DNA of 64,000 nt from Apostichopus japonicus (lineage: Eukaryota; Echinodermata; Holothuroidea; Aspidochirotida; Stichopodidae). The stretch spans positions 29,258,398-29,322,397 of the forward strand of contig NC_092577.1 in assembly GCF_037975245.1 (NCBI RefSeq), given 5' to 3'. The notes under the pieces are model-generated. The model searched no databases, had not been told where the DNA came from, and was given only the letters and a program-made list of their open reading frames with translations. The position numbers and the translations under genes were made by a program. Positions 1 to 64,000 of the stretch are shown here, piece by piece (within the stretch, counting starts at the first letter, position 1; each line of letters begins with the position of its first letter).

Positions 1-1387
1 TAACCAGTGTGTGTTTGTGTCCGCCTACACATTGTATTATGTATTAGTATATGGGTGAAAGAAGCAGTCTCGTCAAATGAAACCAGACTTAGGGATTCAA
101 CAGCTTGCAAACATGTGCAGGCCCCCTGACTGAGAGCCAAACCTCTGCAAGCTGGCTTTTGAAATTCTACACCAAAAGAATTTTGCTTGCCATGTTATTA
201 TATGGCTATGTTTTCATTCAGTTGCAAGTACAGCAGCTGAGTACAGTAGGAAGATGCTGTGAGTCTGGTGGCATTTAGCCAGCAAAAGGATTTTTTACAA
301 ACATTGCATCCTGACTTTGGTTATGATGGAGAAGGGGGGGGGGGTGGGGGAGGGTAATCAAGTAGGTGCAAGGGGTTGGATCAAGAGAATGATGATGATG
401 ATGCTGAGGATTTTCTGGTTGTTATGTTAGGGTAGGTGCACCAAGGAAGCCCCCTCACCCCCACTGAGGAGGGGGGGGGTTTAAAAAAAACAAGAGAATA
501 AGAACTGCATTCTTATGATATGTAAATGGTGCTCTCAGCTAGTACAAGGTAGTTTTTGCAGTAATGTAGTAAAATCGTAAAATTATAATTTTTCCTTAAA
601 TGACAGTTACCTGTACACTCCGAATAACAAAGAAAGCTTTAAAACAATTGGAAAGTTGATTTTCTTTGGGGGGCGGGGGGAGGGGGAGGTTTGTATGGAA
701 TCATGGAATTTTTCTTTTGAAGGGTATTAATTGAGAATGGGCTGTTAGGAATAACTATTTTTGAATTGAATTCCACATAATCCCAAATAAAAAATATATC
801 CTTAAATAATTTTCCATGATTAGCAGTCAGCTGCTCTGTTACTTTGATGTTTATTGTAAGTTAATGGAATCATCGTAAGCAGATCGTAAGATCGTAGATT
901 GTAAGCAATCTTATGCAAGTATCTCTATATGAATTATGAAAACTGTGTCTTTATGAAGCATGATATTACCAGATGGTTGCCTCTAGAGAGCTGTTCACTA
1001 TTCCATTGTCTTTTAATTTGCCTGTATAATTGATAAGTACTCAGCAATTGATTTACCTCTGAATGCGTCCTGGATATGTCACAGATATCACTCTCATGTT
1101 AATATGTCTGTGCCTGCTGGACCTGTGCACAAGAGCAGTACATTAACTGCTGTACATACATGTACTAGTTCCCTACCTGCACTAATAGCTTCTAATTTTA
1201 GAATTTTACAAGCCGTTAAAAAAAAAGGTTTTGCAGTGTATACACTGTGCAAACTGTGTGCAATTAGTGGTAGAAACAAATATATACACATATTAAGAGA
1301 CAGCTAACAATATGAACACATAGGAGTTCCAGGACAAACTTTTTAGGGATTTTTTTTTTACGGCAAAATTGGTTGCCCGTAAAAATG

Positions 1388-1643
1388 TACCAAAAGAAGG
1401 GAGTTGGAGAGATAAATTTACTTTGTTCCTCGCTTGTACCTGTCTCCCCACAACCTTAGCACCTCGCTTTACTGTGCCTAGAATGAACTGGTAACCTTTG
1501 AACACTGTGCTTCAACCGACCCCTCCGGTCAATGCCCTTCCTTCTCATTCTACCTTCCAAAGTGCCAACATCGTGCGTTTAGTTTTCACGATTTCCTACA
1601 GTGATTTTCGTACCAAAATAAGGGAGTAGGAGAGATAAATTTG
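1388..1643 (+). repeat. Direct repeat pair, about 33 bp
   Basis: A segment starting GTACCAAAAGAAGGGAGTTG near 1388 recurs near 1611 with two or three substitutions (GTACCAAAATAAGGGAGTAG). Both copies continue into GAGAGATAAATTT. The roughly 220 bp between them is not repetitive. This could be the ends of an old mobile element or a simple segmental duplication; I see no target duplication. Confidence 0.5.
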
Positions 1644-1965
1644 TAGGTATGGTGCATAGAAAACCAGCTTCTTCGGGTGGTTCATAGGCAACCACTATCT
1701 TCATTTTATTTCAGTATCTCCAAAGTGCTAGAGGGTGATACCAATTTATCATTTCAGCTATTTGGGGGAATTTAGATGTTTTGATGATTTTGGTCACCAC
1801 AACGGAAGTTTTGATCGTCTCTGACAACCATTCAACCAAAAAAAAAATTACCCTCTGCTCAATCTGTTTTCCCATTTTGCTAAATTGTTTGTTAAAAATG
1901 GGAGTAATTTCCCAAAATATTAAAAAGGAAATTATTTTACAATTTCTAACAGAATTATAGACAGG

Positions 1966-2312
1966 GCTTCATTGACAGGTCCTAGGGTTAGCCCCTAACC
2001 CTATCATTAACGGGGCTAATTCATTGACAGGGCTTAGGGTAAGCCCCTTACCCTATCATTACTAGGGCTAATTCATTGACATGAGGTTAGCCCCTAACCC
2101 TATCATTAACAGGGCTAAGCCATTGACAGTGCCTAGGGTTAGCCCCTGATTCTATTGTTAACAGGGGCTAGGGTTAGTCCATTGCCCTATCATTAACAGG
2201 GCAAATTCATTGACAGAGCTTAGGGTTAGCCCCTCACCCCTATGGTTACCAGGGCTAATTCAATTGACGGGGCTTTAGGGTTAGCCTCCTAACCCCTATC
2301 TTTAACAGTGCT
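1966..2312 (+). repeat. Minisatellite of about 57 bp containing TTAGGGTTAG
   Basis: About six degenerate units, each carrying a (T)TAGGGTTAGCCCCTAACCCT core followed by ATCATTAACAGGGCTAATTCATTGACAGG-like sequence. The core pairs a telomere-type TTAGGG/GTTAG string with its complement CTAACCC, so every unit can fold as a short hairpin. It is an interstitial array, not a telomere: exact hexamers do not run on. Confidence 0.85.
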
Positions 2313-3754
2313 TCCATTTTGAAAAAAAAAAAATGTTTCCTAGTGTGTATCTTGCTATTAACATTTACACTGCCCTTCTGTCTTAATGCTACCAGCCAGA
2401 GATTTCACTCAGTGTTGAGTGAGTCATGTGATTTAGTTGGAACAAGTACAGTAAGTAGGTATAAAGTGTGTGTAACCTCACACAGCATGAATGTGAACAT
2501 ACTTCACTGTGAGCTTTACAGGCGCTGTGTTACATTTGGCATCTGGTTTGGTATGTTCTTGTTTCTCTCCCTAGGAGTGTAACCATTTATTTAAGACCAA
2601 ACTAATATTTGTTAAAAAAGGTGAACAATTATTACCTTATTTTCAATACAAAACATTCAATATTTAATCTGCAGGAATTTATGTCTAAATATGTACATGT
2701 TTATATGTGTTGAAGTTTTATCTCCATATAGGTTAGTTGAGACTGGAGAATAAACAGTGAGCTCAGAATGAAAGTCAATAACTTTTACACATTAAATTTG
2801 ATTTTTCATAAGAGTATTCATGGCTTCGATCAGGTTGGAACAAAGTTTTTGACTCTTTGCTGTGTAGCAGACACAGCTTTTTGAGCTGACATCCAATTCT
2901 CTTGGCAGCCTGTCCAGGTTATGTGTTAGTTATCACAGAACTAACATTACTTGTGCTCTGAAAAAAATTCAAAGGTTGGCTTGTCTGAGTGAAACATGAC
3001 AATGTTTTTTTTATTATTTTTTTTATAACTTTGTTACAACATTCATATCCTGATCCTGTGTGATCTAGTCTAAGGGACATCTCAACAGTGAATTAACTTC
3101 ATTGCTAATTAGATAACACATCACTTGAAAATGTGAAAGAAATACTTATGAGAAGAAATAAAGAAATATGTATGTTCCTCTTCTTATCTCAGGGGAATAA
3201 TTGATCGCATCGGAAAATAATGCTATGCAAAATGGGCACCTTGCTATACAGGTTGCAAAGATGTATAGCATTTGTTTGTTTTTTTGTTGTTAAGAAAACC
3301 ATATTACATTATAATCTTGAGTTCAAAATTCAGGAACCTTTCAAAATTTCTACGCAAATTTTTTACAAACTAAATTGTACCCTTTCTATCTACATATGGC
3401 TATGTATTTTAATGGCTGGATAATAAGCTGTAAATATAGTTTGAAGTTTTCAAATGTATGACCATCAGTGACTTTATTGCTCTCGTATGTCTACAATTAG
3501 GTTCATATTAGGAGATATGACCATACTGTGATAGTTTATATACACTATGTACAACGCTACCTTGCTTTTGAACTATATGGTATCTCGCCACCGTAGTCGC
3601 CTTACCAGGCAGGTAACGAAGTGATGACAGAGGCAAGAGAACCTCAAAGTTTTAATAACTTTCTGTGTATGAACTATACTGTAGCAATTAGTTAATTAGC
3701 AGGTAGTTGTTTTCAACTGGTACAAACCACTGTCATGGTGATTCTTGACATGCT

Positions 3755-3873
3755 TGTGCAGCGTCTGTATATAAATAGGGTGTCCGCATATAAAGCAGGA
3801 GGCCCGGGTTCGAATCCCAGTGGAGGCTGGAAGTTTTTCCACTGTTCTAAATTTTCCAACTCAATAGGTTTTC

Positions 3874-3880
<7 letters not shown>
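3755..3880 (+). mobile_element. tRNA-derived SINE, copy 1 (degenerate A box)
   Basis: The tRNA-like head has a good B box (GGTTCGAATCC, about 3807-3817) and the same downstream body as the other copies: GGAGGCTGGAAGTTTTT, CACTGTTCTA, then TTTTCAATTATA running into a (TA)n tail. The A-box region is damaged, with TATATAAATAGGG where the others have TAGCCTAGTGGTTAGGG. The tail motif with TTTTCAATTATA repeats twice more downstream within the AT tract. Confidence 0.8.
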
Positions 3881-3919
<39 letters not shown>

Positions 3920-3993
3920 ATTTATATATATATTCCTTCTCATTACGTTTTCAATTATATTTATATATATATAACCCATTACGTTTTCAATTA

Positions 3994-4033
<40 letters not shown>

Positions 4034-4062
4034 TATATATATTTATATATTTATATATACAT
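3876..4062. repeat. (TA)n microsatellite, tail of SINE copy 1
   Basis: Nearly pure TA dinucleotides interrupted by TTTATA and by two more copies of the SINE tail phrase CATTACGTTTTCAATTAT. Continuous with the SINE 3' end, so it probably arose as its tail. Confidence 0.9.
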
Positions 4063-7000
4063 GTCTCCTATATGTATCACCTTGCAAAAAAAGTACACTG
4101 CTATATGTACTAGGTCAACTACTGAAGTTTGCCAATTACACTGCAACATAATGCTTTCAATGAAACTGCTACATACTGTGTGTGTGTGAGTGTAATTGTA
4201 CAGTGAACGGCCTTGATCATAGAGCTCTGTGAGAAAGAGTTTGTCTTCAACACATTGTACACACACACACACACAACAGTGGAATGAATTGTGTGTGTGC
4301 ACTTGAACAGTAGATCCCAATACAGTCACAGTCTCCCTGTGATAGAGTCACTATATACAGGAGCAGGCATTGTCCAAGCTGTTGATATGCATCTCTGTGT
4401 GTGTTTGTGTGGATAGCATATAGTGCTACATATTGGCCTGGTTGGAGCTGGGTCATGGACAAGTTAGCTTAGGGACTGTCATTGTTAAAGTCTGTTTATT
4501 TAATAACCTTAGGCAATGTTACAGAGTGCACACTGGTTGACTTGAAATACAGCAGCTACAGTACCATACCATTCATTAGTTAGCTGGTAGCTTACTAAGT
4601 TTGTTGCCGCAGATGTTTTGGCCCAATATTTGGCTATTTCGCTGACTGATGTCCAACCTTGAAACCTTCATAGAAACTTATATTTGCTGTTCTAATTCCC
4701 GAAGAAGGGGGTGAAGGAAACAAATTATGTCATTTTGTTTTACGAGTGTACAGGAGTAAAAGCAACTCTGTTGTCAAGAATATCTGGGATGATTGTGGTT
4801 TTGAAGTACTCAATACTACATACAGTAGAGCTGATTTCTGCAAATATTTTTATGGATTTAGGAAATCTTGCATGTACATCCCTGCTATGAAAAATGATGT
4901 GTTCTTCTGCGTTGCATAATTATTGGATTCCAGTGTCTGTTCGTGATAGAATTTTATCTCATCCTAAAAAAATGGTAAGTATACTATTTAGTAAGATTTG
5001 CTTTTTTGTCTGTTTTCCTCAGAAAGGAAGGAAACAGCTCTTCCTCTTTCCCTTTTTTTTTGTCTATTTCTTTTTCATTTGTCGTCTTTTATAATTTCCT
5101 GTTTCATTAAGCCACAACAGTCATAGTGCTCGTGAAACATGACGATGAAAATGTTCCAACTAATCTTTAAAAGTGCTAGAGAAAGGTATCCCAAGAAATG
5201 TTAGAGACAAATAGGTTTAGACATATGAAATGTGGGAAGTAAAATTTTACGATATGAATATTATGATATATATAATGTTTACAAGGAGTATACCTCTCTT
5301 AAATGCCAAGTGAGCTTTTCACCCTCAGCTTGTAATTTTGACATGTTACATATTTTCAGTAGTTCCGATCGAAATATCTGATGTATGTTGGCATGGTTGA
5401 TTCATAAAAGTCGAGCAAACGGTGCCCTTCGGAATTTTGACTCCCTGGTGGATCAAGCCAATCGTTCCATCATGATTCCATATAACGCCACCTGAAATAT
5501 TTCTATACATAGTAAATGCCAAAAGTTCATATCAAGGGCAGTATTAGGACTATAGGGATAGTACAGAACTATATCGCAGTCTAGCAAGTTGCTTTCCACA
5601 ATTTAAATTATACAACATTAATCAAAAGTTTCATTTCTTGTTGTTGTGTTAAACCATATTTTTGTTGATGCTTTACAATGTAGGCATTGTAATACTTAAC
5701 AACCAAATTTTTGCATAGCCTCAGAATAAATTCTGTCTGACATTGCAAAATATTTCAATCTTGGAACCTGTCTTAAGATGTGTTTCAGAGACTTGACAGA
5801 AAGCCAGGAGAAAGTCTGTTTATTATACATAAACATGGTAGGAATTTTTGCTGTATATAGCAAAATACTGTGGTCAGTCAACAGACATGGTAATATTATC
5901 CAATCACTCGTACATCACACAAAACTTTCAAGAAGTTGGAGATTTCAAAAGTTTTGGCTAGTTCAAATCTGTGATTTAATAAATTAGCCTTTGTAAAGAC
6001 TCAAATCCACATTCCGTAATGATTGACCAGTTTGTTAAAATTGTTTTCAGGCACAAAGCATACATGTATGTCAATGACTGCAAGATAGTTAAGGTCAGGT
6101 GGGCATGCATATCACCAACAATGGTAGGATAGTAAATTAGTATTAATCAAGATGGAGAAAAGTGAAGGAAATGTTTTTTGTGGCAGACTTGTGATACATC
6201 ACCTCTGGTGATCAAACTTTTCCTGAATAATTATGATACCTGGGCATTGTTGACATGACATGGTTCACGCTTCACATATTAATGTACACAGATTTTGAAT
6301 TGTTTTGAATCTAGGTAAGTCCTGTCCTTTCGATACCAAAAGGAATTTATTGCCAAGCATTTGTTACATTTTCACTTTGACAGAACTTTTCTGTTTGGAT
6401 GACAGTTGCTCTGCGGAACTCTCAGAATTAATTTGAACATTGCATAAAAGATTGGATTGATTTAAGAACAGCGATATATATACTGAATGTAGTGGCGTAT
6501 AAGTGGAGATTTGAGACATTATTTTGCAGTGAAGACCACCAGCGAGGGAATAACATACGTAAAAATGCCTCGTGCTTGGGGAACTTTTTAAATATATACT
6601 GTACCTATTTGCTTGATTTGGTGGTAAAAACAAGTTAATATTGAAAATCTTTTTAGTGTCGGAAGCCCCCTTATGTCGAAGGATGACTTTACATGTGCAG
6701 TTTGCAGACTTTTAGTCTTAAGTAATATGTTTAGTCTAGAAAAGATTTGTAAAGTAGTTATGTTGCAATTTAACTATTCATGTTTTCAACTACACAGATA
6801 TGCTTAACCCCTGGTATGCTCCTTTAAGACTAAACTGATCATGTTCAAATTGTAAGAAGTGGACTCCCAACAAGCATAACATCTGAAAAGAAACAAACCA
6901 TGTCCCCATGCACAACCCCAAACAACCAACCCGATGGGACATTTGGTTAGCACCACGGTACATCACCTGAACACAGGAGCTCATCGGTGCAAGGTCACCC

Positions 7001-8045
7001 TCTCACCATAACCCCCAACTCCCCTACCCCCTCCCATCTAAGTCTTGACCATATCACTTCATGTTTTGATGTCGTAGGAAGGATACTGTTCATAGCTATT
7101 CATAACAGCTTACCCAGCAAGGTTTAAAGGGCGTTTCCTGCTGTAGGTAGGTAATATACTATCAGGATAGCTGTTTTTACTACATTAATTACAATTAAAA
7201 TCTCTGGCGATTTTCATAAACCAGCAGCCAAGTAAATACTCCAAGTGTTTGCATAAATGAAATCTGTGATCGTGGCATAGGAGACCACTGTGTGGGTATT
7301 ACCTTTATTTAGTGTAATTTTAGGCAAGAAAAACGTTACAATTCGTAATAATAGTTCAGTTTGGTATTCAAATATAGTTTATTGAAGATAAAAGATTCCA
7401 TTATAAGTGTTAGCCAAAGGCAAGCTTTGATATGAATGCGTCATATCGGTCCTCAACAGAGGGATCTATTCTGTTTGCACACCTCAAAAAACAAATTGTA
7501 TAGCACCGTGACAAATAGTATCTCAATCTATGTGCTAGTTGTGAAAATATGTTAAAAAAGATCCAGGCTTCAATAATTACGAAAAGAATTGCAGGTACAA
7601 CTCCAGTTTATTCCAGTTTGGAGACTTGGTTACAATTTACTGACAATCAATGCTTATAGCACAATTTAGCAAAAATACCTCAAACAAGCTTTCTGATTGG
7701 TTGATGACCAGATGTGAGTAAAGTTGCCATGCAAACTGTGGGCAACATTACCTTGCTAAAGTGTGCTAGTTATGAGTGGAAAAAACCATGTTAGTTTGAA
7801 TATGTCACACAATGTGTGAAATATAGAGAGCCCTTTGCCCAAAAGTGTCAGTCAGAGATTCCTCAAAGATATTCTCAGTGATTTCAGAGACAGCATCGTT
7901 TCAAGACCAATATGACAGCGCCCTCTGTTGATTTAGGGCGTGGCTAGAGGTCCCAGTCTGCAATGGATGAGTTGCATTTCATAAAGAATGTTGAAAGTGT
8001 TATTTCTTCGTACTTACTGCACCTGTTTTGTGCATGTCCATTTTA

Positions 8046-9370
8046 TCTTGATTATATCATTACATTCAGTCTAGTGCTATATATACTGTATTACATATTG
8101 TTGTCACCTGATGTATGTGTAGTCCATAATATCTTGATTACATCATCACATTCAGTCTAGTGCTATATAACATACAGTATTGTTATCACCTGATTTTTGT
8201 ATTGTTCACATGACAATTATATCATTACATTCAGTCTAGTGCTATACTGTATTACATATTGTTGTCACCTGATGGTGTGTAGTCCATAATATCATGGTTA
8301 CATCATTACATTCAGTCTAGTGCTATATAACATACAGTATTGTTATCACCTGATTTTTGTATTGTTCACATGACAATTATATCATTACATTCAGTCTAGT
8401 GCTATACTGTATTACATATTGTTGTCACCTGATGGTGTGTAGTCCATAATATCATGGTTACATCATTACATTCAGTCTAGTGCTATATAACATACAGTAT
8501 TGTTATCACCTGATTTTTGTATTGTTCACATGACAATTATATCATTACATTTAGTCTAGTGCTGTAGTACATATTGTTGTCACCTGATGTGTGTGTAGTC
8601 CATAATATCATGGTTACATCATTACATTCAGTCTAGTGCTATATAACATACAGTATTGTTATCACCTGATTTTTGTATTGTTCACATGACAATTATATCA
8701 TTACATTTAGTCTAGTGCTGTAGTACATATTGTTGTCACCTGATGTGTGTGTAGTCCATAATATCATGATTACATCATCACATTCAGTCTAGTACTGTAG
8801 TACATATTGTTGTCACCTGATGTATGTGTAGTCCATAATATCATGATTACATCATTACATTCAGTCTAGTGCTATATAACATATTGTTATCACCTGATTT
8901 TTGTATTGTTCACATGACAATTATATTACATTTAGTCTAGTGCTGTAGTACATATTGTTATCACCTGATGTGTGTGTAGTCCATAATATCATGGTTACAT
9001 CATTACATTCAGTCTAGTGATGTAGTACATATTGTTGTCACCTGATTTTTGTGTTGTTCACATGACAATTATATCATTACATTCAGTCTAGTACTGTAGT
9101 ACATATTGTTGTCACCTGATGTGTGTGTAGTCCATAATATCACCATTACATAATTTCATTCAGTGTAGGGCTGTATTACATATTGTTATCACCTGATTTT
9201 TGTATTGTTCATAATATGACAATTACATCATTACTTTCAATCAGATAGTGCAGTAGTACTGTACATGCATATTGTTGTCACCCATTTTGTGTGTACGTCC
9301 ATAATATCAGAATTGCATCAATACATATTCAATCTAGTGCAGTAGGTATGTACTGTTATCTCCTGTGGTC
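8046..9370 (+). repeat. Higher-order satellite, about 160 bp unit made of two 80-bp halves
   Basis: All halves share ATCATTACATTCAGTCTAGT followed by GCTATA..., TATTGTT(A/G)TCACCTGAT. They then alternate between an ending with TTTTTGTATTGTTCACATGA and one with GTGTGTAGTCCATAATATCA. That alternation gives a dimeric unit near 160 bp, clearest between 8100 and 8760. Units decay toward 9370. There are no unique spacers, so this is not a CRISPR-like array. No coding frame crosses it. Confidence 0.9.
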
Positions 9371-12300
9371 TGTGTACATACAATTCTTAATTATGAAGTA
9401 GTCTATCAACTGAGTTACCAACCGAGGAAGACCAAAATGATCAGTACTGCAGCCTTGGGGAAGAGAGAGAAATTGTGTGTGTTGGTTAGCTGCTCTGCAT
9501 ACAATACTATACAAGTAGATTTCATATCTTGATTGTATGTGTTTGTGTGTGTTTGCTGTGTGTGTTCATTTCTCTTGTTGGGGTCACTGGTGTAATGCTA
9601 GTTGCCCTGTAGGCATGCATGGTATTTGACCAGCCAAGCAATGACTAACTTATTGTAGTACACATAATTTATCAAAGTAGGTGTAGTCTACTGCTGGGTG
9701 GGTGGTTCTGCTTTTCCTTTTCTTTCTTGTCTTCTGGGTGAGTCCAATAAAGGATGACCTTAGCTTAGGTCATATTGTAGTCAAGTCCACAGTTTCTATA
9801 CTGTAGGGAAATATTCCATAACAAAGAGTCAGTTAAAGTAGAATAGCCTGCAAATTTTTATCATCCAAAGTTTAGCTTAAATTTGTGCTTTGCTATGTTT
9901 GTTATACTGTAATATCAAGCATACAATCCTCCAACTTTCTCTTTAGATTCGCTACTCGCCACTGTTGGATGAGATCAGAGGATACAGTCTCCCATATGAA
10001 TTCTCTGCCTCCTTTCCCCATATCCCCCCCCCTCCTCCTGCCCCATGTGCAGTTTCTCGTCTTCACTCACATTTAATGAGATTGATTAGCGGAAGATAAA
10101 CTTGTGATAAATCATCTGTAAATTTATGAAACATTTTGATTTGCTTTGCCTGAATCTAGGCAAAGTTTCTTCACTTCCTTAAAACTTATACTGTATGTGG
10201 GTCATGCATGTTAAACTCTTCAATGTGATTGGGGAGGGGGTGGGGTGGGTGACTGTGATGAGATTAGCTGGAAGTGATTCTTATATTTAGATCCTTTTCC
10301 ACCTCTGTAACTCTATCTTGCAAATTCTCCAAACGGTTAATCTGGTTGTCTCTGTAAGCACATCATTATAGGGTGAGGTTTTATTTGGTTGCTATGGTAA
10401 TAGGAACCTAAAGTTATGAAAGCAAACTTGGCTGAGTTGATATCGTTAAATTTTTTTTAGACGCTTTCTAATGTCAAAATGCCTTATCATAAGGTAGGTC
10501 ATTAGCTCGATTCCTCAAGTTTCTTTTCAAATAATCAATTAAACAGTGGGGGAAAAAGTATTTTCCAGTACATTAAGTAAATATACGATATATGAAGTCC
10601 TGTGAAAATCACCCGGGCGACAACCAGTATCAAATTCAAATTGATTAAATTGGAATGTATGGGGGCGGGGGGGGGGGGTGGGGTAGGAGTGCCTTTGTGT
10701 GATCAATTATGTACAGTAGTCTCACGATCTTTGAGTGCTACTTCATGGGTTTAAAGTAATTTCAGAGGCAAATCCAGAGGACTGCTTCGAATGGCATAAA
10801 GATGTCTGTTTGCATTAATTATGTAGTTATCACATTAATGAATAACTGATGACGTTCCGTCGTTTTGTGTCGGTAGTAGGTGTGGATGTTTTAATTGATT
10901 GATAAGTCGATAGATTTTAATGTAGTGAGTTATTCAAGCCAAACGGAACAGCAACCTGAGTGATATATAAATATATCTTTGTTTGACTTGAGAATCTGTA
11001 CTGTGGTGTGTGTGTGTTTGTGATAGGAGAGTTGAAGAAGAATAATTTTGTGATGGGATCGCAGGGGTCAGGAGGGGGGGGGGGACATAGTACAGGGTCA
11101 GATAAAATGATACAGTATTTGTTTTTTAGGTCTACAAATGTATGTTAGTGTACCATTTGAGCAATATTTAACTCATTTTCTTTTAGCTACAGGTAGAAAA
11201 AAAGTTGAACCCAGCAATAGGTACGGCGAGTAGGACAAGCTTTTCTAAAAAAAAATATAGAAAAAAAGAAGTGCCTCAGTATTTTGAGCTGGGACTTCAA
11301 GCATTAGTAATTGATTAAATTCAGATAAGGCTGGGTCATTGATTCACAGTAAGCCAGCCTTCAGTAATGTGGTTTGGTCATATTATCAATTTTAAGGTAA
11401 CTAGTATCAATATTTTTGGATAACATCAGAAATATGCACAGAATTGTTGCTAGATGCACACATTGTGTAACGTGGGATTCTGCATATATACATGTATACA
11501 GCAAATGTCCTCAGAAAACTAAGACCTTCTTCATTTTAAAAATGCACAGTAACCCTAAACCACCCAAAAGCAGAAAAGAGAGACCTTTACCCGAGCTCCT
11601 CCTTTCCCCTGTCCTTCTCCCAACATATCTCTCTATAAAGTTTCTCATGAAATGTTGCATAAAGTCGACTTGATCTTGTTCGTTTCTGTCATATTTTGTT
11701 ATTAATTGTGAAAGATGGCAAAGTTGAATTAAAGGTTGCAAACGTTTAAATGACCCTGTGACCGGTTTTGTTTCCTACCTGTGCCAAAAAGTTAATTAAA
11801 CCAATCCACACCTTTTTTAGGAAATTCTATTATAACACACACTTACAACACTGTGCTTTTAAATTGAATTCTTTGTCTTGGTGTTATATCTCTGAATTGA
11901 TCTTTTTCAGGATTTGAAATGAACTTTGATTTTCTGTGAAGCTTTAGAACTATTACCATTGATTAGTACCTGACTGAACTAGTAACCTTTTGTAGCATTA
12001 TTTAGCGGTATCCTCATTTCAACTCAACTTTTGTGTAAAAGACCTTTCAGCTGTATCCAAATCCTTCTGGCTATGAACATTCTAATGGAAGCTGATACCC
12101 TGTCCGCAATTACCTGGCTTACATAAACCTTTGGTTTAACCCTTACGTGAACTCTTTATGCGGTTTACAACTGGTTCTGCAATTTAAAGCGTTGTTACAA
12201 GATTGCAAATTGCTAAAACTCCACTTCTCTCTGTATGTAGCCCCAGTGTGAGTACTGTCGTGGATCTGACTGTCTGTAACACAGTATAAAAAAAGGGGAG

Positions 12301-12604
12301 GGGGGATTAGCAAAGAATTAATCCACAGAAAGCTAACTACAAAACCACTCAAGTTCACACATTACAATAGATACAGTACAGTACATGCCTTCAATTAAAT
12401 TCAAATTTATATTTTCATATTTTGCTTCACAATAATACATGACAAAATGATAAGAAACTGACCAGTATATAATTACACATATTATTGGCATTAGCAAAGA
12501 CAAGAATGTTTATCAAAGCTAGTGATCAAGAAAAAAAGACAGAAGGCTAAAGAAAAAAAGTGGGAATAAAAACATATGTAACCGGAACAAGGAGGGAAGA
12601 AAAG

Positions 12605-13205
12605 ACAATAAATGATATTATACAGTATATGTAAACTTGTATACTATATACTGTATAGTGTATACTGTATACAGTACTTAGTATACCACTATGGTATGTA
12701 TACTATATGTGATATTATACTGTACCTTGTACAGTATAGTACTCAATGTGGGCTACAGTATCTAGGCTTTATACTTGTGACACAAAACTATAGGGATGGG
12801 ATAGAAACTTAACAAGACTGGAAAACTTGACAGAAATAAAATTCTTATGGATTAATGTATGCTATGTATGAATTATGTAATGCTGTGACTATATGCTATG
12901 TATGAATTATGTATGCTATGACTATATATGCTATACATGTATGAATTATTTATGCTGTGATGATATGCTATGTATGAATTATTTATGCAGATGGCTGTGT
13001 GATTATATGCTATGTATGAATATTTATGCTGTGATTATATGCAATATGTATGCATTATGTATGCTGTGATTATATGCTATGTATGAATTATGTATACTAT
13101 GTTAGTATGCTATGTATGAATTATGTATGCTGTGACTATAGGCTATGTATGAATTATTTATGCTGTGATGATATATGCTATGTATGAATTATTTATGGAA
13201 TGCTG
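12605..13205. repeat. AT-rich repeats: GTATAC-rich tract and TATGCTATGTATGAATTATG array
   Basis: From 12605 to 12740 the DNA is rich in self-complementary ACTGTATA/GTATAC/TACAGTA words. From about 12845 to 13200 a 30-35 bp unit, TATGCTATGTATGAATTATG plus TATGCTGTGA, repeats roughly ten times with variation. No gene signal. Confidence 0.85.
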
Positions 13206-13729
13206 TGAATCCCTTTCCATGAGCTTGTTTCCATTGAGGTGAATTTTTTCCTCTGTTCCCTTTAAATGCTAATTTCTCGTGCAAAGACTTTCATCCCTTC
13301 CACAAGTTTTGGCCTAGTACATCCATGTGGTGAAGAGAAGATCAAACTTTTTGTCTCCGAAAAAAAATGCAAGTATGCAGCTTGAGAAGTATTGTAAACT
13401 GTACCATTTCATATGATTATATTAAAGTTAAAGCCAACTACTGTATATTATGATCAGCTACAGTTAGGATTGTTGAAAAAGTGCTTTTCATGTAAAACTG
13501 ATTCAACAATTGGAATACTTGAACAGTATCTGTAGCGCATTTCCAGTTTCCGTGGCGACAGTATTACTTCAAAACAGCTGCATTCTCCCTCCTCAAACAG
13601 CTCTCTCTAGCAACCAAACATACCTGTCCACTGTCACTAGCTCCTTTACACAGAATGACTGACAAGCTGAGACAGAAGTTTATTCCCAGTATCGAAGAGG
13701 CCCGACGACATCAGGGACTGGTCGGTCAT

Positions 13730-13745
13730 TGACCTAACCTGAACC
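13730..13745 (-). promoter_or_regulatory. Candidate DR4-type nuclear receptor site
   Basis: On the minus strand it reads GGTTCA, GGTT, AGGTCA: two direct half-sites spaced by four bases, the arrangement used by several RXR partners. One half-site is the exact consensus and the other is a one-base variant. It lies 2.4 kb upstream of the first NCOA coding exon. Such matches also occur by chance in a 16 kb region, so this is only a candidate. Confidence 0.2.
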
Positions 13746-14237
13746 ACAGTTCAGCGGTGTTAATATTGAGCACTGTCTGTAACGGTACTGGTTCCAAACA
13801 CTCCAGTAGCTTTCTCCTGGCACTGCTGCTGCTGCTATCCTCTCCTCCTCTTCCCCGCTCCTCGTGTAGTACCAATGACCTACGTAGCAGGACTAGTAGT
13901 TGTAGTGATGGCTTGCTTTTAAACTATGTAACACCAGTCTTTGACCTAATTTCAGAGCTATATTCTGACAGAGATTATTTTTCAGACCTAATTTTTTTCA
14001 GATAGTATCTTTTTCCTGGGTGTTAGCGGTAGTGGTGGTTCGTTCGGTGGGAGAGTTAAATAATATAAAAAAAGGAAGGAATTTCAGTCTGAGAAACATA
14101 ACCTAGATTGACCTAGATTTTTGTTTATGGGGGGAGAGTAGAGTGAATCTTGTAGAGCTGTATCTGAGAGTAGAGAGTAAATTGTGCATAATGATTTGTA
14201 TTAGTCACTGGGTGAATTTGTTAGCAAATACTGAAGT

Positions 14238-14725
14238 ACAGTACTGTACAGGCCTTAGTAAGCTTTTGTTCATGTTTGTAATATCATTGAGCAGCTGTGT
14301 TTTAAGCCTAAGTATATGTTACAGCCACGCGCATATTATATATATACCCACAGATATATATTTATACATGGCATTATTTGGTTAAAGTCTGTTACATTTT
14401 TGAACGGAGCCCAACAGAAGAATCTAGGCTAACATTTCAATTGAAACCTTAATATTCAAAGTAATTTTTTTAACTTGCGAGTACTGAACAGGCCTTAGTA
14501 AGCTTTTGTTCATGTTTGTTCATCATTTGAGCAGCTGTGTTTTAAGCCTACGTATATATTACTTACACACACACATAATATATACCCACAGATGTATATA
14601 TTTATACATTGCATTATTTGGATTAAGGTCTGTTACAATTTTTGAACTGAGCCGAACAGAAGAATCTAGGCTAACATTTCAATTATATAAACTCTTAATG
14701 TTCAAAGTTATGTTTTTTAACTTTT
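14238..14725 (+). repeat. Tandem duplication of about 245 bp
   Basis: The segment starting near GTACTGTACAGGCCTTAGTA (14238) repeats from about 14482 (GTACTGAACAGGCCTTAGTA). The copies share TTTTGTTCATGTTTGT, GAGCAGCTGTGTTTTAAGCC, a TATATA block, CATTATTTGG, GTCTGTTACA and AGAAGAATCTAGGCTAACAT in order. Divergence is modest. No coding content. Confidence 0.85.
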
Positions 14726-15094
14726 TATCGGGTACGGACACTGACCAGTAAATAGGTTCCCGATCTGCTAGATTGCAAAACTAAACAATTCACACTCTTG
14801 ATTTGCCGCCGTACTGTAGATTTGTGTTAGGACAGACCACGCCTTGTCTGATTGCCTTGTGAACCTTTTACAATGGTTTCAATTGATATCAGGATCTTCT
14901 TCCTTTTATTTTTAATACTCTGTACAGAAAAAAACATTCATCACTGTTGGAACAACGAAGGCAATGTTTGCACTGTATGTCAAGATTGCAACTCATTGCT
15001 GCAGTACTTCCTTGTGTTTAGTACTTCCTACGCTTTTACAAACTTGTCATCTTTGCAACGAAACTCACACACATGGTTGCAGTGATATAGTTAC

Positions 15095-15405
15095 TACCTC
15101 TTTCCTCAACCCTCTCCCGTTCCTTTCCCCGACACTCGCCCCCCCTCCCCTTGTCCCCATCCTGTTATTCCAACATCTCCCTGCTTATACCTCTTTTTGG
15201 CACCTCCTATTGTTCTTCTTTTAGCTGACACCTCCCTTATGCCACTTCCACAGGTAACCTTCTTCCATTCTCCTCTACCACCTCTGTCTGTTCATCTTCT
15301 TCCACTACCTCTACAATACCTCCACACTACCTCCACACTGACTCCACATTGCATTTTTCACAGCTCTAGATACCTTCTCCCACGCCTCCCCACCCACCCA
15401 CCTTA
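15095..15405 (+). repeat. Pyrimidine-rich low-complexity tract
   Basis: Long C/T runs with CCTCC, CTTCC and CCAC words. The open frames across it are Pro/Leu/Ser-only products of composition and are not counted as genes. It is more than 650 bp upstream of the nearest acceptor. Confidence 0.75.
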
Positions 15406-16059
15406 GTAGGATGTGAGCACACAGTTTGAACATTGCATGATCATCAAAATTAATTGCCAGTGTGATAATTCTAGACCGTAATGTAATATTATGCTTGTAA
15501 GTATAAGTATTATCTACAAGTAACTACCAGGTCGGTTAATTAGTACTCCCATTTTCTTAGATGACATTACTGTTTTATCCAATAAGATTTCAGTGATCCT
15601 GCTAGGATCGAAACGTCAGGCCAACTTACTTTTACACAAGATTTCAGTGTGACGAGGAAGGGAGTGGGGTTTATCAATTAACAGAATGGAGTAACATATA
15701 TGCCCATGTGATTCCTTTGGTAGGCTTATTTAATCAAATTAAGGGCTTAGTCACCCTAAGCCACCATGACTATCTGTCCTTTGGTTGGTAATCAATTAAT
15801 TTAGCAACGAGCTAGTCACCTTCATTAACCCTCTCCCCCCCCAAATCTGCCATCATCCCCATCTGCAAACCCTCCCCCTCTCCCGGCAAATGGATAATTG
15901 TCACTGGTGTAGCACTCATCCATGGATTTGCTTTCGTTGTCTTTCTAGACTAGATGATGTCATAATTGATGGCTGTTCTGATGTATTTGGTATAGATGTG
16001 TATACATGCTTTCTTCTCCGAAATTTTTATAATTTTTTTCCCCCTCTATATCTTTGCAG

Positions 16060-16110
16060 ATCTTCTACTGTAGTACTGGATATTAACCCAAGATATGAAG
16101 TAAATCATTG
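16060..16110 (+). other. NCOA: NCOA 5' untranslated part of the first coding exon
   Basis: A strong acceptor (a long T/C run ending TTTGCAG at 16053-16059) opens this exon 51 bases before the start codon, so the transcript has an upstream non-coding exon. The start context is CATTGATGG, with G at +4 but no purine at -3. Confidence 0.7.
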
Positions 16111-19100
16111 ATGGAGCCAAGGAACACCCCACCTTTAGGGGGTATGAATACACCCCCTCCTGGGCGGAAACGCCCAAGGACTGATAAGCCCCCAAGGTAA
16201 GCTTTTCATCGGTTTGAATGGCCATGCAGCTGGTTCAGAGTATTATTGAGTATGACTGCATAATTATAACTATCATGTAGACCCCTTAAGTGCCAGGCAC
16301 GGGTCCACTCCAATCCTGTCAGATAGCTGAATAACCATCTGTTGTTATACTTTCACTATGACAATGGTTGAAAGCAAATCCTCTTGGATTTCAGCCATCA
16401 CCTCCCCCCACCCCCACCCCCCCACATCACCCTTCCTTCCCAATCTGACGTTCAGCCAAGTTTTTTTTCTGTTGTTTGTCGTCTGTAGTAATATGTACGG
16501 GGACAAACGTCGTCGTGAACAGGAGACCTCGTACATGCAGGAGTTGGTCGAGCTCATAACCAGCGTGAGTAACCCGGAATCTTTGAACATGACCCAGGAG
16601 AAACTGGCCCCTCTACTAGAGAGATGGAATCAAATGAATCGCAAGGACCAGCAGCAAGGTGAGAGAAAAGTTTTATATGAATATTCAGTTATGCTACAAA
16701 CATTTATGTAAATTCTAGCATGATAACTTTTTTCACAGTTTTGTTCTGTTTTTTAGTACATTATCCCATCATATTGATCATCTTGAAATATTCAGCTTCC
16801 CACTAATATGATGTTTTGAGCATGAACAATTCTTGACGATATATATGCTGTGGGCAAAATTCTTGTAATAATAAAATGCGTCAATCTTGAATTATTTCAT
16901 ACATGGTTTACATCCAGGCTTTAGCTGGTTTGCTCAGCCAATGCCATCCATTTTGCATGAAATGATAGATTGTCTTGCCTTCCAAGAAGTTGAAATCAAA
17001 TTCAACCAGAAAGGGACATTTTTTTTTTTTTTTTCAAACTTATTTTCTTGATCATTCAAAATTTAGAAGTAGTAGCCAATAAATCTAGAATGGTAAGTGG
17101 TTTTTGTCAGTTGACTTAGGTGTGCAAGGTCAAAGTTCACGGTCTGCTCACTCCCAACGCTAGTACAGGTATTATTATTTTTTTTTATTTTTGGTTGATA
17201 GTTACTGAGTACATTTGTATGAAAATGTCTCTTTCTGAATATTTGTCAGTTTGGGGAAGTGGTCTTAGAAGCTACTGTCACTTTCATGATCGAAATCCCC
17301 AAAATGGTTTTGATTACCTAATTGGTGTGAAATGCAGTGGAACCGTCAGGAAGCTATTATGGAAGGAAATACATCCCGTTCAACCACGTCCTCGAAAGGA
17401 AAGGAGAAAATGGAACAGGTCTCGTAGAATATATCGAAGATGATAGCGTTAGATATAAGACACTGTGGAAGTCTCCCTGTTTCCGGGTGTGTGCCATTGG
17501 GAAGGCTACATTGGGTATGAACAAATATGCAGGATGTTGCACACCTTGATATTCCGTCTCGGCGCGGGGAATCCCGATGGGACAGTGTGGGGGGGCGGGG
17601 GGATCCTAGCGGGGATTGTTACATCTGAGAAGCTTGCCGGTACGAGAGCGCAACTGCTGCAGGCCTTGAACAAATCCGTTAGTAAAGTGTAGCGATGTGG
17701 GACGGTAAGGGATTAGTGGGGACATGTATACACACACGCACATACACACACACAAATATACTTTAAGCAAGCTAATGTGAATAATAAGTGGTTTGTTACA
17801 TTGGTTTTATCATTAAAGAAAGCTTGAATTGTAAAGCGGGATTTATACTCAATCAGATTATTAAAGTGAGATATATGTGCAGTCCGATCCACTATTTAAA
17901 CTGTTTCATATTACTATATTAGACAGAACTGGAGAGGCTTTATGTCCCCCACATTATCACTGATTCATTCAGGAAGAGTATCGTGGTTAATCCATGTATC
18001 ATGTCATTGAAATGGATGGCCTGAGGCACAAAACACGTTAATGTTGGTTTGTTGTAGACCATTCAAAGCACTAACTATCAGTTCAGGTTGTACTTCAATG
18101 TCACTTATCATTTTGGGGAAATTACCCTGTCGAACAGCCGAGGTTCATCAGTTCAAGGGACTAGACTATATAAAGTCTAATGCCCAGAGCATTAGAGCAT
18201 TCTAGTCAGTTCCTCAGATGCAATGCAAAATTCAGTGTGGCAGATGTAATAAATTTATGGCTTCCCAAATGACATGTTTACAATAAAGTACGAATTTGTC
18301 CAGGACAAAGCATGTGTAATGTGATATCTAAGGATGCTATATTGCACATATGAAGTTAAAAGAACTGGGTTTTGTCTTTGTCTTTTGTTAAGGTATGAGA
18401 ATTTATGAAACAATGGAATTAAACTTGAATATTCAGACCTCCACTCTGGCGTCTATGAGGTCATCAGCAAAATAACTATTGTGTGTTCCAAAGATTAAAT
18501 ATATATCTTAAAGATTAATGTCTTGGAAACCAGAATTGTAATAGTTGAATGTAAATAGCACTCAAATATTTCTTTCTTTTTTTTCTTGTACAATCACAAA
18601 ATATGAAATCTGCAAAAATGCTACCTAAATTCATCCTGAACGTCATGCCTGTCACATTGATCATTTTGGCTTCCTTCAAATTCAATACATGTCTGCGCAT
18701 CTGCACTAATTTTAATAGGGCCTCGAAAATCATATCAAAATCAGTACTTTTCTGCAAACATTAAAAGAACAACATCGGTTACTTTAATTATAGGAACAGA
18801 TTTAAGCTACATAATCTTTCCCTCGTCAAGTTATCTCTAGTCAAGTATTCTTTTGTTTTTTCATTCTCTCCTTTCTCTTCTATTCCCTCTTTGTTAAACT
18901 GCCTTTTCTTTATCTTTTGGCTATCAATCCTGTTATTAAGGGGATCTCTCCCGTAAAAGCATCTGGCTTCTTCGGCTCTCCTCCACTTCTCTTCTAATCG
19001 ATTTTTGGTTCCGTCCTCGTTGTTTTTCAAACACAAGTGGAGATAAAATGAACGAAACCTGTCAGATAATTAGTGATACAACGATAGTGCACGGCCTCGA

Positions 19101-19705
19101 TTTATTCCCCTAGTTTTGCCCTCTTCTTTTAACCAGAATCCTTGTGATGGAAGCCATCTGTTCCGATTGTTTGCTAAATATTTTGGTGAAGTGTAGTTCG
19201 CTATATTTGACAGCATTCTAAAGAACCAAAACCTATCTACAGGTGTATAATATTACTATCAGGTTGACTAAGTGCATATATATATATATATGTATATACA
19301 ATTGAAAACGTAATGAGTTGGAAATCTAGAACAGTGAAAAAAACTTCCAGCCTCCACCGGGATTCGAACCCGGGCCTCCTGTTTTATATGCGTACACCCT
19401 AACCACTAGGCTATGGACCCTGATTGTTTGTCCAGAGGTTCTTAACCGGTAAGGAAGGTCATTATTCCACTGTAGGCGTTAGTCACCTGTATCGAACAAT
19501 ACTAGTTCTGTTTTGGTGACATATTTGCCCTACTCTAGTGATCAAACATGGTGCTAACTAACTCAAAATCATTTGTGATTCCTTAAGCAGGATCTCGAAA
19601 GAGATACTTTGAACAGACTTTATGTTAATGAAATGGAGGTAAACGACAAAGGCAAATGAATATAATTGAAAACGTAATGAGTTGGAAAATCCAGAACAGT
19701 GAAAA

Positions 19706-19758
<53 letters not shown>

Positions 19759-21134
19759 TTTCTACATTCGCCATTGTTTCCTGAGTCAACAAAATAGTAC
19801 TGCGTGACTTTCATTTTATTTTGAAGGGCAGAATTTTGTCATAACCCTGGGAATGTGAAGTGAAAATTTATTAGTTACAACAATGGATTTAGAATAGCTT
19901 GGTATTTTTAGTTATATGTGATACTAATATTTATGATATGCCTGCCGCCTCTAGAATGTAATGTGCTTTATAAATAGTTGTAAAGTAATATATAGACATC
20001 CCTGGGATTCACAAGTTTATAAAACTTAACTTTAAAAAACAGTCTTCTCTACGGCCCACCGCATTTTTCTCTTCTGCTCTATTCTCAACTCTCTCTCTCT
20101 CTCTGCCTCTCCAGTGTCTCTACAGGTCTGTGTGGTCTTGCGCCTTCTCTTTTACCTTGGGTCCTCTATTCCTGTCTTCTCGACCTCTATACCTTCTCTA
20201 CCCCCCCCCCTCCCCATCTTCATTCATTGTCTCTGTTTCTCTATCACTTTCTTCCCTGTTCCTCTATCTTTATAATTCTGGCTTCTCTACCTTGTATTCC
20301 TCTACCACCTTGTGTCTTTTCTACTGCTTTGTTATCTCTACCATTCTCCTCTACCTCTCTGCTTTCTCTCTCTATGTTCTCTGTACCTGTCTTCTCTACC
20401 TCTATACTGCTCTACCCCCTCTGTCTTTCATTCATTTTATCTATTTCTCTATCACTTCCTGCCCCGTTCCTCTATCTTCTTTATAATTCTCTACCTTGTA
20501 TTCCTCATATACTTTGTGTCTTTTCTACTGCTTTGCTATCTCTACCATTCTCCTCTACCCCTCTGCTTTCTCCTCTATGTTCTCTCTACCTGTCTCCTCT
20601 ACCTCTCTGTCCCTCTCTACCTTCCATCATATATCATCTCTTCAACTGTTTTCTCTTTCTCTATTTCTTTACCACTCTTGTCATTTCTAGTCGTACTTCT
20701 GCCTTTCCCTAATAAAATAACATCTCATTTCAGTTTTAAAAAAAAAAAACTGCAGGCTATTTAAGGACTTGTCAAGCATACTGTGCAGACAGACACCTTT
20801 GATTATTTTCACAGGATTCAGAAGTTTCTGTTTGTGTGATGGTAGTGGCCAGATATTAATCCATTTAGTACTGTAGTATGCACCATAACGTGTAACGCTA
20901 CACAAGTCACGGCTTGCCTCAATATCTCTGCTATCTGGTCCTCAGATTTTTCAAACCCTGACCACACAGTTCCTGTTCTGATCATTAATTAATTGTACAT
21001 TTTTTCTCTCTTTTTCATCTTTTTTGTTATTGACAGAACTGGAGCAGCAAGGCAGTGAGGTACAGCATAGCCAGGTCTCATCCAGTAAACCAGGGATGCT
21101 GTCAGGCGACTCCTTGGAGAGCGTTCTCTTACAG
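16111..21134 (+). CDS. NCOA: NCOA exons 1-3: N-terminus and bHLH
   Basis: Exon 1 gives a basic Pro-rich start with GRKRPRTDK, which looks like a nuclear localisation signal. Exon 2 carries the family hallmark KRRREQE followed by YMQELVELI (residues about 35-50), helix 1 of the bHLH, and the helix 2 equivalent around LAPLLERWNQM. Exon 3 gives a Gln/Ser linker ending LESVLLQ, directly before PAS-A, as in vertebrate p160 proteins. Introns 1 and 2 are 292 bp and 4.4 kb. Intron 2 holds SINE copy 2 and a CT-rich duplicated tract. Confidence 0.93.
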
Positions 21135-24100
21135 GTAAGCAGCAACACCTGACGTCAACAATGACTTCAGTATATACCTATATTACATACATTAAATCAC
21201 AGGGGTCGAATTACCAAAAAGTGTAAAGTCACAGAGTGGTAAGATAGAGAAACAGGACAGAAAAGTGTATAAATTGAATTCAAAATAAAAAGAGGTAACA
21301 GTTAGGGGTGGAGGAGGAGAAGGGGGCAGGGAGGGAGGAGAAGGGGGGCGGGGCTTGTCACCTTTCTGCGGAAGGGCAAGTTTAGGCATTAACAAGGGAC
21401 AAGGAAATTCCTCATAAGTTCTTATATAGAAGCATGGAGATCTGTTTTACCTCCATGATAGAAGCAAGTGCCTTTGCTTAGATATATATCATCTAGTGTA
21501 CTTTGATCTCAGTAGGTAGGCGAGTGGGTGGAGAGAGGGGTGGAGCTTTAGTATTTGAGACCCTAGGCAACCTAATAGTGCAACCTATCACACGTACACC
21601 TGTACTAAAATCAATGCCTTCAGTTAAATGTAACCAAATACCCCAGCATCTATTATCATTTGTATATTACTAAAGTTCTCTCTCTTTATATCTCTAATTT
21701 TATAAGACGTTTCCCCAAGTCCTTGCTTACCTGTCTCCCCCCCCCCAAAAAAATCATTTTACTTCAATCTACCAATCATTGAGCATCAAAGCCTATTCAT
21801 CACAATGCTCTCCTAAATGTGGCTCCCGCTATCATGTGCAGTTCTACCACTCTCCTCGACCCGCCCACAAAATAATTTGGCAGCATCGCTCCAGCGTCGT
21901 AGTCTTTTGGACCTTCTCGTTTAAGTTAGCAGCTCAGAATTTAGGCAACTCTTCCCCCAACATTATAATTATAATAATAATAGTAATAAATTACAGTTAT
22001 ATAGCGCTTAATACAGCGTTTCAAAGCGCTTTACAAGGTAGGAAAGAGACAAAGGAAACCAAGGTAAAAAATAAACTAGGAATCAAACAGAAATGTTTTA
22101 AGTTGTCTCTTGAAAATGCAAAGGGAGGGAGAGTCACAACGTTATGCAGTAGCATGATTGAGGATGTAAACTAATCGACGCACAGGCCATTATTTGATAT
22201 TTGATATTAGTTTCAAAAAAGGTGCAATGAACTTGCAGCCAGAAAATGAATCAATGAGAGGGTTAAGAACTCAACGAATTTGTCTCACTTCTGGTCAACC
22301 CTCCTCCTTTGCATGTCAACCCTCCTCACTTGCATGTTAGGCAATTGCAAATAATTATATATAAATATATAATTTCTTGAATATGATTTTGTGATCACAT
22401 TCAGAAGCTGAGAACAGGGCATAAGAAATACAGCGTTCATAATATAGAAACTTCATTTAGGAATACAACTGAAACTGCTGATTGAATTACTCATGAGGCA
22501 TGTCTTCAACGAAAAAAGGCCAACTGCACTTTTAAAGTATTTTCTCTCTGTTTTGCTATCATTATCGATCTGTTGGACTGTCCCCTTTTTTTCCCTTTAA
22601 ACCCTTTTTCTTTTTATTCGCTTCGGTTATTCCATTCAAAGATCTGAAAAATATAACAGGGTAACTTGTTAGTGTATGTCCCAGTAGTGAACTTAGTTTA
22701 ATATGGCCATATATGTTTGTAACCTCTACTTGAGCTTTGTGTTCTAGGTTAGGGCTTTAGGTTCTCTGGAATCTCTGGGAATTACCCTCACTGATTGGAA
22801 TTGTCCAGCCTCCCCTAACCCCTCTCCCCTCCCCAGCCTACCCTCATCTCCATAAACAATGCAGTTATATGTTCCTGTCCGTGCAGATACATCTACGTGA
22901 CCGGGAATCATTTATCCAGTATGGAATGTAAAATGCTGTAAAAACAGTCAAGTTGCTATACAAGTGTGTAAAGATGAATAAAGCAGTATTTTACACAAGA
23001 ACTACGTGTAGTGTTAAATGAGAGAACAAATTCAGAGCCTTTGAAAAATGCTATACAAAAACTTCTTGAACACTAGATTTATTCAGGGCTGTGTTAACTA
23101 AGGGGAAACTGCATCGGTCTTTAAGCTTGTTCCATTCATAGGTCTCTGACTGAGTGTGGTGAGTGGTGGATGTATATTAATGTATTTAGCATACCTATGA
23201 TGAAATATTCTGTCTCTTCAGTAATGGAATAAATCACATATATGTTTAATAAAATAGTTGTTTTCTCTGTAGGACTTTATTTTCCTCTGCTGACAGAATT
23301 TCTCATGAAGTGGAAGTTGATATTAAAAAAAAATAAGACATATGAAGCCAAAAAAAAAGGGAAGGAAGAAAATGTTTGTGAACAAGACAAGTTTGATATT
23401 TTTGTATTTATCTCTCTCAAAAGAACAGAGTTAAAACTGTTGCCATCAGCCAATAAAAGATAAAGTGTATATAGCATTTGACCCATACAACAAGTTTAAT
23501 TAATTGCCATGCTGATATAAAAAGCAATGAATTGCAGTCAAATTGTAGATCAAATCTTAGCCTTGGCCTCGACAGCAGCTATTCAGATCTGAAAGATGTT
23601 TTGCCACATATGAAAATACATTTTTTCCCTGGATATTACAAGCTTTGGTAGAATTGAATGGATCTCCTATCGGTGTAAAAGAAACCGTTACAACAAAGTC
23701 AACCTCGCTAATTCATTGAGAGTGTGAACTAACCAAATATGAAACCTCTGATATAGCAATACTAAAAACTATTGGTTGGTTCATTCTTCAAACATTTCAG
23801 ATGTTGGCTTAGAGATTTGAAGGTTGCAAATCATTGCAATGGCTGTGGGGTTAAGAAGGTCACTGCTCAAGTATCTACCAAAAATTTCACTGTATGAAAT
23901 TTAATATTAAACTTTCAATTAAAACTGTATTTTCTAATAGTGCTTGCTGTCAATGTATTGGTTGTTTTCCACAACCTATTTGTTCTGCATCATGGGCTTC
24001 TTCCTGACAACTGTAGGGGCATAGGAGGTGGCCGGGGTGGGGGGGGGTGGTGATGGTATATAGGGTAACAAATATACCTGCTGCTATTAATGTTTTGCAA

Positions 24101-27100
24101 ATGGAAAAAAAACCAGACCCGCCTGATTTCAGTCAATGAACAAGTTGAATTTTAGTTTTCATCTTTTGTTTATTTATTTTCAGACCCTGGATGGCTTTCT
24201 ATTTGTGGTGAATATGAATAACAACAAAGCAGAAATTGAATATGTTTCAGGGAACATTCAGTCTTATCTCAATTATAAAAAGGTAAGATCTTCATTCAGG
24301 ATGAAAGAGCTAAACAAATAAAGAGAAAGGCGCAGACAAAGTCGTTTTTCGTAACATTAACTTTGAAAGGGCGTATTCTGTAACTTTGTATGTATGTATA
24401 TGTGTTAAAATTTAGTGTTGAACTTTAAGATCTGAACTCATAAAGTTTCAAGTTGTGAAAAATTTCAGGTTGTATGGCAAGATGCCTTGTACCACTGTGC
24501 GCAGTGGTAAAATATTCAGATTTACTATGTAAAAATACATTTCTTTGGTGTCTGCATCAGCATTTAGATATTTATGTAACAGAAGATCCCTTCTTCTTGA
24601 TCCATCTGAACATTGCCTTGATCAATATTTGGTAGGTACAGCGAATAAAACTTGGTGTCATTGGTTTGAGCAGTGGAAATACGGGGAACAGTCCCACCAA
24701 TGTTGTTGAAATAACAATAATATGTTGCTGTGGTCACTGCTGGAAGCGATCCATGCCTTTCCCCCTCGCCTCTGTGGCATGAGGTGTGTAATGAAGCACC
24801 ATACATGATGCACTGTACATAGTGAATCTGAAAATTTTACCACTGCACGCACACACTGTGGTACAAAGCATCTTGCCATACAACCTAAAATTGACAATTT
24901 TTGCTCAACATTCAAAAAGTCGTAAAAATGTAAGCTTTTCCCATAAACGACAAAATTTCTCTTCAAAACGAAGGAAATCAACTCTGGAGGTTGTGCAATG
25001 AAAGACTGGTTGTTTACATCAAATTCAGATTGCATTGTTAACTAAATACCCTCAAATCTAGGTAAAATGATAGCAGGTTCCTGGTATCACCCACCATCAC
25101 TTTGGAGATACTGAATATAAAACACCAAAGATAGTGGTAGGCCTACTGTATGATCCACTCAAAGGGAAAGTTTACTAGCCTGAAAGCTGACCAGTGTTCT
25201 GTTCCCAAAAGCCTACACATCTCTCTATACACTGTACATGTTGGGTCATTCTTCGTAATATCTTGCTACATTTTTTTCTTTTCGGACAACCACATTTGTT
25301 GTTCGGACGACCCAAACGTAAGCGAGAGAATTTGCGCTGGTTGTACTATTTTTTACTTGATTTAGCCACACTATTGAACTACAACATGTGTTTTTGGTTT
25401 TCAAGTGTTATGCAGAATGCTTCAACATTAAAAGTGTTAAAAGCTGAGTGTTATGTGTTAAGCTGGAGGGTTCTGATGATGAGTAAACTTGGAATAAAAA
25501 GGGGTGTCGGGGGAGGGAGGGTGGGGATTGGGAAAGAATAAGATATTATGGTTGATCCTCATGTAAAAAGGGAGAAACAGTTTTGTCATCAACAAACTGC
25601 TAGCTGTTGTCATTAGATGATTACTTCTTTACTCAACATTAAGTTGCAGAATTCATTTCTATTGTCTCTATTTTTTTCAATAACAGGAGGAACTTATAGG
25701 ACAGAGCATTTACAATTTTATTCACGTTGGTGACCACAATCATTCCATCAGCTGTCTGGTACCAAACTCATCCAATTGTAAGTATTATCTCTACTCCACC
25801 CACCCCCTTATCCTTCCCATTGGTTTGCATTAAAGATAACACCCCCGCCCCCACCAACCCACCCACCCTCTCACATAAAAGGAAGATAAAGAGAGAGATA
25901 ATTTCTCTTCCATCCACAATTAGAATGCAAGATTGACAAGGAAGTCACAGACTGATCGATGGGTAAAAAAGTCCTAAAGGATGCTTACTGCTGTTCTTAA
26001 TAACCATGACAAATTATTTACATAATAAATTTCCTACACACTCAGTTGTTTTTCCATTTTTTTATTTTTTAAATTTTTTTTTCTCCATCCACATTATTAT
26101 ACATTACATTTATAGCTGTGTAGGAAAATCAGTCTGAAAAGATTTATTCTTCACCCCCCATTGCATAGATTTTACGATACAATGGAATTTGTTGTGATTT
26201 TGTCTTATAAAGGGTTGCATTCATATCGTGTAGAAAATAATATAAAAATGAAGATGAGAATCAGTTTGATGGGGTGTTAGGACCAGTTTCATATTCATAC
26301 AACAAATATCCTTTAGGTGGGTGGGGTAGACTCGCTGATGTCAAGTCTCAAGGGATGTTTGTCTGTCTCTCCACCTCTCTATCTCCATCTCTCTTGAGTT
26401 TTATGTGTTTGAGTCTGATATGTGCAAGAATATACCCAGCTCTGTCATTTACAACCGGGAGATTAATTACTGTGTGACATTTAATTTTTGGCTTGCGTGT
26501 GTTTGTTAATGCCCGACAACGATGAAAGTATCCTCTTTTCTCCGTCACCGCTGAATATGGTTCACTCGGGTGCGAGAAATTGATTCTCTTGTTGATAGTG
26601 TGAGGATGTGGGTGGAGGAGGAGGAGGTGATCGCACAGATTAAGAGGTTTTGAACTGGTTTGGCTTTCAAATTTAATAATAAGGAGAAGAAGAAGACGAT
26701 GGGAGTTAAGTAGAAACAGATAAAGAATGATGTTATCTATATGAATACTTAAGCGATTTAAGCCTCTATTGTCCAACGGTCATTGAAACGATAAAAGACT
26801 GGCTGTGGATAGAAACCTGAGAATGAACATATAACTTCATTTTATGTCAAGACCTTGTGGTCCTTCTGATAGCGTGGGGGGGGGGGGGGTGAGTAGCTGG
26901 TGTGAGAAATGAGTTGGGATGGGGTGTAGGACAAGAGGAAGCGTTCAGAACGGACAGTATTTTGTGTACTTTCGTTAAAAAAATTTATGAAACAGGCCAG
27001 CTATTGTTCCAAAATATTTGCCCTCGATCAACTTTTAAATGGACGCAGGTTTTTTTCTCTTGCCGATCATTATGATAAATGAAGCGATTCCTTGGTTCTT

Positions 27101-30100
27101 TGTTACGAAGCGAAATTCCTCATTTCTGAATCGGCAGACACATTCCTTTAATCTCGGTCTTTGTAAGTCTCTTGCAAAGGACCTGCGAAAAAATGTATAA
27201 AAAAAAGGAAAATGCACACACAGGGACAGAAAACAAACTGTCTTCAATTATGAAGGATGTGATGTGACGACTTGTTTTATCCGACTTCGGTTCACATCAT
27301 GCTTGAAAAAAAAAAAAAGGGTTTTAATTCCGTCTCTCCTTCTTCCTCAATTTGCAGCCGGAGGGATGTGGAAAAGCGATCAGAGCGGAGCGAGCGTCAG
27401 CCGTTCCTTCACGTGTCGCATGCAGATTAAATGCGAGGACTCGAACAACGGCATCAACCAGGAGACTAGGTACGAAAACATGAAATGTTCGGCCATGCTG
27501 AAACCAGCCACGGAGAAAGATGGCGAATCTTCCTCGTCGGCAGAAGGAGGTAAGGAAGAGTCTGGCGGGTGGGGGGATGGGAGGGGGTTTGCATGTTAAA
27601 GTCTTGTGGTAATAACCTTGGCTTTGGTCTCATGGGATGTTTCTTCTCAGCAAGGCGTGAATGGTGTCAAAACTGTGTCTGCCACTGACCTGGGGGGTGG
27701 GGGAAGGGGGTTCAAGCCTCCATAGGTATAAGATGAAATAGAATATGAGTGGGAAACGCATGTGAGCGGTATTTCTGGGATGTTTCTTCCTCATACGAGG
27801 TATGAATCGTGTTGTCTGCCCTCTGACTGGGGTGTTCAAGCCTCGATAGGTATAATGAATTAGAATATGAGTGGGAAACGCATTTGAGCGGTGTTTCTGA
27901 GCTAACTGTCAGGGCAGCAGGTAAATTATTTCGGCAAATTCATGATACATCCAAAGCTTACTTAAAACTTCTTCACTACCTTGTAAATAAACATGTACGG
28001 CTTGGGAAACATTCTCCATGATGCTTTCAAGGAGTCTTACTTTGAAATTTTGTTCAAAATTAACGTCAAAATCCCCCTTTCTGTTGGTAGTAACCACCTG
28101 ATGGCGGTGGGGAAGGGGGGGGGGGTTGAGGTAATTTTTTGGTGATTTTGTGTCATTTTTATTTTTTATTAAAAAATGTCATTTTCAGAGGGGACTTCAC
28201 ATCTATATATCATTGCTCAGAGAGCATCTGACGAGGACAGAAGCAGTAGCATGTTACCGTCCATCGAGGAGATGGGGATGGAGCTGGACGTCAACTGCTG
28301 CATCCTGTCTGTAGATACCAGTAAAGTGAAACCGCCTTACCACAGTAGAGAAGAAATGATTTCACAACCAATCTACAAATACTGTTTTTCGTCAGATCGC
28401 ATCGAGATGAGAAAATATTTTGATGAAGGTAACAATATCATTTTCATGTCTGTGAGAAACCCCCCCTGCCCCTTCCCCCTTCCTCCCTCCTACCCACCCT
28501 TTTTATGAAAAAAGAACATAAATCTTAATAAATCATTGCTTCATCATTAGGCCATGTTCTTATCAAGGAATCTATAGAGAGAGAATGTGACATGTTATTT
28601 GGTGCCAGACCCCTTTCCCCATGGTCTCCTACCCCCCTCCTTAAATTGGTTCCTCCCTCCCCCCTCCTCTGCCTACAATATTTTCACTGTTGCCTTTGTG
28701 CTGAATTGTTCTCATTAACTAGCATTTTTCATCATTACTTTTCAGTTAAAGAGAAAGGCTCGGCCAATAGTCCCCCCTATAGTTTTCAACTTTTCCCGGA
28801 ATTATGGGTTTATGTCCAGATGAAAAGTCACATTCAGAAAAATTCCATCAACGGACAGACAGAAATAGTAGTCGTACATACAATTATAAGGTTAGTAGTA
28901 GCAGTGCATTCAGTTATAAGGTTTGTAGTAGCAGTGCATTCAGTTATAAGGCTTAAAGTAGCAAAGGTTTATAGTAGCAGTGCATTCAGTTATAAGGTTT
29001 AAAGTAGCAAAGGTATATAGTAGCAGTGTGGTCAGTTAGAAGGTTTGTAGTAGCAGTGCATTCAGTTATAAGGTTTAAAGTAGCAAAGGTTTATAGTAGC
29101 AGTGCATTCAGTTATAAGGTTTAAAGTAGCAAAGGTATATAGTAGCAGTGTGGTCAGTTAGAAGGTTTGTAGTAGCAGTGCATTCAGTTATAAGGTTTAA
29201 AGTAGCAAAGGTTTATAGTAGCAGTGCATTTAGTTATAAGGTTTAAAGTAGCAAAGGTATATAGTAGCAGTGTGGTCAGTTAGAAGGTTTGTAGTAGCAG
29301 TGCATTCAGTTATAAGGTTTAAAGTAGCAAAGGTTTATAGTAGCAGTGCATTTAGTTATAAGATTTAAAGTAGCAAAGGTGTATAGTAGCAGTGTGGTCA
29401 GTTATAAGGTTTGTAGTAGCAGTGCATTCAGTTATAAGGTTTAAAGTAGCAAAGGTTTATAGTAGCAGTGCATTCAGTTATAAGGTTTAAAGTAGCAAAG
29501 GTTTATAGTAGCAGTGCATTCAGTTATAAGGTTTAAAGTAGCAAAGGTTTATAGTAGCAGTGCATTTAGTTATAAGGTTTAAAGTAGCAAAGGTATATAG
29601 TAGCAGTGCATTCAGTTATAAGGTTTGTAGTAGCAGTGCATTCAGTTATAAGGTTTAAAGTAGCAAAGGTTTATAGTAGCAGTGCATTTAGTTATAAGAT
29701 TTAAAGTAGCAAAGGTGTATAGTAGCAGTGTGGTCAGTTATAACGTTTGTAGTAGCAGTGCATTCAGTTATAAGGTATAAAGTAGCAAAGGTTTAGAGTA
29801 GCAGTGCATTCAGTTATAAGGTTTAAAGTAGCAAAGGTATATAGTAGCAGTGTGGTCAGTTATAAGGTTTGTAGTAGCAGTGCATTCAGTTATAAGGTTT
29901 AAAGTAGCAAAGGTTTATAGTAGCAGTGCATTTAGTTACAAGGTTTTGTAGCAGCAGTGCATTCTGTAAAAAGTTTTGAAGTAGCAGTGCATTCTGTTAT
30001 AAGGCTTTTAGTAGCAGTACATTCAATAATAAGGTTTTGAAGAAGCAATGCATTTGATTAGGTTTGTACTAGCAGTGCATTCTGTTATGAGGTTTAAAGT

Positions 30101-33100
30101 AGCAAAGGTTTTGTAGCAGCAGTGCATTCTGTAAAAAGTTTTGAAGTAGCAGTGCATTCTGTTATGAGGCTTTTAGTAGCAGTACATTCAATAATAAGGT
30201 TTTGAAGAAGCAATGCATTTGATACTAATTTTGTACTAGCAGTGCATTCTGTTATGAGGTTTAAAGTAGCAAAGGTTTAGTAGCAGTGCATTCAGTTATA
30301 AGGCTTAAAGTAGCAAAGGTTTATAGTAGCAGTGCATTCATTTATTAGGTTTGATACTGTTCAATAATAATGTGGATAGTAGCAATGCATTCATTCCCTG
30401 TTGCGCTGTTTCCATTTTTACAGAGACGCAGAACTTTCAAAGAAGTTAAAATCACCACCCAGCACAAGCAGCCAAGCTACTACGACTCCAACTTCAAGAG
30501 TTTTAGAAGCCCTGTCCAACATGAAGCCTGGTTTACACACGTCGACTGTAAACCAACTGACGCGTATCATGATGCAGAGATCCAAACAGAAACAACAACA
30601 TCAACATCAACAACAACAACAGCAGCAGCATCAACAGCAGCAACAACAACAACAACAACAAGGTCTAGGGTACGGTGCTAATAGCATGAACATGCACCCT
30701 CAGGACCGGCTCATGCCCATCCATCAAGGTGGTGGTGGGATGATGCTAGCAGGTACCCCGCCTCTACCTGACAGGACTAATTTTCAAGGAATGAATACTT
30801 TTGGTCAGGTGCCCAACGCATCCAATGCTAACATTGTCAGCCAAGTGGTTGGCGGTGCCCCCATGCCAAATCTCGAACCGTCCACGTTAACTCACATGCC
30901 GTCGTCGTCCGGCCACGGTAGGCCGGGGGTCGAGCTGGACGACAACGACGTGTTTTTACCGAATCTCAAGTCCCAAGATCCATCCAAGCTACAGCACGAG
31001 GATGGGAAAGACAAACGGAAGTCGGTGGACAATCCGAGCCCGGACACGAACGACGAAACCGACAATGAATTCTTGAGGCGGAATATTCTTCTGTCAAAGT
31101 TACTCGAAGATGAAGAGACCAACAGTAAGTTCATTGTCTTGTCAAACTCAAGAGAGAGAGGGATAAATAAATGTTTAGAAATTAATGGAAAATTGATTTT
31201 TTAACTTGGAAAAGAACTTGCACAATTTGCAACACCCTTGATAATTTTTGAAAGTTTTACACACTTGCTGTAGCTTGAGCAAAGAATCTCCAAGCATGTG
31301 TTTTTTTCATCCTTTGCTTCTTCCGTCTGACTGACCTACTGACCGAGGTAATGTTTCTGCTGTCTGGTTCGTGTCGTTCAAATTTTTATCAATGAAAGGC
31401 CAGAGGGAGAGAAAAGGTCAGAAAGATCAATAGGCCATTAAAATGTCAAAGTCTGACACTAGAGAAGTGCATAATATACCACTACAAACTTTGTGACTAC
31501 AAGTAGTTGGTATTTAAATATATCAAGAGACTCGGGATTGAATTTTATAAACCTAAAAGATTGTTTTTTTTAAAGAATGTGTCCTATTTTCCTCCCAAAG
31601 AAAACGTTTCCATGTTTTCAATTATTTTCCTTCCAGTCGACAACCTCGATGATGAGATCGTCAAAGGTTCGCCGCCTACCACGTCAGCAGCTAGTACCAC
31701 GGTCCACGCCAAACACCAGTCATCTAAACCCCCGCCAGTCCATCGCAAAGACGTCCTCGACAACACCCTCCTGAAGACCATGCTCGAGGAGGAACAGATT
31801 CGCCAGCATCAGGTCGCGGAGGTCAATCCTAAGAAACTAGAACAGTCGGAGAGGGAGCGAGCTACCTCCAAGAGCACCCTCCTGGCGTCCATGCTGGACG
31901 GAGACCCGTCCAAGATGTTCGGCTCCGGTAAGCTCCCCAAGGAGCAGCCGGGATTCATCAGCAGTACCATCGTCTCCACGACGACAGCGCTCCGAAACCG
32001 CAGCGACTCTCTGGAAGACCGGAAGGGAGATGGAGAAAAGAAGGAAGGCGGCCCGAAAAAGACAAAGAAGAAAAACGAACTACTGGAGAGATTACTCAGG
32101 GAGGAGGACCCCTGTTCATCTAGTGACCAGGTACGTCACCCTTGACCCGGGTCAAAGGTCTGATTCAGAGGTCAGTCGACCTGAGCTGGATAAGTAGATG
32201 CTCCTTTTAAGGAATAGTCCGTAGTCCCTTTTACAGGCATGAGCTTTTTCTGCGAATTTGCGGAATATCCGTGATTTCTTTTCTACCTTGGGGACAAAAA
32301 CTATTATCCTAACACACTGTAGCATACGCAAACTGGAACCTATACCGCACTTTTTGCAAAGTTCCATGATTTTCTTTTACCCCAGGCTCATCCCTGCTTT
32401 TATAATTTATCGATAACCTGGAGAAAAAGAAGCAGCTATAATAAGCATATACCCTGATTTTCAGTTACAGGGAATACGACATTTAAAAAGTGTCCCAATT
32501 CTCCCAACATTCTTTAGTGGTCAATTGTAGTAGTGATGTCATATAGTGACCAGATAATAATATATATATATATATGTGTGTGTGCTTCATGGTGATCAGT
32601 TTTGGAAAGTTCCTCCCAGAATTGTCATAACTGGGGGGGGGGCATTCTGGGACAATGCCCCCCTCCCCCAATTTTGATTATGCCTCCCTCGCCCAGAATT
32701 TTGATTCATCTTTAGGGTTTCAGTAATGGACCTCCCAATGGTGGATCCATCCAAATGGCCCACTCAAACAAAAATTCTGCCCCTCCAAACAAACACTCTC
32801 TGCTCCTTTAAATTTGACTACTGGCTGACGTCATGCTGGTTTAAAGCTTGTATTGTTCGAGTTATATCGCTCATCTTCAATACAGAAATAAACCACATGA
32901 AGGAACGAGCAGAAGATGATGACCATCTCAAAATATATGTATAGGTTATTGACTGGCTTTTAACATTTTTTCATGTTTCTGTATCAAGTCCATTATTATA
33001 GATAGTACTATCTATGTATATGTGTGTGTATTGGAGCGACATATACTTGGTCCGAAATACTATCAAACTGTGATGGCTTGGAAAGGGCTGTAGATGTGAT

Positions 33101-36100
33101 CACACTGTTGTTACCCGTCTTTTGCAATATTTTTGACAACCACATCCTTGCAGCTAAATATTTATGAATTATATTCAAAGCTATTTTCTCTTAGCCTGTA
33201 AATAAATATAAGAGGCAAAACAGTTTTAGTGTAGTGTTGTTGAGTATGAAAAGAGTTATTGACAGGGGGGGCAAAACGAAAAGCACTCTGAACTTTGTTG
33301 TTCTTAGATGTACTTGCTTCTAGGTGGAAGCGAAAGATCACTGAGGTCGTCAACAGTCATAAAGAAAATGGAAGGAAAAAAAAAGCTTTGTAAACAAGCT
33401 AAATCAACATGTATGACTTCTGTCATGATGAGTTCTTGGTTGCTGTTGTTTTAATGGAGGTCAAAGGTCATATGATGATGTTGTTTTTGGTACGCAGCTC
33501 ACTCGGAAACATGTTAAGAAGTAAGTTTGTTGTACGTCACAACAGATAGCAAAGAAACATGAGATAGTGTGAAGTTGATGTAACTAGTGGTTCGGTGTAA
33601 AGTGCTTCTCCACCATTCAGGAGAGAGTGTTGGCTATAATGTGTTGAACTAATTTCTATTTATGTTGAATGTTGAACTGATTTTGTTGAATGTTGAACTA
33701 ATTCAACATGCAACATTTTTGAATGTTGAACTAATTTGAACTAATGTTCTACTAATTTGTTTTACCCATCTCCTCTAGAACCAAAATTTGAAGAAGTCCC
33801 AAGACAAGTCGGAGGGTTCGCCCAACAAAGATACAACCACTAGTCCAACGGTGACCACCACCAAGCCCCGCCTCTCAAGCAACCAGACCGACTTCTCCAG
33901 CATGCTCGATGACGATTCCAGTCTCCTCTCAGACGAGGAGAGCAACAGCGTTATACAACAGATCATCCAGGCAGCCAGCAACTTCCCCGATGACCTAGGA
34001 GCTAACAATCCAAACCTCATCGTAGATATCCTGAAAGAATTTGAAAACTCCACCAACGTGGTCGAGAGGGAATTCGTGAAGCAGATCCTGTCCCCGGAAC
34101 AACAGCTCTCAAATCAAATGAAGGCCCAGGGTAACCTACCTCCTTACAAGGACCAAATGGATCAACAACAACAACAACATCAACAACAGCAACAACAGCA
34201 GCAACAACAACACCAACAGCAACAACAGCAGCAACAACAACATTTTACCAACCTAAACCAGGCTGCTGCTGCTCCCCGTGGTAGCAATTCGCAGGGAACG
34301 TCGTACACGAATGACAACACCAACATGAACTTCAGGCAAATGGGAATGGGTATACCCGCCAACAGCCCTATGAACACTGGAACAACGGGTACATTTAACA
34401 ATTTGCCGGGGCCTCCGAGTATGTTGCAAGGTCTGATGCCTGGTAACCCAAGTCAGACCATGAATAAAGCACCGCAGTTTGTACCTAATCCAGAGAGCAT
34501 GTATCGTCCGGGCCAGAATATGCCAGTGTCTACCCAAGCGGATAAAATGAAGGTAACGACGGACGTATGTTAAGTCTGTGGTCTGTGTGTCGTGATTAGT
34601 GGTAGAATGGTTAAGCGAATCCCATCTTATCCTGTCGTTGTTGTGTACTTTCAGAGAATATTGCGGCCACGATATACCTCGTTAAGATCATGATTTGTTA
34701 TCCTTAATCGAAATACGGCAATTTTAAAATTTGTCGGACACTGATAGTCTATGATTATAAGTTTTGACGAGAATCCCTCGACAATTTTGTCTGCGATATT
34801 TCAAAGGTTTTATGCCGGTTTGACTTAAAACTTCATTTGTTAAAATTCAAAACCCTATATGTGGTATGTCCGTCCTTTTAATGCATAGCTCTTGGAAGTG
34901 TGTCTGGATTGTCGGAGGTCAGACATGCGTAAATACCCTAAAAGCTATCGATTTTTCTTTCCTCACTTTTTAGGAAAAGACAGTAGGAAACGGTGGTCTA
35001 GGGAACGAAGATTCGGAAGAATTTATTCAACAGCTGGAGCAGGTGCTCAGCAGCGGAGAATTGGACATGAGTCTGCCTCGGTCTTCATCTACTCCATCCT
35101 CCCAGGATAACTTTAGCAACCTCTGGAACAACAAACAGGCACCTGCTGTACCTTCCTCTGCTCAGCCCACGAATATACCATCTCAGAGCATGCCGACCAA
35201 TAGTTACACCCAAGGTGTGCCCGTCGCAGCCGGTGGCGGTAAACCGATGGGGCAGGTCATGGGCCACCCTGCTTCGGTCGGTAACCAGCAAGTCATGCCG
35301 GACGGCAACGCCATGCAGATGCCCAACAGTGGTATGGTGTCCTCCACGATGATGCCTGGCATGGGACAACCAAGGTTCCAGACTACTCCAGGGGGTAACC
35401 CCAGGCCAGGGTACCCTTCCAGTATGCCCTTGTCAAACCAGATGCAATCCATGATGCCCATGCAGGGAACTGGCCATCCTCCAGACACCATGACCAGGCA
35501 ACCGAATAGCCAACTCAAGAATGCTCTCATGAAGAAACAGGTCAGGAGCCCCCTACATGTTTATTCACTTAAATCCCAATTCATCTGTCTATCCACCTGT
35601 TCAATGATTCAGTTATGTCCCCTTAGCGGTGCACACATCCATCCATCTGTCCACCCTTTGGATGATTCAGTTATGTCCCCATAGCAATTCACCCATACAT
35701 CAGTTTGTCCACCCTTTGGATGATTCAGTTATGACCCTATGGCAATGCACCCTTCTGTCCATCTGTCCACTCTTTGGATGATTCAGTTATGTCCCCATAG
35801 CAATGCACACATCCATCCATCTGTCCACCCTTTGGATGATTCAGTTATGTCTCCATAGCAATGCACCCATCCATCCATCTGTCCACCTTTGGATGATTCA
35901 GTTATGTCCCCATAGCAATGAACCCATCCATCCATCCATCTGTCCACTCTTTGGAGGATTCAGTTATGTCCCCATAGCAATGCACCTATATATCCATCTG
36001 TCCACCCTTTCGATGATTCAGTTATGTCCCCATAGCAATGTACCCATCCATCCATCTGTCCACCCTTTGGATGATTCAGTTATGTCCCCATAGCAATGCA

Positions 36101-39100
36101 CCCATACATCAATCTGTCCACCCTTTCGATGATTCAGTTATGTCCCAATAGCAATGTACCCATCCATCCATCTGTCCACCCTTTGGATGATTCAGTTATG
36201 TCCCCATAGCAATGCACCCATACATCAATCTGTCCACCCTTTCGATGATTCAGTTATGTCCCCATAGCAATGTACCCATCCATCCATCTGTCCACCCTTT
36301 GGATGATTCAGTTATGTCCCCATAGCAATGCACCCATCCATCCATCTGTCCACCCTTTGGATGATTTCAGTCGTACAACCAACCATAGCAATGCACCCAT
36401 CCATCTTTCCAGCCATTGAATGATTCAGTTGTATAATCATAGCAAACTCCCAGCTCAACCGTTTTCTCGTTCCCTCAGCAGCAACAAAGATGGCAAGAAC
36501 AGCATAGACAGCAACAGCAACAGCAGCAACAACAACAGATGTTACAACAACAGCGATTGATGCAACAGCAACAACAGCAGAAGAATCTGATGATGTTGCA
36601 ACAGAAGCAACAGCAGCAGACATTCACAGGGCCCCAGGTAAGAAGAGATTAGAATCATCGGTATAGGAGCTAGCTGTGTGCAGACAGCTGGCTGTTCCAT
36701 AATTTAAATGGGTACACTGCATTCAAAGGGAAAGCTAAGGTTCAAACATCTAAAACCTAACATGATGATAACTTACCTTGATTCGATATTCACGCCATAG
36801 AAGTGAGGTTTCTGCCTCGGTGATAGTGAACTGCCTCTGCCTCGGGGTAGTGTTTCAAAAGTCTTAAAGAGTGTCATGCGGTGACAAGTTGGTGTGTGAA
36901 GGATACAGTTTGGAGTGGTTGTAGCTGATTTGTTTTGCCTTGTTTTCTTCAGATGGATGGACAGATGTTTAGCAACGTCGATAGTCAGGCATACCCTCCC
37001 ACCAAACTTGGAGAAATGTTGAATCCATCCTCAAACATGGCTGCCCCTAATGTCAGTATACAGGTAAATGGCAATAGATTCCAAAAACGATACTAGCTAT
37101 ATCAAAAAAAACCTGCAGTGTGCTTACTGTGGAAGTGTTACATTTTGGATGTGGGGTGGTGGTTACGAGTGGTTCTAAGTTTTCTAAAGAAAATTCTCTA
37201 CAACTGTTCCGTCACGTTCCTTGATAACAATCGCAGAAATTTCTCACGTACGTTACAGTCCGTGCGTTTTTTTAATTCTTTTTTTAATTAATTAACTAAG
37301 ATACTTAAATTCAACTTACCAGTCCAGGGAGACTATGTCAGTACTGGTGCCACTACTCCTGTAAATGAAAGTATTGTAATATTTGGCATCCATGTCATCA
37401 TTCATAAATCAATATATTACGAATAAATATTACGAATGCTTACAGAATATCATCATCAACAGCTTATTTTGTATCATATGTTTATAGTTATGTATATAAC
37501 TACACTATTTTAAATATAAACATACTTACATATATATTTATATATATATATATATGTACATATAATATATATATTTTCCAACAGGGTATTAATTTAAAAA
37601 AATAATTCACACAAATTTTCAGACCTCCTGGTCCTTCAGGTGCAAAGAAAGCAACAGGCAAACAGCTGTTTCTAGGTAATACTGAAACCCCAAATCTATA
37701 TATATCTACCATTGAAATCGTAGTGAGTTGAAAAATCTAGAACAGTGCAAAAACTTCCAGCCTCCACCGGGATTCAAACCCGGGCCTTCCGCTTTATATG
37801 CGGACACCCTAACCACTAGGCTATGGACGCATTGTCCATATATATCTGTTTATATATATATATATATATCTGTATATATATTTATATACAGATAGATAGA
37901 ATAGATAGATAGATAGGACACAATGCTATATATTCAAAATTGTTGTTATCTCTGCACATTTTCATTACATGACATTTTTAGGAGCGAAGTAACCAATGAT
38001 CTTTTCTCTGTTTTCTTTCTTTTCTCTCCTCTTCCTCAAACAGAAAGCAAACATACCATATAGCAACCAGATGGGCAATTTCCCAAACCATCCAATGCAG
38101 CCAGGTGGTTCTATGGGCCCACGGCCCATGCACCACGGAATGCAACAGCAGTTTCCTCAAGGAGCACCATCGGCACGCCCCAGTCCTGACTACGGCCATC
38201 AGTTTGGCCAAATGATGCCCCAGAACCGATCCATGCCGAGTGCTTATCAGGGATCCGTGCCCCAACACAACATGCACATGCCAGGTTTCCACGGTCCTGA
38301 TTTCAGTGGCGGCATGACACCAGGAGGGAGCATGGGGCCGGCCGGTAACATGAATGCCCTCTCTGGCATGATGCATAACCCGAACCGGATGGCACAGATG
38401 GGCAACCAACACCCGGGTATGGGCATGAACCCAGCTATGGGTGGTACCGGCATGCCCCAGACGACAGCCATGAACCCGAACCTCAGACCCAATATGCGGC
38501 CGGGTGTCAGCATGGGTTCCCGAATGGCAAACCCACCTCTGAACCGGAGTATGAGCATGCCCCAGTCGACGATGAACCCGTATCAGATGCAGAACTCTCA
38601 GAACTTTGCCAACTTTGCACCCAACAACCCAAATATGGCGATCCGTCCCACGGGAGGAGGCATGGGGGGCATTTCCCGGCAGGCCAGTATGCCGGACGCA
38701 ATGAACGCTAACATGTGGAACGGCGGCTCGACGGGAAACGTGCCAGGTCCGTACAACACCGCGGTCGCCACATCTGCTTCCTCTATGGCCGCCAATCAAT
38801 TTGGGAACACCGGGGGAGGCATGGAATTTCAGAATATGATGCAGAGAGGCGGGATGCCAGGCCAGATGGGACATGTAAGCCATTACAATGTTCTATTCAT
38901 GTAGTACTTCATTGATGTGTTGGTAGTTCTTCGTTAATAAGATGTTTATTATTTCTGTTCGTTGCAACCATCCAGTCAGGCTTACGTCTTACTGTCTATT
39001 CTCTCTGTCTTTCAGTCCACTATGGGAAACAACCCCAACATGGCAGCCGTCAATATGCAGCCCCCAAACCAGCAAGGGGGATTCCCAGGTGGTCAGGGGA

Positions 39101-40768
39101 ATCCCCAGCAAACTGCTAGTACCACCACCAATAACTCAGGAACGTCGTATCCGACCTCTGGTAGCGGTGTGACTGCTGGAATGATGCAGCAGCACGGAGG
39201 GAATTCAGAACTGGACAAGATGATGAACTTTGGTGAGTGAGGTGCACAGTATTTACAGCAGCATTATGTTTAACAGTATTAGCAGCAGCATTAATGTTAA
39301 CAGTATTAGCAGTAGCATTAATGTTAACAAAGCTGTAGTTTAGTGAGGGGTGGTATTGATGTCATCATAAAAACACTCAAAAGATTTCAAACCGACTCGA
39401 GTATTTATCGATTCAGTCAAATAACACACGCATCAAAAAACACTCGAAAAATTTGAAACCGACTCGATTATTTATGGATTCCGTCGAATACAGACACATA
39501 TTCTTAGATCGCTATTCATTGCACGACCGACTGAAATGAATGCTAAAACTTGACATGACGCATTTGCGACTTCTCTGTCGTCAGATTTCAACAAGCCGGA
39601 CGGTATGATGGGTCAGAACCCAGCGATGCCACCTCAAGCCGGCATCCCCGATACTAGCGGTAATGCTAGACGTATGCAGATGAACAACACACAGAATCGT
39701 GTTCATAAGGAGGCTAAAGCAAGATTCCAGGTAAGCATCGTCCAGGGTGGTGGCGCTATTTCTAAAGAACCGTGTGTGTGTACTATAACCACGACGACAC
39801 GTAATCTGTCACTGCTGTTACTGAAGTCAGACCAAGACGAAAAATGCCAATAAAATAGTAACATATTATATTTAAATTGTGCCCCCCCCCCTCCCCACAC
39901 AACTGTTTATATTGAATTAAAAATAATCATTTGGTAATAGTTAATATTGAACTTCTTTAATAAGGTGCAACCAAATAATGAGAGCCACAGAGACTAATCC
40001 GATATTCAATTCTGTCTTGGTCGAAATTGACACAGAGTAAGGAACCATCACCAAATACAGCTTTATGTGGTATGATGTGTGAATGTTACATGGCTGGATC
40101 AGAGAATTACTTGAAGATATTTTACTGCAGTTTTTTTATATATATTACCCACTTCATACCCGATTATTACCCACTTCATTAAACCTATTTGTTAAATTCC
40201 TTTTTTCTGACCCTACAACAGAAATTTTGCAAGTACTCAGACGCAAAGGAGGCCCCGGATGCTTCCACGAGAGTAGCGAATTTGTTCCGAAATCAGCTTA
40301 TCGGCATGGCCCCAAACTTACCAACCAATGACGTTGGTGTGCCGTCAACCTTCCTAGCCACTCCTGGCAGTAATCAACAGAGGGTACCCCAAGAAAATAT
40401 GGACCAGGTAAAAAGATAAGAAAGAAATAAAATGGATGCTTTAGTCAGTTTAATTTGACAAGATTTTAAGGCATTATCAAGCATGGTTCTTTTGTGTGTT
40501 AGATTGAAATCTTTGTTGAACACCATTCCCACCCGTTCACTTGCTCTGTTCCGGTGTTTGCTAGCATTTTTACATAGCAACCCTAAATGAAGTGGAAACA
40601 TATGCCAGTGTCCAAACTTGCTGGACAGTCATCTTTCTAGCTTCTCTGGCCTCATGGTTTCTCTTTGGTAATGTCTCTGTGTTTTGTATTACTTTCTAGA
40701 GCGGTGGTGATAGTCAGGATGACGGGAATAAACACAGTCTGTTACAGAAGCTGTTATCGTCTACGTAA
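16111..40768 (+). CDS. NCOA: p160/SRC-family nuclear receptor coactivator (NCOA1-3-like), 19 coding exons
   Basis: Steroid receptor coactivators bind ligand-loaded nuclear receptors through LXXLL boxes and recruit CBP/p300 and methyltransferases in the nucleus. Exons I can phase: 16111-16196, 16489-16658, 21037-21134, 24184-24282, 25687-25777, 27358-27549, 28189-28428, 28746-28890, 30424-31124, 31637-32130, 33779-34552, 34974-35540, 36479-36637, 36953-37063, 38044-38874, 39016-39232, 39585-39730, 40222-40407 and 40700-40768. They sum to 5,376 nt, or 1,791 residues, and all junction phases agree. Domain order is bHLH (about 18-85), PAS-A (about 119-200), PAS-B (about 290-373), NR-box region (590-765), polyQ blocks, a long Met/Pro/Gly/Asn/Gln region and a terminal LXXLL. 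The protein is longer than the roughly 1,400 residues usual in vertebrates, the excess being low-complexity sequence. Family identity is very secure; the choice among paralogues is meaningless if this animal has only one. Unannotated small or alternative exons are possible. Confidence 0.95.
19300..19706 (-). mobile_element. tRNA-derived SINE, copy 2, with 5' block and a second tail
   Basis: Read on the minus strand: a tail fragment (CACTGTTCTGGATTTTCCAA, 19661-19706), about 240 bp of conserved block (19421-19663), then the tRNA-like head with A box TAGCCTAGTGGTTAGGG and B box GGTTCGAATCC (about 19350-19421), then body and tail ending TTTTCAATT at 19300 and a (TA)n run. The same block-head-tail order occurs in copy 4, so it is a real composite unit. 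Lies in NCOA intron 2, antisense. Confidence 0.85.
19707..19752. repeat. (TA)n microsatellite
   Basis: About 22 TA dinucleotides directly joined to the second SINE tail fragment of copy 2. A shorter TA run (19276-19300) lies at the other end of the element. Confidence 0.9.
20040..20712 (+). repeat. CT-rich tract containing a tandem duplication of about 220 bp
   Basis: Polypyrimidine sequence in NCOA intron 2. The stretch with TTTATAATTC, CTCTACCTTGTATTCCTC and TGTGTCTTTTCTACTGCTTT around 20270-20340 repeats around 20480-20540 and continues similarly. The long Leu/Ser/Pro open frames across it in all three forward frames are composition artefacts. Confidence 0.8.
21955..22045 (+). repeat. Short dispersed-repeat-like element with GCGCTT inverted words
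   Basis: AATAATAATAGTAATAAATT leads into TATATAGCGCTTAATACAGC and CAAAGCGCTTTACAAGG. The AGCGCTT/AAGCGCT inverted words after an (AAT)n lead are a pattern I associate with short repeats common in marine invertebrate genomes. No boundaries or target duplication could be set. Confidence 0.4.
24184..28890 (+). CDS. NCOA: NCOA exons 4-8: PAS-A and PAS-B
   Basis: Exon 4 opens TLDGFLFVVN and exon 5 contains IYNFIHVGDH, both diagnostic of p160 PAS-A. Exon 6 has SRSFTCRMQIK and YENMKCSAML, matching the stretch between the PAS folds. Exon 7 begins the second PAS (HLYIIAQRAS, then LSVDTSKVKPPYHSREEMI, and KYCFSSDRIEMRKYFDE). Exon 8 closes it with YSFQLFPELWVYVQMKS and VVVHTIIR. PAS-B of this family also contacts other transcription factors. 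The exon 8 donor (AAG then GTTAGT, 28890/28891) is the start of a minisatellite. Confidence 0.93.
24468..24885. repeat. Inverted repeat, arms about 64 and 70 bp, in NCOA intron 4
   Basis: The left arm (24468-24531) begins GGTTGTATGGCAAGATGCCT; the right arm (24816-24885), read on the minus strand, begins GGTTGTATGGCAAGATGCTT. Both continue through TGTACCAC, GCAGTGGTAAAAT, TTCAGATT and ACTATGTA. The loop is about 284 bp. The arms differ mainly by a 6-base length change near the middle. A transcript would fold into a long hairpin. It may be a foldback element, but no target duplication was found. Confidence 0.8.
28891..30345 (+). repeat. Minisatellite starting at the NCOA exon 8 donor
   Basis: About 1.45 kb of units of 20-46 bp built from AGTAGCAGTGCATTCAGTTA plus TAAGGTTTAAAGTAGCAAAG and TTTGTAGTAG. 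The first unit is the splice junction itself: exon ...CAATTATAAG joined to GTTAGTAGTAGCAG, against repeat ...CAGTTATAAGGTTTGTAGTAGCAG. The array fills nearly all of the intron between exons 8 and 9 and stops about 80 bp before the exon 9 acceptor. Later units (from about 29930) are more diverged and include TTTTGAAGTAGC variants. Confidence 0.92.
30424..32130 (+). CDS. NCOA: NCOA exons 9-10: receptor-interaction (NR box) region with polyQ
   Basis: Exon 9 has a Ser/Thr-rich linker, a glutamine/histidine run (about residues 429-453), then an acidic/basic stretch ending NILLSKLLEDEE with LSKLL at 597-601. Exon 10 holds LKTML (653-657), a third core reading LASML, and LERLL (757-761) in KNELLERLLREEDPC just before its end. 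Vertebrate p160 proteins have three LXXLL boxes here; this gene shows two canonical boxes and two LXXML variants. Each is preceded by a polar residue and followed by Asp/Glu, so they look like copies of one module. Confidence 0.9.
33640..33765 (+). repeat. Short repeats of GAATGTTGAACTAATT
   Basis: Four or five imperfect copies of TTGAATGTTGAACTAATTT in the last 140 bp of NCOA intron 10, stopping about 15 bp before the exon 11 acceptor. They do not include the polypyrimidine tract. Confidence 0.75.
33779..35540 (+). CDS. NCOA: NCOA exons 11-12: acidic segment, polyQ, candidate CBP/p300-binding helix
   Basis: Exon 11 starts with an S/T-rich part, then FSSMLDDDSSLLSDEE and an amphipathic stretch with LIVDILKEFE (about 853-862), followed by a Gln/His block at about 901-926. 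Exon 12 opens with NEDSEEFIQQLEQVLSSGEL (about 1041-1060), whose spacing of leucines and acids resembles the AD1 helix that binds CBP/p300. That assignment is inference. The rest of exon 12 is Met/Pro/Gly/Gln-rich and disordered in appearance. Confidence 0.88.
35580..36440 (+). repeat. Minisatellite of about 60 bp filling NCOA intron 12
   Basis: About fourteen copies of CATCCATCCATCTGTCCACC followed by CTTTGGATGATTCAGTTATG and TCCCCATAGCAATGCACC, with few substitutions. The array occupies the intron from about 40 bp after the exon 12 donor to about 38 bp before the exon 13 acceptor. Each unit contains GATTCAG, an acceptor-like word, but with a poor pyrimidine tract. Confidence 0.92.
36479..40407 (+). 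CDS. NCOA: NCOA exons 13-18: Gln-rich and Met/Pro/Gly/Asn-rich activation region
   Basis: Exon 13 (53 residues) is more than half glutamine. Exon 14 contains KLGEMLNPSSNM. Exon 15 (277 residues) is a run of Met, Pro, Gly, Asn and Ser with many GM, NM and PM pairs. Exons 16-18 continue it and end with a less biased part: VHKEAKARFQ, then KFCKYSDAKEAPDASTRVAN and LFRNQLIGMAP. This corresponds in position to the C-terminal Gln-rich and AD2 regions of p160 proteins. All internal phases match (0 except 1 at the exon 16/17 junction). Confidence 0.88.
37500..37920. repeat. AT microsatellites flanking SINE copy 3
   Basis: TA-rich runs at about 37530-37575 and 37838-37880, followed by a short GATA run (37890-37915), bracket the SINE in NCOA intron 14. 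Confidence 0.85.
37706..37835 (-). mobile_element. tRNA-derived SINE, copy 3
   Basis: On the minus strand the head starts GCGTCCATAGCCTAGTGGTT and ends near CCCGGTGGAGGC, followed by TGGAAGTTTTTGCACTGTTC and a CAACTCACTACGATTTCAAT tail. The T stem pairs, with TTTGAAT in its loop; the anticodon stem CCGC/GCGG encloses ATATAAA; the acceptor arms GCGTCCA and TGGAGGC pair with one mismatch. The cloverleaf is thus nearly intact. The ~240-bp 5' block of copies 2 and 4 is absent. Confidence 0.85.
39245..39490 (+). repeat. Two short tandem duplications in NCOA intron 16
   Basis: First, about 35-bp units with AACAGTATTAGCAGCAGCAT and TAATGTTAAC (39262-39330, 2-3 copies). Second, a unit of about 75 bp with AAACACTC, AAACCGACTCGA and TATTTAT...GATTC (39370-39490, two copies). 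Confidence 0.75.
40700..40768 (+). CDS. NCOA: NCOA last coding exon with C-terminal LXXLL
   Basis: A 23-codon exon after the acceptor TTTCTAG encodes SGGDSQDDGNKHSLLQKLLSST and then TAA. LQKLL falls at residues 1784-1788, seven residues from the end counting its first Leu with the tail. Vertebrate SRC-1a has an extra NR box in the same place, ending in LLQQLL plus a few residues. The exon is short, but its phase, acceptor and motif agree. Confidence 0.85.
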   Translation, partial: SGGDSQDDGNKHSLLQKLLSST

Positions 40769-42320
40769 AGGTAACTTGCGTCCTAGGAATCGGTCTCAAA
40801 CATTCAGGAGGAGACAGAATTCACAACCACGAGAGGATGGAGAGAGGTAGAGAGATCACGGCCAGCCATCCTCTGTCGGGAATGAAAAGGAGAGGAGGAG
40901 GAGTCTTCCATTTTGTGAAAGTTACACCAAGCAACCAAACCAAATTGAAAAAGAAAATTTTGCTGTGGGGTCAGATTTTATGGAATGTTGGAGGATGGTG
41001 GATCTTTTGTATATTTCACATTCCAGAAGTAACAGTATCTTAAAAGAAAGGCTGAGGTGGTCTCCTGAGAGAGATAGAAAGAGAGAGAGAAGAGGGGAAA
41101 AAAAGACAATTGCGAAAATATAAAACAGTAAATACGATGCGAACTGATGAGGTGAACTCAGTTGTATTCACACATTACAGTATACAAAATTGAAATGATT
41201 TAAAAAAAAAAAAAATAGCAGATATTAACTTTTAGTGTAACGATATTCCCACATCGACTCCAAGCGGTGTCTCAAAAGATACGTCGCATCCTGTCCGAGG
41301 GGGAACACGTGGAGGTCGGAGTTCTACTTTAGCGGAGGGAGAGGGTAAAACCTTATTTTTTGTTTTATTTTGAGTTTTAATTTCTGTTGTCGTGAATTTT
41401 CATGCAAGACGTAGCTTAAGAATGAATTCTACGCAAATTTTTTGGGTGAACCTTTTTTTTCTCTTTTGTTTTTTTTTTCTCTCTCTCTTACGAATAGTTG
41501 CTACTATATAAGTTGAGAGGTGTCATTGTCTTAGTGCCAAAGGTTGTGTTATCAGGCAGGAAGAGCCATCTTTTCAGTCTGTAGTTGTACATAGCATTTT
41601 TTATGTATATTTCAATATTTCACAAACTTTTTTTTGGGGGGGTTGGGTGGGAGGGGTGTGGTTAGATGGTTTATTATAAGGGAAATGATGCACAACTGAT
41701 AAAAAAATAAAATAAAATAATAAAGAAGAATAAGTATACTAAGCGTGATTGTAACTATAAGCTCTGCCAAAGACGTGTTTTAGAAACCTCCCGATGGGGG
41801 TTAACGTTAATGACTATGTAGGACTGTGGCCGGTAATGCAGCTCAAGAGATGCTCGACCTAGTGTGGCCCAGTAGTGGACCCAGGAGATGCTTAGGCTAA
41901 CAGGGCCTAATAATGTACCCATGAGAGATACTTAAGCTGAGGGTCCAGTCATGGACCCAGAAGAGATGTGTAACCAAACAGGGCCCCGGGATGTACCCAT
42001 AAAAATAATGAAACACACACCTGTTCTTTCATCAATTTTGTCAGATTCGATACCTACTTTTATGAACCTGGAGTCCAGGTCATTAAACATATTGGATTAA
42101 TTTCATATGCCTTTTGGATATCTGATGATGTAATAGGTAGACTATCATAGAATGGTTAAAGTGGACCTTGTGTGGGATGTAGGTTATATCCCCGAACATG
42201 TACTTCCACTGTTAAACAGTACCAATATACCGTCAAATATTATCTTGATGAAAACAAACGTTTATTTTTTACCCCGCTCGTTTGTTTTCGATAACAGTAA
42301 TAAATTCTCAAATTTCGGCA
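40769..42320 (+). other. NCOA: Probable NCOA 3' untranslated region
   Basis: Follows the stop in the last exon with no further open frame. AATAAA words occur in an A-rich run at about 41705-41722 and at 42299-42304; either could be the poly(A) signal. At 41810-42005 a degenerate 50-60 bp unit with GTGGACCCAGGAGATGCTTA-like and CAGGGCC...TGTACCCAT phrases repeats three or four times. The true end is not visible. Confidence 0.45.
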
Positions 42321-45300
42321 TATGAGCGGAATAGTTTCATGTCGATTATTTTGACATAACCCCCTACTTCAATCATCATCATAATTTTTTTAAGTTACTA
42401 TAGGAACCACAGGATTACTTGATAATCTAATGACCTAAAAGATTCTTTAGTTTTTGTGTTAAAGAATTTTCAGAATTTTTTCACACCCAGTCATATAATA
42501 TAGCGGAATGATTTAAATCATATGATATACAAATCGCTTCTGTTTCTCTGTATTATGAGGAGTTTTTTTTTTTTTTTTTTTTTGATACATCTTTGTCTAC
42601 TATTCTAAAGTCAAACTTGAGTTGTTCTCCTGCTCTTCATGTTTTGACTTAATACTTTAACACTGCCACCCATAAAAAACTATAATGGCCCCCCCCCCCT
42701 TCTATGTCGTTGGGTTTATCACTCAGTTTAATGTACAGATTTGTAAATAAGAGGTTTAAAACTTATAATTTCTGTTTGATAAGGAACAGGTATCTAATTG
42801 CTGGCTTTATCTTCTTTCTTATGATCATGATTGTAATTGTCTTCATTTTTTTTTCTCTTCTTTTGTTTATATCTGATGTAGAGGTGGTTTTGAACTTTTG
42901 TCTGGTCCGTGGGAAATCCCTTCATTGTATAGGCAAATCTACTTAAAAAAAAGCTTTTTTTCGGAGATTACACGCAAAGTCCACCAGAATCATCTGCTGG
43001 TAACTCTCCCCCAAAAAATAGTCACGTTTCTAAATTTAATATTTGGTTGTGGCCTTTGGTTGTTCATTTGCTTGTATGTTTTTTATTCTTCCTTTTTGTT
43101 TTTTGTTTGGTCATAGGATGGCCTAACATATGAAGACTTACAGGGGGGAGATTGGGGGGGGGGGAGATTGGGGGTGAAATGGGACGGTGATTCTGGTTGA
43201 TGGTCACATAGGAATCTGTTCTTCAGGTTATAATTACAAGTCTTCTGTGAAGTCAAGTTCTATATTTCCTGCTATAAGTTGCTTCATGTCCCAAGCTTCA
43301 ACAATGCAAAGCATGTGGCTCCTTCATTTTTCATCTTTTTCTATCTACAGGTGGTACTTATATAAATGGCAGAGAAAATTGTAAATCCTTCCAATTTTTC
43401 AATGATTTTCATTCCTCCCCAACCCCCCCACCCTTGTTTCTTTTTCTCTTTGTGAAGCAACAGAAATCGCTAAAGCATCTCAGCTAAAGATGTGTTAACA
43501 TGCATTTCATATTTCATAATTAATAGTAATGTATTTCAGCTAAAGTTTTCCTACGCGAAGCCTATGGAAGTACGATAGTCAAAGATGATAATGAAAATGA
43601 ATCTTTCATTTATGAGAGGAAAAGTTTTTACCAATCTTGAGAAAACAAAAATCATTGATCAATGAAAATTTTGTGATGTAGTTCTGTCAAGTGGTACAAT
43701 TTTGCTGTATTCTGACATATTTCTTTGTGGAAAAATGACCCTTGGCAGTTTTTCAAGTTTTCGGGTCTTCAAGTAGATGATAGGAAGAGGCATTCCACAG
43801 AATGTATTTGTGAAAGTTTAAATCTCCTTATCTTGTAAGTGCATTGGATTCTCCATTTGAAAATTACTTTTCAACCTTTTAAAGTAAATCTCTCAACTGA
43901 AACTTTGATATTCTAATAGATGAGTTTATTTAAGGCCTGACTGATTTTTATGTTTTTTTTTAAATTATTAATCAGTCAGACATAACGGCGATCTTTATGA
44001 ATAGTATTCCACATTTTTTTCGGTCCCCCTCCCTACAGTCTTGTTTCCCCACCCACCCCCCGTCTCCCATCCCCTTTCCTGTAAGAATGAAATTTAAGAA
44101 TTTTGGAATTGATGTTTATTGGGAAGATTTGTTGTTAATGATTTGCAATTTTCTGGCTTTGCAAAAAATTGTAGATATTTAAAATATGAATTTTTCTCTT
44201 CGTTTTCAAATCTCAACAATTGAATTTGATGACAAAGAATTGTTGTAAAAAAAAAAATATTGTGTCATGGTAGTAATGAAAATTTGTTTAGTTGCTATGA
44301 CAACCAGATAGTGTACAATTGATGACAATGTTACCTCACTTGAAAAGAAAACACAGATTTGTGAATATATAGTCCACACTGGATAAGTGGGAAAAAAATG
44401 TGACTCTTCCCTTTGTGTCTTTACTTTGTGTTTCTATGTGTTGCATTGTAAAAAGTTTTTGTGTCCTCATCAAGTATGTATCTTTAATCTAATTTAACAC
44501 AATTTTGAACAACTCTTGCAATGTACAGGCAATACAAAGCAAACATGTAGCTTTGCTTCGATGGTACCAGAATTCATTAAAGCCTGTATCTCTTAAAGGG
44601 TGTGAAGACTCGCGCAAAAAGAAATGTCTAATGCCGGTAATCTGACCTAGTTTCGAATGAGGTGTAAGAGAAGTGTTAGACACCACCATCGATCCCAGAA
44701 AATGCACACACAGCTTGCTACCATCGGTAATTAGACACTAGTGTACAGTCAGTACATACAGCTGTGGTCAATACCCACAGCACAGCGTACAAACGATACA
44801 GCGATGGACATCTCAGGTCCAGCTAAAGATAAGGTATCACGTTTCATGACCGTCTGCATTTTGTAGCGACACGAACAAAACGTCACTTGCAAGCAAAGGA
44901 AAGGTAACTTTTTCAGATGGCTGCACACGGTTTGGGGCGAGTCTTCAATGCCTTTAACTTGTATCTCTTTCTCTGTATCTCTTACTTACATTGAAGCCTG
45001 TATTAACTTGTGAAGACAATGTTATGATTAGCAGGTAGCACCAAAACTGTGGAGAGGGGGGGGGGGGAGAATTTACAGGAGCTTTGGCAATGGACCCCAC
45101 AAGGGTGCTAAGAAGGGCCCTGGATCGAAGGGGATGCAGATTGCTCATTTTTCAATTGCTGAAGGGAGTGAGAGGTGGGGGCAAGGGTAAGAAACACTGT
45201 TTATTGTTTATGAAAGAGGAAAGGAAAAATAACTTGTTTGTGTTGCAAACTTCATAAAACATAAAGAAAACAATAAGATATGTGATTCTTATCTAAGTTA

Positions 45301-45945
45301 GTTTCTGTAATGTTTATCTGACAATCTATTTACATATGGAAATCACCAAAAGGATTAACATCACAATCAATATGAATAAACATTTAGATTTGGATGGAAT
45401 GCTATAAAGGCACTGTGACAATATCTGCACATATATCGCTCTAATGTAAGGTTAGGATGGAATTCAAAATTTGGATCATTTATCCAGAAAAGTTACCCAA
45501 GAAACGTCCATGGAAAGTCGAATAACTCGATCCACCCTCAACCAAGTCCCCTTACGGAAGACCGTGAGGGTTCAGGCACTAACAACATTCATCCATCATA
45601 TATTAATTCTAGGTCCCTTGGCTTCATAGCACACCTGTAAGGGTGTAAACAAAATACCTGTCCAGCAAACTAGCGACTCTACATCCACAATACCAGGAAT
45701 GTTTACATAGTGGTAATAGTATTTTGTTCGCCTAGAATAGGGGCATGACTTTTATGATATTCATGTGTCCAAGGAGCAACATCGTATAAAGTCTTTAATA
45801 TACATTAATGGTTGAAGAATTTGGTAGCATTTGTAATACTTCAACATTTTCACATTTTATCATCTGCATTCTCTTTTGCAAATGCTTAAAACATTACTTA
45901 AAATTTAAGAATGATATTTTGACAATGAATTCAATACAAGCAACA
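42321..45945. other. Intergenic region between convergent genes, nothing recognised
   Basis: AT-rich sequence with homopolymer runs (T run at 42567-42583, C run near 42688, G runs near 43145-43162 and 45057-45067). No coding frame, structured RNA or mobile element that I can support. Part may belong to the 3' ends of NCOA or EFHC1 transcripts. Confidence 0.5.
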
Positions 45946-45950
45946 AAAAA

Positions 45951-45960
45951 TTTATTTATT
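45951..45960 (-). terminator. EFHC1: Candidate EFHC1 poly(A) signal
   Basis: On the minus strand AATAAATAAA gives two overlapping canonical signals about 380 bases after the EFHC1 stop. Other TTTATT words lie further on, so the site used is uncertain. Confidence 0.4.
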
Positions 45961-46337
45961 GTTGGTTCTTAAGAACCTGAAATTACTCAAGATGTGTGAG
46001 ATTGAGTTTTTAACAGCTTGCTGGACAAAACTGGGAAAGATTTGTGAATTTATCTCACAGTGAATCTGACTATGTACAACAGCTGTACAACCGTTTCCAA
46101 GACACCTTGTTAAAGTGCTGTTAAACATCTTTTCATAAAGAAAAACATACGGAAACCAATCAACTTAAAGAAATGAAAACAAAGATTTTAATTACATCAG
46201 GGTAAGTCTTCTTTCTTGTCGATGGCCCAAGTTAAAGTAAAACAAAGATGAGCGACTATTTTAGATTTTTTTTTCATTCTCATCATGAATTGAAGATTTA
46301 ATGAGGTTCAAGTGATAATTGTTTGTTTTTCTCGTAT

Positions 46338-47920
46338 TCAATCCCAAGTCAGGAACTTCATGAATCCCGCATGGCTGATTTGACCATTCTGATCCACGCC
46401 GCACTCGTTGATCAACTGTAGAGAAACAAAGATAGACGAATGATCATGATGGGAGCTTAGGCTTGTATAGGCTGAATATGCAAATGCATGATATACAGTA
46501 AAGGAGGATAGAATTGCATGTGAACTAGTCATACACAGTAACCGGTCTGTGAAGTATTGACATGGTTACCTGCATGTGCAGTAGTAATACAGTAACAGGT
46601 TACTGTGAAGTAGTGACACAGTAACCTGCAAGTGACTTAATAACCTGCATGTGCAGTAGTAATGCAGTAACCTGCATGTGAACTAGTCATACAGTAACCT
46701 GCCTATGAAGTATAGACATGGTAACCTGCATGTGCAGTAGTAATACAGTAACAGGTTACTGTGAAGTGACAGTAACCTGCAAATGACTTATTAACCTGCA
46801 TGTGCAGTAGTAATGCAGTAACCTGCATGTGAACTAGTCATATAGTAACCTGCCTGTGAAGTATTGACATGGTGACCTGCATGTGCAGTAGTCATACAGT
46901 AACAGGTCACTGTGAAGTAGTGACACAGTAACCTGCAAGTGACTTATTAACCTGCATGTGCAGTAGTAATGCAGTAACCTGCATGTGAACTAGTCATATA
47001 GTAACCTGCCTGTGAAGTATTGACATGGTGACCTGCATGTGCAGTAGTCATACAGTAACAGGTCACTGTGAAGTAGTGACACAGTAACCTGCAAGTGACT
47101 TATTAACCTGCATGTGCAGTAGTCATACAGTAACAGGTTACTGTGAAGTAGTGACACAGTAACCTGCAAGTGACTTATTAACCTGCATGTGCAGTAGTAA
47201 TGCAGTAACCTGCATGTGAACTAGTCATACAGTAACCTGCCTGTGAAGTATTGACATGGTGACCTGCATGTGCAGTAGTCATACAGTAACAGGTCACTGT
47301 GAAGTAGTGACACAGTAACCTGCAAGTGACTTATTAACCTGCATGTGCAGTAGTAATGCAGTAACCTGCATGTGAACTAGTCATATAGTAACCTGTCTGT
47401 GAAGTAGTGACACAGAAACATGCATGTTAGGTACTGACTTAGTAACCTGCATGTGCAGTAGCAATGCATTAACCTGCATGTGAAGTAGTGAGTAGTGACA
47501 CAGAAACCTGCTTGTACTTCACTTTGTAAAATGCATGTATGTTACTGCCTAACAGAATTTTACCAAACACATTAGCCTACCCCTGTATGCTATCCAGATA
47601 AGCACTAACCCACATATATTTATTAAGTGTTAGATAATATTCTTTTTTGGTGAAATGGCAATTTACTTCTACTGGACAGACAGGTGCATAAGATTCTGGC
47701 CTGATAAGAGCTCTTAAAGCAACTGACCGCTTGCATAACGTCGTCATCCAACGGAAGGTTCTGCTTGTGGCAGACTTTCTTCAGTTCATTGAGATCGATG
47801 GTGCCCGATCGATTTCTGTCATATTGGAGGAAGGCATCAGTCAAGGAACTAAAGTTGATGTAGTTATTCTTCTTAAGCTGTGTTTTGACTTCCCTCAGAA
47901 GAGCTTGCAAGTCACCAGGG
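46338..47920 (-). CDS. EFHC1: EFHC1 exons 9-10: C-terminal EF-hand pair
   Basis: Exon 9 carries a helix ([20 protein letters not shown]) and the loop [12 protein letters not shown] (residues 590-601), with Asp1, Asn3, Ser5, Gly6, Ile8 and Glu12 all suitable for calcium. Exon 10 carries the paired loop at 626-637, where position 1 is Gly and position 12 is Gly, so it is probably not a calcium site. The protein ends FMKFLTWD. Exons are separated by a 1.3 kb intron full of tandem repeats. Confidence 0.93.
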
Positions 47921-50900
47921 CTGACATTAAAAGAACGAGAAAACAAACAAATATTTATGTTGACTGATCAAAATGACTGGTGTTCTATTTTAAAGACGTA
48001 TTTCTGCCGGATGGGGATAGGTGTGTTGGGGAGGAGGAGGGTAAAATTTATTTATTTCTTTGACTTTGGTTTGCCATTTTGTGCTCGAATTTTAGGTAAT
48101 ACAACTCCCCCCCCCACCCCTGCTGTGGACTGTACATTTTGATGGCTACCGTCCCTTGTAACCCATTCTGCTTCATGGCAATACCTAATAAAAGTTTATG
48201 GTTGATTTCATCCATTGTGACAGACGGCAAAAAAGGAACCTATATGAAAGGATCACTTCTCACCCTTACTCAACAAATAAATCCTGATCTTTCTCAGTGA
48301 TAAAATTTCCCCACAACCCCCATCCTATTCATGTAAATAACCCACCTTCTACTCAGTCCCAGCCTCGCCACACCCAATTAACCCACTTTAACTCTCTCCC
48401 AGCCTCTCCACAGAAATATCCTACCTACACCTCTCTCCTACCAGCCTCTCTACAGTAAAAACCCACCTCCACCTCTCTCCTAGCATCTCCACAGGTATAA
48501 CCCACGTCCACCTCTCTCCTAGCCTCTCCACAGGAATAACCCACCTCCACCTCTCTCCTAGCCACTCCACAGGAATAACCCACCTCCACCTCTCTCCTAG
48601 CCACTCAACAGGAATAACCCCACCTCTCTCCTGGCCTCTCCACATGAATAAACCCACCTCCACCTCTCTCCTAGCCTCTCCACATGAATAAACCCACCTC
48701 TCTCCTAGCCTCTCCACTGGAATAACTCACCTTCTCTGGACTTTCATCGGTGCTCCTTTGACTGACGTCTTCATCGAAGCTCCGCCTGTTGCACCTCTCA
48801 AGGTTCGGATGCTCTCGATGGTTTTCTCGCACCCGGGGAAATCATCTTTGCGTGCTTCCAGGTACCTCAAAACGTAATCATCAGCATCCATGATTTTGAA
48901 GCGATGGCTAAAGACTTGAATCCTGGCGCCGATGTACAGATCTTGCGGTCCGTAAAATTGCGGGTGCTCTGGTGTGGAGGTAGGTTTGGTCACCCTGGTT
49001 CGCTCTAAGAATTTACCGCTGACATTACCAGAGTTACGCACGGGAGGCTCAAAAATTGTGATCATGTCGTCGGCTAGGCGGTAGCTGATGATGAATCGGC
49101 GCCCTCTGTCTTCGGGCTTTACGGAATCCTACCATCGAGGAGAATAAACAGTATGAATATTTGCTAGATTTTTCAAAGCAGATATTTAGATATCCAACCT
49201 ATGCTGTTACTAAAACAGTCACAGGAGAAGAAAAAATAGGGTATTTATAACTGATTGGTAGGGACAATGGCAATAGTCTGAGATACAAAATACAATATTT
49301 TTCTTCTTTTCACACTATGAAACTCTTAGCTTCCAGGAATAGAAATTATTAAAAACTGTTCGCATTGCTCACCATTTCTGCTTCAAATCGAAGAATTTTA
49401 TGGTCGTTCTCAAGCATTTTGATGAAGTCTTTCTTTGGTGGTTGTGGGACCAGTGATAAGCAGGACTGAAGGGAATCTTCCAAAGATCCAAACCCATTGT
49501 ATGGGGGTAGGTCAGTCTAAACACACACAAAAACAAACAATAAAGCATTATTAATGAGGGGAAAAAAACAATGAGTTGACATGAAACACTGTTAATGAGT
49601 TATAATGCTATTTAACTAGTCTATAGTAAATTTGTTAGTTTGTTGGAGTGATGTCATAACAGATGTCTTTTTTAACATATTGCTTTATTAATGTAGTCAA
49701 CATGTTTTAGTTAACATGACCATACAACAATGGACATACAACAGTATTTTCACTATGTACCATGAAACAATGTTAATGAGCTATAATGCTATTTAACTAA
49801 TCTATAGTAAATTTGTTAGTTTGTTGGAGTGATGTCATAACAGATGTCTTTCTTACATATTGCAATATTAATGTAGTCAACATGTTTTAGTTAACATGAC
49901 CATACAACAATGGACATAAAACAATTGACATACAACAGTATTTTCACTATGTACCATTAAACAATGTAAATGAGTTATACTTCTATTTAACTTATCTATA
50001 GTAAATTTGTTAGTTTGTTGGAATGGTGTAATAACAGATGTCTTACTTAATATATTACTATATTAATGTAGCCTACATGTTTCAGAATTAACATGACCAT
50101 ACAACAATGGACATAAAACAATGGACATACAACAGTATTTTCACTATGTACCAGTTTCATCATCTGATGCTATTTTCTGGCTAACTTGTCAGTCCCTTGC
50201 AAGCAGAGGAAACTTGTTAGCATCATCACATGACCTACAATAAACTCTTGCTAAACCTACCTTGTTGGCTCCATTCCTGTCCTGTCTTTTAACATCCAGC
50301 GGTGTGAAGTCCTTGATACCAAATTTTTGATACAGATACGAGCGGGTAAATTCGTCGCAGTCGTAGATCAAGAAATGGCGGTGGTAGATGACGACCGTCT
50401 CGCCGATCATGAAATCCTTTGGAGCAAACCACTCCTTGATTTCATTATTTGAGAGTTCCATGACAACGGATGGGAAAGATGCTAAACAGATGAGAAAGAG
50501 ACAAAACATTACAAAAGTATAGTCTTGCTATCTATAGATTACAGATTGCAGACTACAGATTGCAGACTATAGATTGCAGACTACAGATTAATGACTACAG
50601 ATTAATGACTACAGATTAATGACTACAGATTAATGACTACAGTTTACAGAGTACTGACTATAGATTGTAGATTACTGACTATAGATTACTGACTACAGAT
50701 TACTGACTACAGCTTGCAGACTACAGATTACTGACTACAGATTACTAATTAAAGAGTACAGACTACAGATTACTGCATACAGTTTACAGAGTACTGACTA
50801 TAGATTACAGATTACTGACTACAGATTACTGACTACAGATTAATGACTACAGATTGCAGACTACAGATTGCAGACTACAGTTTACAGAGTACTGACTATA

Positions 50901-53900
50901 GTTTGTAGATTACTGACTATAGATTACTGATTACAGATTACTGACTACAGCTAGCAGACTACAGATTACTGACTACAGACTACAGAATACTGACTAGAGA
51001 TTACTGACTACAGATTACAGAGTACTATTTCAGGGTTCTCATCATTCCTCTCTTTCTTCCTTTTTTTAGTGTCATCCATGAAACATTGTTGCCAGGGGAC
51101 TTAACACTTACATTCAACATCGATTCTGTTCTTTGGTAATATGTATCTGAACAGTTTCATTCAACATTGTTACTGTTCTATGGTTATCTGTATCTGAACA
51201 CTTACGTTCAACATTGTTTCTGTTCTATTGTAATCTGTATCTGGACAGTTTCATTCAAACCTGTTTCTGCTCATTGGTAATCTGTATCTGAACACTTACA
51301 ATAAACATTGTTCCTGTCTTTTGGTAATCTGTATCTGAACAGTTTCAGTCAACATTGTTTCTGTTCTATGGTAATCTGTACATAAACACTTACATTCAAC
51401 ATTGTTTCTGTTCTATGGTAATCTGTATCTGAACACTTACATTCAACATTGTTTCTGTTCTGTGGTTATCTGTATCTGAACAGTTTCATTCAACATTGTT
51501 TCTGTTCTATGGTAATCTGTATCTGAACGCCTACATTATTCAACATTGTTTCTGTTCTATGATAATCTGTATCTGAACACTTACATTCAACATTGTTCCT
51601 GTTCTATGGTTATCTGTATCTGAACACTTACATTCAACATTGTTTCCGTTCTATGGTTATCTGTATCTGAACACTTACAATAAACATTGTTTCTGTTCTT
51701 TGGTAATATGTATCTGAACAGTTTCATTCAACATTGTTTCTGTTCTATGGTAATCTGTATCTGAACACTTACATTCAACACTGATTCTGTTCTATGGTAA
51801 TCTGTATCTGAACACTTACATTCAACATTGTTTCTGTTCTATGGTAGTCTGTATCTGAACACTTACATTCAACATTGTTCCTGTCTTTCGGTAATCTCTG
51901 TCTTCTAAGGAATATTGGGAAGGGATCCCTGCCATCGTTTGGCTCATGGCATTCACAGATCTCCACTGTATCGTCTACCAAGTAATACTGGATGATGTAT
52001 GGTCTTAATTCACCAAACATGTTGTTCCTATCGTCCCAGATACAGTAGAATCTAAGAACCTGGTAAATTAAGTTGAAATGGATTAAACTTTACAAACACT
52101 GTCAAAACCATGAACTGCTGAACCACTAGCTGATATGAGGTAGGGGGGGGGCAGGGCGGGGTGAAGCATAGAGTGGAGGGTAGCAGAGATGAAGGACAAT
52201 CAAATTCCAAAGATCACTGAATATTGTCAAGATATATATACGATGATCCATAGCATAATTGTGGTTTAGGTTACAAAACCATTTCAGTTCCAACGAGAGG
52301 ATCTTTGGTTCTCACCTGTCGGTCTAATTCAATAAACTGCTTGAGTTTATCAAAGTCCGATGGCGTCTTGAACTCCTTCAAAGCTGCCTTCTGTTTACGA
52401 GATTCGATGTACGGATCGGGAGGAATCGTTGACGGAGAACTCAACTCGATGCCCTCACTGGCCATAAATTCCTGAAAGGGAGGATACACCAAAGAGTTAA
52501 TCAAATCATGCAAGGATATTCAACAAACCAATGAAATTCCAGAAAGGATATATTTATATTTCAATTATATATATATATATTCATTTGCCTTTGTCATTTA
52601 CCTTCATTTCATTAACTAAGTCTGTTCAAAGTATCTCTTTCGAGATCCGGCTTTAGGAATCACAAATGATTTTGAGTTAGTTAGCATCATGTTTGATCTC
52701 TAGAGTAAGGCAAAATATGTCACCAAAAACAGAACTAGTATTGTTCGATACAGGTGACGAACCCCTACAGTGGAATTATGACCTTTCTTATCGGTTTCGT
52801 ACCTCTGGACATACAATCAGCGTCCATAGCCTAGTGGTTAGGGTGTCTGCTTACAGGGGCGGCGATCTGTTTCAAATATTGGGGGGGACATTTGCTTGGG
52901 TGCAGGCGAATTACTATCAAAGCGGAGCGCCACCATTGGTTGGCGCGCAGCGTACAAGAAAAATTCTGGTTTTGATAGCCCCCCAGATCACCGGAAATGG
53001 CACTTCTCGGGCTTGAAAATGGCGAACCAAATGTACACTTTTGCCTGAGAACCAAGTTTTTTTTTCATTTATAACCTTTTTTCAAGATTGTCACCAGTCA
53101 CACATCATGTTCGACCTCATTGCATCTCCTGTGGATCATTGCTTTTGTAGGTAATTCTACGTAACGCCCCACAATACCCGTCAGCCCCAATTTTCAAGGT
53201 ATTAAGCCCATTATTTGTTCAGAATTTGAATAATAAATTCACTTCAAAACATATCCATAATGTTGCAAAAAATTCTATCTATGGACAACCAATATAAAAA
53301 AAAAACCTCAACCCCTAACAGACCGGTCAAAATTGAACGAGTAGAGGGAAATATGATGAAGAATGTTGGTCAAGGAATTTTCGAAAATTCAGACACAGTT
53401 AAATTATTGGTGTACAAATATTAAAACCTCTTATAACGGCTACTATCAAACTTAGATATCATAGAAAATACCCCAAAAATATGCTTGAGGAGGAGGGGCA
53501 GTTTCCACCCTTCGCCCCCCCTCCCTTGGCTACGCACCTGCGGTTAGAAATCTTGTAGGAAACAGGGCAAATGGAAACCCAGTGAATCCATATCGATGTG
53601 GATCATATATATGATTGTACGTACTGACACTCATACACAAGAGTCAAACCAAATTTCATTACGGATGCGGTCCGTCTAGCAATTCATTTCGAAAAAAAAA
53701 GAAGTAAAAACTACTTTCGGTCATATAGTAACAAATTGTGACACGGTTAGACAGGCACCTTGCGAGGAATTTGCCAAGGGAGGGGCAAAGCTTGTACCCA
53801 GACTTTCTAAGCGTAGCGCAACCATAAGTTGGCGCGAAGCGCAAAAGAAAATTTTGGCCGAAAATGCCTCCCAGATCAATGGAAATGGCACTTCCCAGGC

Positions 53901-55904
53901 CTTGTAAGTTGCATCTAAGCATTTCCTATTTTGAAATTACTAGCGATATCATAAAAAAATACAAAACAAATGCTTCAAAAAAACTATGCCACCAAATATT
54001 GGGGGGGATATTAGATACCATATCCCCCCCACCTAAAATATTGGGGGGACATGTCCCCCCCGTCCCCCCCATGATCGCCGCCCATGTCTGCTTATAAAGT
54101 GGGAGGCCTGGGTTCGAATCCCAGTGGAGGCTGGAAGTTTTTTCACTGTTCTTGATTTTCCAATTCGTTACGATTTCAATTATATATATATATATATATG
54201 TACACAAACAAAGGTGCCACAAGAAGTCATGAGTTGCTAAACGGATATCAAACAAGCAATTTATCATCAGAAGTGATACGTCCGGTATCGTTGAATGACT
54301 CATCATAAATTGCCATCATCACAGCAGATTAAAAGGATTAAGAGAAGAAGCAACAGCAGATAATACCCGATTGGACCTATTCCTAAAATCCGTGAGCATC
54401 CCTACTTTAAAAATGCACTACTTACCGCAGTCCACTGGTCACAGCCGACGACGTGGAAGACCTTACCATAGAAGGTCAGTGTTTTGTCCAGATTCAGATC
54501 TTTCCAATGCCAGTGGTCGCCTTGATCGTTCTTTGGCAGCCTCTGTCTCTTGATCAGTTTGCCCTGTGGCATCCCGCTGTTCTCTACGTGCGGCTCTACT
54601 ACCGAAATACTGTCGTCTTCCAAGTAATAGAAGATGACGACCGGTCGCACCCTGAAGTACTCGTTCGGCGACTCGTGCACCGTTTGCTTGTAGTATCCGT
54701 CAAACTTGAGCACCTGCGAGAAAGGGGGAAGAGAAATAATATAGTCTACATCATTAGAACCAATTCTCTGAGTTCAGCAGCCTCATATTCCTACAAACAA
54801 ATGTCTGGACATTGCATTGCATGAGTTTAATAGGCAATCCTTTGGTACATCTTTAACATTGAAATGATGCTACATGTATGGCATGAATGTGATCACGAGC
54901 GTTGTCATTCCTGATGTGAAACAAAATATTTCACATTGCGCAGAGAGAAATGAATATCTACATGAATATATTATACAGGAAGTAAAATATCTGCTTGAGT
55001 AAGCTGTAATTTATACTGACCTTCTTGTCAAATGCTACATGAGCAGGAACAAAGTCCTCAGGTGGTGCTTGCTTGGCTTGTCCATAGGTCAGAGTTGGTC
55101 GTTTGTTATTTAATTCATTAATCTCCTCTTCCGTAAGATGGTTCACTGTTAACGGATCGCCTCCAATGCCTACTTCTGGCCTGTCGGCCAGGGCATACCC
55201 ATTTTTGTAACCTAGACTTTGTGAGACGTGATATTTTCTTCTCTGTTGGTAGAAAATTGATAGAATATTTATTCTTTCACTCACACTTTCACAGATATAT
55301 AAAGACAAACTAGGCCTGCAGTTATCTTTCTTCCAATTGTACATGTATGCAACATTACCAAGGCCCTTGGCTACCCTGCGCATACTTTGGATCGGCAATA
55401 ATAAGATCCTCTATGGATAAGTCCCTGATATATTATGTTCAGTTAAGTAAGAATTAACCACTCCTCAAGGGTGTACAGGCCAACCCCCCCCTCCTTTTTC
55501 CCTTTTCCCTATGTAATTATATGCACAATTACCTTGAGTTTCAACTTTTCAACCTTATGATAGGCTATACCTACAGTAATACTAGTTCAGGTATGCGGAA
55601 TGGTATGGCAGTAGGCCTATGTACCTATTGCGGAATGGCACTGGAACCTATTGTAACTATGGCATAATGGCACTAGATCCATTCAGGGCTTATCTTAAGC
55701 CTAAGTTAGCCTATGCATAAAGCAAATGCAGGCCCAGCCTCTATAGCGTAGGCCAAAGTCTAGTATATATAGGCCTAGCCTGACTATCCCAAACTTGGGC
55801 CTAAGTTAGGCCTAACAGTAACACTCACAATAAAACTCATTAAAACTTAAATGACTCACTGTAGGATCCTGAAATGTGTTTCCCGGGAGAAAAGGCAGAG
55901 CCAT
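46338..55904 (-). CDS. EFHC1: EFHC1-type protein, three DM10 domains and EF-hands, 10 exons
   Basis: EFHC1 (myoclonin 1) and relatives are axonemal proteins bound to doublet microtubules; the role here is inferred from the family. Exons in transcript order: 55904-55860, 55242-55021, 54713-54426, 52471-52316, 52059-51867, 50481-50261, 49516-49373, 49128-48731, 47920-47728 and 46415-46338. They total 1,938 nt, or 645 residues, against 640 in human EFHC1, and every phase agrees. The start [11 protein letters not shown] is the family N-terminus. Family phrases include [43 protein letters not shown] and [15 protein letters not shown]10 domains lie at about 90-193, 238-360 and 416-523, and EF-hands at 590-637. 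Four of the nine introns are dominated by tandem arrays, and one carries a SINE split by a DNA transposon. The gene is convergent with NCOA. Confidence 0.96.
46540..47530. repeat. Higher-order minisatellite in EFHC1 intron 9
   Basis: Submotifs of 23-30 bp built on CAGTAACCTGCATGTG... with AACTAGTCATACAGTAACCT, GAAGTATTGACATGG and AAGTGACTTATTAACCTGCA. The phrase AACTAG recurs at about 46681, 46832, 46988, 47219 and 47375, giving a higher-order period of 151-156 bp with one 231-bp step. The array lies 125 bp from the exon 10 acceptor and 200 bp from the exon 9 donor. Confidence 0.92.
48330..48730 (-). repeat. Minisatellite of about 39 bp starting at the EFHC1 exon 8 donor
   Basis: On the minus strand the exon end AGAGAAG with donor GTGAGTTATTCCAGTGGA is followed by about nine units of the form AGAGAGGTGGAG, GTGGGTTATTCCTGTGGA, GAGGCTAGG. 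The donor plus about 15 intronic bases is thus repeated, each unit carrying an AG/GTGGGT decoy donor. Units decay away from the exon toward 48330. Confidence 0.88.
48731..49516 (-). CDS. EFHC1: EFHC1 exons 7-8: DM10 domain 3
   Basis: Exon 7 encodes [20 protein letters not shown] and [10 protein letters not shown], ending ILRFEAEM. Exon 8 encodes [25 protein letters not shown], then FLERTR and [20 protein letters not shown], the standard close of DM10-3. It ends with a basic [13 protein letters not shown] tail at a GTGAGT donor (48730/48729), where another tandem array begins. Confidence 0.95.
49580..50155. repeat. Three tandem copies of about 170-190 bp in EFHC1 intron 6
   Basis: Copies begin near 49580, 49760 and 49950. 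They share CTATAGTAAATTTGTTAGTT, TGTTGGA(G/A)TG, AACAGATGTCTT, ATATTAATGTAG and ACATGACCATACAACAATGG, and end ACAACAGTATTTTCACTATG. Differences are a few percent, so the expansion is recent. Confidence 0.9.
50261..52471 (-). CDS. EFHC1: EFHC1 exons 4-6: DM10 domain 2
   Basis: Exon 4 gives a linker ([19 protein letters not shown]) and [13 protein letters not shown]. Exon 5 starts [20 protein letters not shown], then [20 protein letters not shown] and [13 protein letters not shown], ending inside codon 302 at a TGTAAGT donor. Exon 6 completes the domain with [20 protein letters not shown] and FTPLDV. The last ~35 nt of exon 5 are the source of a tandem array in the following intron. Confidence 0.94.
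50520..51030. repeat. Microsatellite-like array GACTACAGATTACT in EFHC1 intron 5
   Basis: Interspersed 7-15 bp words GACTACAGATT, ACTGACTATAGATT, GCAGACTACAG and AATGACTACAG repeat over about 500 bp. On the transcript strand it ends about 40 bases before the exon 6 acceptor. Confidence 0.9.
51100..51905 (-). repeat. 48-bp minisatellite derived from the EFHC1 exon 5 end and donor
   Basis: About sixteen units. On the minus strand each reads like AGATTACCATAGAACAGAAA then CAATGTTGAATGTAAGTGTT, CAGATAC. The true exon end reads GAGATTACCGAAAGACAGGA then ACAATGTTGAAT, with donor GTAAGTGTTC. Around 35 nt of coding exon plus the donor were therefore amplified. Units nearest the exon keep GTAAGTG; others have GAAACTG or TATTGTAAG variants. 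The array adjoins the GACTACAG array, so nearly the whole intron is repeat. Confidence 0.94.
52560..54200 (+). mobile_element. tRNA-derived SINE, copy 4, split by a hAT-like element
   Basis: Left part 52560-52853: TTTCAATTATATATA, the ~260-bp block also seen in copy 2 (CATTTGCCTTTGTC..., AAAGTATCTCTTTCGAGATC, ATTGTTCGATACAGGTGAC), then the A box (CCATAGCCTAGTGGTTAGGG). Right part 54087-54200: TCTGCTTATAAAG, B box GGTTCGAATCC, GGAGGCTGGAAGTTTTTTCA and the TTTCAATTATATATA tail. The parts join seamlessly once 1,233 bp with its 8-bp duplication is set aside. Located in EFHC1 intron 3, antisense to the gene. Confidence 0.88.
52854..54086 (+). mobile_element. hAT-like non-autonomous DNA transposon E, inserted in SINE copy 4
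   Basis: The ends are inverted: CAGGGGCGGCGATC at the left and, read from the right end, CATGGGCGGCGATC. The flanks are a perfect 8-bp target duplication, TCTGCTTA (52846-52853 and 54087-54094). CAGGG-type ends with 8-bp duplications indicate the hAT superfamily. Internally, a ~75-bp module (TTGGCGCGCAGCG..., CCCCCCAGATCA, GGAAATGGCACTTC) occurs twice, near 52940-53016 and 53831-53906, so E may be two related elements fused or nested. No transposase frame is visible. Confidence 0.88.
54426..55904 (-). CDS. EFHC1: EFHC1 exons 1-3: N-terminus and DM10 domain 1
   Basis: Exon 1 is only 15 codons ([15 protein letters not shown]). Exon 2 has [20 protein letters not shown] and ends AFDKK. Exon 3 is a nearly complete DM10 fold: [20 protein letters not shown], then [20 protein letters not shown] with NSG, KRQRLP and [15 protein letters not shown]. 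Introns 1 and 2 are 617 and 307 bp and contain no strong repeats. Confidence 0.95.
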
Positions 55905-56097
55905 TTTGACGTTAATTTGCCTCTACAATACGTTATGAAGGATGGATCCTGACAGGTCACAAGGGAGACAGGGTACTCTAGAGTCTTACTGTTGTTGTCC
56001 TGCAGATGCGATTTGCGAGTTCTCAGTTTTACAAACACAAGCTTGGAATAGTGTCACAATTCCCAGTACGTGTTTGCACTTTATTGCGTACAGACTT

Positions 56098-56109
56098 GTT
56101 GCTAGGGAC
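56098..56109 (+). promoter_or_regulatory. Candidate RFX X-box upstream of EFHC1
   Basis: GTTGCTAGGGAC fits the inverted-half-site layout of ciliary RFX motifs (compare GTTGCTAGGCAAC), with an imperfect second half. It is about 195 bp upstream of the EFHC1 start codon. RFX control of axonemal genes is established in animals; use of this site is inference. Confidence 0.35.
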
Positions 56110-56265
56110 GAATGTATCTCGTCACTAGTGACCTGTGCAATACAACAGTTTTGAAAGAGCGCCCCTTTTTCGTTTTTTTTTTTTTTTTTTTCACTTTCGT
56201 AGTATAATAGTAGTAGTAAGTTGAGTCTCGTCTATCCGACATGCTCAGTGATTGATCTCCGCAAC

Positions 56266-57301
56266 CATAGGCGTAGGAGGCGGGGGGGCTGGGGGGGCTG
56301 CAGCCCCCCCAACCAATTTTTTTTGTGAAAATTCGGGCAATATGCTTAGAATTTTTCGGGCACCTACTGGAAGAATAATAATTTGCAATGTGTTTTTCAT
56401 ATTTTTGGTGAAAATTCGGCAATATGCTGAGAATTATTCGGGCATCTTCTGAAAGAATAATAATTTGCAATGTGTTTTTCAATATTTTGGTGAAAATTCG
56501 GGCAATATGCTTAGAATTTTTTCGGGCACCCACTGAAAGAATAATAATTTGCATTTTTTTCAATTTTTTTGGGTGAAAATTTGGGCAATATGCTGAGAAT
56601 TTTGCGTGCACCTACCAGTGGCGGAGCGTCCATACAGTCAAAAGGGGCGGATGCCCCCCTGACGGACTCAAATGGACTGCTGGCGCCCTTTCAGCTTTTT
56701 ACCACTTTTTACTTATTCGCGATTATTGACTTTTTTATTGCGCTCTCAAATACCTATTGACATTTGTCACATTTTGTTGGTGCAATTTTCTGACAAATGG
56801 CGATGACACCCATTTATTCTTCGTTTATCTGCAAATTAGCAAGGCCCGGAAAGGGTCATTTCCGGCAATCTAGGGAGTAACTTTACTCAAAAAATTTCTG
56901 TACGCTCCGCGCCAACCTGTGGTGGCGCTCCGCTTAGATAGTGTCAAAAGCGCCCCTACAGACCATTCTCTCCCCCCCCCCCTGACCAATACCCCCTAGC
57001 TCCGCCACTGGCACCTAGTGAAAGATGAAGAATTTGCAATGTGTTTTTCAATGGTTAAACTTATATTATTATTATCATTATTGTTGTAACGACTTCCCCA
57101 ATAATTCTAACCAATATGGAAGGGTAATAACACCGAAAATGATTTTATGTTATTGTCAGGTGATGTAATAACTGATGGATGCCTATATGATATGCACATT
57201 AACATGTGGAACGCGCGCGGAGCGCGCGAAAAAATCTTGGTTATATTTTTCGGGCAAGTCGTTACAGCCCCCCCAAATCAAATGAGGCTCCTACGCCTAT
57301 G
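56266..57301 (+). mobile_element. hAT-like element A, with internal 83-bp repeats and a nested element
   Basis: Ends CATAGGCGTAGGAGGC and, from the right, CATAGGCGTAGGAGCC. Perfect 8-bp target duplication TCCGCAAC at 56258-56265 and 57302-57309. The left half has four copies of an 83-bp unit starting GTGAAAATTCGGGCAATATG (about 56324, 56409, 56492, 56573). The fourth is interrupted by the nested element. Near 57213 it has CGCGCGCGGAGCGCGCG, a near-palindrome also found in element B. No transposase. Confidence 0.9.
56616..57010 (+). mobile_element. hAT-like element nested inside element A
   Basis: 395 bp with ends CAGTGGCGGAGCGTC and, from the right, CAGTGGCGGAGCTAG. The flanks GCACCTAC (56608-56615) and GCACCTAG (57011-57018) match at seven of eight positions. 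On the minus strand it contains the GGAGCGCC...GGTTGGCGCGGAGCG module shared with element E, so the two are related. It interrupts an 83-bp unit of element A, which dates it as the younger insertion. Confidence 0.87.
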
Positions 57302-57345
57302 TCCGCAACGTATGACGATCTTGTGCAATGTTTATTGCTTCCTCG

Positions 57346-57710
57346 CAGTGGCGTAGGAAGGTACTTTTGAGTGGGGGGGGGCTGAAGACTGATGGCCGGC
57401 CTGGGGGAGGGATCTAAGAGGAGGGGGTGTCCCCCTCCCCTTTGAAATTTTTGCATTTCCAGGTGGCCTCAGATGCAATTTGGTGCAATATAGCACACTT
57501 CAGCACCCTCTCCATTTTGTAAACTTAATTTTGTATTTTTACCTGGCCTAAGAGCAATTTGGTGCTCCAAATGAGATTTTTTTTTCTCATTTGGAAATGA
57601 GAAAGGGGTTTTCTGACTTGCGAACCGGGGGGCGGAATGATACTTCCGCCCCTCCACATTTTTCACTGGGGGCGGCTGGCGCCCCCAGCCCCCCGGTTCC
57701 TACGCCCTTG
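57346..57710 (+). mobile_element. hAT-like element C, inserted in the LINE remnant
   Basis: 365 bp. Ends CAGTGGCGTAGGAAGG and, from the right, CAAGGGCGTAGGAACC. Perfect 8-bp target duplication CTTCCTCG at 57338-57345 and 57711-57718. Same family as element D, which is in the opposite orientation 0.8 kb away: both carry CTCATTTGGAAATGAGAAA-like and CGGGGGGCGGAA words. Short, no coding capacity, so a MITE. Confidence 0.92.
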
Positions 57711-57885
57711 CTTCCTCGAAATTGTTAACGTCCTTAAATTGCGACTTTATTTTTCCAAGCAAGGTAGTCACGGGCCTTCCTACCGGTTTAGCGGTATGTC
57801 TCAGTGCAACCTTTCCTGGAGAGTCCTCCTGGAGTCTTGCTACATGACCGAAAAATCTCAATCTTCTATGTGCGACTATGGATGA

Positions 57886-57913
57886 CCAGGGAGTTGTTAT
57901 AACAACTCCCTGG
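57886..57913. repeat. 28-bp perfect palindrome
   Basis: CCAGGGAGTTGTTA followed at once by its exact reverse complement, with no spacer. It lies inside the LINE reading frame and creates a 10-codon in-frame addition flanked by a repeated TPWSS coding word, as if a short stretch was copied back in inverted orientation. Confidence 0.95.
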
Positions 57914-58549
57914 GATGACCAAGGTGTTTGGTTGGTTTCATTGTAGAGCTCATCGTTTGATAACAAATTGTTATTGGTCCATCTAATCACTTCATACTCA
58001 GAGCTAAATACACAGAAATGACGTTTCTGTCTTCTTCTCTTTAGTAGTAAAGGGAAGGGATAGGTTCCTTGCCCCATATATAAAGAAATGGAATGTTCCC
58101 TTGGTCCTCCGTCTCCAACCACCCCCCCCCCCCTCCCCCGCCTCCCCACCAAATAAATATAAAAACCTGATTAGAGGTTTCTGATGTGAGCGTTATTTAT
58201 AAGTTTGTTGCAAACTGTTCATTTGGCGAGATCATTCACTTATAATGATTAATGTTTATCATTTTGCTGCAGCATATTGGAAGTGACCGAATATGTTATG
58301 TTATCCACATCAATTTATACCTTTTCGCTACAAATAGTGGAAATGATGACTTTCTGATGTGTGCGTATATTTTGGGAAACTATGGGATATATTAAAGATC
58401 TGCTTTACTGGCTCCAGTTATAGCATACTATATATAGCCAGGGAAGGTTTGTGATTACGTAATCGACCTGCCACTGTCGTAAATCGAGCTCAGGCTGTAC
58501 AATTAGTCTGCATAGCTTCTTAACACCATTATAGGCTCTTTGTGTAAAC

Positions 58550-58920
58550 CAAGGGCGTAGGAACCGGGGGGCTGGGGGGGGGGGGCGCCAGCCCCCCCAG
58601 TGAAAAATGTGGAGGGGCGGAAGTACCATTCCGCCCCCCCGGTTCGCAAGTCAGAAAACCCCTTTTTCATTTCCAAATGAGAAAAAAAATCTCATTTGGA
58701 GCACCAAATTGCATCTAAGGCCAGGTGAAAATACAAAATTAAGTTTACAAAATGGAGTGGCTGTTGAAGTGTGCTATATTGCACCAAATTGCATCTGAGG
58801 CCACCTGGAAATGCAAAAAATTCCAAAGGGGAGGGGGACACCCCCTCCCCTTAGACCCCTCCCCCAGGCTGGCCATCAGTCTTCAGCCCCCCCACTCAAA
58901 AGTACCTTCCTACGCCGCTG
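58550..58920 (-). mobile_element. hAT-like element D
   Basis: 371 bp. Left end CAAGGGCGTAGGAACC; from the right end CAGCGGCGTAGGAAGG. Perfect 8-bp target duplication GTGTAAAC at 58542-58549 and 58921-58928. It is the inverted counterpart of element C along its whole length, with small indels; the strand is given relative to C. Confidence 0.92.
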
Positions 58921-59817
58921 GTGTAAACACTGTGTGGAAATATGTTCATGTCTACAGTGCAGTTAATCATACAGCGTTCACACAAAGACCCTTGTACAAG
59001 AAAAAAATATGAGGCAGGCATTGCAGACTACTTGGTAAAAAGAGGTCATGTTACGACCAAGGCAGGCCGTTCACGTAATCTCTAGAAAGTTTTCCATGAT
59101 AGTGTGCTATAGTTGGGGTCTATACAGCAGACCAATATATCATTTTGCTGCAAATTGTTAAAATTGATGAAATTTGATCAATAATCATGTTGTCATTTTG
59201 AAGCACAATGTTGAATAGTCTACTACAACATTCTGTTTCTATACCACTTTGACAAGGAGAAAATAAATCACTAAACATTCAGCCTATTAAAATAGCGGGT
59301 GAAAATATCATACACCTGAGAGTAATCGCTTCGCAAACTGCCGGTAGGTTCTAAGGTGGTCCAATACTGAACGCTTATAGTTCCCATGGTAGGCAACTTT
59401 GAAGACTGGGGCCAACCGGCTTCAACTAGGCTATTGGATTGATAAGTCATAACTAATGGATTTTATTTTATTGTCAAAAGTTTGCAGCCATCCTAAGAGT
59501 TTCAACACAGTTCAATCAACAAACTGGTTTATCGGACGATATTCAAGGTTTATCGGTAGATAAACCTGGTTTTTCGACGGAAAAATCAAATAACCGACCG
59601 AAATGGATAAAAAAAAAAAAAACTCAAGGTCTGGGAAAAGTGGTTAGGCGGCAAGTTTTCCCCTTTGTCCCCTCCTTCGTAATCCCGCTTATGAATAAAT
59701 AGGCTAGTACTTAAAAATATTTCAGGTCAACATAATGAGGTTGCATTGTATTTTCTGTCATTTTGACCCACACACTTGCCTCAATACCTCTCAATCTCAT
59801 TGATAGATGGAGTAAAG

Positions 59818-60228
59818 CATAGGCGTAGGAGGCGGGGGGCTGGGGGGCTGCAGCCCCCCCAACCAAATTTTTTGGTGAAAATTCGGGCAATATGCTGACA
59901 ATTTTTCGGGCACCTACTGAAAGAAGAAAAATGTGCAGTGTGGTTTTCAATGGTTATAATGATATTATTATCGTTATTATTGTAACGACTTCCCCAATAA
60001 TTATAACCAATATGGAAGGGTAATAACACGGAAAATATATCAAAATTTTTCGCGCGCTCCGCGCGCGTTCAACAACTTAGTGTGCATATCATATTGGCAT
60101 TTATCAGTTATTTGCATGTGATGTAATACCCGACGAACGCCTATATGATATGCACATTAAGATGTAAATATTTTTCGGGCAAGTCGTTACAGCCCCCCCC
60201 CCAATCAAATTAGGCTCCTACGCCTATG
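59818..60228 (+). mobile_element. hAT-like element B
   Basis: 411 bp. Ends CATAGGCGTAGGAGGC and, from the right, CATAGGCGTAGGAGCC. Perfect 8-bp target duplication GAGTAAAG at 59810-59817 and 60229-60236. Same family as element A, but with one copy of the 83-bp internal unit instead of four and no nested insertion. It keeps the CGCGCGCTCCGCGCGCG near-palindrome at about 60050-60066. Confidence 0.93.
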
Positions 60229-60236
60229 GAGTAAAG

Positions 60237-63200
60237 CCATTTTGGTTGCGCAATTAGGGCGGTGACGATGTTGGTACTATACACCATTACAATTCATACA
60301 TGTTGCATATTTTATGATTTTTTCATTGAAATCTTAACTTGAAAACAGACTTTAGAAACAGAAAGATGAGGTGGGCCACATACTACGTACATACGTATAT
60401 ATCGCGTAATTAGCCACAGTTTGTTGAAAATGTTCACGCAAAAAGAGCACGAGCAATTTTTCTTTGCCCGAACTGAACCCCAGCCCAATTGAGTGTGTGA
60501 TCGCGAAATTACACTGTGCACAACTGGAGATCTTGAAGCACGCCATCTTTCAGTGTACATGTATGTAATTCTGTGTAAATTTCTGTGTGTTACGATCTGT
60601 GTTTAGAACGTGCAAACACAACGTTACAGGAAAAGTCCATCGATCTTCGCCGATCGCTTGCATTGCCCACCCTCTAATGAGATGCAGATATAATATTCTT
60701 TTGAGAATTTTCTTTCCTTATTCTATTTCAGAAGCCTTATGTCCTTACATAGAAGTATCAATGATCAACCAAGGGACAATGTAGTCTTTGATTATCACCT
60801 TAGAGTTAAATCTATGGTTAAATTTCTAATACACGAACCAGTATGTCCTCTACAAAGAACAGCTGAAGTGGTCTCAACGAATCTATCCCCTACTTTGATT
60901 GGTTGATATTCGCATCGACAGAATATATTCTAAATGTTAGCCAATCCAGAAGTGGGTTAAATGAATTGAATGTCCACAATATGAAATCGGTCAGTTAGTT
61001 CATCATTGCAAAGGTATGTGTTGAGACAGTGCGTAGTAGAAAAAGCCACCTTAGCTAACAAAACACCACAAAACAGCCTACTGGACATTGGAACCAGACA
61101 ACGAAAGCAAAATTGAGTGGTTCGAGCGTGTTCGTTCTGAATATTTTTACAAGAGGTTGCACGACATTTTCTCAATGACAGTAAGGAAAACATGAAGCCG
61201 AACAGTTGTCTTGAGTATTTTTTGGCAATTAATCTTATTAGGTTAGGCTAAAGCCTAACGTTACTCTTACAGTAACAGTACACTAACAGTTTGCGATAAT
61301 AAGTCACGGCAGGCTTGGGTAATATACATTTCGGCTAGACCTTAACGTTAGGACGTGCTAAAAAAGTTGTTGTGCAATCGAAAAGGATAGACTAGACATA
61401 TGAAACGCCAGACTGAGCTTATAATGGTTATAATAGGCCTAGTAGTAAAGGCTTCAATTGACGCACCTTCAAATATTACTAGCGCCTAGCAATGCTTTTT
61501 GCATCAAAGCAGAGTTGCATATTTCATGAGTTAGAATCCATTTCAGGTAGGTGCTGATCAAATTGTGGGTTGTTGTAAGCATTTAACATCCTCCAGTTAC
61601 AGTTATTCAAGCAAAAGGTACTTTCTGCTAACAAAAGATTGCGCTTTCCACACACCAAATTTGTCAGCGGAAAACAACGTTTTAGTCAGCAGAAAATACC
61701 GGGTTTATTTGAGGAGCAGAATGGCTTACCAAACTGATTGAGGAGGATGGAGAATGATAAATTTGGCTGGAGCAGGATAGAGACTAGATTCTCAGCCTGA
61801 TAGATTAGGTTCGGAAGAGGAATGATGATTTAGTACAACTGGGGTGATAATTTAAAAGTTAAACAGCGACACCTTATTTGGCTATAGTTATCAATATGGC
61901 GTGAGAAGGTGAAATCCAGCTGCTGTATGGAATAATTTGGTCTTGCAAAGTTTCATCCTTATAACGGGGACCGCATTTTAATACTTTACTTATTCCATGA
62001 TTACGCCTCCTTTTGCCTGTTACGCAGACCGCATTTACCTTTTACTTCTTAACGTAATCACTAATTACACACACCCATGCCTCCAGTAAAGTATAAGCAG
62101 CTTAAATTCCCTGACATTCACTCAGTCTTACGATCCTTCTCAACTTTCTGTGAATACTTTCCCATGTTAATTTCATTTTCCTGGATTTGGTATCCTAAAC
62201 TTGCAGCGTACATGTAAGTGAAAAAGAAGTTGTTTTCTGCACAAGAAATTTTTCAGTGCAAAATAATCGGCCAAAAGTACCGTGTTTGGTGAATAACTGA
62301 AACTTGTATCAATGGATGTATACTAACACAACACTAACAGTTACCTTATCGCCAAATGTGTCAATTTTGGGGTATGAAAAAACTAGACATGGCAGACATT
62401 TTTTGGTCAAATTCTGCTCAATTGTACATTGAGTAGGCACAGAACAGTAAATACTTAATGATCATTACATTTCTGAGGAGCTTTACATATGAAAAATGCA
62501 TACGTTGAGTGATTAGGCCTAGTAGTGGAAATAACATTACTTGACATTTCAACAAATTCTGGTGAAAGGTAAACTAGCACAAAGTTTGATTAGCCTAGGC
62601 TAGATTAAGATTTTTCGGGATACAGATTTCAAAAGCAGCTGACTGGTGGTCAAACTCTTCAGTTGGCACAAAATTTCAATGTAAAGTGTATACGAAGACA
62701 CTGTTCAACTCTTAACTTGCCTATGAAATTATGTAGGCTAAGGCTAACCTGTGCCTATGACCCATCAAATCTAATCTTTGGTAAATTATTCTCCAAAAGA
62801 TGAAAGGAAATGGTTAATGAATGGAATAAAAAAAGTTGTCTTCGTAGCCTGTGTTAAAAAAAACCGATAGGCCTAAGTTATACTGGTGCTACCATTAGTA
62901 GGCCCAAATGCAATAATGGGCTGAATACTATGGGACCTACCATTCTACCTATATAAAGGATAGCCTATGTCTACTAGAATTTTTTCCCAGAAAGAAATGA
63001 CACTTAATCCTTAAGTGCATTCTTGATCCCTTTTCTATAAATTCAAGATAAGTAATACTCCCAGCTTAAGCTATTAAACAAAATACATAATCTGTTATGA
63101 CAGGAGTGTAAAACGTGTTAAATATCAGCTAATCGTGGCAATCATTTTGCCACTTAATATTCACTCATTCCTGGGTTTTTTTTGGGGGGGGGGGGGAATT

Positions 63201-63348
63201 AATGAAAGAAGCAATCGCGTACCCTTAGGCATAATTGTAGATCGTCGAATCACTTGTAACCATTACATTAATACCAGGCAAGCCTAAATTCCTGTTATAG
63301 TGACCCACCAAGCAGAATGTTATATATCAAAAATTTTTTGTTACACAG
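60237..63348. other. Intergenic region and probable promoter side of the CLK-like gene
   Basis: No coding frame with recognisable content. The stretch 60400-60660 is richer in CpG than its surroundings and contains CGCCATCTT (60541-60549), the complement of the YY1-type AAGATGGCG word common near transcription starts. It is therefore my best guess for the promoter and 5' non-coding exon of the downstream gene. The rest is AT-rich with a G run at 63185-63195. Confidence 0.35.
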
Positions 63349-63980
63349 ATGCCAAGGTATCAGCGACGTTCTAGGAGTCAATCTTACCATCACAGGCATC
63401 GCAGGAGGCGCTCCATTTCAAGCGCTTACAATCGAGATGCTAGATATCAAGAGTCAAAGAGATACAGATCAAGGAGGTAAGTTTATGGAGTGGGACCTCC
63501 AGATGGGGCCTGAGTTTTGTATTCTTAGGTTGGGCTAGGCCAATGAGAGTAAGAGACTATTCAAACCACCCACACCTCTATACACACACTAGGGTGGGGT
63601 GGGGTGGAAATTCCCAGAAAATAGAGGGGAACAAACTTCTGACAATTAACCAACTCAGTAGTTACAAGAGCACTATTCAGTGCTGAGTGATTCTGACCTT
63701 TTTGGCAGACACTTCAGTTGAAATGAAATTTCTGTGTCTCATAAATAAAGACTAGATATACGATACAGTCTGTACGATCATGTTCGTTTCTTTCAGCCGT
63801 CACAGAGAGAGGGATCGGGACCGTTCAAACTCTCGTAGAGGTTACAGAGAGAGCAGGTACTACGATGATTACAGGGGAGATGCCTACGATAGAAACCAAT
63901 CTAGGGGTTACCCCAGAAGCAAGAGGAGGCGTCACCACAGCAAAAGAAGTCGAGAACACTCATACAGCACAACTTCATCG
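63349..63980 (+). CDS. CLK: RS-rich N-terminus, probable CLK/LAMMER dual-specificity kinase (partial)
   Basis: Two exons, 63349-63476 and 63797-63980, join in phase 2 to give 104 residues. The start is MPRYQRRSRSQSYHHRHRRR, and later parts read YRESRYYDDYRGDAYDRNQS and SKRRRHHSKRSREHSYST. Arg/Ser/Tyr-rich sequence of this kind precedes the kinase domain of CLK proteins, which phosphorylate SR splicing factors in the nucleus. The frame meets a stop just after the GTGGGT donor at 63981, so the exon must end there; the kinase domain would lie beyond the window. The start codon is the first three bases after the acceptor (ACACAG). Another RS-domain splicing protein cannot be excluded. Confidence 0.72.
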
Positions 63981-64000
63981 GTGGGTTGAGTTTTGTAACT

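Follow-up and report, generated by a model that had tools for sequence, protein, structure and literature searches.

The gene EFHC1 lies on the minus strand of the window, a stretch of 64,000 nucleotides of Apostichopus japonicus DNA, and the exon considered here (52059-51867) is the fourth EFHC1 coding exon located, by eye and by script. The best match of the protein is a sea urchin chain (252 bits, with the next-best EFHC1 chain at 199 bits). This ranking speaks against an amphioxus origin of the DNA, as do the mitochondrial COX1 of the assembly (contig C35), open when translated with the echinoderm code (code 9), and a single exact match for one A. japonicus cyclin A primer (PMC6721757). 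Joining the exon to the one that follows (50481-50261) leaves the reading frame open, and the 23 residues across the junction align without gaps to the sea urchin EFHC1-like rib74 (PDB 8snb). On the minus strand the 3' end of the exon is AACAATGTTGAAT, with GTAAGTG next; the exon closes with ...GACAGGAACAATGTTGAAT and the intron opens with GTAAGTGTTCAGATACAG, which places the junction at GAAT/GTAAGTG and the GT of the donor at 51866. The intron is 1385 nt long and carries TTTAG at its 3' end (50482). About 90% of it is taken up by two tandem arrays, one with a 47-bp and one with a 14-bp unit. The features of this part of the gene are as follows.

51867-52059, minus strand: EFHC1 coding exon; its terminal 34-37 nt on the 3' side recur in the array (boundaries called, protein aligned to 8snb)
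51860-51866, minus strand: authentic splice donor GTAAGTG; the exon ends in AAT and the intron is in phase 1, as determined by joining to the exon at 50481
51103-51897, minus strand: minisatellite across the exon-intron boundary, overlapping the exon end, with 16 units after the authentic donor (Tandem Repeats Finder, alignment)
51105-51819, minus strand: ten intact GTAAGTG copies, the G of GT falling at 51819, 51772, 51678, 51631, 51584, 51440, 51393, 51299, 51205 and 51111
51534, minus strand: weaker donor-like GTAGGCG within the array
50540-51018, no strand assigned: second tandem array of the same intron, with a 14-bp unit (7-bp sub-unit) in 34.7 copies (Tandem Repeats Finder)
50261-50481, minus strand: next EFHC1 exon, with acceptor TTTAG before 50481 and donor GTAGGT after 50261

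Tandem Repeats Finder assigns the array at 51103-51897 a period of 47, 16.9 copies and 86% matches. The units stand head to tail in the intron, and each consists of the last 34-37 nt of the exon plus the donor. Unit length is 47 nt in all but one of the 16 units, the remaining one measuring 50 nt. Across the 17 donor-equivalent positions, the authentic donor included, the sequence is GTAAGTG in 11, GAAACTG in five and GTAGGCG in one, and several of the inner donors are the same as the authentic donor over AATGTAAGTG, ten bases that surround the splice point. Mean pairwise identity among the 15 units of equal length is 0.875. When identity is followed by lag, from one to eight units, it stays between 0.866 and 0.896 and no lag is strongly distinct. 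The unit nearest to the exon sequence is unit 12, which matches it at 29 of 34 positions.

The unit consensus can be aligned with the last 37 nt of the exon, and at its best place the array agrees with the exon at 30 of 33 nt (score 51). Dinucleotide shuffling of the exon, done 2000 times, gave scores of up to 40, and 193-nt pieces drawn at random from the window (2925 in all) reached 31 at most. A search of the 671.6-Mb genome with a 27-nt probe from the core of the unit, allowing up to two mismatches, gives 11 matches, all of them within the EFHC1 array; the array is thus a local product, and an origin as a dispersed repeat is ruled out. As judged from these alignments, the unit is derived from the exon end and its donor. 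The exon end is likewise the ancestral side of the pair, taken as the older one because conservation of the protein with that of sea urchin runs through the junction. The first-pass annotation had described a unit built from exon end and donor in transcript orientation, repeated about sixteen times into the intron and presenting a ladder of intact donors in the pre-mRNA. The 16 units counted after the authentic donor and the 10 of 16 copies that keep GTAAGTG bear this out, and the alignment of exon end to units that it called for gave a match above shuffled and random sequence alike. Its estimate of about 48 bp per unit has to be corrected to the lengths given above.

The EFHC1 array is not a one-off, and exon-edge arrays recur in the A. 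japonicus genome. Called exon edges lying inside tandem arrays were surveyed at 30 dynein and 30 kinesin loci, using the matches that fall inside the 30 loci of each class (59 of 81 for dynein, 44 of 126 for kinesin); three matches within the sampled loci (one dynein and two kinesin, all on contig C21) were omitted from the survey, and none of the listed arrays overlaps any of the three. A simple script that weights donor positions made the splice-site calls, some of which have poor scores. One dynein exon (a match on contig C23 with both edges flagged) was excluded for its uncertain boundaries, which changes the dynein count from 9/118 to 7/116. With this exclusion, arrays span 8 of the 204 sampled edges, seven of 116 in dyneins and one of 88 in kinesins; five of the spanned edges are acceptors and three are donors. 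The corresponding figure for EFHC1 is 1 of 14 edges, which as the discovery case is not an independent sample. The copied splice sites, by contig, are given below.

C1: dynein acceptor copies, 39-bp unit, shown in register
C19: dynein acceptor copies, 82-bp unit, shown in register
C23: dynein acceptor copies, 58-bp unit, shown in register
C21: dynein acceptor copies, 120-bp unit, shown in register
C16: kinesin acceptor copies, 168-bp unit in two copies, shown in register
C14: dynein donor copies, 76-bp and 57-bp units, shown in register
C8: dynein donor copies, 63-bp unit, weak donor call (0.2)
48336-48732 of the window, minus strand: 39-bp array that begins at the splice donor of the later EFHC1 exon 49128-48731, with the GT of that donor at 48730; a candidate second case in this gene, excluded from the survey count

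According to Tandem Repeats Finder, this last array overlaps its EFHC1 exon by 2 nt only; its copies read GTGGGTT and the authentic donor at 48730 reads GTGAGTT. In the N-terminal part of the C23 dynein match, a piece of exon is apparently duplicated as a 110-bp repeat of 1.9 copies with uncertain boundaries. None of the 29 alternative sites in the dynein and kinesin arrays, with acceptors judged in the reading frame of the downstream exon, would give an in-frame, stop-free extension, an absence that is no evidence of selection because stops are common by chance at short unit lengths.

Whether arrays sit at exon edges more often than expected depends on the placement model. Of 218 edges belonging to 109 exons, EFHC1 included, nine are spanned, and nine of the 36 arrays of at least 100 nt span an edge. 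Free random rotation of the arrays predicts 20.0 spanned edges (P(<=9) = 0.0015), more than observed, since arrays are excluded from exons. Placement restricted to introns, with at most 45 nt of an array in exons, predicts 4.69 (P(>=9) = 0.036), and the excess over this model is confined to the dyneins (P = 0.0095 for dynein alone, P = 0.82 for kinesin alone). This excess may point to a cause other than chance, although the rotation model is opposite in sign.

Arrays of this kind have a counterpart in amphioxus, where minisatellites spanning an exon-intron boundary, termed mirages, have been described in Adh3, TnC and globin genes, with regular splicing reported (PMC3087553, PMC3902484); the second of these added the cases in TnC and PGBD5 (PMC3902484). 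As in the amphioxus mirages, the tandem copies of the EFHC1 boundary lie in the intron: the unit spans the exon-intron boundary, and the copies stand beside the authentic boundary with the donor often intact. Amphioxus mirages reportedly occur at donors or at acceptors and some of their copies keep GT or AG, as is also seen among the A. japonicus arrays; the 47-nt EFHC1 unit lies within the 10-72 bp given for the Adh3 mirage, while its 16 copies compare with three to six in the globin gene BflGb6, one of two globin genes (with BflGb9) to carry mirages beside the duplications in PGBD5. Length polymorphism and mRNA are known for some amphioxus mirages, whereas the EFHC1 array is known from the sequence of one haplotype. 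The hosts differ as well, echinoderm for the EFHC1, dynein and kinesin arrays and cephalochordates for the mirages of those two reports, though this concerns the place of description and is not a structural criterion. Tandem copying of splice signals is a likeness to a route of intron gain in which genomic segments that bear splice sites are duplicated in tandem, as reportedly took place in the potato RdRp gene; unlike in that case, no new intron is evident in EFHC1 and the copies lie inside an existing one. A search of the open-licence literature found no exon-edge minisatellite in an echinoderm, which is weak evidence of novelty, and as far as searched the mirage is new for EFHC1 and, within that literature, for echinoderms.

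We therefore favor, with a probability of roughly 0.85, the reading of the EFHC1 array as a mirage-type minisatellite that tandem duplication at the exon edge produced as a neutral side effect. A short stretch straddling the exon end and the donor would have been duplicated in tandem and expanded on the intron side, with slippage or unequal exchange as the presumed mechanism. The real exon edge would then be the outermost copy, kept by coding constraint, and the intronic inner copies would be able to drift and to homogenise among themselves. The spliceosome most likely picks the first, exon-proximal donor, and transcripts made from inner donors would be expected to carry a premature stop and then be degraded. 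The array is probably neutral and, as we infer, without function. Two points speak against the mirage reading. One is the possible excess of arrays at exon edges over the intron-restricted model. The other lies in the donors: because several copies are identical to the real donor over all ten bases around the splice point, nothing in the inner donor sites explains their being ignored.

The coding outcome of these donors bears on two alternatives. The first-pass annotation had taken the repeat for a frame-preserving segment and proposed that downstream donors are used to add copies of it, making a length-variable protein. Ten intact GTAAGTG copies are available for such use, but a frame-preserving coding repeat has a length divisible by three and is open, and here the unit is 47 nt long and stops are present. 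When the 11 downstream donor-like sites were spliced in silico to the next exon, every one led to a premature stop: a single additional unit shifts the frame and a stop is met in the next exon, two units (94 nt) or more bring a TGA inside the insert, and three consensus units hold stops in every frame. In addition, the protein segment encoded by the exon end is conserved in the sea urchin relative. Since every downstream donor-like site tested yields a stop, the array makes no length-variable protein, and we give that idea next to no credence; the sequence of the present haplotype already contradicts it, and frame and stops rule it out. To go by the sequence, use of any copied donor should break the EFHC1 protein and not lengthen it. 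That same outcome, shared by all inner sites tested, would suit a regulated form of unproductive splicing, in which choice of an inner donor leads to a stop and decay and the ladder serves as a poison switch tuning EFHC1 level, and the intact donor hexamer in 10 of 16 copies is consistent with this. AT-rich intron sequence gives stops by chance anyway, however, and the GAAACTG change destroys the donor in five of the 16 copies, so that the donors are not evidently maintained; such a switch seems improbable.

Two further explanations concern how the array came to be there at all. The introns of the window and of the sampled genes are rich in minisatellites, and an array born inside the intron might resemble the exon end by accident or convergence. 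The alignment score beyond every shuffle and every random piece refutes this, and exon end, donor and their order stay in register among the copies, which leaves a chance resemblance with practically no probability. Tandem arrays are also prone to assembly error, and misassembly might have created or inflated this one, but the array is shorter than 1 kb, its units have diverged, and the published assembly was, according to its description, built from PacBio HiFi reads (PMC10344927), making an artefact very unlikely. The mirage-type origin by tandem duplication at the exon edge remains the preferred reading over all of these.

On that reading, the mirage phenomenon known from amphioxus genes would extend to an echinoderm, and the further arrays suggest that it is not rare there. 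EFHC1 donors identical over ten bases and 47 nt apart, beside one exon, offer a natural test of donor choice, in which the question is whether placement by itself, through exon definition or the distance from the acceptor upstream, is decisive. The array also illustrates that an apparent coding minisatellite needs a frame check before a role at the protein level is proposed. A broader and more speculative proposition, which we consider unlikely, is that exon-edge minisatellites are common genome-wide in A. japonicus (about 4% of sampled edges) and favor edges in some gene classes, giving a natural series of identical competing donors and acceptors, part of them used at a low level as a control by unproductive splicing and as a source from which introns are shifted or gained.

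Large arrays also occur elsewhere in the window, at 28866-30349 and 35604-36430, near plus-strand exons (30383-39731) of what we take to be a nuclear receptor coactivator-like gene, with LLxxLL-like motifs and glutamine-rich stretches. Elsewhere in the assembly, contig C29 (31219 bases) carries COX1 pieces with internal TGA in two places, one around 15-16 kb and one at 31 kb, and is perhaps a mitochondrial dimer or a misassembly kept as a separate contig.
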